Positions 1 to 64,000 of a DNA stretch of 64,000 bases are shown piece by piece. The stretch is from an uncultured Phocaeicola sp. (GTDB lineage Bacteria > Bacteroidota > Bacteroidia > Bacteroidales > Bacteroidaceae). Position numbers and translations under genes: made by a program. The notes beneath the pieces were generated by a model. It saw nothing but the letters and a program-made list of their open reading frames with translations, was not told the origin of the DNA and made no database searches. Each line of letters starts with the position of its first letter. Position 1 is the stretch's first letter. The stretch spans positions 23,523-87,522 of the forward strand of contig CANPVZ010000018.1 of the NCBI GenBank assembly GCA_947581855.1, given 5' to 3'.

Positions 1-830
1 GTGTCCCAGTCTTCCGGCATCATATGGAGAAATTCCTCGGACGCTTCTAGTTCCGGTTCGTGGGAAGGACGGGCGAAACGATTCCATGGACAACTTTGTT
101 GGCAACGATCGCAGCCATATATGCAGTTTCCCATCTTTCCGGTGTTTTTTTCCGGAATATCTCCTTTGTTCTCTATGGTTAGATAAGATAGACAGTGTGC
201 GGCGTTCAAACGGTAGGGGGCTTCCAATGCGTGAGTGGGGCAAGCATCAAGGCAGCGGGTACAATTTCCGCAACGATTAGGGAGAGGAGTATCGTAGCAA
301 AGCCTTGTATCCAACAGTATTTCACCTAAGAAAAACGTGGAACCGGCTTTCGGGATAATGAGTTGCGTATTTTTTCCTATCCATCCCAGTCCGGCTTGCC
401 ATGCCCAGTAACGTTCCAATAACGGAGCCGTATCACAGAAGACTCTTCCGTTTACTTCGGGTGCCTGTTGGCGTATTCCGGAGAGCAGGGCATGAAGCTT
501 TTCCTTTAGGATAGTATGATAATCTTTGCCATACGCATACCAGGCAAATTGGTACTGTTCTTTCTTTAGCAAAACCCACGGATAATAATTCAGTGCTACA
601 CTGACAACACTTTGTGTGCCTTCCATCAATAAACGGGGATCAAGACGTTTGTCTGTATGGTTCGCCATGTAAGCCATTCCTGCCTGTTTCCCTTGCGCAA
701 GCCACTCTTGCAAGGCGTTGCACGACACTTCGTCCACCTTTTCGGCAGGGGCTATGCCACATGCGTCAAACCCGAGGCGTGAGGCTTCGGCTTTGATGTA
801 TCGGGTAAGGTCTTTCCGCATGGCTTTCAT
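1..830 (-). CDS. queG: Epoxyqueuosine reductase QueG (C-terminus cut by window edge)
   Basis: Reverse-strand open frame from ATG at 830 to the window edge, encoding ...GNCTRCLDACPTHAL...CIYGCDRCQQSCPWNRFA..., the two 4Fe-4S cluster motifs of QueG. Absent from the ORF track because no stop lies in the window. Confidence 0.9.
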   Translation of the reverse strand, partial: MKAMRKDLTRYIKAEASRLGFDACGIAPAEKVDEVSCNALQEWLAQGKQAGMAYMANHTDKRLDPRLLMEGTQSVVSVALNYYPWVLLKKEQYQFAWYAYGKDYHTILKEKLHALLSGIRQQAPEVNGRVFCDTAPLLERYWAWQAGLGWIGKNTQLIIPKAGSTFFLGEILLDTRLCYDTPLPNRCGNCTRCLDACPTHALEAPYRLNAAHCLSYLTIENKGDIPEKNTGKMGNCIYGCDRCQQSCPWNRFARPSHEPELEASEEFLHMMPEDWD

Positions 831-875
831 GTTTTTTGGGTATTAAAATTCACGTTTATCGTCAGTGGAAGAGAA

Positions 876-1370
876 TTATTTTAATGTGTAGAATGCAATG
901 ATGAAGTTACTGTTTTCGTTTACATTACGTAGCATTTCATCGTTCAAATGGTATTTCTCTTGATATTTCAGACTAAACCGGTTTTGTTCATTCAAGAACC
1001 AGATCGGATCGACTCCGAAAACCAATTGGTCTTTATAGGTAGTTTGGGCATACCAGAATCGCATATCATCGTCTCTTTCGTGTTTCTTATCGGGAGATAG
1101 CAAATAGGTTCGTTGGGTATGTTTATTATAAAAAAGATTGTAGGTTTGTTTCTTCCAAATAAAAGATAAATGCACCCAACGGTTGGTTTCTTGTAAGTCT
1201 GCGAATTCCATGACGTACTTTATAATAGAGTCTGAATGTGTACATTCAATGTGTGGGATACGAATGACTTGCTGTATACCTCTATCGTATGAGTTTAATT
1301 CGGATTTGTTTTCACATCCTGTTGTGCATAATGTAAAGAATGCAGAGAGTAAAACAATTATATTTCTCAT
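876..1370 (-). CDS. Hypothetical lipoprotein
   Basis: 164 aa ORF with lipobox-like N-terminus MRNIIVLLSAFFTLCTTGC. Confidence 0.6.
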   Translation of the reverse strand: MRNIIVLLSAFFTLCTTGCENKSELNSYDRGIQQVIRIPHIECTHSDSIIKYVMEFADLQETNRWVHLSFIWKKQTYNLFYNKHTQRTYLLSPDKKHERDDDMRFWYAQTTYKDQLVFGVDPIWFLNEQNRFSLKYQEKYHLNDEMLRNVNENSNFIIAFYTLK

Positions 1371-1801
1371 AGTGTGTGTTATTAAAAAATCAGTCTGCTC
1401 CGCATGTTCCGCCTATGCAACTAGTATCGAGATAAGAAGAATTTCAAAATGCACAATAGAAAAAGACTCCGTCATAACTACTCTGGGTTTTGCACGTTGC
1501 GCAACCTTGATCAAGAATTCCGTTATCATATAATTCATCTCTTGAGAGAACTTCAATGTTTTCTAACTATGGCATTGAAAAGTGTGTCCGATTTGTTTGG
1601 GTGTAATACACATATCCCCCCATCATTGCAATTGGAATGATACGTTTAATCTTTTCATATTTGTCGCCTTTATATAGTTATAATATGAATGTAAGAGTAT
1701 TAAACTTTTTATATCTTATAGCATGGTTTCCATGCTTTTTATGTCAGCTATATGAAAATATGGAAGTTTGGTCATGTGCCAAACCTGAATAAGACAACGG
1801 T

Positions 1802-2413
1802 CTAATCGAAAACCTTAAATGTATACCCTTGTTCCAACAGCCATTCGATGGAGCGGGGGAGAGCGTATTTCAAATTCTGTTCGGACTTTAAGGAGTCGTG
1901 AAAGGTGATGATGGAACCGTTGCGGGCATATTGCTTCACTTTCTCGAATACCTGTTCTCCGTTGAGATGCTTGCTATAGTCACGCGTTACTAGGTCCCAC
2001 ATTACAATTTTATACTTCCATTTCAGCACCTCATATTGCAACCAGCGCATGTGACCGTGAGGCGGACGGAACAAATCAGTCTGGAGTTTCTCATTCGCCT
2101 TCTCCGTGTTAGCCATATAGTTTTTTGTCAGGTATTCGAATCCCCGTATATGGTTGTACGTATGATTACCCAGCCGGTGACCGCGTGCTTTCACCATTTC
2201 GAATTCGATAGGGTGTTTGCGTACATTGTCTCCTACCATAAAGAAAGTGGCCTTTATGTTGTATTGGTCCAACAAGTTGAGTACCCATGGCGTGATGTCC
2301 GGTATGGGGCCGTCATCAAAGGTCAGGTAAACTGCTTTCTCGTTGGAGTCCATTCTCCATAGTGCGCCGGGGTATAGCCAGCGCACTATTTTGGGTGGTT
2401 GTTCAATAAACAT
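1802..2413 (-). CDS. Polysaccharide deacetylase family protein (NodB-like)
   Basis: YLTFDDGPIPDITPWVLNLLDQYNIKATFFMVGDN, HRLGNHTYNH, RPPHG, ITFHDS motifs. Confidence 0.92.
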   Translation of the reverse strand: MFIEQPPKIVRWLYPGALWRMDSNEKAVYLTFDDGPIPDITPWVLNLLDQYNIKATFFMVGDNVRKHPIEFEMVKARGHRLGNHTYNHIRGFEYLTKNYMANTEKANEKLQTDLFRPPHGHMRWLQYEVLKWKYKIVMWDLVTRDYSKHLNGEQVFEKVKQYARNGSIITFHDSLKSEQNLKYALPRSIEWLLEQGYTFKVFD

Positions 2414-2423
2414 TGTGTTCTTC

Positions 2424-5400
2424 TTATTCTTCAGTTACACGTGTTTTATATAAGGCATATAATTCATCGAACTTTTTGCTGTAATGTTCTGTCATGCCCG
2501 ACTTGCTTTGTCCGGTAGCCAGAGTCTTGTTTACCTCGTCCAACAGGAAAAAGTGATACATGCAATCGTCGAGGTTTTCTCTCAGCCGGCTGTTGTCGAG
2601 GCTCAGATACCAAGTAATGTATTCGACGGACTTGTTACCGATGGCGTCCAGAATTTTTTCGGCTTTAGCTGTTTCACCTAATTGTTGATAAACTTTTGCC
2701 AGTGTCATGGACCCACTTTGGAAATCATGCGGAACAGTTTCGTTTGGAATCACCTGTTCGCAGTAATCAAGTGCCTTCAATGCTTTGTCGTTCTTGCCTT
2801 CCTTTAACAGTTGTGTTACCAGTTGGCTGAACATGCGGCGATGGGTGTAACACATTCGCGTAATGGTTTCGTCCAAATAGATACCCGGGTTTTCGATGCC
2901 GCCGAACTTGAACTTATTCATCATGTTATCGTACATTTTTTCCGTATCGATAGCATAGCCTTCCCGGACATTTTGTCCGTAACCTAATTGTTGGAAGTTG
3001 AATGGCGTAATGCGATATGCTAGTCCTTCTTGTAAGAAGAATGGGCTTAAACCTAAATGGTTATCCTCTCCTACAGTGGTGGCCATATAGATAGGACGCT
3101 CCCAATTGGTGTTTGCCAGCATTTCCAGCATCATCAGTTCATACTTAGAAAGTGCACGTTTCTTTAACGGAATAACCATCTTGTCGGGAATACTATCTTT
3201 AAATGTTTCCGGAATCATCATGCCCGAACGCTTGATAGCTTCTTTATCCAATGTGATGTAAACCGTATCGGTAGGGATGAAGTGCAGATCTTCATTTTTG
3301 GTCCGTACCCAGTATTTCAGGATGTTCTTTAATTCGAAGGGTTCGTCCCCGAAACTTTCCTTGGCAGCTTCCGGATTTCTGGCATACAAGTCGAGTATCT
3401 GTGCCTTTGCTTCCGGGCGGATGGGTACATATTCATTGGTTCCGGCTACGAATTCAATACGCTCCCAATTAATAGGTACGGAAGGAGAATCGTAAGCAGG
3501 TCGTCTCATCTGGTCGATGTACCAGTCAGTTTGCAGATAGCTAAGGTTACATACACGCACATCGGTACGGAAACCTTCCGTCTCCTGGTTATACCAAAGC
3601 GGGAAAGTATCATTGTCACCATTTGTGTAGATAATCGGTTTGCCCTCTTCCTGCACGCTCATCAGATAGTTTTGTCCGAAGTCGCGACAAGTATAACGTT
3701 CGCTACGGTCATGGTCGTCCCAGGTCTGACTTGCCATTTGGATAGGCACAAACAAGCAGGCAATCGTTCCCAAAGCAGCTGCCGGAACGTCGGGCAGTTT
3801 CTTACGCAACAGTTGTACCAGTCCGGCTACGCCCATGCCAATCCAAATAGCGAAAGCATAGAATGAACCGGCATACGCATAATCTCGTTCACGGGGTTGT
3901 GCCGGCGTTTGGTTTAGGTAAAGCACAATAGCAATACCCGTCATGAAGAACAGGAAGAAGACTACCCAGAATTGTTGAATACCCCGGTTGCCTTTGTAGG
4001 CTTGCCAAAAGAGACCGATTAATCCCAATAATAACGGCAAGCAGTAGAATACGTTACGTCCCTTGTTGTTTTTCAAGTCGGCAGGCAACAGACTTTGGTC
4101 GCCCAGCATCAGATTGTCAATGAACGGAATGCCTGTAATCCAGTTGCCTTTGGTCGTCTCTCCGTTTCCCTGTATATCGTTTTGCCGTCCGGCAAAGTTC
4201 CACATAAAATAACGCCAGTACATGTAATTCAACTGGTAAGTGAAGAAAAATTTAATATTATCCCATTGGGTAGGCATCTTCACCATTATCGTTTCGCCGC
4301 ACTGGTCGTAAGGAACTTGATATCCCTCTACACCACCCAGCCATTCTTCGTAAAGGTTATGGCCGTTTACGTTAGCATGCTGGTCGCTGTACATACGGGG
4401 GAAGAACATGTTCTGCGCATATACGTAATCCGTTTTATGGCGTACTATTTCGTAGCTGTCTTTCTCGTCGGGCGTAGCTTTTTCCTTGCGTTGATACACC
4501 GGAGCGCCTTCCACCGATACGGGCACGCAATAGTTTCCTTCCGTTTTCAGCTTGATTTTGGAGGAATAAGCCGGTCCATAGAAGAGCGGGCGTGTTCCAT
4601 ATTGTTCTCGTCCCAGATAATCGCCCAATGTGAAGATATCTTCCGGAGAGTTTTGGTCCATCGGTGTATTGGCGGTAGAACGTATAACAATCAGTGCATA
4701 AGAAGAATACCCCACCATAATCATCATGATACAGAGCAAAGCCGTGTTCAGTGTGCGGGCGCTCACCATAAACTTCTTTCCAAACTTCCCGAACAGGTAA
4801 AGCAACAGGACGGCCAGTACGATAAGACCGATAAGAATGCTACTTGTGCCGTGCCCGTAGAATGGAATTCCCAACAATGCTACCGTCAATACGAAAGCGA
4901 TGTTCATGCGCTTGCGGCTTTTCTCGGTGTAGCTTTCGTAAACGCCCCAAATGATAGAGGCGGTAAGCAGAATAATGTAAACGATAACGCCTGTGTTGAA
5001 CGGCATGCCAAGGCTGTTGACAAAGAGCAACTCGAACCATCCGCCTACTTTTACGGCGCCCGGTACGATTCCGTAAAGTACTACGGCTACCAGCACCATC
5101 GAACCTATTAAAGCGAGTAAAGAGCCTTTCAGGTTAGCGTTCGGATTCTTTTTGTAATAGTACACTAGCACAATGGCAGGGATACACAGCAAGTTGAGCA
5201 AATGCACGCCGATGGAAAGTCCTGTCAGATAGGCAATCAGGATAAGCCAGCGGTCACTGTGCGGCTCGTCGGCGGCATCCTCCCATTTCAGGATAAGCCA
5301 AAAAACCACAGCGGTAAACAAAGAAGAGTAGGCGTACACTTCACCTTCTACCGCACTGAACCAGAATGTGTCGCTAAAAGTATAAGCCAATGCGCCTACC

Positions 5401-5792
5401 AGTCCGGACCCCATGATGGTAATCAGTTTGCCTGTGTTCATCCGTTCCAGATCGGGACAAATCAGTTTGCGTACTAAATGAGTGATACTCCAGAACAGGA
5501 AAAGAATACACCCGGCACTGAGTAAGGCCGACATGGTGTTTACCATCCGTGCCACTTGACTTGGATCGCTGACAAATTGCGAAAATAAATTGGCGGTAAG
5601 CATGAAGAACGGTGCGCCGGGAGGGTGACCGACTTCCAATTTGTATCCGGTAGTAATAAACTCGGGACAATCCCAAAAACTTGCAGTCGGTTCGATAGTC
5701 ATGCAATAAACCACAGCTGCGATGAGGAAAGTGAACCAACCCGTCAGGTTGTTTACAGTTTTGTATGTTCTCATGAACGAATAAAGTTTCAT
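2424..5792 (-). CDS. DUF2723 / glycosyltransferase family 117-type integral membrane protein
   Basis: FWDCPEFITTGYKLEVGHPPGAPFFML motif, multiple TM segments, long soluble C-terminus. Likely start MKLYSFMRTYK at 5792; the upstream ORF extension looks non-coding. Confidence 0.88.
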   Translation of the reverse strand: MKLYSFMRTYKTVNNLTGWFTFLIAAVVYCMTIEPTASFWDCPEFITTGYKLEVGHPPGAPFFMLTANLFSQFVSDPSQVARMVNTMSALLSAGCILFLFWSITHLVRKLICPDLERMNTGKLITIMGSGLVGALAYTFSDTFWFSAVEGEVYAYSSLFTAVVFWLILKWEDAADEPHSDRWLILIAYLTGLSIGVHLLNLLCIPAIVLVYYYKKNPNANLKGSLLALIGSMVLVAVVLYGIVPGAVKVGGWFELLFVNSLGMPFNTGVIVYIILLTASIIWGVYESYTEKSRKRMNIAFVLTVALLGIPFYGHGTSSILIGLIVLAVLLLYLFGKFGKKFMVSARTLNTALLCIMMIMVGYSSYALIVIRSTANTPMDQNSPEDIFTLGDYLGREQYGTRPLFYGPAYSSKIKLKTEGNYCVPVSVEGAPVYQRKEKATPDEKDSYEIVRHKTDYVYAQNMFFPRMYSDQHANVNGHNLYEEWLGGVEGYQVPYDQCGETIMVKMPTQWDNIKFFFTYQLNYMYWRYFMWNFAGRQNDIQGNGETTKGNWITGIPFIDNLMLGDQSLLPADLKNNKGRNVFYCLPLLLGLIGLFWQAYKGNRGIQQFWVVFFLFFMTGIAIVLYLNQTPAQPRERDYAYAGSFYAFAIWIGMGVAGLVQLLRKKLPDVPAAALGTIACLFVPIQMASQTWDDHDRSERYTCRDFGQNYLMSVQEEGKPIIYTNGDNDTFPLWYNQETEGFRTDVRVCNLSYLQTDWYIDQMRRPAYDSPSVPINWERIEFVAGTNEYVPIRPEAKAQILDLYARNPEAAKESFGDEPFELKNILKYWVRTKNEDLHFIPTDTVYITLDKEAIKRSGMMIPETFKDSIPDKMVIPLKKRALSKYELMMLEMLANTNWERPIYMATTVGEDNHLGLSPFFLQEGLAYRITPFNFQQLGYGQNVREGYAIDTEKMYDNMMNKFKFGGIENPGIYLDETITRMCYTHRRMFSQLVTQLLKEGKNDKALKALDYCEQVIPNETVPHDFQSGSMTLAKVYQQLGETAKAEKILDAIGNKSVEYITWYLSLDNSRLRENLDDCMYHFFLLDEVNKTLATGQSKSGMTEHYSKKFDELYALYKTRVTEE

Positions 5793-6116
5793 TAACATTA
5801 ATTGGGCGCAAAGATAGTAAAGAAATAAATACGTGCCGTCTGAATATCTGTTATTTAGTGTTATTTGCTGGTTTGTCTCTTTTAGTAATCGCTGCGAAAC
5901 AGAACAATCTTTTGCGAAGCCACAGTCTCTTTTCATTGTTTAAGCGAGTGTGATTAGATATTTTGGTGGTATATACATATCTTTTTTGTCCTGTCATTTA
6001 TCGGAAACTGCCTGCAAATAATAATGATATGGAAAAAGTACCCAATCGAATCACCCTTTTATTCATTTCAGGTGCCTATTATAGTCTAAATGAATACTAT
6101 GCAAAGCTCTGCAATT

Positions 6117-6383
6117 ATGATAAAAACGATAAGACTTCGAATTATTGCCATCGGTTTATGCTTGGCTGCCTGCTAGTATGTATATTCCCTTTGTCTAAAA
6201 GCTTCTTTTCTGTCGATTCTTAGTGAAGGCTTGTTCTTTTTGCTGGTAGGCACAGGTCATTTGATTTATTGGTTTTCGAAAAAAGATTCTTCCAGACATT
6301 GCTTTTTGCAGATATCTGTATGGTTCGTATTGGTTTATTATCTAGTATGCATGAGCCGATCTGTAGGGATGGGGTTGGGCTGA
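6117..6383 (+). pseudogene. Remnant of a small membrane/lipoprotein-like gene with one in-frame TAG
   Basis: Frame MIKTIRLRIIAIGLCLAAC*YVYSLCLKASFLSILSEGLFFLLVGTGHLIYWFSKKDSSRHCFLQISVWFVLVYYLVCMSRSVGMGLG; TAG at 6174-6176. Confidence 0.35.
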
Positions 6384-6610
6384 ATGTCCTGTTATAATAT
6401 GCTATTCACTGTTCTGTGCGGAGATTAAATTCCTATAGTGTAAAATGATTTGCCAAGAGTGTCTGGATAGTAATTTGCGGGAATAGAAACAAACAGCTTC
6501 CTGATTCTTATTGCCTGAAGGCGATGTTAATAGGGTATCCGGCTAAACAGAGAATCTACATACAGTATAGAGAATCACTTTAATTACTGTAAATATTTGT
6601 TTTCGATGAA

Positions 6611-6742
6611 TTGTCATTGCCGTTTCGAAGGTTTGACACTCTAGTTCCAACGGCTTGGCACTCTAGTTTCAACAGCTTGGCACTCTAGTTTCAACAGCTT
6701 GGCACTTTAGTTCCAACCGTTTGAAACTTTAGTTTCGAACGC
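6611..6742. repeat. Six degenerate tandem copies of a 22-bp unit (ttggcactctagtttcaacagc)
   Basis: Read directly: units at 6611, 6633, 6655, 6677, 6699, 6721, each exactly 22 nt with no indels. Confidence 0.9.
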
Positions 6743-6783
6743 ATGGAACTACTGAGATCCGTGTGTTTTCTTGATGTTTCACC

Positions 6784-7548
6784 TTATTCATGGTGATGAC
6801 ATTTCAGGATGCGGTGCGGAAAGTTACCGTGTCCCAGCATTTCGATGGGACAACCGAAATGTTCTTCCAGCCATTCGGTAGGAACTTCCGTATCGGGATG
6901 ATAGTCCAGTGTTTCGTTTACACAAGCAATGGTCTTTACATTTTGGAGTACGGTACCAATATCGTGACTTACAAGAATGATGGCTCTGTCGCGGTTTATC
7001 TCTTCCAATAGTTTGTAGAGCTTGGCTTCGAAACGCTTGTCAATATAGGTGTTCGGTTCATCCAGAATCACTACGTCGGGTTCCGAAATGATGGCTCTTC
7101 CAAGCAGTGCTCTTTGTAATTGTCCGCCGCTTAATTGTCCGATGGCCCGTTTTTCCAATCCTTCCAGTCCCATTCGGCTAATGGTTTCGGTTACTTTACG
7201 GTGTTGCTCCTTGCTGAACCGTTGGATAAGGGATTTTTGTTTGCTGAGACCGGAAAGAATTACATCATATACGGAGATGGGGAATTTCTTGTCGATGTTA
7301 TTATATTGTGGAAGGTAACCCATCTTGATTTCATTTACGGTTTTTCCATCTTTAAAGAAATGGATTTCTCCGCTTTGAGGTTTCAGAAGTCCTAGAATGA
7401 CTTTTATCAAAGTCGTCTTGCCTCCTCCGTTGGGGCCAATAATACCGAGAAAATCTTTGTCGTAAACAGTCAGGTTGACATCCGTCAGTACTTTCTTCTC
7501 ATCGTAAGCCGCCTCGATATGTTTTAGTTGGATAATCGGATTATTCAT
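6784..7548 (-). CDS. Metal (Zn/Mn) ABC transporter ATP-binding protein
   Basis: Walker A GPNGGGKTT, signature LSGGQ, Walker B VVILDEP; ZnuC/MntB-like; adjacent metal-binding SBP. Confidence 0.92.
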   Translation of the reverse strand: MNNPIIQLKHIEAAYDEKKVLTDVNLTVYDKDFLGIIGPNGGGKTTLIKVILGLLKPQSGEIHFFKDGKTVNEIKMGYLPQYNNIDKKFPISVYDVILSGLSKQKSLIQRFSKEQHRKVTETISRMGLEGLEKRAIGQLSGGQLQRALLGRAIISEPDVVILDEPNTYIDKRFEAKLYKLLEEINRDRAIILVSHDIGTVLQNVKTIACVNETLDYHPDTEVPTEWLEEHFGCPIEMLGHGNFPHRILKCHHHE

Positions 7549-8404
7549 GACAGAGTGCTTTAGTGGTTTGAATCAGTTCTTTTTTCCATTCGTAATTCAG
7601 CGGATTGATAGAGACTAACTGTGCTCCGGCTTCCTTAGCGACTAACTCTGCGTTTCGCGTATCAAACTCCTTCTGAACGAATACGGTTTGTATGCCTTCT
7701 TTCCTACACAAGTCCAGTAACTCTTTCAAATGGGTAGCCGATGGCTCTTTTCCATTCTCTTCGATACAGACTTGATGCAATCCGTAGTCTCTCGCATAAT
7801 AACTTAAAGCGGGATGATAAATCAGGAAAGATTTGTCGTGCGGTTTGCTGAGTAATGTGCGTATTTCATGGTCCGTCTCCTCTATTTCGCGGTTCAACTT
7901 CTCCAGATTCCGGGCGTAGAAATCTTTGTTAGCAGGGTCTAGCTCACATAATGCCCGGTAAATATTCCGGGCAATGATGCGGGCATTGGCCGGTGAGTTC
8001 CATATGTGCGGCTCCACTCCGCCGGCGTGGAAATGGTCTCCATGTCGGTGCCCTTCTTCTTTGATGAGAGGGACGTCCTGTGATAGATTGAACACTTTCA
8101 TTTTAGGAGCGTTCTCGGCGAGTCGTTGCATCCAGGTTTGTTCGAAACCGATGTAACCGATGCGTAGATAGGCTTCGCTGCCCGAAAGATGCACCAATTG
8201 TTGAGGGGTGGGATCGTAGGTCTCCGGACTGCTTCCTCCAGGAACCATACTGACAACCTTGAATTTGTCTCCGGCAATTCGCTCGGTAAAATAACGTATC
8301 GGTTCTATCGTGACGGTGATAGTCCGTTCGTCTTGGTTATGCTGTTTCCTTGTGCAGGCCATGAAGAAAGCGGCTGCAATTAGAATTAATAAAGTTTGCT
8401 TCAT
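7541..8404 (-). CDS. Zinc/manganese ABC transporter substrate-binding lipoprotein (ZnuA-like)
   Basis: MKQTLLILIAAAFFMAC lipobox; GGSSPETYDPTPQQL, GGVEPHIWNSPANA, His-rich EEGHRHGDHFHAGG loop. Start refined to 8404. Confidence 0.9.
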   Translation of the reverse strand: MKQTLLILIAAAFFMACTRKQHNQDERTITVTIEPIRYFTERIAGDKFKVVSMVPGGSSPETYDPTPQQLVHLSGSEAYLRIGYIGFEQTWMQRLAENAPKMKVFNLSQDVPLIKEEGHRHGDHFHAGGVEPHIWNSPANARIIARNIYRALCELDPANKDFYARNLEKLNREIEETDHEIRTLLSKPHDKSFLIYHPALSYYARDYGLHQVCIEENGKEPSATHLKELLDLCRKEGIQTVFVQKEFDTRNAELVAKEAGAQLVSINPLNYEWKKELIQTTKALCHE

Positions 8405-8631
8405 TGTATATTCATTAATCGTTTTACATTTGCATAAACGTCCCACTTCAAAGTGTGGAATAAATGTTCTCATTTCATCTTTTTACTACAGAACCTTTTT
8501 GTCACCTAACTGTTCGAATGGATTTTCCATTCTCAAATATGTATTATTTGTCATCGGTTAATGAGGACTGTGAAGAACGATTCGGTTTTATTTCTCGTTC
8601 AGCTTCTCTGACCAATTATTACTCCTTTTCT

Positions 8632-9288
8632 TTATTCTTTTCTTCCCCTTAATATTTCCCGTTTGCCGTTGGGTGGTCCGGGAAGCCGTTCCACTTTGAA
8701 TCCGGCGGCTTGGAGCATTCGGCGTACTGCACCTTTAGCGCAATAAGTAGTGAGAATACCTGCAGGATTCAATAATGCAAATAATCGGTCGAACAAAAGC
8801 TGATTCCACATTTCCGGTTGTTTTTCCGGTGCGAAAGCATCAAAATAGATCACATCGTATTTTCCGGAAAAAGTATAGCTTGTGAAATCTCCTTCTATTT
8901 TATATAAGGTGAAATGTGAATTGATCGGTACCTCTTCATTCCATTGCGCCCGATGAAGTGCATAAAAGTGGTCTGTCCGTTCCGCAGCCAGCAAGGTGGG
9001 ATAATCAAGCCGACGGATCATTTCTTCCTGTAGCGGATGGAGTTCTATGCTTGTATAATGTATGTCTTTTTGTATCTCGTTCGCAGCCAGTAAGGTGAGA
9101 AATGCGTTCAATCCCGTACCGAAGCCGATTTCCAAAACCCGAGGTGCGGGAGCTGCACTTTCTTCCAGCCCCATACGGATGAAAATATGTTGCGATTCCG
9201 TTACCGCTCCTTTGGTGGAGTGATAGTGTTCGTTCAGTTCGGGAACAAACAAAGTGGGACTGCCGTCGTTGGTAAGTTCTATTTCCAT
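8632..9288 (-). CDS. MnmD/MnmC-like tRNA (5-methylaminomethyl-2-thiouridine)-methyltransferase
   Basis: LEIGFGTGLNAFLTL SAM motif, DVIYFDAFAPEKQPEMW and TYCAKGAVRRMLQAAGF motifs. Confidence 0.88.
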   Translation of the reverse strand: MEIELTNDGSPTLFVPELNEHYHSTKGAVTESQHIFIRMGLEESAAPAPRVLEIGFGTGLNAFLTLLAANEIQKDIHYTSIELHPLQEEMIRRLDYPTLLAAERTDHFYALHRAQWNEEVPINSHFTLYKIEGDFTSYTFSGKYDVIYFDAFAPEKQPEMWNQLLFDRLFALLNPAGILTTYCAKGAVRRMLQAAGFKVERLPGPPNGKREILRGRKE

Positions 9289-9297
9289 ACCAGTCGT

Positions 9298-9759
9298 TTA
9301 AAAGAGTTGTATCAATCCCTCCGTTGCCAAAACTAGCAAGGCGTAACGAAGGAGTTTACCGATAAACATCGATAATATGGTAATCCAGATATTGGCGCGC
9401 ATCATTCCCAGTACAATAGAAATAGCGCTCCCGAGTATGGGTAAGAATGCGAAAAAAGCCATCCAAGCTCCCTTTCCCTGTACAAAGCGTTCGGCTCGGT
9501 GAATCTTTTCCGGCTTAACCCGAAAATATCGTTCTATCCAATTCATGTTTCCCAAGTGCCCAATCCAGTAGCAAGTCATTCCGCCTACTACGTTTCCTAC
9601 TGTTGCGGAAAGGGTGATAAGCACAGGGTCGAGTCCCATTTGGATAAACAGGATGAGAACGGCTTCTGAACTGAACGGAATAACCGAACCTGCCAATACT
9701 GCTGCCAGAAACATGCCGAAATAACCGTAATCTAATAGATATTGTGCATATACATCCAT
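9298..9759 (-). CDS. YqaA family (SNARE-associated/DedA-like) membrane protein
   Basis: AVLAGSVIPFSSEAVL, GNVVGGMTCYWIGHLG, PILGSAISIVLGMMR. Start refined to MDVYAQYLL. Confidence 0.8.
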   Translation of the reverse strand: MDVYAQYLLDYGYFGMFLAAVLAGSVIPFSSEAVLILFIQMGLDPVLITLSATVGNVVGGMTCYWIGHLGNMNWIERYFRVKPEKIHRAERFVQGKGAWMAFFAFLPILGSAISIVLGMMRANIWITILSMFIGKLLRYALLVLATEGLIQLF

Positions 9760-10733
9760 ATATTGTACGAGATTAAAGCGATAAATAATATAACGCAAAT
9801 TATAAAGAATAAGTTGCTGGTTTTAGTGTGGCTTAGTGCAAAAAGATGACCTCCCGGAATACAACATCCTGTAATGAGGATGGGAAATAAGATGTTGAGA
9901 TGCTGCGGCAACCCGAATATGAGCAGAAGTGTCCAAATTTGCAGGATAATGAAATAAGACAAGAAAGCGCGCGTTCTGATTTTGTCTTCATAGTTGTTGA
10001 CCAAGCAATGCAGACTGCCGGCGATGGTGATGAGCAGGATATAACTCAATGAGAGTATACTCGAAAGCGTCCACTCTTCGAAACGGAACGGAAGTTCGGG
10101 AGCCAGTTTCAGAAAGGGGGCATAGAACAATTCCATATTCTCCGTGCAAGCGGCATACGCGAACAATATCCAGTAAGGAAGGCATATTCCTAACAGTCCG
10201 GCGAAAAAGGTTCGCCAAGTCAACGAACGGAAACTTCCCAGACTTCCATATAAAAATGGAACATAATAAAGTAACGGAGGAAATAAAATGCTTCCCAGTC
10301 CGATGAACAGGAAACTCTGAAACACATATCCTACCGGTTGCTGCAACTGATACGTTTTAAACAGGTTATGGGTGGCAAGAAGCAAACAGGGGACAATGAT
10401 ACTTGCCACATTTAAAGTTTGCGGAAGCAACAAACCGGCAAACAGGATGAATAAGGTAAGGTAAAAATTGGTATGGGTACGGATTAATGCAAAGGTGTTG
10501 TGAAGTATTAAAAGTTGTATGGTTGCTACCCCCAGCAGAATGTATCCGCTGAGGTTTCTTAGAAAAGATCCTTGCAAAATCTCCAATAGCTCGTTCCAAA
10601 AGACATTGCTGTCTACTCCCTTTATAGATGAGAAACTACCTATCAGCCATAAAAGGGAGATAACAATGATTACCACAGGGAGAGTGAGTCTTCCTGTGGT
10701 AATCATCTCTTGAATGTATCGTTTCCTTGTCAT
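9732..10733 (-). CDS. Multi-spanning integral membrane protein, function unknown
   Basis: 333 aa hydrophobic ORF; 3' end overlaps the yqaA-like gene start. Confidence 0.7.
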   Translation of the reverse strand: MTRKRYIQEMITTGRLTLPVVIIVISLLWLIGSFSSIKGVDSNVFWNELLEILQGSFLRNLSGYILLGVATIQLLILHNTFALIRTHTNFYLTLFILFAGLLLPQTLNVASIIVPCLLLATHNLFKTYQLQQPVGYVFQSFLFIGLGSILFPPLLYYVPFLYGSLGSFRSLTWRTFFAGLLGICLPYWILFAYAACTENMELFYAPFLKLAPELPFRFEEWTLSSILSLSYILLITIAGSLHCLVNNYEDKIRTRAFLSYFIILQIWTLLLIFGLPQHLNILFPILITGCCIPGGHLFALSHTKTSNLFFIICVILFIALISYNIWMYMHNIY

Positions 10734-10867
10734 TGACGAATGCTATATTTATCTTGGTTTCGCTAAAACATATGGCAACCATGCTGTTACATACCGGATG
10801 TCTTTCTCAACCGACTCTTTGGAATATGTTGTTGTAACCGGACAGGTTGCCGGATATCTTCGGTGAA

Positions 10868-12139
10868 TTATAAATCGAAACCGATGTCCGAACGGAAATA
10901 TTTTTTATCGAATTCTATCAGTTTGGCATTGGCGAATGATTTTGCCAGTGCTTCCTCTTTGTTGTTTCCGTAAGAGCTGACTGCAATCACGCGTCCGCCG
11001 TTGGTCACTACCTGTCCGTCTTTCAGTGCGGTGCCGGCATGGAACAAAATGCTATCTTTTACCTTGTCCATCCCACTCATAGGATAGCCTTTTCTATAGG
11101 CTTCCGGATATCCGCCGGATACCAGCATGACGCATACCGCCGTGCGAGCATCTATTTCCAATGTCTTTTGGTCGAGCGTACCGGTAGCAACGCCTTCTAA
11201 TAAATCTACCAAATCGCTCTTTATGCGAAGCATGACGCTTTCCGTTTCGGGATCTCCCATGCGTACATTATATTCAATCACCATCGGTTCGCCTTTCACA
11301 TTGATTAGTCCGAAGAAGATAAATCCTTTATAGTCGATATTCTCTTCGGCTAATCCTTCAACTGTGGGACGGATAATGCGGTCTTCCACTTTCTTCATCC
11401 AAGAAGCGTCGGCAAACGGGACAGGCGAAACGGAACCCATACCTCCGGTATTCAGCCCTTTGTCTCCTTCGCCGATACGTTTATAGTCTTTGGCTTCGGG
11501 AAGGATTTTGTAATTTTTCCCGTCGGTCAATACAAATACGGAACACTCGATGCCACTCAGAAATTCTTCAATTACTACCGTAGCCGATGCGTCGCCGAAC
11601 ATGCCGCCCAGCATCTCTTTCAGCTCCTTCCTCGCTTCGTCCAGAGTAGGAAGAATCAATACTCCCTTACCGGCGCATAATCCGTCGGCTTTCAGTACAT
11701 ACGGCGCTTCCAATGTTTCCAGAAAAGCAAGTCCTTCCTCCAAGTTGGCGGCTGTTATGCTTTTGTATGCAGCTGTGGGGATATGGTGGCGTTGCATGAA
11801 ACCTTTGGCGAATTCTTTGCTGCCTTCGAGTACGGCGCCTGCTTTAGACGGACCGATGACCGGAATGTCACAAAGCTCTCCGTTATTACGGAAATAGTCG
11901 TAAACGCCTCGTACAAGCGGTTCTTCCGGACCTACGACTACCATATCGATGTTTTCGGCCAATACGAAATCTTTTAAACCATCGAAAGATTCGCTCATGG
12001 GAATATTGACATTCGTGCCGACTTCGTTCGTGCCGGCATTACCCGGAGCAATATAAAGTTTTTCTACTTTCGGACTTTGAGCTATCTTCCAAGCTAACGC
12101 ATGTTCGCGCCCGCCTGAACCTAACAGTAATATCTTCAT
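10868..12139 (-). CDS. purD: Phosphoribosylamine--glycine ligase
   Basis: [19 protein letters not shown] start; [30 protein letters not shown] motifs. Confidence 0.97.
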
Positions 12140-12290
12140 TGTTTTATTATTTAAGTTTTTGTTTTTTGAATGCAGATAATCATGAGTTTCCACCGATGAA
12201 TCTTTTTTCTCAGTTCGTCAGGTTTCTGTTTTTATAGAAAGAAGCCTGAGGTTAACCCGGAATCTCGCCGATAAATCTGTTTTTCTGTAT

Positions 12291-14585
12291 TTATTTTAGA
12301 TTATCTTTGAAATACCGTGTAATATGTTCGTGTAAATGTACACGGTCTTTTCCTACCATGTTGTGTCCTTGCCCCGGATAAACGAACAGGTCGGGGTGTG
12401 TGCCTCGGTCTATACAGGCTCGAATGAAGGAAAGGGTATGTTGCGGTACACAGGTCGGGTCGTTGCCTCCATAAATAATTTGGAGACGGCCTTTTAAGTT
12501 TCCCGCCTTTTCGTTCAGGTTCGAACCTTTGTAACCTTCCGGATTGGTTTGCGGGGTATCCATGTAACGTTCACCGTACATTACTTCGTAATATTTCCAG
12601 TCGATAACCGGACCGCCGGCTACGCCTACTTTAAATACATCGGGGTAGGTAAGCATCAGGTTGGTCGTCATGAAACCGCCGAAACTCCATCCGTGTACGC
12701 CTATGCGGTTGCTATCTACATAAGGCAAAGATTTCAGGAATTCCACACCTTTGATCTGGTCTTTCATTTCTTCCACTCCTAACTGGCGGAATGTGCAGTT
12801 CTCGAATTCGATTCCTCGGTTCTCACTTCCGCGATTGTCTACCGTAAACATTACGTAACCTTCTTGTGCCATATATACGTCCCATCCACGTGCACCGTAA
12901 TGGTATGAAGCATTAATCATTTGTGCATGAGGTCCACCATAAACGTAAACTACTGCCGGATATTTCTTATTCGGGTCGAAGTTGACTGGTTTAATCATCC
13001 GGTAATATAAGTCTGTTTTACCATCGGCTGCTTGAATGGTACCTACTTCCACCTCAGGTACCTGATAATCTTCCCACGGATTATCGGCCGAGAACAGATT
13101 CCGTGTTTTGTTTGTGGCGGTGGCAACCAAATCGATATTGCGAGGTACTTGCGGAGTGGTGTATCTGTCAATCAGATAACTGCCTGTTTCTGAAAGCTGC
13201 ACTTGGTGGATTCCTTCGCTGTTGCCTATGGTGCGCCGTTTCCCGTTGTTCACATTCACAGCGTAAATATTCGATTGCAAAGGCGAGATTTCCGTGCTTC
13301 GAATCAATATTTCTTTCTTTTTTGCATTGAATCCGACGATATCCTGTACCAGCCAGTTTCCTTGGGTAAGTTGTTGCACTTTCACAAACTGGCGGTATGT
13401 TCCGCCGGCAGCAGCGCTACGAGTCTCCGGATACATTTTCCTTCGGGTGTCGAAGAGGTAGAGATGGTTGTATCCGTCACGCTGGCTTTGGTAGATAAAC
13501 TTCGAACTGTCCCACGGCAGGAATGTGAGCGGATGCATCGGTTCCACATATTTGGGATGTGTTTCCTCATATACAACCTCTTCCTTATCACCGGTAGTGG
13601 TGTCGTAACGAACCAGCTGGGCGTGATTCTGGTCGCGATTCAACTCTATCATATAGATTTTTGTTTCGTCCGGGCTCCAACTGATGTTGGTAAAATAGCG
13701 GTCTGTTGGGTCTCCGGCTTTCAGATAAACGATTTGCCCGTTCCGTATATTGTAAATCCCTACGGTTACTTTATGGCTGGTCATACCAGCCATCGGATAT
13801 TTGTCGGGAACTAATGTGGCGATGCGGGTACTGATATCCACTTGAGGGTAATCGGTCACCATACTTTGGTCCATCCGATAAAACGCAAGATAGTTTCCCT
13901 TCGGACTCCAGAATGTGCCTTTCATGATTCCGAATTCATTGCGGTGTACGGCCTGGCCGTATACAATGCTTTTTTCTGTATTTTCTTTTCCGTTGCTACC
14001 CATGAGAACCGGATTTACCATTGTGCTGTAATCTCCTTCATGAGCTACAAACAAATCGTTACCTGCTGTGTAAGCGACATAACCGCTGGCGGGACAGAAA
14101 TCGATGTTAGCAGGTGATTGTCCGTTGTTGCATTGGAGCCTGAAAAGACGGATGATTTTTTTCTGTGCAAAATCGTAGTATGCTATATATTGGTTTTGTC
14201 CGTCATTGCTGCTTAACTGGCATACCATTACGTTTTGATCTGCCCACGGATAGGAAGCATCCATCAAATGATGTAATGGTTTTAGCGGTTGGATCGGTTT
14301 ATAAGGCAGTTCGCCATGTTCGATCGCATCGTTTATCTCTTTTAAAGTGAAAAGAGTATTCTCTTTTCCATTTTTCGGATTGATAGCTTTCACTTCTTCC
14401 ATATCCGGTTTGATACATACGTCTCCCCACCATTGTACTCCATACAGATTTTTGGGAGAACAATTGTAATAATTACTTCCACCCGGAATCAAATCATCCA
14501 ATGTGAAGCTCTTTTTCTCTTGTGCCATCATTACCATTGCAGATAGAGTGAATAGTAGCAATAATAAATTAGTCCTTTTTTTCAT
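12291..14585 (-). CDS. S9 family dipeptidyl peptidase IV
   Basis: Signal peptide MKKRTNLLLLLFTLSAMVMMAQ; catalytic GVHGWSFGGFMTTNLML, DVFKVGVAGGPVIDW, GQGHNM. Start refined to 14585, overlapping the upstream gene by 17 nt. Confidence 0.93.
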   Translation of the reverse strand: MKKRTNLLLLLFTLSAMVMMAQEKKSFTLDDLIPGGSNYYNCSPKNLYGVQWWGDVCIKPDMEEVKAINPKNGKENTLFTLKEINDAIEHGELPYKPIQPLKPLHHLMDASYPWADQNVMVCQLSSNDGQNQYIAYYDFAQKKIIRLFRLQCNNGQSPANIDFCPASGYVAYTAGNDLFVAHEGDYSTMVNPVLMGSNGKENTEKSIVYGQAVHRNEFGIMKGTFWSPKGNYLAFYRMDQSMVTDYPQVDISTRIATLVPDKYPMAGMTSHKVTVGIYNIRNGQIVYLKAGDPTDRYFTNISWSPDETKIYMIELNRDQNHAQLVRYDTTTGDKEEVVYEETHPKYVEPMHPLTFLPWDSSKFIYQSQRDGYNHLYLFDTRRKMYPETRSAAAGGTYRQFVKVQQLTQGNWLVQDIVGFNAKKKEILIRSTEISPLQSNIYAVNVNNGKRRTIGNSEGIHQVQLSETGSYLIDRYTTPQVPRNIDLVATATNKTRNLFSADNPWEDYQVPEVEVGTIQAADGKTDLYYRMIKPVNFDPNKKYPAVVYVYGGPHAQMINASYHYGARGWDVYMAQEGYVMFTVDNRGSENRGIEFENCTFRQLGVEEMKDQIKGVEFLKSLPYVDSNRIGVHGWSFGGFMTTNLMLTYPDVFKVGVAGGPVIDWKYYEVMYGERYMDTPQTNPEGYKGSNLNEKAGNLKGRLQIIYGGNDPTCVPQHTLSFIRACIDRGTHPDLFVYPGQGHNMVGKDRVHLHEHITRYFKDNLK

Positions 14586-16344
14586 AGCCTTGGTCTTGTT
14601 GTTTATCTTGAGTGTTATGAATATCCGTTTTTTGTTCGTTCCGTGGAATTCTTTTCCGTTCCCCGGGTTTGTGTATTCTCTCGGAAGAAAGGGCTTTTCT
14701 GTCAGAACTTTGGTTGGAGTTTCCTTCGTTTCTTTCGGTATGTCGGCTTCTTCTTTCAAAAGATTTATCAGAGCTACCGTAGTTACGGTTCTTGTCAGAA
14801 GATTTATCACGGTCGCCATACTTGCGGTCTTTGTCGAACGAACGTTCTTTCCGTTCGTAGTTGCGTTCACCGCTTCCTACAGGGCGCTCTTTATTGTCAA
14901 AGTTCCGTTCGCTTCTACCTGTACTTCGTTCTTTTCTGTCGAAAGACTTGTTGCGGTCGCCATACTTGCGGTCTTTGTCGAACGAACGTTCTTTCCGTTC
15001 ATATTTGCGTTCATTTTCTCCGAATGAATGCTCTTTACGATCGAAGCTGCGTTCCTTTCTGTCCGATCGGCGTTCGCCAGCTTCTCTCTTTTCTCCATAT
15101 TCGGTTTTCCGTTCACGACTAAAGCCTCGTTCATGCCTTTCCGCTCTGTGAGAATCATTGTTTTGCTCGAAATAGGGCTTAAACTCTTCATCGGTATTCT
15201 GACGGAACTCTTTGTATTTTCCACTGAATATCTGGTATTTGCGGAACTCACACTCTAATGCACCGTTAAAGAGAGGTATCTTGACGGAAGGCTTCAAGCC
15301 AATCTGATCGAAACATTCCGTCCGGTAGCTCAATATCCATGCATCATTATCCGTAAATGCATGTTTCAACCGTTCGCCAATCATTTGGTATAGGCCAAGC
15401 AGGTCATTGGTAGAAATACGCTCTCCGTAAGGCGGGTTAGTAATAAGAATGGATTTTTCTTCTGGGGCTTCGAATTGCTGGAAAGGTTGCAGTTTCAAAA
15501 CTACCTCTTTGGTTACGCCTGCCGCTTTGATATTGTGAGTTGCTATCTCGTTGGCTTTGGGACTGTTGTCATAACCATATATCTTGTGTGTGAACTCCCG
15601 TTCCTGCGAATCATCGTTATATATCTTGTCGAAAAGTTCTTGGTCGAAATCGTTCCATTTTTCGAAGGCAAACTCTTTACGGAAAACACCCGGTGCAATG
15701 TTGCGGGCAATCAGAGCCGCTTCGATAGGTATGGTTCCCGAACCGCACATCGGATCTATCAGATCGCACTCACCTTGCCATCCGGTAAGCAAGATCATAC
15801 CGGCAGCCAATACTTCGTTCAAAGGCGCTTCTACTGCTTCTTGCCGGTAACCGCGGCGGTGTAGCGATTCGCCCGAACTGTCTAACGATAGCGTACATTT
15901 GTTTTGTGCTATATGGATGTTCAAAGATAAATCCGGTTTATTGATGCGTACGGAAGGCCGGTCGCCGGTTTTATCACGGAAATAATCGACAATGGCGTCT
16001 TTTACTTTATAAGCTACGAACATGGAATGGCGAAATTCTTCGGAGAATACCACAGCATCGACGGCAAAACTCATTTTGTTATTCATGTATTGTTCCCATT
16101 CGATAGACTTTACCGCTTCGTAAACTTCATCGGCGCTGTTGGCAGTAAAATGTTTGATAGGTTTCAAGATACGGATAGCTGTGCGTAGACAAAAATTTGC
16201 CCGGTACATCATTTCCTTGTCTCCTGTGAAGGACACCATGCGGCGGCCTATCTCAATGTTATTTGCTCCTAAAGCGGTTAGTTCTTTGGCTAGTACCTCT
16301 TCCAGTCCCTGAAACGTCTTGGCGATCAACTCAAATTCTTCCAT
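14569..16344 (-). CDS. THUMP-domain class I SAM 23S rRNA methyltransferase (RlmL-like) with long charged repetitive C-terminal tail
   Basis: DLIDPMCGSGTIPIEAALIARNIAPG, ITNPPYGERI; tail rich in ERKERSFDKDRKYGDR repeats. Confidence 0.9.
   Translation of the reverse strand: MEEFELIAKTFQGLEEVLAKELTALGANNIEIGRRMVSFTGDKEMMYRANFCLRTAIRILKPIKHFTANSADEVYEAVKSIEWEQYMNNKMSFAVDAVVFSEEFRHSMFVAYKVKDAIVDYFRDKTGDRPSVRINKPDLSLNIHIAQNKCTLSLDSSGESLHRRGYRQEAVEAPLNEVLAAGMILLTGWQGECDLIDPMCGSGTIPIEAALIARNIAPGVFRKEFAFEKWNDFDQELFDKIYNDDSQEREFTHKIYGYDNSPKANEIATHNIKAAGVTKEVVLKLQPFQQFEAPEEKSILITNPPYGERISTNDLLGLYQMIGERLKHAFTDNDAWILSYRTECFDQIGLKPSVKIPLFNGALECEFRKYQIFSGKYKEFRQNTDEEFKPYFEQNNDSHRAERHERGFSRERKTEYGEKREAGERRSDRKERSFDRKEHSFGENERKYERKERSFDKDRKYGDRNKSFDRKERSTGRSERNFDNKERPVGSGERNYERKERSFDKDRKYGDRDKSSDKNRNYGSSDKSFERRSRHTERNEGNSNQSSDRKALSSERIHKPGERKRIPRNEQKTDIHNTQDKQQDQGYEKKD
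14810..15000. repeat. 47-nt exact direct repeat 144 bp apart in the RlmL-like tail
   Basis: cggtcgccatacttgcggtctttgtcgaacgaacgttctttccgttc at 14810-14856 and 14954-15000. Confidence 0.9.
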
Positions 16345-16679
16345 ATATTGTTTATTATGTTTTTCTGCAGATTCCTGCGAATTTCCGCAGGTTGTTATGT
16401 TTTGTTTTATCCCGATTCCTTCGAATAATGTTAAGTTGAGAATTTAAAACGGCGAGTTGCTTTTTAATGAAAAATTGAAAGTGAAAATTTTATCTCGTTC
16501 CTAATATAGTATAACTTCTATTATATGAATATAACTCTGTCTTGCTATCTCTAACTTCTCCAATTCTAATGTATTCTTTTAGTTTTCTATTTAAAATTCA
16601 TCTCTATTCTTTATATCAAGCGTATACCATCCTCCGGCTCTCATTTTAGGTCTGGCTTGTAAACGGGCTGTTCCTATTA

Positions 16680-17576
16680 TTATTTCCTCTGCACTATTTT
16701 AGTTCCGGCGGGTACGTCTTCTGTTACCCAGATGTTGCCGCCTATGGTGGCTCCCTTTCCGATGGTAATGCGTCCTAGGATGGTTGCATTGGAATAGACA
16801 ATTACATTATCTTCGAGAATCGGATGGCGTGGATTCCCCTTAATCGGGTTGCCGTTAGTATCTAAAGGGAAACTCTTGGCACCCAAGGTGACGCCTTGGT
16901 ATAACTTTACATTATTTCCGATAATGGCAGTAGCGCCGATAACCACACCTGTACCGTGGTCGATGGTAAAGTGATGCCCTATTTTTGCTCCCGGATGAAT
17001 GTCGATACCTGTTTCCGAGTGAGCCATTTCCGTGATGATACGTGGAATTAGCGGAACGCCTAATTTCAGTAACTCGTGTGCCATGCGGTAGTTGCTCAGA
17101 GCTTTGATAACAGGGTAACAACTAATTACCTCGCTAAAATCCGTTGCCGCCGGATCGCCATTGTAGGCAGCCTCCACATCTGTAGCCAATATACGCCGCA
17201 TTTCGGGCAGTTTGCTAATGAATTTTGCTGCGAGATTAGCTGCTTTTTCCCTTATATCGCACTGAATTTCATCGTTTTCTTCCTCCTCTGTGCACGCAAA
17301 ACAAAGGCCGGCTTGAATTTGCTCCGTCAACAGGTTGAACAGGTTCTCGATATTTACACCAATATGGTAATTGATAGTACGGCTGTTTACCGTAGAGTTT
17401 CCGTAATAACCCGGGAAAAGAATAGAACGGGTCAATTCGATGATTTTGCGTAAGATTTTAGCAGAAGGCAACGGATCGCCATCTTTATGTTGATGGAATA
17501 GACCTTGATACGATGCGCTTTCCGAAAGTTCATCTACTGCTTGTGTCAGAATGTGGGTGAAGTTCAAAGGGCTCAT
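16680..17576 (-). CDS. Serine O-acetyltransferase (CysE/EpsC type)
   Basis: Left-handed beta-helix hexapeptides: DIHPGAKIGHHFTIDHGTGVVIGATAIIGNNVKLYQGVTLGAKSF. Confidence 0.93.
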   Translation of the reverse strand: MSPLNFTHILTQAVDELSESASYQGLFHQHKDGDPLPSAKILRKIIELTRSILFPGYYGNSTVNSRTINYHIGVNIENLFNLLTEQIQAGLCFACTEEEENDEIQCDIREKAANLAAKFISKLPEMRRILATDVEAAYNGDPAATDFSEVISCYPVIKALSNYRMAHELLKLGVPLIPRIITEMAHSETGIDIHPGAKIGHHFTIDHGTGVVIGATAIIGNNVKLYQGVTLGAKSFPLDTNGNPIKGNPRHPILEDNVIVYSNATILGRITIGKGATIGGNIWVTEDVPAGTKIVQRK

Positions 17577-17839
17577 TTCTGTGCGCTTGTTTATTTAATA
17601 CCTGCAAAGAAACGGAAAAAATGCAGGTTAATCAAAAAAAAGGCCGATTTATTAGGTATAAAAAGTTACTTTTGCATGAAATAAGACTTTGACAAGCGTT
17701 TTTGTCTGGATAGAAGCTTTCTTTTTGTGATGGCGGGAAGCAGAGCAATAAAGTTCGAAGGGAACGGGACCAGGATAAAATAGCTTGTAAAAACAAAGTA
17801 TTTGCTAGTTGTTTTTTATTGAGTATAGAGTAAAATAGT

Positions 17840-18817
17840 ATGAAACGAATCGATTTGAAACATATTTTATCGCCTTTGGCGCTTATTGCCGTCTGTATAT
17901 GCGTGCCGTTTTGCATGTCGCATGAAGCTCAAGATGTAAACCATTCTCCCAAATCGGAAGTCCCTTATTGTGTAGCTTCCCCATCGGTGCCCGCTCAAAC
18001 GGAGTTTGCAGGGAAAAATATTTCGCTTACTCGTGCCGATATGCGTGAACGGATGGATAGGGAATTGTCAGCCTTTACCTATATGCATTCCACTACCATG
18101 CTGACTATCAAGCGGGCAAACCGTTTCTTTCCCGTTGTAGAGCCTATTCTGAAAGAAGAGGGAGTGCCCGATGATTTCAAATATTTAATGACGATAGAGA
18201 GTAGTTTGGATATTTTAGCCCGTTCGCCCGCTAAAGCTTCCGGACTGTGGCAGTTTATGGAAGGTACGGGGCGGGATTACGGTTTAGAAATCAATACGAA
18301 TGTAGATGAACGCTATCATGTAGAGAAAGCCACTCGTGCCGCATGCCGTTATTTGAAAGATGCCTACAAAAAATATGGGGATTGGTTGACAGTGGCTGCC
18401 AGTTATAATGCCGGGCAAGGTCGCATCAGCCAGGAACTGAACCGCCAGCAGGTGAGTAAAGCTACCGATTTATGGCTAGTTCCAGAAACATCCCGTTATA
18501 TGTTCCGCATCCTTGCCATAAAGGAAGTGTTTAAGAATCCGTCCCGTTATGGTTTCCTTTTGAAAAGGGAGAACCTTTATCCGGTAATCCCTTCAACGGA
18601 GATAAAGGTGGATTCAGCGATCACTAATTTGGTAACTTTTGCCAAGCAATACGGTTTAACTGTTTCGCAACTGCGTGAAGCGAATCCTTGGTTGCGAGAA
18701 TATTCCTTACATAATAAAGGCCGTAAAATCTATACAATTTCCATTCCCGATACTGCTGCCTTGTATTACGATCCGAACAAAACAGCGGTGCACCGAAAGG
18801 AATGGGTGATTGATTGA
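17840..18817 (+). CDS. Lytic transglycosylase (MltD-like, SLT domain plus LysM-like C-terminus)
   Basis: ESSLDILARSPAKASGLWQFMEGTGRDYGL, AASYNAGQGR. Confidence 0.9.
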   Translation: MKRIDLKHILSPLALIAVCICVPFCMSHEAQDVNHSPKSEVPYCVASPSVPAQTEFAGKNISLTRADMRERMDRELSAFTYMHSTTMLTIKRANRFFPVVEPILKEEGVPDDFKYLMTIESSLDILARSPAKASGLWQFMEGTGRDYGLEINTNVDERYHVEKATRAACRYLKDAYKKYGDWLTVAASYNAGQGRISQELNRQQVSKATDLWLVPETSRYMFRILAIKEVFKNPSRYGFLLKRENLYPVIPSTEIKVDSAITNLVTFAKQYGLTVSQLREANPWLREYSLHNKGRKIYTISIPDTAALYYDPNKTAVHRKEWVID

Positions 18818-18901
18818 GAGAACGAAAATTGGCAATGAAGAAGTAAAAACCAACTCGAATGATTCTTGTAATAAGGATGTGACCCTATTGATAAGAGTTA
18901 G

Positions 18902-19681
18902 TTAAGAGTATATATTATTTACTGTTCTCGAATTCCACTCTCCACATTTCGCCTGTATCTTTCCATAGAGAATTGATGGCAGAGTAGCTTTTTGCAGTGG
19001 CTCTTCTTTTTGTTGCTCTGTGTTATAGTTGTAAAAGAACCATACGCTGTAATAAGCCCTTCCGTTATGTTTCGAAACGGAATCATATAAGTCGTCCAAC
19101 TGATAGGGGCATTCTGTTATTGTATAGTTCCCATCGGGGCGGTAACAATCCGCTTCAAGATATTGAATAACTTTGGCACATTTATTTATCAATTCTTTAT
19201 AACGGGATTAATCTTTATTACGTGAATATCCGTTATAGTATTCATCCGGTCTGGGCCCTCGGTGATTGATGACGAGAAGCCATGTTTCATCGAGTCAGGT
19301 GTATCCTCTAAGGGTGCCGGTATTCAGATCGAAATCAACAGAAGCTGAAACCTCATCTGATGGGTGGCTCATTTTTGTATTAGAATTCACATTTGGAAAG
19401 AAAGTCAGCTTGAGCAGGTTCTTTTCGCTATCGGCAAAATGCTTTTCTGAACGAAGTTGCTTATCTTCTTGTTCAAAAGTTGTATTGGTAAACTGGTGGA
19501 GAAGTCCTTTGCGGTTAAATTCGGACATATGTCTGATTAGTATGTCTTGTCCTTGTTCTAACGTATAAACTTCCTTTTCTGACTCTGACATGTTTTTCCA
19601 TTCTTGAAAGCCGTCTTGTGCTGTAAAGGGAAGTATGCCGAAAAGGAAATTTAGAATGAATGTAAGATTAATTTGTTCCAT
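18902..19681 (-). pseudogene. Hypothetical secreted protein gene with two in-frame nonsense codons
   Basis: ORFs 19295..19681 and 18902..19192 share one frame; joined translation ...GTLRGYT*LDETWLLVINHRGPRPDEYYNGYSRNKD*SRYKELINKCAKVIQYLEADCY...; TGA at 19295-19297, TAA at 19208-19210. Confidence 0.75.
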
Positions 19682-19695
19682 TGTACATATAATTG

Positions 19696-20322
19696 TTATA
19701 TAATTATTAATTCATCTATATTGCCTGACTGTATTGCCGGAATAGCACGTCTAATCTTTTCTACGGGCCAGTTCCACCACTGCAATTTCTGTAGCTTGAT
19801 AATAACCTCACGACTGAACCGTTTACGGATTTCCGTTGCCGGGACTCCTCCGACAATCGTATAAGGTTCGATATCTTTTGTCACGACTGCCCTTGCACCG
19901 ATAATAGCTCCATCGCCAATATGTACACCTGCCATAATTACTGCTTCAAATCCTATCCATACATCGTTGCCTATTACGATGTCGCCTTTGTTATCCCAAG
20001 CGGAAGCTACACTTACCTTATCCTGTCCCCAATCTTCATAAAATAGTGGGAACGTGTAAGTAGATAAGGATTTTAGTGTATGATTAGCGCAATTGAACAG
20101 GAACTTCGCTCCACAAGCAATGGAACAGAACTTACCGATTATTAGCCGTTCGTGATTAATGGGATAATGATACAATACGTTGTTTTGTTCGAACAAACGA
20201 GGGTCTGAAATAAAGTCATTGTAAATTGTATAATCGCCAATCTCAATGGACGCATCTTTTACTACGGCGTTCAGATATATTGTTTGCATATCACGGGTGC
20301 GAGGGTATATTTTCTTCATCAT
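19696..20322 (-). CDS. Vat-family xenobiotic (streptogramin A-type) O-acetyltransferase
   Basis: LIIGKFCSIACGAKFLFNCANHT, WDNKGDIVIGNDVWIGFEAVIMAGVHIGDGAIIGARAVVTKDIEPYTIVGGVPATEIRKRF. Confidence 0.85.
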   Translation of the reverse strand: MMKKIYPRTRDMQTIYLNAVVKDASIEIGDYTIYNDFISDPRLFEQNNVLYHYPINHERLIIGKFCSIACGAKFLFNCANHTLKSLSTYTFPLFYEDWGQDKVSVASAWDNKGDIVIGNDVWIGFEAVIMAGVHIGDGAIIGARAVVTKDIEPYTIVGGVPATEIRKRFSREVIIKLQKLQWWNWPVEKIRRAIPAIQSGNIDELIII

Positions 20323-20636
20323 AGCTTTCTTTTTTAGTATTGTTTATATTTGAGATAAATATCCTAAACGGATAATCCATAAGGATCCGATCTGGTGGAT
20401 ACTTACGATATAATAAGCCATGCTGCTTTTTTACAGCATAACGTTTTGTAAATGTGAATAGGAAATAATGATAAAACATTCACAGGCAAACCTAAAATAT
20501 AAGCTTGTCTATTGCTGAATAGCATTAATCGAAAGTGCCATTCACCTGGGTAGCTATATGCATAATTGCCATTTCATATTATTGAACAACGAGGTATTTC
20601 TTATTACTTTTACAAAGATAGTGCTTTTTCCACAAC

Positions 20637-21260
20637 TTATATCCTCAGACTGTCAATTTCTTTCTGCAAAATATCAAGGAAATTGGCAGCATGGGCACCG
20701 TCCATCTGCGTGTGGTGGAACTGGAAAGATACGGTCAGTGTTGTTTTGAACCATCTTCTGCGGTATTTACCCCATATCATGAACGGGTTGTTGAAGATTC
20801 CGCTGTACATTCCTACTGCGCCGTCAATGTCGAACTGCGCCAGTACGGAGGTCCCGATGACCATACTGTCCGGTAGGTCGTGGTTCTCGCACGATTCGGT
20901 AACTTGACAGGTAAGTCGCAGATAATTGGTATTGAAAGTCGGTAAGTCTTCCGAAAAAGGAATGTCGCATGAGCTGACTTCTCCTTCCTTGTTGGCAACG
21001 ATGGTATTGATGGCTATGCGGTCGTACTGAATTAGTTTGTCACCTACGGGAAGCAGATAGAATTCTTTTACTTGATTTGCCGCCCGTCCGATACACCAGC
21101 ACATCAGCATATTGAACTTTAGGCCTCGCTTACGGCTAAGGCGAACAAGACGGGACACATTGAGCGTCTTGAAAAACGTGACCATTGGCATAGGAGCCTT
21201 CATCCACATCTCAAATGCGTAGGCACGGGTGGTTTCTTGGGGATTTACTTCTTTCATCAT
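20637..21260 (-). CDS. Chloramphenicol acetyltransferase-like (CatA/CATIII fold) protein
   Basis: Catalytic motif FQFHHTQMDGAHAANFL (HHxxxDG) near the C-terminus; size 207 aa. Confidence 0.85.
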   Translation of the reverse strand: MMKEVNPQETTRAYAFEMWMKAPMPMVTFFKTLNVSRLVRLSRKRGLKFNMLMCWCIGRAANQVKEFYLLPVGDKLIQYDRIAINTIVANKEGEVSSCDIPFSEDLPTFNTNYLRLTCQVTESCENHDLPDSMVIGTSVLAQFDIDGAVGMYSGIFNNPFMIWGKYRRRWFKTTLTVSFQFHHTQMDGAHAANFLDILQKEIDSLRI

Positions 21261-21400
21261 CTTTATTTTACGGCAAAGTTACATCAAGAGGTTCATGCAG
21301 CATAGAAGAAAAAAGACATTTTGGAATGGAATCTTAGTTATGAGTTTCGGGCGAAGTCTTCCTTTTCTATCAGATCGATTTCAGTGTATATGGAAAAGAG

Positions 21401-22420
21401 TTATCCGAAACAAATCCCCATCTTTCGTCCCTCCACAATCAAATCGTGGTCTTCAGGAACAAGCTTAAGTTTGCCTCCGACTTCCTCCAACGGTACAGAA
21501 GTGATGGCATCGCCGCAGAGAGAAACCATTCGTCCGAACCGGCCTGTAGCTATCAATTCTGTAGCATGACCACCCATGCGAGTTGCCAGATTGCGGTCGA
21601 AAGAAGTGGGACTACCGCCCCGTTGGATATATCCGAGAACCGTCTCGCGGGTTTCGAACCCCGTTTCATATTCTATTTCTTGGGCTATGTATTCGCCCGC
21701 CCGCTTTTTACCTTCAGGGTCTGTAGCGATACCTTCTCCCACTACTACAATACTGTAAGGTTTCCCTTTTTTCAAACGGTTCATGATGGTGTTGCCTATA
21801 TTGTGTATATTGTACGGAAGTTCGGGAAGCAGGATTACGTCACCTCCTCCCGCCATGCCACTATATAAGGCTATCCATCCGGCTTTATGTCCCATTACTT
21901 CGATTACCATCACCCGCTTATGTGCGCTTGCCGTAGAGTGAAGTCGGTCAATGGCATCGGTGGCGATGCTTACAGCCGTATCGAAACCGAATGACAGGTC
22001 AGTGCCCCATACATCGTTGTCTATCGTTTTAGGAACGGAAACCACATTAATGCCCATTGCCGCCATTTTTGCTGCCGACTTCTGGGTTCCGTTTCCGCCG
22101 ATACAGACTATACAATCTAATTGCATGCTATTTATATTTTTTGCTATAAGAGCTGGTTTGTCTTCGGATGTGGAAGAAGCCGGACGTTTCTTGAACGGTT
22201 TTTCGCGTGAGGTCCCTAAAATGGTGCCTCCCAAGTTAAGAAGTCCCGACATCGACTTTTCCGTAAGAGGTTCCATATCATTATCAATCAGCCCCTGAAA
22301 ACCGCTATGGATACCATATACTTCCATCCCGTAATGGTTGATGGCTGTTTTACATACGCCACGGATAGTGGCATTAATTCCGGGACAATCGCCTCCTGAA
22401 GTTAATATTCCGATTCTCAT
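21401..22420 (-). CDS. pfkA: ATP-dependent 6-phosphofructokinase
   Basis: MRIGILTSGGDCPGINATIRG, GGNGTQKSAAKMA, PKTIDNDVWGTDLSFGFDTAV, GYIQRGGSPTSFDR. Confidence 0.94.
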   Translation of the reverse strand: MRIGILTSGGDCPGINATIRGVCKTAINHYGMEVYGIHSGFQGLIDNDMEPLTEKSMSGLLNLGGTILGTSREKPFKKRPASSTSEDKPALIAKNINSMQLDCIVCIGGNGTQKSAAKMAAMGINVVSVPKTIDNDVWGTDLSFGFDTAVSIATDAIDRLHSTASAHKRVMVIEVMGHKAGWIALYSGMAGGGDVILLPELPYNIHNIGNTIMNRLKKGKPYSIVVVGEGIATDPEGKKRAGEYIAQEIEYETGFETRETVLGYIQRGGSPTSFDRNLATRMGGHATELIATGRFGRMVSLCGDAITSVPLEEVGGKLKLVPEDHDLIVEGRKMGICFG

Positions 22421-22534
22421 GCTTTTAGTGTATTTTTTATGTATACGTTAAAACTTTGCGTAAAGATAGGTATTTTCAAAACTTTGCGCTACTTTTGCCT
22501 CATAAAAGAACTTTAGAGTTACAATAAAATTAAG

Positions 22535-24049
22535 ATGAATTCTACCCGATTAATAGGAAAACTATTTGTTCCCCGTCAGAAAGCTATTGATTCATATGCA
22601 GTTAAACCTGCGGAAATTCAACATAAAGTGTTTCGTCATCTTATTACGAAAGCGGCGGATACCGAGTGGGGCGTGCATCATAACTATGCCCAGATACAAA
22701 ATTATGAAGAGTATCGGCAACAAGTTCCTGTGCAGACGTATGATGATATAAAACCTTATGTAGAGCGTATGCGCCATGGCGAGAGCGATGTGTTGTGGCC
22801 AGGAAAAATAGGTTGGTATGCCAAATCCTCCGGCACGACGAATGATAAGAGTAAATTTATTCCTGTCAGTAAGGAAGGTTTGCACGATGTACATTATGCC
22901 GGTGGAGCCGATTGCGTGGCCTCTTATTTACGTAATTATCCGGAGAGTCGCTTCTTTTCGGGAAAAGGACTGATTCTTGGCGGTAGCCATGCGCCTAACT
23001 ATAATCTGAAAGACAGTTTGGTAGGCGATTTATCTGCTATCTTGATCCAGAACGTTAGTCCGCTGGTGAATTTTATCAGGGTGCCGAGTAAGCATATTGC
23101 TTTGTTGAGCGACTTTGAGGAAAAGATGGAGAAAATTGCTCGTAGTACGATAAATGTGAATGTGACAAATCTTTCGGGGGTGCCCTCGTGGATGTTGGCT
23201 GTGCTGAAACGGGTGTTGGAGATTACAGGTAAAACCGGATTGGAGGAGGTTTGGCCCAATCTGGAAGTCTTCTTTCATGGCGGTATTAGTTTCGTGCCTT
23301 ATCGTGAACTCTACAAGCAGTTAATTTGTAGCGATAAGATGCATTATGTGGAAACCTATAATGCGAGTGAAGGATTCTTCGGTGTGCAAACCGATCCGAC
23401 CACTTCTTCCATGACACTGATGATTGATTATGGGGTTTTCTATGAATTCATGCCGATGGAGGAATTCGGCAAGGATAATCCGCAAGTCGTTCCGCTTGAA
23501 GGAGTGGAACTAAATAAAAATTATGCCATGCTGATTAGCACTACATGTGGCTTATGGCGATATATGATTGGCGATACGGTAAAGTTTACCAACAAAAAGC
23601 CTTATCAGTTTGTTATAACGGGTAGAACCAAGCATTATATCAATGCATTTGGGGAAGAACTTATTGTGGATAACGCCGAGAAAGGTCTGGCTCGTGCTTG
23701 TGCTGAGACGGGTGCTCATGTGCTTGATTATACAGCTGCTCCGGTGTTTATGGACGCCAATGCCAAATGTCGTCACCAGTGGTTGATAGAGTTCGAGAAG
23801 AAACCCGATTCTCTGGCTCATTTTGCTGATGTGCTCGATAAAGCGTTACAAGAGATTAATTCCGATTATGAGGCGAAACGTTATAAGAACGTTACGTTGC
23901 AACCTTTGGAAGTGATTCCGGCACGGGTGAATTTATTCCACGACTGGCTGAAGAATAAAGGCAAGTTGGGTGGACAGCATAAGGTACCTCGTTTGAGCAA
24001 TACGCGTGAATACATGGATGAACTGATTCTTTTGAATAATGAAGAGTAA
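22535..24049 (+). CDS. GH3 auxin-responsive-promoter family (acyl-adenylase) protein
   Basis: WYAKSSGTTNDKSKFIPVS, YNASEGFFGVQTD, YRYMIGDTVKF-like (GLWRYMIGDTVKFTN), FVITGRTKHYINAFGEELI. Confidence 0.9.
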   Translation: MNSTRLIGKLFVPRQKAIDSYAVKPAEIQHKVFRHLITKAADTEWGVHHNYAQIQNYEEYRQQVPVQTYDDIKPYVERMRHGESDVLWPGKIGWYAKSSGTTNDKSKFIPVSKEGLHDVHYAGGADCVASYLRNYPESRFFSGKGLILGGSHAPNYNLKDSLVGDLSAILIQNVSPLVNFIRVPSKHIALLSDFEEKMEKIARSTINVNVTNLSGVPSWMLAVLKRVLEITGKTGLEEVWPNLEVFFHGGISFVPYRELYKQLICSDKMHYVETYNASEGFFGVQTDPTTSSMTLMIDYGVFYEFMPMEEFGKDNPQVVPLEGVELNKNYAMLISTTCGLWRYMIGDTVKFTNKKPYQFVITGRTKHYINAFGEELIVDNAEKGLARACAETGAHVLDYTAAPVFMDANAKCRHQWLIEFEKKPDSLAHFADVLDKALQEINSDYEAKRYKNVTLQPLEVIPARVNLFHDWLKNKGKLGGQHKVPRLSNTREYMDELILLNNEE

Positions 24050-24254
24050 AGAAAGAAGTTTGTTTCGCTTGGAATATAAAGACGAAGATAAAGAAGTTGG
24101 CAGCTTGCATGCAGGCTTAGGATTTAAATCTTATTAAATGGATAATTGAAAAAAGAAATGCTTCGACGGACTAACCAACTAATAGGCATCAATTGATAGG
24201 ATGTTCTGTTGGAATACATATCCGAAGGATAATTTTCAATTAAAGAAAAATAAT

Positions 24255-26189
24255 ATGGATAGAAAGAGGCTTATTAAAAAGTGGACGGGAGGAATCGTAT
24301 TTGTTCTTCTTATCGTGTTGTACTCTTGCGCCAGCATCGGTACACCGGATGGAGGCATGTATGATGAAACACCGCCAAAGGTGATAAAAACCTCGCCCGC
24401 GCCATATGCGGTAAACAGCAAGAATAAGAAAATATCTATCGAGTTCGACGAGTATATAAAGCTGGAAAAAGCTAATGAGAAAGTAGTGGTATCTCCTCCT
24501 CAGCTCGAAGCGCCTGAAATAAAGGTAAGTGGTAAGAAAGTAGAGGTGGAGTTGATGGATACACTTAAAGCAAATACTACCTATACGATAGATTTTTCTG
24601 ATGCTATAGTCGACAATAATGAAGGAAACCCTTTGGGTGATTTCGCTTTTACGTTCTCTACGGGTGAGGCAATTGATACTTTGCAGGTTTCTGGAACAGT
24701 ATTAGATGCTTCAAATTTGGAACCGGTAAAGGGCATGTTGGTAGGATTGTATTCTAATTTGGCCGATTCGGCTTTTGTCACGTTGCCTTTCGAAAGAGTG
24801 GCCCGTACGGATAGCAAGGGACGATTTACTATTCGTGGAATTGCTCCCGGGACCTATCATATCTATGGGCTCATGGACATTAACCAAAATTTTATTTTTG
24901 ATCAGAAGACGGAAATGATTGCGTTTACCGATGAGATGATTGTACCTACTTCTGAACTGGCCATAAAACCTGATACCATATGGAAGGACACGCTTACTAT
25001 CGATACCGTCAAGCAGGTACAGTATACTCATTTTATGCCGGATAATATTGTGTTACGGGCATTTAAAGAAGCTCCCGTTACCCGGTATATGGTGAAGAAC
25101 GAGCGGTTATTGCCTCCCAAATTTTCTTTCTACTTCTCCGTTCCGGCAGATACGTTGCCTACCGTAGAGGGATTGAACTTCGACGAGAGGAACGCATTTA
25201 TAATAGAACATAGTCTGCATAATGATACGGTCCACTATTGGATTAAAGATTCATTGGTATATAATCTTGATACACTGGCTATAAAAGTTTCTTATCTTTT
25301 TACCGATACGTTAGGGAAATTGGTTCCTCGTACGGATACTTTGGAATTGGCAGCGAAGACAAACCGTGCCAAGTTGAAAAAAGAGGCGGAGCAGAAACTG
25401 GAAGACTGGAAGAAAGAGCTGAAAAAGAAAAAGAGAAAGGGGGAAATGAATGATACGTTGCCACCTGTTGAATTCCTTAAAGTGAAGGTGGATGCTCCTT
25501 CGGCATTTGATTTGACGCGGAATGTAACTATCGATTTTGAGGAACCTTTGAGTGTATTCGATACTGCGGCAATTCATTTGATGCAGAAAGTGGATACGCT
25601 TTGGCACGATATTCCCTACGAAATAGAAAAAAATGAGCGTACCAACCGCAACTATACACTTTATGCCGAATGGCGTCCGGAGCAGGAATATAAATTAGTT
25701 ATTGACTCCTTGGCATTTACAGGATTATATGGAGCCTTTTCCGATAAAATAGAGCAAACTATGAAAGTACGTTCGTTGGATGAATATAGCGCTTTATTCT
25801 TAAATATTCCGAAAGCGGACTCGTCTGCGGTCGTAGAGGTGCTGAATGCGCAGGACGTTCCTGTGCGCCAAGCGAAGGTAGTGAACGGAAGAGCTGATAT
25901 CTATTTCCTGCAACCGGGTAAATATTACCTTCGTCTGTTCAATGACCACAATGGAAACGGGGTGTGGGATACTGGACTGTATGCCGACAAACGTCAGGCT
26001 GAAGAGGTTTATTATTATCCTCAACCTTTGGAACTCAAAGCTATGTGGGAGGTAGAGCAGGATTGGAATCTGGATGCTGTGCCTGTTGAAAAACAAAAAC
26101 CGATAGATATTACAAAACAAAAACCTGAAGCGGAAAAGAAAACGGCAAAAAGCCGTAATGAAGAACGTATGAGGGAAAAGAATCGATAA
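24255..26189 (+). CDS. Ig-like domain-containing lipoprotein
   Basis: LIVLYSCASIGTPDGGMYDETPPKVIKTSPAPYAVNSKNKKISIEFDEYIKL. Start refined to MDRKRLIKK. Confidence 0.85.
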   Translation: MDRKRLIKKWTGGIVFVLLIVLYSCASIGTPDGGMYDETPPKVIKTSPAPYAVNSKNKKISIEFDEYIKLEKANEKVVVSPPQLEAPEIKVSGKKVEVELMDTLKANTTYTIDFSDAIVDNNEGNPLGDFAFTFSTGEAIDTLQVSGTVLDASNLEPVKGMLVGLYSNLADSAFVTLPFERVARTDSKGRFTIRGIAPGTYHIYGLMDINQNFIFDQKTEMIAFTDEMIVPTSELAIKPDTIWKDTLTIDTVKQVQYTHFMPDNIVLRAFKEAPVTRYMVKNERLLPPKFSFYFSVPADTLPTVEGLNFDERNAFIIEHSLHNDTVHYWIKDSLVYNLDTLAIKVSYLFTDTLGKLVPRTDTLELAAKTNRAKLKKEAEQKLEDWKKELKKKKRKGEMNDTLPPVEFLKVKVDAPSAFDLTRNVTIDFEEPLSVFDTAAIHLMQKVDTLWHDIPYEIEKNERTNRNYTLYAEWRPEQEYKLVIDSLAFTGLYGAFSDKIEQTMKVRSLDEYSALFLNIPKADSSAVVEVLNAQDVPVRQAKVVNGRADIYFLQPGKYYLRLFNDHNGNGVWDTGLYADKRQAEEVYYYPQPLELKAMWEVEQDWNLDAVPVEKQKPIDITKQKPEAEKKTAKSRNEERMREKNR

Positions 26190-27007
26190 TGAGAAAATTT
26201 GTCTGGATTATATTAATAGGCGCTCTTTGTTGTGCATATTCTTTTGCACAGTGTGCTACGGAGAATCTGGCTATAAAGGCTGGTGAGAAGTTGACGTACG
26301 ATCTCCATTTTAATTGGAAATTTGTTTGGGTAAAGGCTGGTACGGCTTACATGCATACCACTTCTACCGTTTATAATTCTAAGCCTGCTTTGCGGACTTT
26401 TTTGCAAACGAAGGGAAACAAAAGATCCGATTTCTTTTTTACGATGCGCGACACGCTAGAAGCTGTCATGTCGGAGGATTTAGTACCTTATTATTTTCGC
26501 AAAGGAGCTGAAGAAGGAAAGCGTTATACTTTGGATGAGATTGTGTTTTCATATTCCAACGGATTGAGTCATATCAAGCAAAGTCGGCATCGTCGTGGAA
26601 AGGAACCGGTATTCTCCGAATTTACAGATAGCCGTTGTATTTATGATATGTTAAGCTTATTAGCTAGAGCTCGTTCGTTTGATATTTCGCATATGAAAGT
26701 AGGTGAAAAGTTAGTCTTTCCTATGGCTACCGGCACGAAAGTGGAAAATCAAACTCTGATTTACAGAGGCAAAGAAAATTTTAAAGCCGGTGATGGTACA
26801 GTATATCGTTGTTTGGTTTTTTCTTTAGTAGAATATAAAGGAGAGAAGAAAAAAGAGAAAGAGGTGATTACTTTCTATGTGACTGATGATGCTAATCACC
26901 TTCCTGTACGTTTGGATATGTATCTGAATTTTGGTAGCGCGAAGGCTTTTCTGACTCATGTTTCGGGAAATCGATATCCGCTCACTTCCATTGTGAAAAA
27001 AAAATAG
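26189..27007 (+). CDS. DUF3108 domain-containing protein
   Basis: GEKLTYDLHFNWKFVWVKAGTAYMHT...; signal peptide; start overlaps the upstream stop. Confidence 0.82.
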   Translation: MRKFVWIILIGALCCAYSFAQCATENLAIKAGEKLTYDLHFNWKFVWVKAGTAYMHTTSTVYNSKPALRTFLQTKGNKRSDFFFTMRDTLEAVMSEDLVPYYFRKGAEEGKRYTLDEIVFSYSNGLSHIKQSRHRRGKEPVFSEFTDSRCIYDMLSLLARARSFDISHMKVGEKLVFPMATGTKVENQTLIYRGKENFKAGDGTVYRCLVFSLVEYKGEKKKEKEVITFYVTDDANHLPVRLDMYLNFGSAKAFLTHVSGNRYPLTSIVKKK

Positions 27008-27090
27008 GATTCGCAAATCAGGGTCGCTTAGGCAACTATCTCCAATAAAAACTTATGTGAATGTTATTTGGCTAATCAATTCTAAAGTAA

Positions 27091-27664
27091 ATTGAGATAT
27101 GGCCAACCGACAGAATGGAAAGCTTCCAAGGGGATAGGTGAAGCGTTGCAGGAAACGATGTCTGAACCTTTGGCTTTGAAAAGTGTCAAAGAAACAATGG
27201 AATATTATCTGGGAACTATGGGAGAAGGGTAACCGGCTCTGGACTTTATACTGAAAAATGAAAAGGGAGAGTCTGTTTCTTTAGGTGATTTGAAAGGGAA
27301 GATTGTTTATCTGGACTTTTAGAGTGAGGGGTGTAGACCCTGTGTTCAGGAGTTCGCTTTGCAAGAGGTTTTGCATCGGAAATACGATGCTTATAATGGG
27401 CAAATTACTTATGTCTATATTTGTGTAGGAAACACGGAAAAAAGGTGGAAAGAGAGGCTTGGTAGGTATGGGTGAAAAGGTATTTTGCTTCATGCGCGGT
27501 CTCAGGAAGGCGGAGGTATTGCATCTTATCAATCCAATTCGTTTCCGTTTTATGTATTGATTGATAAGGAGGTAAGAATCGTAGAATATAGTACGCTTCG
27601 TCCTTCAAACTTGATTGATTCCCCGCCTAATATTTTAGAGCGATTGTTGAAAAAGGAGCATTGA
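27091..27664 (+). pseudogene. TlpA/AhpC-TSA-like thiol-disulfide oxidoreductase remnant with three in-frame stops
   Basis: One frame reads ...GEG*PALDFILKNEKGESVSLGDLKGKIVYLDF*SEGCRPCVQEFALQEVLHRKYDAYNGQITYVYICVGNTEKRWKERLGRYG*KGILLHARSQEGGGIASYQSNSFPFYVLIDKEVRIVEY...; TAA 27230, TAG 27320, TGA 27473. Confidence 0.82.
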
Positions 27665-28102
27665 TATGTAAAAGCACTCATACGGAGATTTTTCTTGAAT
27701 AAATGAATAATGGTAGCCTTCAAAAAAAGTAGGTAATAGCTTGACTTTATGGCTGACGCGGTCTTGTCAGTACGCTAATCGAGTGCTCGTATAGTCCGGA
27801 AGGGAGGGGAAAGTAAGATCCCGGCATTAGACCTACCTAATTAATAGGATTACTTATTGTTTATTAATTAATCGTTGTTTCTTTATATAAAGATTCAACA
27901 TCCAAGTGTGAAACAAGGCCGTTTATTTATTGGTCCCAAGACCGACAAGTATGTTTCGTCCCCACACTTTTACATCAGAAACCAAATAGTTCCATAGGTG
28001 TCAGATCCCGTATTCGCAATAATGGTTCATTGTCTGATCCGGTTAGTTATACTAAAGTAACGGGATTAGACAAGTATAGCTAATGGCAAGTGCTACGCCT
28101 AT

Positions 28103-28345
28103 CACTTGTCAAGCCGTAGGCGTAGCACTTGTAGTAGTCGTAGGCTTGTGGCTTAGGAAGCCGTAGGCCTGTCATTTAGGTTAGCTGTAAACAAGTCGTG
28201 AAAATAAAAGAACGTCATTTCTTCCTCTCGGGAGTGTCATTTGACAAGGTTAAAGATGGCATTTAGGAAGGGTAAATACGTCACTTGGCATGGCTAACTA
28301 TGGCATTTAGCAAGACAAAACACCTCACTTTGCAGTGCTAAACAG
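28103..28345. repeat. Two adjoining blocks of phased degenerate repeats (23-nt then 22-nt period)
   Basis: 23-nt units from 28103, 28126, 28149, 28172; exact 22-nt units at 28236, 28258, 28280, 28302, 28324 ((g/c)(g/t)cacttng-type start). Confidence 0.75.
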
Positions 28346-28693
28346 GATACTTGCCGGATGCAAATCCTCACATCCGATTTACCACTTTTTCCTCTTTCTA
28401 TAAGATGTTTGCTTCTCCCTTATTTCATTCTGTCATAGTAAGACTCAACCCTCTACAGCTCAGTGAATTGCTGTGATACATCCAAGGTTTCACGTTTATT
28501 TCGTTGTGAGACCGTTTCGGGAAGCACCGAAAACGACTCCTTTCATCTGAAACCTCGATTCCGACAGGTGTTTCGGGTGAAAGGAATGATTATTCAGGCT
28601 CCTTTTTCATGGCCATTTCGCCGCATCGGCGTGAGGTGGAAAGAACCTTCACGGAGGATGAAAAGAGCTTGTGAAAGGGAGACGAAGTGAAAT

Positions 28694-28731
28694 CTCCTGC
28701 GAAACGTGAAACCTCCTGCGAAACGTGAAAC
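28694..28731. repeat. Exact 19-bp tandem duplication ctcctgcgaaacgtgaaac
   Basis: Read directly at 28694 and 28713; the reverse complement of its core (gtttcacgttt) occurs near 28488. Confidence 0.85.
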
Positions 28732-28912
28732 CAACCTATCCTTCACCTAAAACGCCCCATTCCATCGAAGAAACCGGTAATAGGAAGAACATTGAAAACA
28801 GTTTTTGATAAGATATTTTCTATGGTCTACTTCCGATGAACCTAATATTTTTATCGCAGCTATACTTTGGTAGTTTCGATAAGGGTAAAGTTAACACTAA
28901 GGTGTTCAGGTT

Positions 28913-29419
28913 TTAGTCTATAGGCGTTTCGGTCTCCAATTCTCCCGTGAACGAAATGGAGTCTTTGTTTGTCGGGCGCACATCTATGTTCGCGGATCCG
29001 TTTGAATATATCGTTACATAATAGGTATAACTATCTTCTTCGTTGCGTACATCGAATTGGATGCGAACTCTTCCCTTTTTATCTTTCTTGCTTTCGTATT
29101 GGTTTATCGGTGCGTCGAAGATCAATCCCTTACCGCCTCCGTAAGGTGCTCGGTGGGCGACACCGAAATAAGGTAAGTACGAAAAGAGAGAATCGTTCCG
29201 TATTTCGATGGAGTAGTTAGACGTCGCCGCACGTCCGTTTCCACGTTGAGGCAGCACGTAGTTTACACTTATTTTGTACCGTTTGGTTTCGATGGCTTTC
29301 TGTATTTTGCGTTCCATACGCACCTCTTTTTCTTTGCGCTTCTGAGCGGAAGCAGGCAATACGGCACAGAGTGCGAGCAGGCAGACGAGTGTTGTCCGGA
29401 GGATTCGAGTTGTTTTCAT
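28913..29419 (-). CDS. DUF4251-like secreted protein
   Basis: Signal peptide; YKISVNYVLPQRGNGRAATSNYSIEIRNDSLFSYLPYFGVAHRAPYGGGKGLIFDAPI. Confidence 0.78.
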   Translation of the reverse strand: MKTTRILRTTLVCLLALCAVLPASAQKRKEKEVRMERKIQKAIETKRYKISVNYVLPQRGNGRAATSNYSIEIRNDSLFSYLPYFGVAHRAPYGGGKGLIFDAPINQYESKKDKKGRVRIQFDVRNEEDSYTYYVTIYSNGSANIDVRPTNKDSISFTGELETETPID

Positions 29420-29746
29420 ACGCTTGGAATTTTAGTTTTTGTAAACGGTTTCAGATTCTTACGGTGACTAAGATAAGTTATAGTATTGATTTTATGAGTT
29501 AAAAGAAGGCTAAATTGTATTAAGAGCCATATCAAACTCTATTATTGAGTTATGATAGGGCTCTTTTTAGGGCTGATGAGAGGGTAGCCTGATTTCAGAT
29601 GAAAAGTTCGTCATTCCTGAAATTGAGTTTTCATACCCTCCTTTTCATTGCTGATAAATGTACAATGGTTTTAAATTAAAAGTTCCTGTTCTCTAAAATT
29701 GAGTTTCGGCACACTCTCGTTCCGAAAGGATTGTTTTCCGTTTCTT

Positions 29747-31615
29747 CTAATGGTTTTCTTTGTCGGCTTGAATGAATTCAAGTAACCTGTCCACAGCTTC
29801 TTCGGCAGGGATATTTTTCTCGATACACTCTTTTTTCTTGTACAGACTGACTTTGCCGCGACCAGCCCCTACATAGCCGTAGTCGGCATCGGCCATTTCG
29901 CCCGGACCGTTTACAATGCATCCCATTACGCCAATCTTTAATCCCTTCAGATGAGCAGTGGCTTTTTTGATGCGAGCCAGTGTGGTCTGCAAGTCGAACA
30001 GGGTACGGCCGCACCCCGGGCAGGCGATGTATTCCGTTTTGGAGATACGTGTACGGGCGGCCTGAAGAATGCTGAACGCGGTGGCTTCTACGATTGTAGA
30101 AGGAATATTCCCGTTGTTGAAAAGAAAGAGTCCGTCACAAAGCCCGTCGAAAAGTAGTACGCCTGTGTCGGCTGCGGCTTTCAGTTGTAAATCTTCTTTT
30201 TCATTCTCTGTATAGTGTTGGAATATCACTACCGGGTTCTGAATGCCTTCGTTCATCAGCTGGTGTACCAATGCACGAAACTCTCCGATTCGGTTTGGGT
30301 GATTGCTTTGTGCAATGATGATAATCTCCGGATGATGCCGGAGCATGGCAATGATTTCATCATTACAAGCTAGATAGGTGAGAAACAAGAACTTGATAGG
30401 GCTGGCATTCGTTGCTATTTGTATAAACAGCGGTATGCTGCCCTCCTCTTCCGAAGGCATAAAAGCAGGGTACGTTCCCTTTTCTCCTGTCCAGACATCG
30501 GCATCAACGATGTAGCTGCATGCTTCTCTACACTCCGGCAATTGTCTTCCCACATAAATATAGTCAGGTTGGAATTGGGGATCGGAAGCTTCTCGGGAGT
30601 GGTATCCGTCGGCAATGACTACCGGTACATGCTCTCCGCCGATGTTGCCTACGGCATGCGTTGTACGGCGTTGAGGCGAAAAATAGTCGAATGCTGCGGC
30701 TTCTTGTCCCGGGATATAAGGATGTCCGGCATGTGCGGTGACATAGTCCACTAATTTACGTGCCACCGGAATCTCTGCTTCGGGTGCTTCGCTCAACGAC
30801 ACACGGATGGTATCACCCAAGCCATCGGCTAGTAAGGCGCCAATGCCTACAGCAGACTTAATGCGTCCGTCTTCGCCATCACCGGCTTCGGTTACTCCTA
30901 AATGCAGCGGGAAGCTCATTCCCTCTTTTTCCATGACAGAGACCAGCAGGCGCACCGTCTTTACCATCACTACCGTGTTGCTGGCCTTGATGGAAATCAC
31001 TACGTCTGTAAACTGTTCGGCCACGCAGATACGGAGAAACTCCATGCACGATTCCACCATGCCTTCCGGCGTGTCGCCATAGCGCGACATAATACGGTCG
31101 GACAGTGAACCGTGGTTCACTCCGATGCGTATAGCCGTATGGTTGGCTTTGCAAATGTTCAGGAACGGGACGAAACGGTCGCGAATCTTCTGAAGTTCCA
31201 GCTTGTATTCCTCGTCCGTATAGTCGAGATGTTTGAATGTGCGGGCCGCATCTACGTAATTGCCCGGGTTGATGCGCACTTTCTCTGCATACAAAGCTGC
31301 CACTTCCGCCACTTTCGGATTAAAATGTACATCGGCAACCAAAGGCGTCATATAACCTTGCGAGCGTAAGGCTATATTGATGTTTTTCAGGTTTTCAGCT
31401 TCTGCGATACCTTGGGTAGTGAGCCGTACGTATTCGCCTCCTGCGTCCACAATGCGGCGAGCCTGTTCCACACAGGCTTCCGTATCCTTGGTGACGGTGT
31501 TTGTCATGGACTGGATACGGACAGGATTGTTTCCCCCCAAAGGCGTTCCGCCGATATGCACTTCGGTGGTTGGGCGGCGGGTATAATTAAATAGATCTAT
31601 CATGGTAAAACACAC
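29747..31615 (-). CDS. ispG: 4-hydroxy-3-methylbut-2-enyl-diphosphate synthase, long Bacteroidetes form
   Basis: RIQSMTNTVTKDTEACVEQ, LVADVHFNPKVAE, EYIACPGCGRTLFDLQTT, GVMGCIVNGPGEMADADYGYVGAG. Confidence 0.96.
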   Translation of the reverse strand: MCFTMIDLFNYTRRPTTEVHIGGTPLGGNNPVRIQSMTNTVTKDTEACVEQARRIVDAGGEYVRLTTQGIAEAENLKNINIALRSQGYMTPLVADVHFNPKVAEVAALYAEKVRINPGNYVDAARTFKHLDYTDEEYKLELQKIRDRFVPFLNICKANHTAIRIGVNHGSLSDRIMSRYGDTPEGMVESCMEFLRICVAEQFTDVVISIKASNTVVMVKTVRLLVSVMEKEGMSFPLHLGVTEAGDGEDGRIKSAVGIGALLADGLGDTIRVSLSEAPEAEIPVARKLVDYVTAHAGHPYIPGQEAAAFDYFSPQRRTTHAVGNIGGEHVPVVIADGYHSREASDPQFQPDYIYVGRQLPECREACSYIVDADVWTGEKGTYPAFMPSEEEGSIPLFIQIATNASPIKFLFLTYLACNDEIIAMLRHHPEIIIIAQSNHPNRIGEFRALVHQLMNEGIQNPVVIFQHYTENEKEDLQLKAAADTGVLLFDGLCDGLFLFNNGNIPSTIVEATAFSILQAARTRISKTEYIACPGCGRTLFDLQTTLARIKKATAHLKGLKIGVMGCIVNGPGEMADADYGYVGAGRGKVSLYKKKECIEKNIPAEEAVDRLLEFIQADKENH

Positions 31616-31618
31616 TCG

Positions 31619-32128
31619 TCAATTCGTTTTATATTCGAATTTCACTTCGCTGAGCTCTTCATTTGCCTTTTCTATTTTCTTTTTCAGGTTTTCTTTATAG
31701 ATGGCAAAATGGGAAGCTAAATCCTCGTCACTCAATGAAAGCATTTGTACAGCCAAGATAGCGGCATTCATGGCACCGTTGATGGCAACAGTAGCTACCG
31801 GTATTCCGGGAGGCATCTGGATAATAGAATAGAGTGCGTCTACTCCATCGAGAACGGAGCCTTTTATCGGTACGCCGATAACGGGAAGGGTTGTGTTGGC
31901 TGCAATCACACCCGGAAGGGCTGCTGCCATACCGGCTGCGGCAATAATTATTTTAATCCCGCGTTCCTTGGCTCCTTTGGCGAAAGTCTCCACAGCTTCT
32001 GGAGTACGATGGGCCGACAAGGCGTTCATTTCGAAAGGTACATGCAGTTCATCAAGCAGTTTGGCTGCTTTTTCCATAACGGGAAGATCCGAAGTACTTC
32101 CCATGATAATACTGACGATTGGTTTCAT
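31619..32128 (-). CDS. purE: N5-carboxyaminoimidazole ribonucleotide mutase
   Basis: MKPIVSIIMGSTSDLPVMEKA, SAHRTPE, AAGMAAALPGVIAANT. Start refined to 32128. Confidence 0.96.
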   Translation of the reverse strand: MKPIVSIIMGSTSDLPVMEKAAKLLDELHVPFEMNALSAHRTPEAVETFAKGAKERGIKIIIAAAGMAAALPGVIAANTTLPVIGVPIKGSVLDGVDALYSIIQMPPGIPVATVAINGAMNAAILAVQMLSLSDEDLASHFAIYKENLKKKIEKANEELSEVKFEYKTN

Positions 32129-32139
32129 GTTATTTTGTT

Positions 32140-32757
32140 TTAAATAAATAATATTCCTAATATGCCGCATACGAATCCTACAAGAAATCCGACTAATACT
32201 TGTGAGAGAGTGTGCTGACGGAGTATGATGCGTGATGTGCCTAATGCACCGGATAACAAGATGGCAAAGCAAAACCACCCCAGTGGATTGTAATAAAATA
32301 CAAAACTAAAAGAAACTAATCCCCCTACAAATTCGCCGATGGCAGCCATATGTGCACTAATTTTCCACCATACATTGATGACGGCACAAATAATCATTGC
32401 CATCAGTGCTGCAACAATGATACCTGAAAGACAACGGGGAATGCTTAGCCGATACATTAATAACAGACAGCATACATAAGCTAAAATAGTCATGGCGTAT
32501 GGAATAATACGCTTCTCTTTATGTCCCAAGTGGCGTAGGCTCCAGCCGTTTATTTTCTGATAAATATATATTCCAAGCATAGGCAGAAGCACGGTAAATG
32601 CGTATACGATTCCTAATACTACGATTTGGTAGGAAAGGGGAAGCATACGCAGATAGGTGAATAGAAACAGAGCTAGAAAACCTACTGTTGGGACATAAAA
32701 CGGAGTGAATATCGCTGATAATACCCTCGCTGAAATCCTTAAATACTTTTCTTCCAT
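32140..32757 (-). CDS. PAP2-like / integral membrane protein
   Basis: Multi-TM; C-terminal SRIILRQHTLSQVLVGFLVGFVCGI resembles a PAP2 motif 3 region. Confidence 0.65.
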   Translation of the reverse strand: MEEKYLRISARVLSAIFTPFYVPTVGFLALFLFTYLRMLPLSYQIVVLGIVYAFTVLLPMLGIYIYQKINGWSLRHLGHKEKRIIPYAMTILAYVCCLLLMYRLSIPRCLSGIIVAALMAMIICAVINVWWKISAHMAAIGEFVGGLVSFSFVFYYNPLGWFCFAILLSGALGTSRIILRQHTLSQVLVGFLVGFVCGILGILFI

Positions 32758-32761
32758 AAAT

Positions 32762-34240
32762 TTATTTTCTTAGTCTTGCAACGGGAATCCCTAACTGTTC
32801 CCGATATTTCGCAACGGTACGGCGCGCAATAGAGAATCCTTTTTCTTTTAATGTTTTCGCCAACTCATCATCAGTCAGCGGATGGTCTTTGTCTTCTTTC
32901 TCCACACACTCTTTTAAAACCCTGCGTATTTCTCTTACAGATAATTCCTCTCCTACATCGGTGGTATATCCATCATTGAAAAAGAACTTTAACGGATATA
33001 CGCCGTAATTTGTTTGTACATATTTACTATTGCTTACTCTTGATATTGTAGATATGTCGAGTCCTGTACGTTCGGCCACATCTTTAAGAATCATAGGTCT
33101 CAGCAACGATTCATCTCCCTCTTCAAAGAATGGGCGTTGTAGGTCGATGATGGTCTCCATGGTTTTATACATGGTTTGTTGACGTTGTTTCACCGCATCG
33201 ATAAATCCCTGAGCTGCATCCATTTTTTGTTTCAGGAAAATCATGGCATTTTTGGATTCTTTACTTTGATTAGCTTTGTTTGTAGTATGCTCTTTAAGCA
33301 TATCCATAAATGAACGGCTTATGCGTAGTTCTGGAACCCCTCTGTCATTAAGGTTGAGTACAATCGTTCCATCGTCAAGAGTTTCTACAAGGAAATCCGG
33401 AATAATTTGTTGAAAACTCCGGCCTACGGCTTCACCTAAAGAGCTGCCCGGCCTGGGATTGAGATGTGTTAATTCTTTTTTAGCTTCTTCAAATTGTTCG
33501 GGAGTCAATGACAGGCGTTGGAGAATTTTATCCCAATGTTTTCGTGTAAATTCGTCATAACATCTGGACAGGATATCCAACGCAATTTGTTTTGTCGGGG
33601 TATTTTCTTTGCGATTAAGTTGGATAAGAAGACATTCTTGCAAGTTACGTGCTCCTATGCCTGCAGGATCAAAGTCCTGAAGAATTCTCAATGCCTCTTT
33701 CAGTTCTTCTTCAGAAATTTCCAGATTGTAATTAAAACAAAGTTCGTCGACAATTGAAGAAAGGTCTTTTCGTAATAAGCCGTCATCATCTAAAGAACCG
33801 ATGAGATACTCCACTAAAATACGTTGGCGCTCTGACAAATCCATTTCGCCAACTTGTTCTTTTAATAATTCGTAAAAAGATACGGCGTCTGAGAACGGAA
33901 TCTCTTCGGCTTGTGCTTGCGGAGATGAATTTTGTTGTTTCAATTTATAATCCGGTATATCGTCTTCGGTTCGGTAATCTCCTAAAGAAAGATCTTCATT
34001 GCTGTTTTCAGGCATGAGTTCATTCTCTTCTCTGTTATCTTCACCGAAATCTTCTTCATTTTGTTCGTGTTCATTTTCAACGTGTCCCTCTTCTAATGCC
34101 GGATTGTCTAGCAATTCTGCCCGGACACGCTCTTCCAATTCTACGGTCGGAAGTTCCAACATCCTTACAACCAACACTTGTTGAGGTGAAAGGGTCTGAA
34201 CTTGCTGTTGTTTTTGTATTTGATAATTTCCTTGTTGCAT
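32762..34240 (-). CDS. rpoN: RNA polymerase sigma-54 factor
   Basis: N-terminal Q-rich activator region; C-terminal RpoN box ARRTVAKYREQLGIPVARLRK. Confidence 0.97.
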   Translation of the reverse strand: MQQGNYQIQKQQQVQTLSPQQVLVVRMLELPTVELEERVRAELLDNPALEEGHVENEHEQNEEDFGEDNREENELMPENSNEDLSLGDYRTEDDIPDYKLKQQNSSPQAQAEEIPFSDAVSFYELLKEQVGEMDLSERQRILVEYLIGSLDDDGLLRKDLSSIVDELCFNYNLEISEEELKEALRILQDFDPAGIGARNLQECLLIQLNRKENTPTKQIALDILSRCYDEFTRKHWDKILQRLSLTPEQFEEAKKELTHLNPRPGSSLGEAVGRSFQQIIPDFLVETLDDGTIVLNLNDRGVPELRISRSFMDMLKEHTTNKANQSKESKNAMIFLKQKMDAAQGFIDAVKQRQQTMYKTMETIIDLQRPFFEEGDESLLRPMILKDVAERTGLDISTISRVSNSKYVQTNYGVYPLKFFFNDGYTTDVGEELSVREIRRVLKECVEKEDKDHPLTDDELAKTLKEKGFSIARRTVAKYREQLGIPVARLRK

Positions 34241-34276
34241 AGAAGTTATTTTGTCAGTGCAAAAGTAATTAATTTA

Positions 34277-35929
34277 TTAATATTTGAAGCTGCTTCCTCC
34301 TAAAAACTCTCGAAGTAGCGAAGTGGGGGGCAAGTCTCGGTCTTGAACTGGTAAAAAGTATTGCAGAAACTTTCGCAAGCGATAGGCTTCGGAATAGGCA
34401 GAAGAACATTGCGGTACCTGATTAAGGATAGGCTCCACATGGCTTTTCAGTACTGAGACTTCAAATAGTAAGGCAGAGTTGAACATGGCATCTGCATTCT
34501 CCTGAAAAGGAAATATCCATTTCTCCTCTCCAGCTCGTACACTAGGCCAGCGACGTATAGTATCTTCTGCCGAATATCCTCGGTAGTTATAGTCTCGTAT
34601 AATACGACGCAACAGGCGATTGTCGGTGGTAGGGATGTAATTGTGATTATCCAGCATGATGGTGGTTAAGGCCGAAACATATACCTTATATTTATTTTCT
34701 GCAGGAATGTGAGGCGTTAAATCAGGATTTAGAGCATGGATGCCTTCCAGAATTAGTACCATGTTTTCATCAATACGAAGATAATCTCCTTTAAATTCTC
34801 TTTTTCCGGTACTGAAGTTGAAGCGCGGCAATTCAACTTCTTCTCCTCGTAAGAGATCTGTGAGTTGCCGGTTAAAGAACTCCAAATCGAGGGCAGATAA
34901 AGATTCATAATCATATTCTCCTTTTTCATCAAGGGGAGTATGCTCTCTGTCTACAAAATAATTATCCAATGAAATAGAAAAAGGGCGCAACCCGTTTGTC
35001 ATTAACTGGATAGATAACCGTTTACTGAAAGTGGTTTTGCCGGAAGAAGAAGGTCCGGATATAAGTATTAATTTGATATTTCCTCGTTTGTATATTTCAT
35101 CTGCAATCTTGGCTATCTTTTTTTCTTGTAGTGCCTCGGACACGTTAATCAAATCAGTTGCATGTCCGTGTTGTATTACCTCGTTAAAATCTCCAACTGT
35201 ACTTACTCCCATAATTTCCTGCCAGTGAAGGTGCTCTTTAAAAACATCCAACATCTTTTTTTGTTTGACCATATCTTCAAGCATCTCAGGATGTTTTCTG
35301 TTAGGAATACGTAAAAGTATGCCATCATAGTATTTTACTATATCAAATAGTTTTACATAGCTGGTTCGGGGAAGTAGACTTCCGTAATAGTAATCGACTG
35401 AATCTCCCAGCGTATAATAAAAAGCATAAATGTTTCCGGTAGTTTTTAATAATTTTACTTTGTCGTACATCCCTTTCTTCTTGAACAGTTTTACGGCTTC
35501 CTCCGTATGGCATTCAACGCGATGGAAAGGAATATCTTCTTCTATAATTTTTTTCATGTGCTGTTTGATTTGTGCTACATCATCCAATGTGACCCTCCGG
35601 CCGATACGCAGGCTACAATAATAACCTTTGGATACGGGATGCTGAAGCAAAATCTCTCCTTTCGGATAGAGTTCTTCCACTGCTTTACATAAAATAAAAA
35701 AAAGTGAGCGAACATAGGTACGCATACCGGAAGAAGATAAAATGTCGAGAAATTCTACATCTTTATTATTGAAAGCTTTGTAAGTAAGGCCTTCTACTTT
35801 GTTATTGACTTTGGCGCTGACGGGACCATAAGGCATTTCTAATTTAAAACCTTTATAAATATCCAAAAGAGAACTTCCTTCCTGAAATTCTTTTGATAGA
35901 TTAATATTTTTGCAATATATTTGTAGCAT
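34277..35929 (-). CDS. Nucleoside (uridine) kinase family protein with TGS/ThrRS-like N-terminus
   Basis: P-loop ISGPSSSGKTTFSKRL; N-terminal SLLDIYKGFKLEMPYGPVSAKVNNKVEGL and HPVSKGYYC. Confidence 0.88.
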   Translation of the reverse strand: MLQIYCKNINLSKEFQEGSSLLDIYKGFKLEMPYGPVSAKVNNKVEGLTYKAFNNKDVEFLDILSSSGMRTYVRSLFFILCKAVEELYPKGEILLQHPVSKGYYCSLRIGRRVTLDDVAQIKQHMKKIIEEDIPFHRVECHTEEAVKLFKKKGMYDKVKLLKTTGNIYAFYYTLGDSVDYYYGSLLPRTSYVKLFDIVKYYDGILLRIPNRKHPEMLEDMVKQKKMLDVFKEHLHWQEIMGVSTVGDFNEVIQHGHATDLINVSEALQEKKIAKIADEIYKRGNIKLILISGPSSSGKTTFSKRLSIQLMTNGLRPFSISLDNYFVDREHTPLDEKGEYDYESLSALDLEFFNRQLTDLLRGEEVELPRFNFSTGKREFKGDYLRIDENMVLILEGIHALNPDLTPHIPAENKYKVYVSALTTIMLDNHNYIPTTDNRLLRRIIRDYNYRGYSAEDTIRRWPSVRAGEEKWIFPFQENADAMFNSALLFEVSVLKSHVEPILNQVPQCSSAYSEAYRLRKFLQYFLPVQDRDLPPTSLLREFLGGSSFKY

Positions 35930-36022
35930 TTTTAAAATATGTATTAAATAAGACGTCTTATTCGGGCTGTTAATTTACATGATTAATAATTAGCTGCCAA
36001 TAAACGACAAAACTAATTAAAG

Positions 36023-37711
36023 ATGGAATATTCTTTTTATGATTTTTTAAAGTTGCTTGGCTCGTTGGCACTCTTCCTTTATGGAATGAAAATAATGAGT
36101 GAAGGGCTTCAGAAGTTTGCCGGTGACAGATTGAGGAAAATTCTTACGGCTATGACAACTAACCGGGTAACTGGAGTTTTGACGGGAGTACTCATAACGG
36201 CTTTGATTCAATCTTCTTCAGCTACTACCGTAATGGTAGTAAGTTTTGTAAATGCTGGATTACTAACTTTGTCGCAATCAATTGGAGTAATAATGGGAGC
36301 CAATATTGGTACTACGGTGACGGCTTGGATCATTTCGGCTCTCGGTTTTCAAGTAGATATCGCTTCTTTTTCTCTTCCTCTTCTTGCTTTCGGCATTCCT
36401 CTCTTATTTTCTCAAAAAAGTACTCGTAAATCTATTGGTGAATTTATTTTCGGTTTCTCTTTCCTGTTTATGGGGCTTTCGTTGTTAAAGACAAATGCTC
36501 CGGATTTAGGTGAGAATCCCGAAATGCTGTCATTTGTACAGAACTACACGGATATGGGTTATCTTTCTATCCTTCTGTTTGTGGCAATTGGTTCGGTATT
36601 GACTATGATTGTACAGGCTTCGGCTGCTACGATGGCTATTACTTTGATTATGTGTGCTAATGGATGGATTAGTTTTGAATTGGGAGCAGCTTTGGTGTTG
36701 GGTGAGAATATTGGTACTACTATTACGGCAAATTTGGCCGCGCTGACCGGAAACACGCAGTCCAAGCGGGCAGCTTTGGCACATTTGGTTTTTAATGTGT
36801 TTGGTGTTGTATGGGTGTTGTGTTTGTTCACTCCTTTTACAGAGGCTATTTCCTGGTTTGTGGATAATGTAATGAAACCTCAAAGCGAGGCTGTTGCTGT
36901 TCCTTATAAGTTGTCTGCATTCCATACTACGTTTAATATTTGTAATGTGTTGATTCTTATTTGGTTTGTTCCGTTTATAGAAAAAACCGTATGTGCATTG
37001 ATTCCTCAAAAAGAGCAGGATGAGGAGTATCGTTTACGCTTTATTTCAGGAGGTTTGCTTTCAACTGCTGAACTTTCTATTGTACAAGCTCGTAAGGAGA
37101 TAAATCTTTTTGCAGAGCGTACCCGTAAAATGTTCCATTTTGTAGATGATTTGCTTCATACGAAGAATGAGAATGATTTCTCTAAATTGTTTAGCCGTAT
37201 AGAAAAATATGAAAATATCAGCGACAGTATGGAGGTAGAGATTGCTAATTATCTGAATATGGTTTCCGACGGTCGGTTAAGTTCGGAAAGTAAGTTGCAA
37301 ATTCGTGCCATGCTTCGTGAGGTCACCGAGATAGAAAGCATTGGAGACAGTTGTTATAATTTGGCTCGCACGATTAATCGGAAATTCAAGGGAAATATGG
37401 ATTTCACGGAGAAACAGTATGAACATATCCGTCAGATGTTTCAGTTTACGGATGAAGCGCTTGTACAAATGATCCGGATATTAGAAGATGACCGCCACAG
37501 TGTGGACGTAAACCAAACGTTCAATATCGAGAATGAAATCAATAATTACCGTAACCAACTGAAAAATCAGAATGTATTGGATGTGAACAACAAGGAATAC
37601 GATTATCAGATGGGAGTACACTATATGGATATTATCGGCGAATGTGAGAAATTAGGTGATTATGTGGTAAATGTAGTGGAGGCATGTGCAGATATTAAAG
37701 AAAAGAAATGA
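36023..37711 (+). CDS. Na/Pi cotransporter family protein with PhoU-like C-terminus
   Basis: LFLYGMKIMSEGLQ, QSSSATTVMVVSFVNAGLL, GANIGTTVTAW, GENIGTTITANLAALTGN. Confidence 0.93.
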   Translation: MEYSFYDFLKLLGSLALFLYGMKIMSEGLQKFAGDRLRKILTAMTTNRVTGVLTGVLITALIQSSSATTVMVVSFVNAGLLTLSQSIGVIMGANIGTTVTAWIISALGFQVDIASFSLPLLAFGIPLLFSQKSTRKSIGEFIFGFSFLFMGLSLLKTNAPDLGENPEMLSFVQNYTDMGYLSILLFVAIGSVLTMIVQASAATMAITLIMCANGWISFELGAALVLGENIGTTITANLAALTGNTQSKRAALAHLVFNVFGVVWVLCLFTPFTEAISWFVDNVMKPQSEAVAVPYKLSAFHTTFNICNVLILIWFVPFIEKTVCALIPQKEQDEEYRLRFISGGLLSTAELSIVQARKEINLFAERTRKMFHFVDDLLHTKNENDFSKLFSRIEKYENISDSMEVEIANYLNMVSDGRLSSESKLQIRAMLREVTEIESIGDSCYNLARTINRKFKGNMDFTEKQYEHIRQMFQFTDEALVQMIRILEDDRHSVDVNQTFNIENEINNYRNQLKNQNVLDVNNKEYDYQMGVHYMDIIGECEKLGDYVVNVVEACADIKEKK

Positions 37712-37876
37712 CTTTGCTTTTTAAGCGGAGTTTAGAAAATATACACTTTTATTGAGATCTATAAAAATGTGTCAAAAGTATAATTCTGATTAGATTCGGA
37801 ACGCTGGAGTTAACAGACAATATCCAAGAACTTCGCTTTTGACACATTTTATCGCTTCGTTGGATGAAGCAACAGA

Positions 37877-38041
37877 TTATTCTTTCACTTCTTCGAAATC
37901 TTCTTTGCCGACTCCACAAAGAGGGCAAACCCAATCATCAGGAAGATCTTCGAATGCAGTGCCTGCGGGAATTCCGCCTTCAGGATCACCTACTTCCGGA
38001 TCGTAAACCCAATCGCATACTGTGCAAACATACTTTTTCAT
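37877..38041 (-). CDS. Rubredoxin (54 aa, below the ORF-track cutoff)
   Basis: Reverse translation [54 protein letters not shown] with both CxxC knuckles. Confidence 0.95.
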
Positions 38042-38178
38042 AATACTTTTTAATTTTAGTAGATATAGATAGAAAACAACCCACTCTTCAGATTGTTTCG
38101 CAAAAATGCTGATTTTTTCTAATATGGCAAAGTGCTTGCCTTATAGAGTTTTTTCGGAAGATTTACGCCTGCAAGCTA

Positions 38179-38883
38179 TTATATATAGTTAAGAAGTAGT
38201 TTTTTCAGTTCTTCCATTCCTTTCGATGCACCCTTTTGAATGACATGTACCGGATGAGACGAACTGACTCGTACTTCTTTTGGATCAATAAGGTATATAT
38301 CGGCATTCTGCGGAACATAGTGCAGTAGTCCTGCGGCCGGATAAACATTCAGGGAGGTGCCAATGATGACGAATATATCGGCTTGCTGAACATATCGGAT
38401 AGCAGTTTCAATTTCGGGTACCGCTTCGCCAAACCAGACGATGAAAGGGCGAAGTTGAGAACCATCTTTGGCTTTGTCTCCTATTTTTACTTCGAAATCT
38501 TCAGGTGCTAGCTCTTGAATATATTCCGGGTTATTCGGGTCGTAACTGGAAGTTATTTTGGTCAGTTCGCCGTGTAAGTGAATGATATGACTGCTACCTG
38601 CACGCTCATGCAGGTTGTCGATGTTTTGCGTGATAATCGTTACGTCAAAATCATGTTCCAATTCGGCAGCAATTCTGTGGGCGTCGTTAGGTTGTACCGT
38701 GAGGAGTTGTTTACGCCGTTCATTATAAAAACGGATAACCAATTCCGGATTGGCAGCATAGCCTTCCGGAGTAGCTACTTGTTCCACTGGATATTTATCC
38801 CATAAACCTCCCGCATCGCGGAATGTACTGATACCGCTTTCAGCACTGATTCCGGCACCCGATAAAATTACTAATTTTTTCAT
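38179..38883 (-). CDS. Sir2-family NAD-dependent protein deacylase
   Basis: LSGAGISAESGISTFRD, TQNIDNLHERAGS, HLHGELTK, GTSLNVYPAAGL. Confidence 0.94.
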   Translation of the reverse strand: MKKLVILSGAGISAESGISTFRDAGGLWDKYPVEQVATPEGYAANPELVIRFYNERRKQLLTVQPNDAHRIAAELEHDFDVTIITQNIDNLHERAGSSHIIHLHGELTKITSSYDPNNPEYIQELAPEDFEVKIGDKAKDGSQLRPFIVWFGEAVPEIETAIRYVQQADIFVIIGTSLNVYPAAGLLHYVPQNADIYLIDPKEVRVSSSHPVHVIQKGASKGMEELKKLLLNYI

Positions 38884-39153
38884 ATTCTATTTTAGTTAAA
38901 CTTTACCCTTCATTTCATTGTTTTTTGTAGAAACAGCCTCTTTTTAATAGACGGTTATTCCGAAAAAACAAGGATTAAGATATAAGTTAGTTCTTAAATT
39001 ACAAAATTAATAAAAAATAAAAGGCCTGAAACTATTTATCTCAATAAAAAACTTACCTTTGCAGCGCTTTTGTAATAGTCTGAACCTGAAAGATTAAACA
39101 AAAAGAGTAAATAACAGTTTTATAACTGTCAAACTATAATAATATAAATTAGC

Positions 39154-39738
39154 ATGGATAAATTTAGTTATTCTATTGGCTTAGGCATAGGCCAGAACTT
39201 ATTGGGCATGGGTGCTCGTAATCTGAACGTGGAAGATTTTGCACAGGCTATTAAAGATGTGTTGGAAGGTAATCCTACGGCGATTTCACATACGGAAGCC
39301 CGTCAAATTGTAAATGAATATTTTGAGAAACTGGAAGCAGAGATGAATGCCGAGAACATAGAGAAAGGCAGGAAATTCTTGGAAGAGAACGGAAAGAAAG
39401 AAAACATTGTAACGCTTCCCAGTGGATTGCAATATGAGGTAATTAAAGAAGGTAACGGTAAAAAACCAAAAGCTACTGATCGGGTAAGATGCCATTATGA
39501 AGGCACATTAATTAACGGAACTTTGTTCGATAGTTCTATTCAGCGCGGCGAGCCTGCCGTCTTTGGAGTTAATCAGGTGATTGCCGGATGGGTGGAAGCT
39601 TTACAGTTAATGAGTGAGGGAGCAAAATGGAGATTGTTTATTCCATCGGATTTGGCATATGGTGCTAATGGTGCCGGAGAAATGATTCCTCCTCACAGTA
39701 CTTTGATTTTTGAAGTGGAATTGATTGAAGTTTTATAA
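39154..39738 (+). CDS. FKBP-type peptidyl-prolyl isomerase
   Basis: VRCHYEGTLINGTLFDSSIQRGEPAVFGVNQVIAGWVEALQLMSEGAKWRLFIPSDLAYG. Confidence 0.94.
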   Translation: MDKFSYSIGLGIGQNLLGMGARNLNVEDFAQAIKDVLEGNPTAISHTEARQIVNEYFEKLEAEMNAENIEKGRKFLEENGKKENIVTLPSGLQYEVIKEGNGKKPKATDRVRCHYEGTLINGTLFDSSIQRGEPAVFGVNQVIAGWVEALQLMSEGAKWRLFIPSDLAYGANGAGEMIPPHSTLIFEVELIEVL

Positions 39739-39755
39739 ATAATAATTAGTTACAA

Positions 39756-40649
39756 ATGAAAAAGTTTAGTATTTTTATGATGATTGCAGCGGCTGCAGGA
39801 ATGGTATCTTGTACTGCCCAGTCGCCTAAAGCCGATTTGAAAACCGATTTAGATTCATTGTCTTATGCTCTGGGCATGGTTAACACTCAAGGCTTGAAAC
39901 CTTATTTAGTAAACAGAGTAGGTATGGATACTACTTACATGGCCGATTTTATTAAAGGTTTGAATGAAGGTGCTCGTACCGGAGACGATAAGAAAAGAGC
40001 AGCTTATTATGCAGGTATCCAAATTGGACAACAGATTGCCAATCAAATGATAAAGGGTGCTAACTATGAGATTTTTGGTCAGGATTCTACTAAAAGTATC
40101 AGCTTTGATAATTATATGGCTGGTTTCATTGCCGGAACTTTGGAAAAAGGTGGTTTGATGACCTCTACACAAGCTCAGACTTTTACCACTATTCAAATGG
40201 AAGCCATAAAAGAAAAAGTGTTAGAAGAGAAATATGCCGACAATAAAGCTGCCGGAGAAAAGTTTCTTGCTGAGAATAAAAGTAAGGAGGGTGTGAAAAC
40301 TACTTCCAGCGGTTTGCAGTATAAGGTTTTGGTAGAAGGAAAAGGAGCAATCCCTACTGATTCTTCTAGAGTCAAAGTGAATTATACTGGTAAGCTGATT
40401 GATGGAACGAAGTTTGACAGTTCTTATGACCATAAAGATAAAGATGGAAAATCACAACCTGCTACATTTGGTGTTAAGCAGGTAATTAAGGGATGGACGG
40501 AGGCTTTGACTATGATGCCTGTCGGTTCAAAATGGGAAATTTATATTCCGCAAAATTTAGCTTATGGTGCAAGAGAAGCTGGAAAAATTAAACCTTTCTC
40601 GGCTTTAGTTTTTGAAGTAGAATTGGTTGGAATAGAAGAAAAGAAGTAA
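39756..40649 (+). CDS. FKBP-type peptidyl-prolyl isomerase (lipoprotein)
   Basis: Lipobox GMVSC; VKVNYTGKLIDGTKFDSS...VIKGWTEALTMMPVGSKWEIYIP. Confidence 0.93.
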   Translation: MKKFSIFMMIAAAAGMVSCTAQSPKADLKTDLDSLSYALGMVNTQGLKPYLVNRVGMDTTYMADFIKGLNEGARTGDDKKRAAYYAGIQIGQQIANQMIKGANYEIFGQDSTKSISFDNYMAGFIAGTLEKGGLMTSTQAQTFTTIQMEAIKEKVLEEKYADNKAAGEKFLAENKSKEGVKTTSSGLQYKVLVEGKGAIPTDSSRVKVNYTGKLIDGTKFDSSYDHKDKDGKSQPATFGVKQVIKGWTEALTMMPVGSKWEIYIPQNLAYGAREAGKIKPFSALVFEVELVGIEEKK

Positions 40650-40667
40650 TTTAGATAGCAAAAAGTC

Positions 40668-40703
40668 AAACGGCGTTGAAGGTATCTTTAACGCCGTTTT
40701 TTG
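40668..40703 (+). terminator. Rho-independent terminator after the FKBP pair
   Basis: aaacggcgtt ... aacgccgttt stem followed by a T-run. Confidence 0.85.
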
Positions 40704-40836
40704 TCTAAATAACCTATCTGGCCAACACAAATTATCGTTTAAGCCTAATTTAATGAACAAAAAATTAGGAAAAGATAAAATAATACCTATCTTTGCCTAA
40801 CAAAATGATAAAACTTATTCTAATATCATTCATCAA

Positions 40837-41298
40837 ATGGAAAAGATAGACAACTTAGACAAAAAGATTCTGGAGATTATCTCGCAGAATGCACGTATTC
40901 CTTTTAAAGATGTTGCGGCAGAATGTGGTGTTTCTCGTGCAGCCATCCATCAGCGTGTTCAACGCCTTATTGATTTAGGCGTAATTGTAGGTTCGGGTTA
41001 TCATGTTAATCCGAAAAGTTTAGGATATAGTACTTGTACTTATGTCGGCATCAAACTTGAAAAAGGTTCTATGTACAAGGATGCTGTGAAGGAACTGATG
41101 AAGATTCCTGAAATTGTGGAATGTCACTTTACTACCGGTCCATATACTATGCTGACCAAACTGTATGCACGTGACAACGAACATTTGATGGAGCTTTTGA
41201 ATAGCAAGATGCAGGAAATTCCCGGTGTGACGGCTACCGAAACCTTGATCTCTTTAGAGCAAAGCATAAAGAAGGAGATTCCTATTAGTAATAAATAA
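40837..41298 (+). CDS. Lrp/AsnC family transcriptional regulator
   Basis: LDKKILEIISQNARIPFKDVAAECGVSRAAIHQRVQRL HTH. Confidence 0.94.
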   Translation: MEKIDNLDKKILEIISQNARIPFKDVAAECGVSRAAIHQRVQRLIDLGVIVGSGYHVNPKSLGYSTCTYVGIKLEKGSMYKDAVKELMKIPEIVECHFTTGPYTMLTKLYARDNEHLMELLNSKMQEIPGVTATETLISLEQSIKKEIPISNK

Positions 41299-41307
41299 GG
41301 AAGACGA

Positions 41308-41619
41308 ATGGAATTTTTCAACGGACTTTATTTTTCCGGATTAATTATCGGCATTTGTACTTTTTTAATTATCGGACTTTTTCATCCGGTAGTGGTGAAA
41401 TGTGAATATTATTTCGGAACAAAGTGTTGGTGGGTTTTCTTGTTGCTGGGTCTCATTGCCATGGGCTGTTCTTTGTTGATAAGCCATGTATTGTGGTCGT
41501 CTTTGCTGGGAGTATTTGCCTTTTCTTCATTCTGGACAATCAAAGAGCTTTTTGAACAGGAAGGACGTGTTCGAAAAGGCTGGTTTCCAAAGAACCCTAA
41601 ACGCACTTATAAGTTTTGA
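41308..41619 (+). CDS. DUF4491-like small membrane protein
   Basis: GLIIGICTFLIIGLFHPVVVKCEYYFGTKCWWVFLL...; compact ORF following the Lrp regulator. Confidence 0.75.
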   Translation: MEFFNGLYFSGLIIGICTFLIIGLFHPVVVKCEYYFGTKCWWVFLLLGLIAMGCSLLISHVLWSSLLGVFAFSSFWTIKELFEQEGRVRKGWFPKNPKRTYKF

Positions 41620-41631
41620 TAAAACGTTTTT

Positions 41632-43416
41632 ATGTTGAATGATTCTTATTTTGATATACAGAAAGGGTATGAGGCTTTGAACGCATCATATCCTGGATAC
41701 AGAAAACAACCCGTTATTGGAATTACAGCAAATTTCAATAACGGGAATTGTTGTTTGGCGGATGGCTATTGTGCTTCTATTTTGAAAGCAGGTGGTGTGC
41801 CGTTTATTATTCCTCCTTATGAGGAGAAAGAACCTTTGATTAATACGTTAGAGCATCTGGACGGTCTACTTTTGACCGGTGGCGGAGATATTAATCCTCT
41901 GTTTATGGGAGAGGAACCCGTTAACGAACTACATTCCATTAATTATCGTCGCGATCGACAGGAATTGTTATTGACCCGGTTAGCTGCAGACAGGGAGATC
42001 CCTGTTCTGGGTATTTGCCGGGGCCTTCAGATTATGATGGTGGCGTTTGGAGGAAAACTATATCAAGATATTTATTCTCAGGCGGAAAATAAGCTTATTA
42101 AGCATGACCAGGCATTGGACCGAAGTTTCCCTTCTCATACGGTAACTATTGATAAGGATACTCTTTTGTATAAACTCTTTCGGATCGAAGAGTTGGCGGT
42201 TAATTCGTTTCATCATCAAGCGGTGAAGGAACCCGCTTCGGGATTTCGCGTTTGTGCCTGTGCTGCTGATGGTATTGCGGAAGCGGTGGAATCTACGGAA
42301 TATAAGTCTATGATCGGCGTACAGTGGCATCCCGAATGTATGATTCTTCGGGGAGATGAAAGTATGATGCCGTTGTTTAGGTGGCTTATAGATGAAGCGA
42401 CATCTTTTGCAAAGGCAAAAGCTTTGCATAATCGTATCGTGACGTTGGATTCGCATTGTGACACTCCAATGTTTTTTGATAAAAAGATACAATTTCATAG
42501 ACGTGATCCGAAGATTTTGGTAGACCTTCATAAAATGAATGAAGGTCATTTGGATGCGACCATAATGGTCGCTTATTTGGAACAACGGGAACGTACAAAT
42601 GAAGCGTTGCTGGCCGCTACTGCAAAAGCTGACCAGATATTGAATGACATAGAAGCGATGGTGCATGCAAACTGTTCGTATGTGGATATTGCTTATACGC
42701 CAAGTGATTTATTCCGGTTAAAAAAGGAAAGGAAGAAGGCTATTATGCTTGGCATTGAAAACGGATATGCTGTTGGAAAAGATTTGTCGAATGTGGAACG
42801 TTTCCGCCGGAGGGGAGTGGTGTATATGACCCTTTGTCACAATGGTGACAATGATATATGCGATTCGGCCCGTGGCAGCGGAGAACATAATGGTGTAAGC
42901 GTTTTCGGCAGGGAAGTAATTAAGGAAATGAACCGAACAGGTATGATGGTGGATTTGTCGCATGCTTCGGAAAAAAGTTTTTATGACGCGTTGGAGTTGA
43001 GTGAAACACCAATTGTCTGTTCACATTCATCGTGCCGGGCACTTTGCGACCATCCGCGTAATTTGACAGATGAACAGATGAAGGCTTTGGCCCATCGAGG
43101 TGGAGTAGTACAAGTTTGTTTATATAGTGGTTTCTTATGTACAGGAGAACCTGCAACTATTCTTGATGCTGTCAACCATTTGAATCATATGGTTAATGTA
43201 ATGGGTATTGAACATGTAGGTATCGGTACCGATTTTGATGGAGACGGAGGTATCTGCGGTTGTGCTTCTGCATCAGAGTTGATAAACTTTACACGGCGTT
43301 TATTGTTCGAACGGTATTCTGAAGCTGATATCCAAAAAATTTGGGGAGGTAATTTCCTTCGTGTAATGGAAGAAGTACAAAGAAAGGGAAAGGTGAATTA
43401 TTCGGGAAAGATATAA
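41632..43416 (+). CDS. Fusion: class I GATase-like gamma-glutamyl hydrolase (C26) + membrane dipeptidase (M19)
   Basis: N-term GLLLTGGGDINPLFMGE, VLGICRGLQIMMVAFGG, GVQWHPE; C-term TLDSHCDTPMFF, VDLSHASEKSFYDAL, HSSCRALCDHPRNLTDEQM, GIGTDFDGDGG. Confidence 0.9.
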   Translation: MLNDSYFDIQKGYEALNASYPGYRKQPVIGITANFNNGNCCLADGYCASILKAGGVPFIIPPYEEKEPLINTLEHLDGLLLTGGGDINPLFMGEEPVNELHSINYRRDRQELLLTRLAADREIPVLGICRGLQIMMVAFGGKLYQDIYSQAENKLIKHDQALDRSFPSHTVTIDKDTLLYKLFRIEELAVNSFHHQAVKEPASGFRVCACAADGIAEAVESTEYKSMIGVQWHPECMILRGDESMMPLFRWLIDEATSFAKAKALHNRIVTLDSHCDTPMFFDKKIQFHRRDPKILVDLHKMNEGHLDATIMVAYLEQRERTNEALLAATAKADQILNDIEAMVHANCSYVDIAYTPSDLFRLKKERKKAIMLGIENGYAVGKDLSNVERFRRRGVVYMTLCHNGDNDICDSARGSGEHNGVSVFGREVIKEMNRTGMMVDLSHASEKSFYDALELSETPIVCSHSSCRALCDHPRNLTDEQMKALAHRGGVVQVCLYSGFLCTGEPATILDAVNHLNHMVNVMGIEHVGIGTDFDGDGGICGCASASELINFTRRLLFERYSEADIQKIWGGNFLRVMEEVQRKGKVNYSGKI

Positions 43417-43648
43417 TAGAAAGGGGAAAGGATGAAATTAGTCTAATCTGAGAGAGATCGAATTGTAGACAGACTGTTCGGTCGATAAAAGGATACTTTT
43501 GTTGTGTTATAAAGGAGGCTTATAATGGGGGGAGATGAAATAGGAATTGTAGATTTGATCCATTGTAGAAAAATTTTGTATATAAGGAGGAGCGCTATCG
43601 GTTTGTTTAATGCAGAGAAGGCGGTTTAATAAATAAAGGAGAATTAAG

Positions 43649-44647
43649 ATGAAAGTGAGATATTATATCAGTTTGTGTGTAGTTGTAATAACCTTGCTTT
43701 TAGGATCGTGCGGAAGCAGTAAGAAAGAAAAGCAGGTAGAAGAGAGGACTATAATTGTAAAGGCGCCCGATTTCAATGCAGATAGTGCGTATATGTATGT
43801 AAAGCAGCAAGTGGATTTCGGACCTCGAGTGCTTAATACGAAAGCTCACCATGAATGCGGTGATTTTTTAAATGCCAAATTAACCTCGTTTGGCGCTAAA
43901 GTGTATCAACAAGAATTTGATGCTACTATTTATGACGGGACAACTTATAAGGCTCGCAACATTATTGGGACTTTTAATCCAGATATGCGCAAACGTATAT
44001 TGCTTTGCGCTCATTGGGATAGTCGTCCTTGGGCAGATAATGATCCGAATGAAAAGAATTACCATACTCCGATTTTGGGAGCAAATGATGGAGCAAGCGG
44101 GGTGGGAGTGCTGTTGGAAATCGCTCGTCAGATACAGATGAAATCGCCGGAGATTGGTGTTGATATTATTTTCTTTGATGCTGAAGATTATGGAACTCCT
44201 CAATTTCATAAAGGCTCGCATAATGAAGATACTTGGTGTCTCGGTTCACAGTATTGGTCGCGTAGACCGCATGTTTCTAACTATAATGCTCGTTTCGGTA
44301 TTTTGTTGGATATGGTAGGCGGCAAAGGTGCTACTTTTTTACAGGAAGGCTATTCACGGGATTATGCTTCTTCCGTAGTGAAAAAAATTTGGAAGAAGGC
44401 TAATGATATAGGTTATGGAAGTTATTTTCCGAAACGACAGGGCGGATATGTGACAGACGACCATGTTCCGGTAAATCAGATAGCCAAGATTCCGTGTGTG
44501 GACATTATCCCTTATGATGAAGGAAGTGAATTGTCCAGTTTTGGTTCGTTTTGGCATACAGTTAACGATAATATGGATGTGATTGATAAAAATACCCTTC
44601 AGGCAGTAGGGCAAACTGTGATGGAGGTAATATATAATGAGAAGTAA
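43649..44647 (+). CDS. M28 family metallopeptidase / glutaminyl-peptide cyclotransferase-like lipoprotein
   Basis: LLLGSC lipobox; LLCAHWDSRPWADND, GANDGASGVGVLLEIAR, FFDAEDYG, YVTDDHVPVN. Confidence 0.88.
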   Translation: MKVRYYISLCVVVITLLLGSCGSSKKEKQVEERTIIVKAPDFNADSAYMYVKQQVDFGPRVLNTKAHHECGDFLNAKLTSFGAKVYQQEFDATIYDGTTYKARNIIGTFNPDMRKRILLCAHWDSRPWADNDPNEKNYHTPILGANDGASGVGVLLEIARQIQMKSPEIGVDIIFFDAEDYGTPQFHKGSHNEDTWCLGSQYWSRRPHVSNYNARFGILLDMVGGKGATFLQEGYSRDYASSVVKKIWKKANDIGYGSYFPKRQGGYVTDDHVPVNQIAKIPCVDIIPYDEGSELSSFGSFWHTVNDNMDVIDKNTLQAVGQTVMEVIYNEK

Positions 44648-44658
44648 AAGTCTTAGAT

Positions 44659-45099
44659 ATGGCAACAATTAATGAATTACAAGAGGAAGTCATCGAAGAA
44701 TTTAGTGATTTCGATGACTGGATGGACAGATATCAGCTGTTGATTGATTTAGGAAATGAACAGGAGCCTTTAGATGAAAAGTATAAAACGGAGCAAAATC
44801 TGATTGAAGGCTGTCAGAGCCGAGTTTGGTTGCAGGCTGATATGGTGGGTGAAAAAATACATTTTCAGGCGGAAAGTGATGCATTGATTGTAAAAGGTAT
44901 TATTGCGCTACTGATAAAGGTGGTTTCCGACCACACTCCTGATGAGATTTTGAATGCAGACCTATATTTTATTGAGAAAATCGGACTGAAAGAACATCTT
45001 TCCCCTACCCGTAGTAATGGACTGCTTTCTATGGTGAAGCAGATGCGTATGTATGCATTGGCATTCAAGGCGAAGGAATTGAAAGGTGAAAAGGTATGA
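44659..45099 (+). CDS. SufE family Fe-S/cysteine desulfuration protein
   Basis: DDWMDRYQLLIDLG...YKTEQNLIEGCQSRVWL. Confidence 0.93.
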   Translation: MATINELQEEVIEEFSDFDDWMDRYQLLIDLGNEQEPLDEKYKTEQNLIEGCQSRVWLQADMVGEKIHFQAESDALIVKGIIALLIKVVSDHTPDEILNADLYFIEKIGLKEHLSPTRSNGLLSMVKQMRMYALAFKAKELKGEKV

Positions 45100-45276
45100 G
45101 TGCTTCCCCTCGTAGAATCTTTGTAGATTTTTTGTATTCTCCTTACGATATATCTGATTGTAAAAAAATGCCTGAATGAAAGGGTTGTAACTGTTAGGTG
45201 ATTCCCCCCCCTTAGAGCAATGGAGTTGGATAATGACTTCTTTAAATGGTGGCAAAATTATTATTTTATCGAGGAT

Positions 45277-46515
45277 ATGAAAAAAAATAACCGCGTATTA
45301 TTAGGTATGAGCGGAGGGACTGATAGCTCTGTGGCGGCTCTGTTGCTGCAAGAAGCCGGTTACGAAGTGACCGGTATTACTTTTCGTTTTTACGAACTGG
45401 ATAATTCAACGGAATATTTGGACGATGCCCGTACTTTGGCTAATCATCTGGGAATAGAACATCTTGTGTATGATGCGCGTGATTTGTTTCAAACTGCTAT
45501 TATCGATTATTTTGTTTCTGAGTATCTGCATGCTCGTACACCTGTTCCTTGTATACTTTGTAATAATTATTTAAAGTGGCCTTTGCTTAAACAGGTGGCG
45601 GATGAGCGAAATATTTATTATTTGTCTACAGGACATTATGTGAATAAACGTCAGATTGACGGTTTTTACCATATTACCTGTGGGGAAGATAAAGATAAGG
45701 ACCAATCTTTCTTTTTATGGGGATTGCCCCAAGAAATTCTTCAGCGGATGTTACTGCCGATGGGAAACAAGACAAAAGTGGAAGTTCGGCAGATGGCAGC
45801 CGAACGTGGCTTTTATAAAGTTGCTCGGAAAAAAGACAGTGTGGGCGTTTGCTTCTGTCCAATGGATTATCGTAGTTTCTTAAAGAAAATAGTGAATGGA
45901 AATGAACGGATTGTTCAGCATTCGGCTACATCAGATCTCTCAGTTCCGGAGAAGCAGCCTCTCGAAAGGATTAATTTGCTTTCTCAACTATCCGTACCGT
46001 TATGTCGTGAATCGTTCCTGACAGATAATTCAAGGGCTGCTTCCCTTGCTTTGCCAAAGGGAACAAGTCATAAGCGTTTACCGATGATTACACCCGGTTA
46101 CTTTTATGATGAGGATGGACGAATTGTTGGTCGCCACGAAGGTTTCCCGTTTTACACTATTGGTCAGCGTCATGGATTAGGATTGCAGCATTTGAACCGT
46201 GCTGTATTTGTCAAGGAGATTCTTCCAGAAGAAAATAAGGTGGTAATAGCTCCTTTGACATCATTGAAAAAGCACGAGATATTATTAAAGGATTGGAATG
46301 TGACGAATCCTTTTTTGTTGTTTGGGCACGATGATATTATCGTGAAAATACGTTATCGTAAACAAGCCAATCGGTGTACAGTAATACTTACTCCGGATCG
46401 CTTGTTGCATGTAAAGCTTTATGAACCTCTTACTTCTGTTGCTGTTGGACAAGCCGCTGCATTTTATAAAGACGATGTAGTGTTGGGTGGAGGTGTGATT
46501 GTTGATTCGTGGTAA
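45277..46515 (+). CDS. mnmA: tRNA-specific 2-thiouridylase MnmA family
   Basis: [73 protein letters not shown]. Start refined to MKKNNRVLL. Confidence 0.9.
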
Positions 46516-47385
46516 AAGTTAAGGTTTGGTATCTGTTGATTTTTCTAATATTTGCTTTAACTGAGGATATTCAGAAAACGTTCTAAAAAATAGAATGGCA
46601 TGTGTAAATGATTACAGTTTATCCTTTCACCTGCCATTTTTATAGTCGATTCACTTCTTCGTGGATCCATTTTGTTCCATCGACGCATGATGTTCCCGGA
46701 GAAACCGTAAGACTTCTCCATTTTCCTCAGCAAATTTATGTCACGCAACTTGAGTCTGTCTATTTTCTGAATGTCCTTAACTGTTTTTATTTGGCTATTA
46801 ATAGTATATACTTTATCCTTTTTACACTATTCTCTTTCTTGATGTAGAAGTCACTTGGTTAGTTAGAGTGATTTATGTGTAGAATTGCGTTGGATCACTT
46901 TTTTTTAACGACTCTATGATACTTGGTCTTTCATATGTTCGGATGGGTCTATTTATGTTTCCGGTTTCTATCAGGAGGATAACTTGTTTTTCCATTTCGG
47001 ACGGCTTATCTGTGGTGATGCAAATAGATTTTTGATGTAATTCATTAACTTGTCATGTTTTAACAGTCAATGGTTTGCCACAAAGATTGAACATGGATTT
47101 ATTGCTTTTCACGCTTTTTGGGCTCGCCTAATTTGTTTGTATTCTTTTGGTAATGTTTTCGTTATACAATTCACACTCATTTCCCTCTATATAAATTACA
47201 GAACAAAGCACTACTTTATAAATAAAAGAATGTGACTTTAATTGTAGAGAGTAGACAATTAAAATTAATATTGTTTTTATGGCATTTAATAAATATACAT
47301 TTTAATGACTCTTTAATCTGTTGTTGAGGGAGGGGATATGTATCTCCCCTCCCCAACAACAGCATTTTGTATGTATTTAAGTCTG

Positions 47386-49485
47386 TTAGTCTACCGATAA
47401 AACTTCGTCATCCTGGAAATTGATTGTTCCAGGAGAACCATTTGTATCGCCCCATCCTATAGTTTGTCCCAGCCATGGGTTCTTAGTAAGGGCTGTATTG
47501 TTGATACCACTAATGTAATAATTGGATTTCCAACTCAGAAGAACTGGATTGTTGTTGCTATCTTTGTCACCAGGAGTCGGAGGCTCTTTCAGTTGAAAGT
47601 TTTGCTCCCAGAATTCAGCAACTTTTTTTAATTCCTTCTGGAAATCTGGGGAATCTGGATCTGCCCCTACTGTTTCTCTTGCGTTTAACAATGGGTCAGC
47701 TGTCAAGTTATCGTCATTGTTTCCAGGGATGTAGAGTTCACTTTTCACATCAATATAACGCGATGTGCGACATGTTCCTATTAAAGGAGTAAGACCTAAT
47801 ATTTCACAAGTGTTTTCATCGCTTAAATACATCCTTTCGCCGTTGCCACAATAGCCTTGTCCTCCATCATAGAGTAACCAGCGCCAAATATCCCAATAGC
47901 GTTTTCCTTCGTAAGCCAATTCGATGAGCCGTTCGTGCAGACAACCAGCAATAGCTGATTCACGGCTATTAATGTAACTGTCGAGGCCATAGTTTTGGTT
48001 CCCTTTGGGGATGCCTACTCTGGCGCGGAGCTTACCTAGTTCCTGTTTGCATAACTCCACTTGTCCTGTTGCAGCATAGCATTCAGCTAAGTTCAATGCC
48101 AGTTCAGCGTAACGGTATTCGTATACGTTGATTCCGCTGTATTCGAATTCTTCTTTTGCCGCTTGTATATTTGTCATTTTTCGGATAAATACCGGACTAG
48201 GCACATTGTTTTCTTCGCTATACCCATAAGTAGCTAAATAGGTATTTGGTGTTTCAGCATTTTCATCAGGAACAAGTGATTTTATCCATCGGTAAGCCCA
48301 TACGGTATCGTTAGGGAGTTCCTTGTATCCCCAAATCATACCGTTAAAAGCGAAAGTGCGATAGAAACGCGGGTCGCGGTTTTCCATAAAGTGCATGTTG
48401 CCATTGGCTAATTTATCGGCTTCCTTCACTAAAGTACCATCGGCATTGGGAAATTTATCAATTAATTCTATTGGTACTTTAATTCCGCCACTTCCACCTT
48501 GTGAGGTGAGGCGTGCAGACTGTTCCCAACCATTATAAGTAGCACCACTTTCTTTTCCCTGATGGTTGAGCCGAAGGAAAATAGTTTCTTTGTTGTCTTC
48601 CGTGTTACTTGACTTGCATAGCATATTTTCCCATTCCTTTGCTGAACTGATGCCGTCGAGTCCTTTGTCAGGCATGGCAGCCTGTGCATCTTGGGCGGCT
48701 TTTAACGCTTTCTTCCAACGGATGTTGTCGGGATTGTTCCAATTACGGTTGAATATGGGACTGGCATAAGTAAGCAGTACGCGGCTTTTTAAGGCTAATG
48801 CTGCACCGCGGGTTACACGCCCGTAGTCGTCACCTGACCAATAATCAGGAAGCATTTCGGCGGCAGTATTCAGGTCTTTTACAATTTGTTCCACACACTG
48901 TGTGACGGAAGAACGGGGTAGTCCGGTGTCCGAGGCTTCAGCGTTAAGTACGGTGGTGACGATAGGTACGGGTCCGTAGATACGTACTAAGTCGAACATT
49001 TGTGCGGCTCGGAGGAAATAAGCTTGTCCCTTAGCTTTCTTAATGTAATCTTTGTTAAACGATGACGCATTGTTATCCAGTTCTTCTAATAAGTTATTGC
49101 AATAGCGTATCTGATGGTAGCCTGAGGCTGGCGATTTTTTTCCGGCAGCTAAACTGGTGCCGAAATAAGAAGACATAAAGGAGGTGTTTCCCAATTCGGT
49201 AATAGTATAGTACGTTGTTCCTGGGTTAGTTTTTGCGCTGATGCCCCATGCCTCCTCGGTTAAATTGTCGAACGAGGTGCTTTGGTATACAATTGTTTTG
49301 TTCGGGGTATTGAAACCTTTATACATCAGTTCATAAAGAGCGTTGATATACCAAGTGGCTTTGGTTTCCGTATCTAGTCTGTCGTAAACGCCGTCTTGCG
49401 CCATGTCGAGGAAAGAGTCGCTACATCCAACTGTGGAGAATCCCAAGGCCAGGAGTGCTATATAAAATATATTTTTCTTTTTCAT
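47386..49485 (-). CDS. RagB/SusD family nutrient-uptake outer membrane lipoprotein
   Basis: Lipobox STVGCSDSFLD; RAAQMFDLVRIYGPVP, RFYRTFAFNG, YRYAELALNLAECYAATGQ, ELAYEGKRYWDIWRW. Confidence 0.93.
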   Translation of the reverse strand: MKKKNIFYIALLALGFSTVGCSDSFLDMAQDGVYDRLDTETKATWYINALYELMYKGFNTPNKTIVYQSTSFDNLTEEAWGISAKTNPGTTYYTITELGNTSFMSSYFGTSLAAGKKSPASGYHQIRYCNNLLEELDNNASSFNKDYIKKAKGQAYFLRAAQMFDLVRIYGPVPIVTTVLNAEASDTGLPRSSVTQCVEQIVKDLNTAAEMLPDYWSGDDYGRVTRGAALALKSRVLLTYASPIFNRNWNNPDNIRWKKALKAAQDAQAAMPDKGLDGISSAKEWENMLCKSSNTEDNKETIFLRLNHQGKESGATYNGWEQSARLTSQGGSGGIKVPIELIDKFPNADGTLVKEADKLANGNMHFMENRDPRFYRTFAFNGMIWGYKELPNDTVWAYRWIKSLVPDENAETPNTYLATYGYSEENNVPSPVFIRKMTNIQAAKEEFEYSGINVYEYRYAELALNLAECYAATGQVELCKQELGKLRARVGIPKGNQNYGLDSYINSRESAIAGCLHERLIELAYEGKRYWDIWRWLLYDGGQGYCGNGERMYLSDENTCEILGLTPLIGTCRTSRYIDVKSELYIPGNNDDNLTADPLLNARETVGADPDSPDFQKELKKVAEFWEQNFQLKEPPTPGDKDSNNNPVLLSWKSNYYISGINNTALTKNPWLGQTIGWGDTNGSPGTINFQDDEVLSVD

Positions 49486-49510
49486 GATAAATTACGATTA
49501 AACAAATTTG

Positions 49511-52500
49511 TTAAAATGATACGTTGATGCCGAACGACCAAGTACGCAGGCTAGGATAGTCGGTAGCTCCGTCGTTATACATGTTTCGATAATGATTAGG
49601 GTAAGGGTTATACAAGTCGAACAGGTTGTTTCCTGTCAGGTTGAGCCTTACAGACTGCATTTTTAGTGGGGCCACCCATGCCTTGGGTAGCGAATAGGCG
49701 ATGGTAAGGTTACGTATATAGCAACGGAATGTATTTAGTTTCCAAAAGTCGGAGTTTTCGAATACAGATCCGCCTAATTTAGTTTCTACGCCATAGTTGG
49801 GATAGATGCCATCCGGGTTAGTTTCCGGGTCGAACATGTCTTTCCAAAAAGCATCGGGTGACCAAACAAGAGTAGCGTCGCTTTTCACATCCATCTTTTT
49901 GCGGTCTATCATCCGTACGCCACCCCATGAAGTGCTTAAATTGGCATTGACTGTAAGGTCTTTCCAACGGATTCCAAGTTTGGTAGAGAATTCGTGGTCG
50001 TCATGTTTACCACATAATTGAGCCCAGTCTTGTTCCTTGTTGATTTGTCCGTTAGGCCCTTGCTGTACATTATCTTTCATTTCGCCGCCCAAGTCCTGGT
50101 ATGCCAACGCTCCTAAAGGAATTTCTTCTTTTGTGCTTTTTCCCAAGTATTTGGGGATGGTACCCGCTGCAGTGGCCAAATCAGTAAGATAATTCCAATA
50201 AGCATCGCGGTCAGCTTCGGTACGAATGATTCCGTCACCTTTCGAGGTGCCTTTCCATGTGAGGAATCCCCATGTGGCTCGGTAAGTGGAACCTCCTTCT
50301 TCAAGGTCGGAGGTGTTGGAAGGATACTTGTTTTTGTTCAGTCCCGGTATCCATTTCCTCACTTTGTTGCCATCTAAACCGAAATTCATACCTATGCTGT
50401 AACTTACTTCGCCTATTTTATCGCGCCAATGGAGCGAAAGCTCGGTTCCATAATTATCTATACGGCCGAAATTTTGCTGGGCGTAGCTACCTCCAGCATA
50501 TACGGGGATACCAGGTTGCTCAGCTAATTTGGCATTAATAATATCATCATTGATATCATAATACATATCCCACGTTGCACTTAAACGTCCTCGTAAGAAA
50601 GTCATGTCGAAACCAAGGTTCATCTTATGACTCTTGCTCCATTTTAGGTTACGGTTCGGAGATGCGACTCCTGGTAGTAAACCCGAACTGGAGATACCTC
50701 CGTTCGGACCGAATTGCGAACCTGGATTGTTTTGGGTAGTGTATGTTTGTTTCCACTGCCAGTTACCTTTTACGTCATCGCGTCCGGTAAGTCCCCACGA
50801 TACGCGTACCTTTAAGAATTCGAACCAAGGGAGTTTTTCCTTGAACCAATTTTCTTCGGATGTTACCCATCCTGCTGATACGCTTGGGAAAAATCCCCAA
50901 TAGTTTTCGGGAGCAAATTTTACGGAAGCATCTGTGCGGAAGAGAAACTGTAACATGTAGCGGTCGGCGTAACTATATGATATACGTCCCAAATAAGAGA
51001 GGGCTCCCGAACGGTTTTTTGCTTTGTTGGCCATGTCTTTAGCTAAAAAATCTTTCATCGATCCATCACGAGAGTCCCCAGTAAAGATATCGTGAAAGTC
51101 ATCTGGGATGTTGTCGCGGTAGGTTAGTACGTGACTTTTGCTTTTCGCTTCACTACGTTCAATAGAAAACATGGCTGCTATATGATGTTGACCGAAGTCG
51201 CGATCATAATTTACATAAAAGTTTATTTGGCGGTTTTGCGACAAAGAACCCTGAAAATTTACCTGTGCGTCATCTTTAAATATTTTGGTCGAATAGTTTT
51301 CTAGTGGGATATTGTTTGGTAAGTGCTGTCCCACTACTGGTTGTTTGTTGATATAAGCGATTTCGTATGGAAAAGCGAATTGTTGCGAATCGATTGAATT
51401 GTGTGACGTACTGTAATTTGCACGCAATGATAGTCCTTTGATGAAAGGTACTTCGTAAGTAAGAGAAATATTGGCCGTCCAACCGTCTTGTTCGTCAGTG
51501 GTATATGAGTCGTTTTCTGTCAGCCCGAAGTAGTTCCATGAAGATACTGACGATTTCTTAGGATTTGCAATCTTGCTGTATGGGGCAGTATAAGGACCTA
51601 GCCATACTTCCTCTTCCTCGCCATTCTCGTTTTTTAATGTTATGCTCCATGGTATATAGTCTGGCATATGATGTAATACGTTATAGTCGGCTGTGGGCGA
51701 AGAACTGCTTCCTCCATACATTTTGAAGCGAGCTCCTTTGGTCCAAATGGTGTTTTTCTTACTTTCGTTGCCCGAGATGGAAGCGCTTAGTTTCACGTCG
51801 GAAGTTAGTTTGATATCGAGGCCTGCGCGGTAAGTCATGCGACGATAATCTTGTTTACTCAAGTTGGCGCTTTGATCGAAGTAACTAACTCCTGCGTAGT
51901 AAGTAGCCCGTTCAGTACCGCCGCTCACATTTAGCGTGTGGGTTTGTTGGAAGGCGGCTTTCCAATTAGCTTTGTCGAGCCAGTCATAATGCAAGTCGTC
52001 CATAGCAATGATTTCTTCCTCGCTGAAAAATTTATCTATTTCTTCAGCTTTCACTTTTCCGGCATTGCGTACTACTGAATTATAAAAACGCCCATAGTCA
52101 GAACCTTTTAGTACTTTGGAATGACTTACCGCATCATTGAGGGCAAATTTGCCCGAATAAGTAATGCGGGGAACACCCGATTTTCCCCGTTTTGTTTTGA
52201 TAAGGATGGCTCCATTGGCAGCACGTGAACCGTAAATCGCTGCACTAGCATCGCGCAGTACGGTAATACTTTCCACTTCACTAGGATCCAACGTATTCAG
52301 AGCTGATAAATCAGGATACCCTTTTTCAGTAAGTTGCATTACATCATCGATAATTACAAGGGGGTTGTTATTAGGGGAGTCCTTACCTAATCCATTGAGA
52401 CTGCGTGCCTGGCGGATATATACTTGATTATCAATACCTCCACCAGGGCGGGGTGAACCTAATTCAATATGTAACCCATTGATTTCGCCTTGCAAGGCTT

Positions 52501-53021
52501 CTGTGATGGTAGCCACTGGTAAGTCTTCCAGATCTTTGGCCGAAATAGTGGTGATGGAACCGGTTACATTTTTCTGTTTCATACTACCGTAGCCTACTAC
52601 CACCACTTCGTTCATTACTTGGTTATCCGGTTCCATAGTAATAACGAAGTCTGTTTGGTTTGCTATGGAAATCTTTTGTGTTTTGTATCCTACATACGAG
52701 ATTTCCAGTGTCGCGTTTTCTGCAACCTTTAAAGAAAAATTTCCTTCAAAATCGGTGATAGTTCCATCCGGAGTTCCGGCCACTTTTACGGTTACTCCGA
52801 TTAGAATTTCTCCCTTTTCATCGAGGATTTTTCCTTTTACAGTTTTGTCTTGTTTTACCGATTGAACCTGCGAAAATTCCCCCCCCCCGTGGGCTCTTTG
52901 GTGCTTCGGCCAAGAGAAGATAAGGAGAAGCGATTAATAAACTTCCTACAAGTAGTAGCCGTTTATTAATACACTGCCACACATCATGGAAATGATGTGT
53001 CCTGAATTGAATAGTTTTCAT
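49511..53021 (-). CDS. SusC/RagA TonB-linked outer membrane protein; signal-peptide exon-like start is out of frame by 1 nt at a G10 tract
   Basis: Body 49511..52783+ has DFEGNFSLKV..., plug NEVVVVGYGSMKQKNVTGSI, C-term LRTWSFGINVSF. Upstream ORF 53021 carries signal peptide LLLVGSLLIASPYLLLAEAPKSP and meets C10 (52879-52888 on +); removing one G yields ...SPRGGEFSQVQSVKQDKTVKGKILDEKGEILIGVTVKVAGTPDGTITDFEG. Confidence 0.88.
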
Positions 53022-53307
53022 TTGTAATAGATATTAGGGTTAATAAAAAACGTCGTAAAGATATAGGCAGGAAGATTTAATAAAGTGGAATATTTGGTAT
53101 ATTTTGTGTAATTTTGAGTATTCGTTGTGTTTTTAGGGTAATGGAGAGGACCTTTCGCTATTTCTTAGAATAGATATAAGTGTATGCAAAGATGTTACAT
53201 GGCTTATAAGGATATTGCATACAGCATTATTTCGAAAATATAAATAATACTTGATGTAAAAAGAGTGAGTATATGCAAATGCATAAGCTTATATGTAAGC
53301 ATGGTGA

Positions 53308-53354
53308 GAAAAAAACACGGGTCTTAAGGATTGTTTATTTTATTAAGACCCGTG
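53308..53354 (-). terminator. Rho-independent terminator of dps
   Basis: 12-bp perfect stem cacgggtcttaa / ttaagacccgtg; on the minus strand followed by TTTTTTT. Confidence 0.88.
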
Positions 53355-53412
53355 TGAAAGTATTAAGTCAGTTAGTCGATGTTGAAGGGTTTTAGGTTAA
53401 AGATACCTGGTA

Positions 53413-53889
53413 TTATTTAGACGAGTATGCACATAACATCCAAACCATCTTTTCTTGTTCTTTCAAATAATCGCTCATCAAAGCTACAGTCGCTTCGTCA
53501 CCTGCTTGGGAGGCGATAGCCAAGATTTTGCGCTCTTCTGTAATGAAATGGCTATAAGTTTCCAGAATGTTATTCAGTGCTTCGTCTCCACAACTAACGC
53601 CTTCCACTTCTTCGATATTAGATGTTTTCAGGTAATCGCTATATTTATTTTTGGGTACGCCGCCCAACATCAGAATGCGTTCCGCCACTTCGTCAACTTT
53701 TTCGGCTGCATTGTCGTATAACTCCTCAAATTTGCTGTGCAATATAAAGAAACCATGTCCTTTGATATTCCAGTGGAATCCCCGTAGGTTAGCATAAAAT
53801 ACTTGGTAGTCAGCTAATAATTGTTGCAATGAATCTACTACCTTTGCTGTTGCTACTGAATCTAACTTGATGTAATTTAAAGTTTTCAT
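53413..53889 (-). CDS. dps: Dps family ferritin-like DNA-protection protein
   Basis: YQVFYANLRGFHWNIKGHGFFILHSKFEELYDNAAEKVDEVAERILMLGG. Confidence 0.95.
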   Translation of the reverse strand: MKTLNYIKLDSVATAKVVDSLQQLLADYQVFYANLRGFHWNIKGHGFFILHSKFEELYDNAAEKVDEVAERILMLGGVPKNKYSDYLKTSNIEEVEGVSCGDEALNNILETYSHFITEERKILAIASQAGDEATVALMSDYLKEQEKMVWMLCAYSSK

Positions 53890-54015
53890 AATGCTATTGT
53901 TTTAATTGGTTATTGTTTTTTCGTTTGTTTGATGCAAAGATATAGTAGAAAGTAATACGTGTCAAACTGATAATTTCTATCTTTGTATAGACAAAATCTA
54001 TTAAGCAGAGAAACG

Positions 54016-54942
54016 ATGAATCTACAACAACTGGAATATATACTTGCTGTTGACGAACTCCGCCATTTTGCTAAAGCTGCGGAGTTTTGTAATGTAACCC
54101 AGCCTACCTTGAGTATGATGATACAAAAGTTGGAAGAAGAATTGGGTACCAGAATATTCGACAGGTCTTTTCAACCCGTACAACCTACTCCAATAGGGAA
54201 GAAAATTATAGAGCAGGCAAGGAACACTGTGCATCAGGCTTCGCTTCTTAAAGATCTGGTAAAAGAAGAAAGTAAATCGATGAGTGGGGTTTTCCGCATT
54301 GCCGTGCTGCCAACGATCGCTCCTTATTTGCTCCCGCGTTTCTTTCCGGAGCTAATGGAAGAGTATTCCATGTTGGATATCCGGGTAATGGAAATGAAGA
54401 CTAAAGATTGTCTGGCAGCTTTGCAGGAGGGAAGTGTGGAGGCAGCTGTCATAGCCGGATCGGCGGAAGGCAAAGAGTTCAACTCTGTACCTCTTTATTA
54501 CGAATCGTTCTACGGATATGTGTCACAAAGAGATCCTTTATATAAGAAAGAGATGATTCGCTCTTCCGAGATTAGCGGAGAAAAACTATGGTTATTGGAC
54601 GAGGGGCATTGTTTTCGCGATCAATTAATGCGTTTTTGTCAGTTGAAGTCAGCCCAATCGTGTCAAATAGCCTATAAGTTAGGCAGTATGGAAACTTTTA
54701 TGCGGATGGTAGAAAGTGGTCAGGGAATGACGTTTATTCCCGGTTTGGCGCTATTGCAGCTTAATGAAGAACAGAAGAAATTAGTGCGTCCTTTTGCAAT
54801 ACCCCGACCCACACGGCAGATTCATATCGTTACCCGAACGGATTTTATTCGATATTCCGTTCTTTCTATGTTGATAGAGAAGATACGTGGAGCTGTTCCG
54901 GTGGAAATGTTGACTTTACAGAGCGGACAGAAAGTAGTTTAG
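54016..54942 (+). CDS. oxyR: LysR-family hydrogen-peroxide-inducible activator
   Basis: MNLQQLEYILAVDELRHFAKAAEFCNVTQPTLSMMIQKLEEELG HTH; regulatory domain with RSSEISGEKLWLLDEGHCFRDQLMRFC; divergent from dps. Confidence 0.93.
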   Translation: MNLQQLEYILAVDELRHFAKAAEFCNVTQPTLSMMIQKLEEELGTRIFDRSFQPVQPTPIGKKIIEQARNTVHQASLLKDLVKEESKSMSGVFRIAVLPTIAPYLLPRFFPELMEEYSMLDIRVMEMKTKDCLAALQEGSVEAAVIAGSAEGKEFNSVPLYYESFYGYVSQRDPLYKKEMIRSSEISGEKLWLLDEGHCFRDQLMRFCQLKSAQSCQIAYKLGSMETFMRMVESGQGMTFIPGLALLQLNEEQKKLVRPFAIPRPTRQIHIVTRTDFIRYSVLSMLIEKIRGAVPVEMLTLQSGQKVV

Positions 54943-55063
54943 GTATATAAAATGAAAGTATACTGTGCATCGAATGTTATTTCCTATAAGTTCCTTTCTG
55001 CTCCTTGGCAAAATCTTTTCTAGGCAGTGTAAAGATTATTTCTATCCTTGATTTTTTATATTT

Positions 55064-55134
55064 TACGAATGTGGGCTATATAGTTTTCAATAGTGGGCTG
55101 TATAGTTTACATTCGTAGGATATATAGCCCACAT
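55064..55134. repeat. Nested inverted/direct repeat cluster
   Basis: atgtgggctatata (55069-55082) and tatatagcccacat (55121-55134) are perfect inverted copies; tacgaatgt (55065-) pairs with acattcgta (55109-). Confidence 0.8.
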
Positions 55135-55399
55135 GCTAGGCATATAAGTTTTGTATAGAGTGTAATAAAGATAAAAGTTTGCTATATAAAAAGTAACGGA
55201 AAGCCATAATTTATAGCGGGGAATCATTTCTTTTTATTGAAATAAATGTTCTCATCTGAAGGTTTCCATTTTTGGTGAGGATCACTATACAAACTTGCCG
55301 AATGATTACGGACATTCGGATGCGTTACCCGTATTATGTTGCTGGCTTTTCCCATACTTATGGTGGGTTTCTGTATTATTTATTATCTGTGTGATATAT

Positions 55400-55486
55400 G
55401 AAAAAGCCCCCGATAAAGGACGAGGGCAACCTAAGTGTTTTCACAACGGAATAATCCTTATTGTGATTTGCTTCAAATTAGTGTGG
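55400..55486 (-). ncRNA. Predicted tracrRNA of the type II-C CRISPR-Cas system
   Basis: Minus strand 5'-CACACTAATTTGAAGCAAATCACAATAAGGATTATTCCGTTGTGAAAACACTTAGGTTGCCCTCGTCCTTTATCGGGGGCTTTTTC-3'. ACTAATTTGAA(-)GCAAATCACAA matches the strand complementary to the crRNA repeat with a single 1-nt gap; then AAGGATTATTCC nexus-like hairpin, GTGAAAACAC hairpin, and GCCCTCG/CGGGGGC terminator with T-run. Confidence 0.9.
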
Positions 55487-55494
55487 CAAAGCTA
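55487..55494 (-). promoter_or_regulatory. Candidate tracrRNA promoter -7 element (TAGCTTTG)
   Basis: Matches Bacteroides -7 consensus TAnnTTTG immediately upstream of the anti-repeat; ATTG (-33-like) 20 nt further upstream. Confidence 0.6.
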
Positions 55495-55536
55495 AAAAAA
55501 TAAAATAATAGATACAATATTTTTAAATATTATTTG

Positions 55537-55544
55537 TAGTTTTG
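55537..55544 (+). promoter_or_regulatory. Candidate cas9 promoter -7 element (TAGTTTTG)
   Basis: Matches TAnnTTTG 13-25 nt upstream of the two candidate cas9 start codons; no clear -33 TTTG. Confidence 0.45.
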
Positions 55545-55557
55545 GGAAAATAATTCA

Positions 55558-58500
55558 ATGAATCATACTATGAAAAGAATTTTAGGTCTTGATTTAGGTA
55601 CAAATAGTATTGGGTGGGCTTTAGTTGATGAGGCAGAAAATAAGGAAGAGCAGTCGTCTATAATTAGATTAGGAGTACGGGTAAATCCTTTAACTGTGGA
55701 TGAGCAAAAAAATTTTGAGCAGGGTAAAAGCATCACAACAAATGCTTACAGGAGGCTTAAAAGATGTATGCGTCGTAATTTGCAACGCTATAAATTGCGT
55801 CGTAAAAATTTAATAAATTGTTTGTTGTCAAATGGTATTATACAGGAAACTACTTTTTTATGTGAGAGTGGAAATAGAACAACTTTTGAAACTTACCGGT
55901 TACGAGCAAAAGCTGTTACCGATGAAATCTCTTTGGAGGAATTCGCACGTGTGTTGTTGATGATAAATAAAAAAAGAGGTTATAAAAGCAGTCGTAAAGC
56001 AAAGTCGGCAGATGAGGGGCAATTGATAGACGGAATGACTATTGCCAAGCAACTTTATGATGAAAATATTACTCCAGGTCAATTTGTTTTGTCTCTTCTC
56101 AACGAAGGGAAAAACTACATTCCCGACTTTTACCGTTCGGATTTACAGAGTGAATTAGATAGGATATGGAAGTACCAGCGTCAGTTTTATGCTGATATAT
56201 TGACAGATGACTTTAAAGAACAATTGAAAGGGAAAGGTAAGCAGAACTCAAGTAAAATATTTTTGGGAAAATATCAAATATATACGGCCGACAATAAAGG
56301 AAAAGATAAACGATTGCAAGCTTATCGGTGGCGTGTTGAAGCGTTAAGTAAACAGTTGACAATTGAAGAAGTTGCATTTGTTATTTGTGAAATAAATGGT
56401 CTAATAAATAATTCAAGTGGTTACTTAGGCTCTATTAGTGATAGGAGTAAAGATTTGGTTTTTAATAAACAAACCGTAGGACAAGCTTTGATGAATGGAT
56501 TAATTAAAGATCCTCATTATAGTTTAAAGAATCAAGTATATTATCGTCAGGATTATATGGATGAATTTGAGGCTATTTGGGAAACACAAGCCAAATATCA
56601 TTCAGAGCTTACTCCAGAACTAAAAAAAGAAGTACGTGATATTATCATTTTTTATCAGCGACCACTTAAAAGTCAAAAGGGCTTGATTGGTTATTGTGAA
56701 CTGGAGAACAGCCAAATAGAGATAGAGGTAGATGGCAAGATGAAAATGAAAACGATAGGGAGTAGGGTTTGTCCTAAATCATCTCCTTTATTTCAAGAAT
56801 TTAAGATTTGGCAGATTCTTAATAATATTAAGGTGACAGAAAAGTCAACCGGTGCTTGCAGATATTTAGAACAGGAAGAAAAGGATATTTTGTTTTTTGA
56901 ATTGAGTGTCAAAGATAAATTGTCCAAATTAGATGTTCTTAAATATCTATTTAAAAATTATAAAGAGTTGGATTTGAACTTCAAAGAAATTGAAGGAAAT
57001 CGGACTCAGTCTTTGTTGTTCAAGGCATATCAAGATATTATAGCCATGACCGGTCATAAAGAATACGATTTCTCTAAAATGTCAGCTCATGATGTGATAA
57101 AAACCGTGACAGATATATTTACGGGCTTAGGATATCGTACAGATATGTTGAATTTCGATTCAAGTATAAAAGGACATGACTTTGATAAGCAACCAATGTA
57201 TTTGTTATGGCACTTGTTATATTCTTATGAAGGGGATAAATCGAATACGGGAATTGATAGCTTATTGGCAAAAATTGAAGAACTGACCGGCTTGGAAAGA
57301 GAATATGCAAAAAGATTGGCAAATATTACATTTCAGCCCGATTATGGGAATCTAAGCGCAAAAGCAATACGGAAGATATTGCCTTTAATAAAAAAGGGTA
57401 CAGAATTTAGCTCAGCATGTAAGAATGTCGGTTATAATCACTCCAAACGTTCCCAAACTAGAGAGGAGCTGGAAGATAAAGTTTATAAAGATCATTTAGA
57501 TATACTTCCTAGAAATAGCTTGCGGAATCCTGTTGTGGAGAAAATTCTAAATCAGATGATTAATTTAGTTAATTCGGTTATTGATACGTATGGAAAACCA
57601 GATGAAATCCGCATTGAGTTGGCACGTGAACTGAAAAAAAGTGCAAAAGAACGTGAGGAAATGATGAACTCCATTAATAAGGCAAGGGCCGAACATGAAA
57701 AATACCGTGAGATCCTTCAAAAAGAATTTGGTATAAGCAATGTAAGTCGTAATGATATAATTCGCTATAAGCTATATTTGGAATTAAAGGATAATGGTTA
57801 TAAAACACTCTATTCTAATACTTATATACCTCAAGAAAGATTGTTTAGTAAGGAATTTGATATAGAGCATATTATTCCTCAGGCAAGATTATTTAATGAT
57901 TCGTTTTCGAATAAAACACTTGAAAGTAGAAGTGTAAATATTGAAAAAAGTAATCAGACTGCTTATGATTATGTATTAAATAAGTACGGTGTAAAGGATA
58001 TTGAGGATTATAAGATTCGCATTGAAAATTTATATAAAACTAATGCAATCAGTAAAACAAAGCGTAATAATTTACTCATGAGATCAACAGATATTCCTGA
58101 TGATTTCATTAAACGAGATTTACGCACTACTCAGTACATTGCGAGAAAGGCTTGTGAAATACTTGAAGATGTTGTAAAATGTGTGCTTCCTACTACAGGA
58201 TTGATTACAGATCGTTTGCGTGAAGATTGGCAGTTGGTAGATGTGATGCAAGAATTAAATTGGGATAAGTATGATAAATTAGGTTTAACAGAAGTGCTGG
58301 AAGATAAAGATGGACGCAAGCTATACCGCATTAAAGAGTGGACCAAACGCAACGATCATCGTCACCATGCTATGGATGCATTAACAATTGCCTTTACAAA
58401 GGAGAGTTTTATACAATATTTGAATAACCTTAATGCAAAAAGTGATAAATCAAGTAGTATTTATGGAATAGAGCAGAAGGAGCTCTATCGAGATAAGCAT

Positions 58501-59691
58501 GGGAAGTTGCGATTTGTGCCTCCTATGCCACTTGATATATTTAGAATGGAAGCAAAATACCATTTGGAAAATACCTTAGTATCTATAAAAGCTAAAAATA
58601 AAGTAGTAACGCAGAATACCAACAAGATAAAGCTCAAAAATGGATTTAAGAAAAAGGTCCAGTTAACTCCTCGTGGTCAACTACATAATGAAACCATTTA
58701 TGGCAGTATGAAACGGTATGTTACCAAAGAAGAGAAAATAGGTGCAGGATTTACCGTTGAACGAATAGCTAAAGTTGCTAATCAAAAATATAGGGAAGCA
58801 TTGTTAAAGCGTCTTTTTGAATGGAATGGTGATCCTAAAAGAGCCTTTACGGGTAAAAATAGTTTGGAGAAAAATCCTATTTATTTGGATGAACTACGTA
58901 CCTGGCGGGTTCCGGTAAAAGTAAAGACGGTGGAGCAAGAGACAATTTATACGGTTCGTAAAGCTATTGGTCCTGATCTGAAAATAGATAAAATTGTAGA
59001 TGGGAGAATAAGACAAATTTTGCAAGAGCGTTTGAAAGAATTTGGGGGGGATGCTAAAAAAGCATTTGGTAATTTAGATGAGAATCCTGTCTGGTTAAAT
59101 AAAGAGAAAGGTATAGTTATTAAACGGGTAACTATCACAGGAGCAAGTAGTGTTACGCCGCTTCATGATAAAAAGGATCATCGAGGTCAATATATGTTGG
59201 AATCTACAGGAAGGAAACAGCCAGTGGATTTTGTTAACACGGGAAATAATCATCACGTGGCAATTTATCGGGACGGAAAGGGTAATTTACAAGAAAAAGT
59301 CGTTTCTTTCTATGAAGCAACAAGTCGTATAGCTCTTGGACTTCCTATAATTGATAAAGCGTATAAGAGTAGTGAAGGATGGAACTTTTTGTTTTCTATG
59401 AAGCAAAATGAATATTTTGTTTTTCCTAATGAAGAAATAGGATTTAATCCGAGTGAAATTGATTTGACGGATGCGGAAAACTACGCTCTTATTAGCCCTA
59501 ATTTATTTAGAGTGCAGAAATTAACATCAAAAGATTATGTATTTAGACATCATCTTGAAACAATCGTTGATGATAAAAAAGAATTACATGGAATAACCTG
59601 GAAGAGATTATCCTCTTTAAATAATCTAGATAAAATTGTAAAAGTTCGAGTGAATCATATCGGACAAATTGTATTTGTAGGAGAGTATTAG
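55558..59691 (+). CDS. cas9: Type II-C CRISPR-associated endonuclease Cas9 (1377 aa)
   Basis: RuvC-I MKRILGLDLGTNSIGWALVDE; RuvC-II DEIRIELARELKKSAKEREEM; HNH FDIEHIIPQARLFNDSFSNKTLESRSVNIEKSN; RuvC-III NDHRHHAMDALTIAF. Alternative start 55570. Confidence 0.98.
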   Translation: MNHTMKRILGLDLGTNSIGWALVDEAENKEEQSSIIRLGVRVNPLTVDEQKNFEQGKSITTNAYRRLKRCMRRNLQRYKLRRKNLINCLLSNGIIQETTFLCESGNRTTFETYRLRAKAVTDEISLEEFARVLLMINKKRGYKSSRKAKSADEGQLIDGMTIAKQLYDENITPGQFVLSLLNEGKNYIPDFYRSDLQSELDRIWKYQRQFYADILTDDFKEQLKGKGKQNSSKIFLGKYQIYTADNKGKDKRLQAYRWRVEALSKQLTIEEVAFVICEINGLINNSSGYLGSISDRSKDLVFNKQTVGQALMNGLIKDPHYSLKNQVYYRQDYMDEFEAIWETQAKYHSELTPELKKEVRDIIIFYQRPLKSQKGLIGYCELENSQIEIEVDGKMKMKTIGSRVCPKSSPLFQEFKIWQILNNIKVTEKSTGACRYLEQEEKDILFFELSVKDKLSKLDVLKYLFKNYKELDLNFKEIEGNRTQSLLFKAYQDIIAMTGHKEYDFSKMSAHDVIKTVTDIFTGLGYRTDMLNFDSSIKGHDFDKQPMYLLWHLLYSYEGDKSNTGIDSLLAKIEELTGLEREYAKRLANITFQPDYGNLSAKAIRKILPLIKKGTEFSSACKNVGYNHSKRSQTREELEDKVYKDHLDILPRNSLRNPVVEKILNQMINLVNSVIDTYGKPDEIRIELARELKKSAKEREEMMNSINKARAEHEKYREILQKEFGISNVSRNDIIRYKLYLELKDNGYKTLYSNTYIPQERLFSKEFDIEHIIPQARLFNDSFSNKTLESRSVNIEKSNQTAYDYVLNKYGVKDIEDYKIRIENLYKTNAISKTKRNNLLMRSTDIPDDFIKRDLRTTQYIARKACEILEDVVKCVLPTTGLITDRLREDWQLVDVMQELNWDKYDKLGLTEVLEDKDGRKLYRIKEWTKRNDHRHHAMDALTIAFTKESFIQYLNNLNAKSDKSSSIYGIEQKELYRDKHGKLRFVPPMPLDIFRMEAKYHLENTLVSIKAKNKVVTQNTNKIKLKNGFKKKVQLTPRGQLHNETIYGSMKRYVTKEEKIGAGFTVERIAKVANQKYREALLKRLFEWNGDPKRAFTGKNSLEKNPIYLDELRTWRVPVKVKTVEQETIYTVRKAIGPDLKIDKIVDGRIRQILQERLKEFGGDAKKAFGNLDENPVWLNKEKGIVIKRVTITGASSVTPLHDKKDHRGQYMLESTGRKQPVDFVNTGNNHHVAIYRDGKGNLQEKVVSFYEATSRIALGLPIIDKAYKSSEGWNFLFSMKQNEYFVFPNEEIGFNPSEIDLTDAENYALISPNLFRVQKLTSKDYVFRHHLETIVDDKKELHGITWKRLSSLNNLDKIVKVRVNHIGQIVFVGEY

Positions 59692-59787
59692 TCATAAGAT
59701 TCTTGAATGAATCTGTTTTAAATCTATAGAGAAAGTTCTATTTCTTTTATATATAAGTTAATTGGGTGAAAACTGATCTTTAAGAAT

Positions 59788-61052
<1,265 letters not shown>

Positions 61053-61056
61053 AAAT

Positions 61057-61086
61057 AATAAATCCCGTTTGAATGCGGGATTTATT
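61057..61086. terminator. 11-bp perfect hairpin between cas2 and the CRISPR array
   Basis: aataaatcccg (61057-61067) / cgggatttatt (61076-61086); no strong T-run on either side. Confidence 0.55.
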
Positions 61087-61161
61087 GGTGGAAACAGTTC
61101 TCATTTTTCTATTCTAGCATTTAATGTATACCATTGAAAATCAGTGTAAAATGTAAAATCC

Positions 61162-64000
61162 GCTGTTCCCAATGGTTCAAAGATACTAATTTGAAAGCAA
61201 ATCACAACTTCCTACTTGCTCCATATTCCCGGTGACGGGCTGTTCCCAATGGTTCAAAGATACTAATTTGAAAGCAAATCACAACTAGGGGGAGAGTCAC
61301 CCCCTAAGCGGGGAGGCTGTTCCCAATGGTTCAAAGATACTAATTTGAAAGCAAATCACAACTGTTCCTGCTAATATATCATTTACCGTTGGCTGTTCCC
61401 AATGGTTCAAAGATACTAATTTGAAAGCAAATCACAACTAAGATGCCATGATCTAATGGCGATTCCTGGCTGTTCCCAATGGTTCAAAGATACTAATTTG
61501 AAAGCAAATCACAACTTAATATGTTGGTTGTATCGCTTCGCTCACGCTGTTCCCAATGGTTCAAAGATACTAATTTGAAAGCAAATCACAACTCGGAGTG
61601 TGGAGTTACCTTTGCAGACTGAGCTGTTCCCAATGGTTCAAAGATACTAATTTGAAAGCAAATCACAACTTTTGATAATCTCTTTGCACATTTTTTCTAG
61701 CTGTTCCCAATGGTTCAAAGATACTAATTTGAAAGCAAATCACAACATCCACTTTGAAGTGAATATTACCTCCTTTGCTGTTCCCAATGGTTCAAAGATA
61801 CTAATTTGAAAGCAAATCACAACTTACGAAGGCGTTACCATGGAAGAAATCTAGCTGTTCCCAATGGTTCAAAGATACTAATTTGAAAGCAAATCACAAC
61901 CGTAGAACCCGAGGTATATAAGTATCCATCGCTGTTCCCAATGGTTCAAAGATACTAATTTGAAAGCAAATCACAACGTGAAGCTCGTCCATGTTATCAA
62001 AGTCTAGGCTGTTCCCAATGGTTCAAAGATACTAATTTGAAAGCAAATCACAACCTGCGGACTTCTGAATACAAAGCTTAAATGCTGTTCCCAATGGTTC
62101 AAAGATACTAATTTGAAAGCAAATCACAACTCGCCCTGCGAGGCGTTAATAACCGTATAGCTGTTCCCAATGGTTCAAAGATACTAATTTGAAAGCAAAT
62201 CACAACGAATACTTCACCTGTTTTTTTAGAACAATAGCTGTTCCCAATGGTTCAAAGATACTAATTTGAAAGCAAATCACAACCTAAGGTATTTTTACCT
62301 ATACTTCTAGTTAGCTGTTCCCAATGGTTCAAAGATACTAATTTGAAAGCAAATCACAACGTTAAAGTTGGTCATATAGTGGATCCAAGCGCTGTTCCCA
62401 ATGGTTCAAAGATACTAATTTGAAAGCAAATCACAACAGAGCATTTTCTCTTTCGATTTGAGCATCTGCTGTTCCCAATGGTTCAAAGATACTAATTTGA
62501 AAGCAAATCACAACATATATTCCTACTTCTAATTCTGCTATTTGCTGTTCCCAATGGTTCAAAGATACTAATTTGAAAGCAAATCACAACTACGGTCGGA
62601 TGCGTCATTGTTTGTTTTCGCTGTTCCCAATGGTTCAAAGATACTAATTTGAAAGCAAATCACAACTAATAACATGATCACCCATTTTTTCATTAAGCTG
62701 TTCCCAATGGTTCAAAGATACTAATTTGAAAGCAAATCACAACCATTGCAATCTCATTTGCCATTACTTTGCGCTGTTCCCAATGGTTCAAAGATACTAA
62801 TTTGAAAGCAAATCACAACGAATACGAGGTAGTCTTTACTAAATAATAGGCTGTTCCCAATGGTTCAAAGATACTAATTTGAAAGCAAATCACAACTCCG
62901 GACTTGTGTTGAGGTATTTTCGCCATGCTGTTCCCAATGGTTCAAAGATACTAATTTGAAAGCAAATCACAACCAGATGCAATCTGGGGAGGACACGACC
63001 AAGCTGTTCCCAATGGTTCAAAGATACTAATTTGAAAGCAAATCACAACCCCACCGATCTGTACGTATATTATACGCTGGCTGTTCCCAATGGTTCAAAG
63101 ATACTAATTTGAAAGCAAATCACAACATAACCGTATATCTCTTCCTACGCAACTATGCTGTTCCCAATGGTTCAAAGATACTAATTTGAAAGCAAATCAC
63201 AACCATTCAGTTGAGTTTGGCTATCAGCTAGTTGCTGTTCCCAATGGTTCAAAGATACTAATTTGAAAGCAAATCACAACTCATAGTTGGTGTAGTCCCA
63301 CATTTGTTTTGCTGTTCCCAATGGTTCAAAGATACTAATTTGAAAGCAAATCACAACTCGTAATTAGTATAGTCCCACAGTTCTTTTGCTGTTCCCAATG
63401 GTTCAAAGATACTAATTTGAAAGCAAATCACAACTGCATTTCCTAAGGTTCCGAAGGCCATTACGCTGTTCCCAATGGTTCAAAGATACTAATTTGAAAG
63501 CAAATCACAACCATCGCAATTTCGTTTGCCATTACTCTGCGCTGTTCCCAATGGTTCAAAGATACTAATTTGAAAGCAAATCACAACCAAGTGCACTATG
63601 GGGAGGTCACGACCAAAGCTGTTCCCAATGGTTCAAAGATACTAATTTGAAAGCAAATCACAACATGACCGTATATCTCTTCCTACGCAACTAGCTGTTC
63701 CCAATGGTTCAAAGATACTAATTTGAAAGCAAATCACAACTAAAGTCGCGGCGTGTCCGTTTCTCCGGACGCTGTTCCCAATGGTTCAAAGATACTAATT
63801 TGAAAGCAAATCACAACTTGTTTGTTTGCGTAATAATTTTTGAAAAGCTGTTCCCAATGGTTCAAAGATACTAATTTGAAAGCAAATCACAACTACTGTC
63901 GGATGTGTCATTGTTTGTTTTCTGCTGTTCCCAATGGTTCAAAGATACTAATTTGAAAGCAAATCACAACTTGTTTGTTTGCGTAATAATTTTTGAAAAG
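61162..64000 (-). CRISPR. Type II-C CRISPR array: 37 complete 47-nt repeats with 29-30-nt spacers, continuing past the window
   Basis: Repeat on + strand: gctgttcccaatggttcaaagatactaatttgaaagcaaatcacaac (all copies read identical). First repeat 61162-61208, last complete 63924-63970; base 64000 is apparently the first base of the next repeat. crRNA orientation inferred as minus (GTTGTGATTTGC... immediately 3' of spacer) from tracrRNA complementarity. Confidence 0.99.

What the first reader, a model, noticed from the sequence alone, without database searches (positions are those of the whole stretch)
62591..63923. Five pairs of homologous but non-identical spacers with identical left boundaries
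Seen: S21 62744 cattgcaatctcatttgccattactttgc / S31 63512 catcgcaatttcgtttgccattactctgc; S28 63281 tcatagttggtgtagtcccacatttgtttt / S29 63358 tcgtaattagtatagtcccacagttctttt; S24 62974 cagatgcaatctggggaggacacgaccaa / S32 63588 caagtgcactatggggaggtcacgaccaaa; S26 63127 ataaccgtatatctcttcctacgcaactat / S33 63665 atgaccgtatatctcttcctacgcaacta; S19 62591 tacggtcggatgcgtcattgtttgttttc / S36 63894 tactgtcggatgtgtcattgtttgttttct. Repeats stay identical, so array drift is unlikely. Three pairs (21/31, 24/32, 26/33) are in the same order in both blocks. Inference: the system repeatedly sampled the same positions in related phages or mobile elements, implying strong acquisition hotspots or selection for the same targets.
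Basis: partly seen in the sequence, partly recalled or inferred. Interest (0 to 1): 0.75.

Follow-up and report, generated by a model that had tools for sequence, protein, structure and literature searches.

The report
CRISPR memory re-recorded same phage sites
A gut bacterium's ordinary Cas9-type CRISPR memory stores five phage sites twice, each time in a slightly different version; at least two of the sites lie in tiny single-stranded-DNA phages, and across 113 related arrays the two versions tend to differ next to the point where Cas9 is expected to cut, as if the memory were updated after the phage changed there.

Summary
Five in-register, non-identical spacer pairs lie among 36 spacers of a type II-C array with 37 identical repeats, beside cas9-cas1-cas2 in a Bacteroidales assembly. 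No off-register or reverse-strand pairs occur within the array at 18 nt or more of overlap. The S36 end is an unresolved assembly boundary: the last 77 nt duplicate repeat+S35.

Pairs 28/29 and 19/36 hit single orthologous sites in Microviridae (DNA pilot protein, major capsid protein). About ten other spacers hit the same phage group, in coding-sense orientation. No target was found for 21/31, 24/32 and 26/33. A strong hotspot is not required, because the targets are ~6-kb genomes with few eligible sites. The shared order of three pairs is a 1-in-6 coincidence.

One result goes beyond the finding. In 113 related arrays, in-register homologous pairs occur within arrays but never between arrays (0 of ~1.9 million comparisons). 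Their mismatches concentrate at PAM-proximal nucleotides 3-4: 17 of 79 against 5.3 expected; without the window p is about 0.0006-0.004. This fits re-acquisition of a site after the phage changed where Cas9 is expected to cut. That mechanism is inferred, not shown.

The parts
55558..59691 (+). cas9 (1377 aa), type II
   Evidence: NCBIfam TIGR01865 Cas9 518 bits; Pfam RuvC_III and HNH_4
59788..60720 (+). cas1 (type II)
   Evidence: NCBIfam TIGR03639 type II Cas1 328 bits
60720..61052 (+). cas2; no csn2 or cas4 ORF follows before the array, hence subtype II-C
   Evidence: NCBIfam TIGR01573; ORF list
61053..61161 (.). leader-side flank, acquisition end (S1 newest)
   Evidence: inferred: in relatives the degenerate terminal repeat is at the cas-distal end; agrees with PMC12080349 and PMC8092290
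61162..64000 (-). CRISPR array, 37 identical 47-bp repeats, 36 complete spacers of 29-30 bp; crRNA sense is the minus strand
   Evidence: orientation inferred from the type II rule spacer-GTTG... and from PMC8092290
62591..62619 (-). S19, pair with S36; microvirus major capsid protein, motif KQTMTHPTV
63894..63923 (-). S36, pair with S19; 4 mismatches to microvirus mar60 MCP
63281..63310 (-). S28, pair with S29; microvirus DNA pilot protein, motif WDYTNY
63358..63387 (-). S29, pair with S28; same site in microvirus mar45
62744..62772 (-). S21, pair with S31; target not found
63512..63540 (-). S31, pair with S21; target not found
62974..63002 (-). S24, pair with S32; target not found
63588..63617 (-). 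S32, pair with S24; target not found
63127..63156 (-). S26, pair with S33; one mismatch, at position 3; overlaps S13 by 11 nt
63665..63693 (-). S33, pair with S26; target not found
62131..62159 (-). S13, suffix ATAACCGTATA equals the prefix of S26
63818..63846 (-). S35; microvirus major capsid protein (28 of 29 to two GenBank genomes)
63924..64000 (.). last 77 nt of the contig, exact duplicate of 63771-63847: assembly boundary
61593..61622 (-). S6, exact match in small Bacteroides plasmids

Best explanation
This is an active type II-C CRISPR array whose host has been infected repeatedly by slowly diverging lineages of the same small phage group, mainly Bacteroidales Microviridae. Each pair is two independent acquisitions from the same PAM-defined site in two phage variants. 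Because the PAM fixes the spacer's PAM-proximal end, both spacers start at the same base, while the far end varies by one base. Coincidence is frequent because a 6-kb target has few eligible sites. A second acquisition at a used site is favoured when the old spacer no longer works, and the most damaging mismatch is next to the PAM; this would explain the excess of differences at nucleotides 3-4. Shown: the pairs, their register, microvirus targets for two pairs, and the nucleotide 3-4 excess across arrays. Inferred: the order of acquisition, the PAM and cut position of this Cas9, and escape as the cause.
For: Pairs are far above chance and all at offset 0. BLAST of all 36 spacers at E up to 10 returns 13 phage records, all Microviridae; the four spacers of pairs 19/36 and 28/29 return 14 records, all Microviridae. 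In 36 microvirus genomes the real spacers give 43 matches at 5 mismatches or fewer, against 0 in three shuffles. S28 and S29 both sit at one VP2 site, S19 and S36 both at one MCP site. Read in the gene frame, the two differences of 19/36 are synonymous (KQTMTHPTV) and four of six in 28/29 are synonymous (WDYTNY), so the variation arose in phage genes, not in the array. Independent integration: length differs in three pairs and the neighbours are unrelated. General: 113 arrays, 2256 spacers, 32 in-register intra-array pairs in 19 arrays against 8 off-register or opposite-strand ones; inter-array comparison of 1960 spacers gives 0 in register. Mismatches at nucleotides 3-4: 17 of 79 in 21 pairs, expected 5.3 (uniform) or 6.4 (codon phase kept), p at the permutation floor 0.00012; without the window 11 of 61, p 0.0006 and 0.002; in arrays fetched after the hypothesis was written down 3 of 11 in 4 pairs, p 0.02 and 0.04. 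All three single-mismatch pairs kept in the test differ at position 3 or 4. Base composition at positions 1-5 does not explain it.
Against: Three of the five pairs have no identified target. No exact protospacer was found for any pair member, so the PAM of this system is not established and 'same PAM' rests on shared boundary and conserved flanks in diverged relatives. The nucleotide 3-4 statistic was chosen after seeing the window and the first set of pairs; only the four later pairs are strictly independent. A general seed model would also predict excess at positions 1, 2 and 5, where 2, 0 and 0 mismatches are seen. Pairs in arrays L233 and L201 were left out as probable sequencing or duplication noise, a judgement made by eye; L201's pair differs only at position 1, and one of L233's differs only at position 3.
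Confidence: 0.68

Rival explanations
1. Limited-site null: spacers are drawn at random from the few eligible sites of ~6-kb, A-rich microvirus genomes, so repeats of a site are ordinary coincidence and no hotspot, priming or escape is involved.
For: Many spacers target one phage group; birthday and Chao1 estimates give an effective pool of about 27-126 sites, of the order of what a few-base PAM on one strand of a 6-kb genome would allow; coding strand about 42% A versus 19% T in most genomes; S13 overlaps S26.
Against: It does not predict the excess of differences at nucleotides 3-4, nor similar pairs in many other arrays whose targets are unknown.
Confidence: 0.45
2. Same-site priming: Cas9 carrying the old, mismatched crRNA binds or cuts the changed protospacer and delivers that very site to Cas1-Cas2.
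For: Exact in-register re-use; F. columnare II-C shows acquisition peaks around a pre-existing spacer (PMC8092290); S. mutans II-A shows priming (PMC8265633).
Against: Published priming in type II enriches neighbouring sites, not the same site; off-register neighbours are nearly absent here (8 against 32 in register).
Confidence: 0.15
3. Two sister lineages sampled the same phages independently, and their arrays were then joined by recombination between the 47-bp repeats.
For: All older members lie in S29-S36 and all newer members in S19-S28, and three pairs are collinear.
Against: That partition has probability 120/945 = 0.13 for random pairs, so it is weak; it predicts no nucleotide 3-4 excess.
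Confidence: 0.12
4. Block duplication inside the array followed by mutation of the spacer copies.
For: Exact block duplications do occur in other arrays of this group, e.g. a 10-spacer block in L116.
Against: Repeats are all identical, only scattered spacers are paired, lengths differ, and the changes are mostly synonymous in phage reading frames where the frame is known.
Confidence: 0.03
5. Assembly mixture: the variants are alleles of one spacer from co-assembled strains.
For: The contig ends at a k=77 junction with S35 repeated; the genome is 39 contigs at 88% completeness.
Against: Four pairs lie inside the contig at different positions with unique neighbours; a 77-mer spans a repeat plus 15 nt on each side, so adjacency is resolved. 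Only S36 is exposed to this risk.
Confidence: 0.05

Closest known systems
Type II-C CRISPR-Cas of Bacteroides fragilis (PMC9367070)
   Same: 47-bp repeat differing by one base (GCTGTTTCC... versus GCTGTTCCC...), Cas9 system with diverse arrays, and targets that include a Microviridae phage
   Different: That paper's text, as searched here, does not mention same-site spacer pairs; the PAM it reports (C at downstream position 6) is not evident in the flanks found here
Flavobacterium columnare type II-C (PMC8092290)
   Same: PAM-proximal spacer end faces the leader, transcription towards the variable end, few mRNA-targeting II-C spacers, limited protospacer pool
   Different: dsDNA phage, PAM NNNNNTAAA; repeated identical spacers and priming-like peaks rather than variant pairs
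Phage escape from Cas9 by PAM and seed mutation (PMC10132644 and work cited there)
   Same: PAM-proximal changes; a proposed influence of the cut site on where mutations arise
   Different: Laboratory phage lambda; here the trace is seen in natural arrays as differences between re-acquired spacers
CRISPR-targeted Microviridae of the human gut (PMC8530359)
   Same: Microviridae are frequent CRISPR targets, Bacteroidetes among the predicted hosts
   Different: A survey of targets, not of repeated sampling of one site within an array

Membership tests
Type II-C CRISPR-Cas | Cas9 with RuvC and HNH domains | tested here: met
   TIGR01865, PF18541, PF13395
Type II-C CRISPR-Cas | cas1 and cas2 present, no csn2 and no cas4 in the locus | tested here: met
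   cas1 and cas2; no further ORF of 90 aa or more between cas2 and the array
Type II-C CRISPR-Cas | tracrRNA with anti-repeat | tested here: inconclusive
   no exact 14-mer of the repeat outside the array; best 24-nt half-repeat match is 16 of 24, one of them at 55460 upstream of cas9
Type II-C CRISPR-Cas | acquisition at the cas-side end, degenerate repeat at the far end | tested here: inconclusive
   degenerate repeats are cas-distal in nearly all related arrays that have one; not visible in the window itself because the contig ends inside the array
Type II-C CRISPR-Cas | PAM 3' of the protospacer in guide sense | tested here: inconclusive
   flanks of 11-12 sites in diverged relatives show no clear consensus
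Spacer pairs against Microviridae | both pair members match one orthologous site in microvirus genomes | tested here: met
   met for 19/36 and 28/29
Spacer pairs against Microviridae | the same for the other three pairs | tested here: inconclusive
   targets of 21/31, 24/32 and 26/33 not found
Primed adaptation | new spacers enriched around, not only at, the old protospacer | tested here: inconclusive
   only the S13/S26 overlap found in this array; no complete target genome available

The most novel reading that the evidence does not exclude
Natural type II-C arrays record mutation at the Cas9 cut: when Cas9 cuts a phage between nucleotides 3 and 4 from the PAM, imperfect repair leaves a change at exactly those positions, the phage escapes, and the host then re-acquires the same site in its changed form. 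The specific excess at 3-4, with almost none at 1, 2 and 5, would distinguish this from plain seed-mutation escape.
Probability: 0.2. Interest if true: 0.75.

Novelty: new member of a known kind. Interest (0 to 1): 0.5.

Why it matters
If same-array spacer pairs are a record of phage escape followed by re-immunisation, any assembled genome can be mined for natural escape positions without infecting anything. The nucleotide 3-4 excess makes a concrete, testable claim about where phages change under natural Cas9 pressure, and the data show that tiny ssDNA phages are a repeatedly updated target of this Bacteroidales type II-C array.

Tried and rejected
IMG/VR pattern scans for pairs 26/33, 21/31 and 28/29, and shorter cores of 26/33 and 24/32, gave no hits. 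A protein-degenerate pattern for 21/31 gave 8 loci with 7-10 mismatches; the one examined (L252) has the match at the start of a long ORF in a contig with no sign of a microvirus, so it was set aside as chance. BLAST of 21/31, 24/32 and S26 against phages gave nothing. Spacer search in 15 genomes of the same genus found only the array itself. Local gapped alignment of S13+S26, S24, S21 and S31 to 36 microviruses was not above shuffles, and S32 only marginally. PAM inference from flanks was inconclusive. The shared order of three pairs was rejected as evidence (1/6). The wider seed window (first mismatch within positions 1-8) is only weakly enriched (p 0.016 over all pairs; p about 0.1 without the window).

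Full report
Locus. The window lies in contig C18 of a 39-contig, 88%-complete genome and ends where that contig ends. It holds cas9 (55558-59691), cas1 (59788-60720) and cas2 (60720-61052), confirmed by NCBIfam and Pfam, with no csn2 or cas4 before the array, hence subtype II-C. The array starts at 61162 and has 37 identical 47-bp repeats and 36 complete spacers of 29-30 bp. The repeat differs by one base from that of the B. fragilis II-C system (PMC9367070). The host is in the order Bacteroidales; family Bacteroidaceae is likely, because a genome of the same family (G404) has a Cas9 contig of the same length (179312) as the Xylanibacter muris record.

Observation. The five pairs are exactly as described. 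They are the only related spacers found at 18 nt or more of overlap, all at offset 0 and in the same orientation, with scores of 15 to 26.5 against at most 8 in 30 shuffled arrays. The end of the window needs care. Its last 77 nt are an exact copy of repeat+S35 at 63771, as expected where a k=77 assembly graph is cut, so S36 and the second S35 cannot be ordered safely. Four pairs do not depend on this. S13 overlaps S26 by 11 nt, so that region was sampled a third time.

Orientation. In type II systems the guide is followed by the repeat's GTTG end; the reverse complement of this repeat starts GTTGTGATTTGC, so guides are read from the minus strand and the left end of each listed spacer is its PAM-proximal end. 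This is inferred, and agrees with F. columnare, where the PAM end faces the leader (PMC8092290). In nearly all related arrays that have a degenerate terminal repeat it lies at the cas-distal end, and II-C arrays acquire at the other end (PMC12080349). S1 is therefore taken as newest and S36 as oldest.

Targets. Of phage records matching any spacer at E up to 10, all 13 are Microviridae; for pairs 19/36 and 28/29 alone, 14 of 14 are. Scanning 36 microvirus genomes, the real spacers give 43 matches with at most 5 mismatches and three shuffled sets give none. S28 and S29 lie on one site of the DNA pilot protein (WDYTNY), 4 mismatches each to mar45; S19 and S36 lie on one site of the major capsid protein (KQTMTHPTV), S36 with 4 and S19 with 6 mismatches to mar60. 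S8, S12, S15, S16, S25, S27, S34 and S35 also match microviruses, S35 with one mismatch and several of the others only at 6-8 mismatches, and S11 and S14 weakly at the peptide level. Where the gene orientation is known, these guides read as the coding strand, so they could not pair with phage mRNA or with a virion strand of coding sense. That strand is about 42% A and 19% T in most of these genomes, so an A-containing PAM would produce the bias; in F. columnare a similar bias was not explained by PAM frequency (PMC8092290). S6 matches small Bacteroides plasmids exactly. Targets for 21/31, 24/32 and 26/33 were not found.

Why the same sites. In the gene frames of 19/36 and 28/29, six of eight differences are synonymous. 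Changes made inside an array would not respect a phage reading frame, so the variants existed in the phages. With about 6-kb targets, five repeats among 22 to 36 draws imply an effective pool of roughly 28 to 126 sites, which a few-base PAM on one strand could give. A strong hotspot is therefore possible but not required. The collinearity of three pairs (1 in 6) and the split into S19-S28 and S29-S36 (0.13) are weak.

Other arrays. From cas9 relatives I extracted 113 non-redundant arrays with 2256 spacers. Within arrays, 32 in-register homologous pairs occur in 19 arrays, against 8 off-register or opposite-strand ones. Between arrays, 1960 spacers compared all against all give none in register; nine reverse-strand hits at scattered offsets look like chance. 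The window has the highest rate: 5 of 630 pairs against 16 counted pairs in about 34,000 (odds ratio 17).

Where pair members differ. After removing duplicates and two arrays judged noisy by eye (L233, L201), 21 pairs carry 79 mismatches. Seventeen are at PAM-proximal nucleotides 3-4, against 5.3 expected under uniform placement and 6.4 when codon phase is kept; positions 1, 2 and 5 have 2, 0 and 0. Without the window it is 11 of 61 (p 0.0006 uniform, 0.002 phase). The idea came from the window and the first set of arrays seen together. It was written down in the notebook before the last arrays were fetched; those four pairs alone give 3 of 11 (p 0.02 and 0.04). The broader statistic 'any mismatch in 1-4' is weaker (p 0.05 and 0.12 without the window). 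Composition at positions 1-5 is not skewed enough to explain this.

Reading. Most likely the host was infected again by a drifted relative of a phage it already remembered, the old spacer failed because of a change next to the PAM, and the same PAM-defined site was captured again. Cas9 enzymes generally cut between nucleotides 3 and 4 (general knowledge), and repair near the cut has been proposed to shape escape mutations (PMC10132644), so the narrow peak at 3-4 could mark the cut itself. That is a hypothesis: the cut position of this Cas9, its PAM and the failure of mismatched guides were not tested.

Verdict. The locus is an ordinary II-C system. The pairs are real, two have identified microvirus targets, and the 3-4 pattern is a modest, partly post hoc, but partly replicated statistical result worth a larger fixed-in-advance test.

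Noticed in passing
63771-63847 and 63924-64000: Exact 77-nt duplication (repeat+S35) at the contig end: an assembly-graph boundary, so S36/S37 order is unsafe.
   Followed up: partly
62131-62159 and 63127-63156: S13 ends with the 11 nt that begin S26, so the two protospacers overlap; target unknown.
   Followed up: partly
61593-61622: S6 matches small Bacteroides plasmids exactly (four records at 100%).
   Followed up: partly
61162-64000: Microvirus-matching spacers read as the phage coding strand wherever orientation is known, a strong strand bias that base composition plus an A-containing PAM may explain.
   Followed up: partly
61162-61208 (each repeat): Read as the guide strand, the repeat contains TATCTTTG, resembling the Bacteroides -7 promoter element (TAnnTTTG, from general knowledge); a possible internal promoter.
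   Followed up: no
L233:9299: An array with seven near-identical in-register spacer pairs, mostly single-base differences between close neighbours; judged sequencing error or decayed duplication and left out of the tests.
   Followed up: no
L116:15837: A ten-spacer block duplicated exactly within one II-C array.
   Followed up: no
55558-59691: The Cas9 is closer to one of Coprobacter secundus (71%) than to that of a same-family genome (65%), suggesting horizontal movement of the locus.
   Followed up: no
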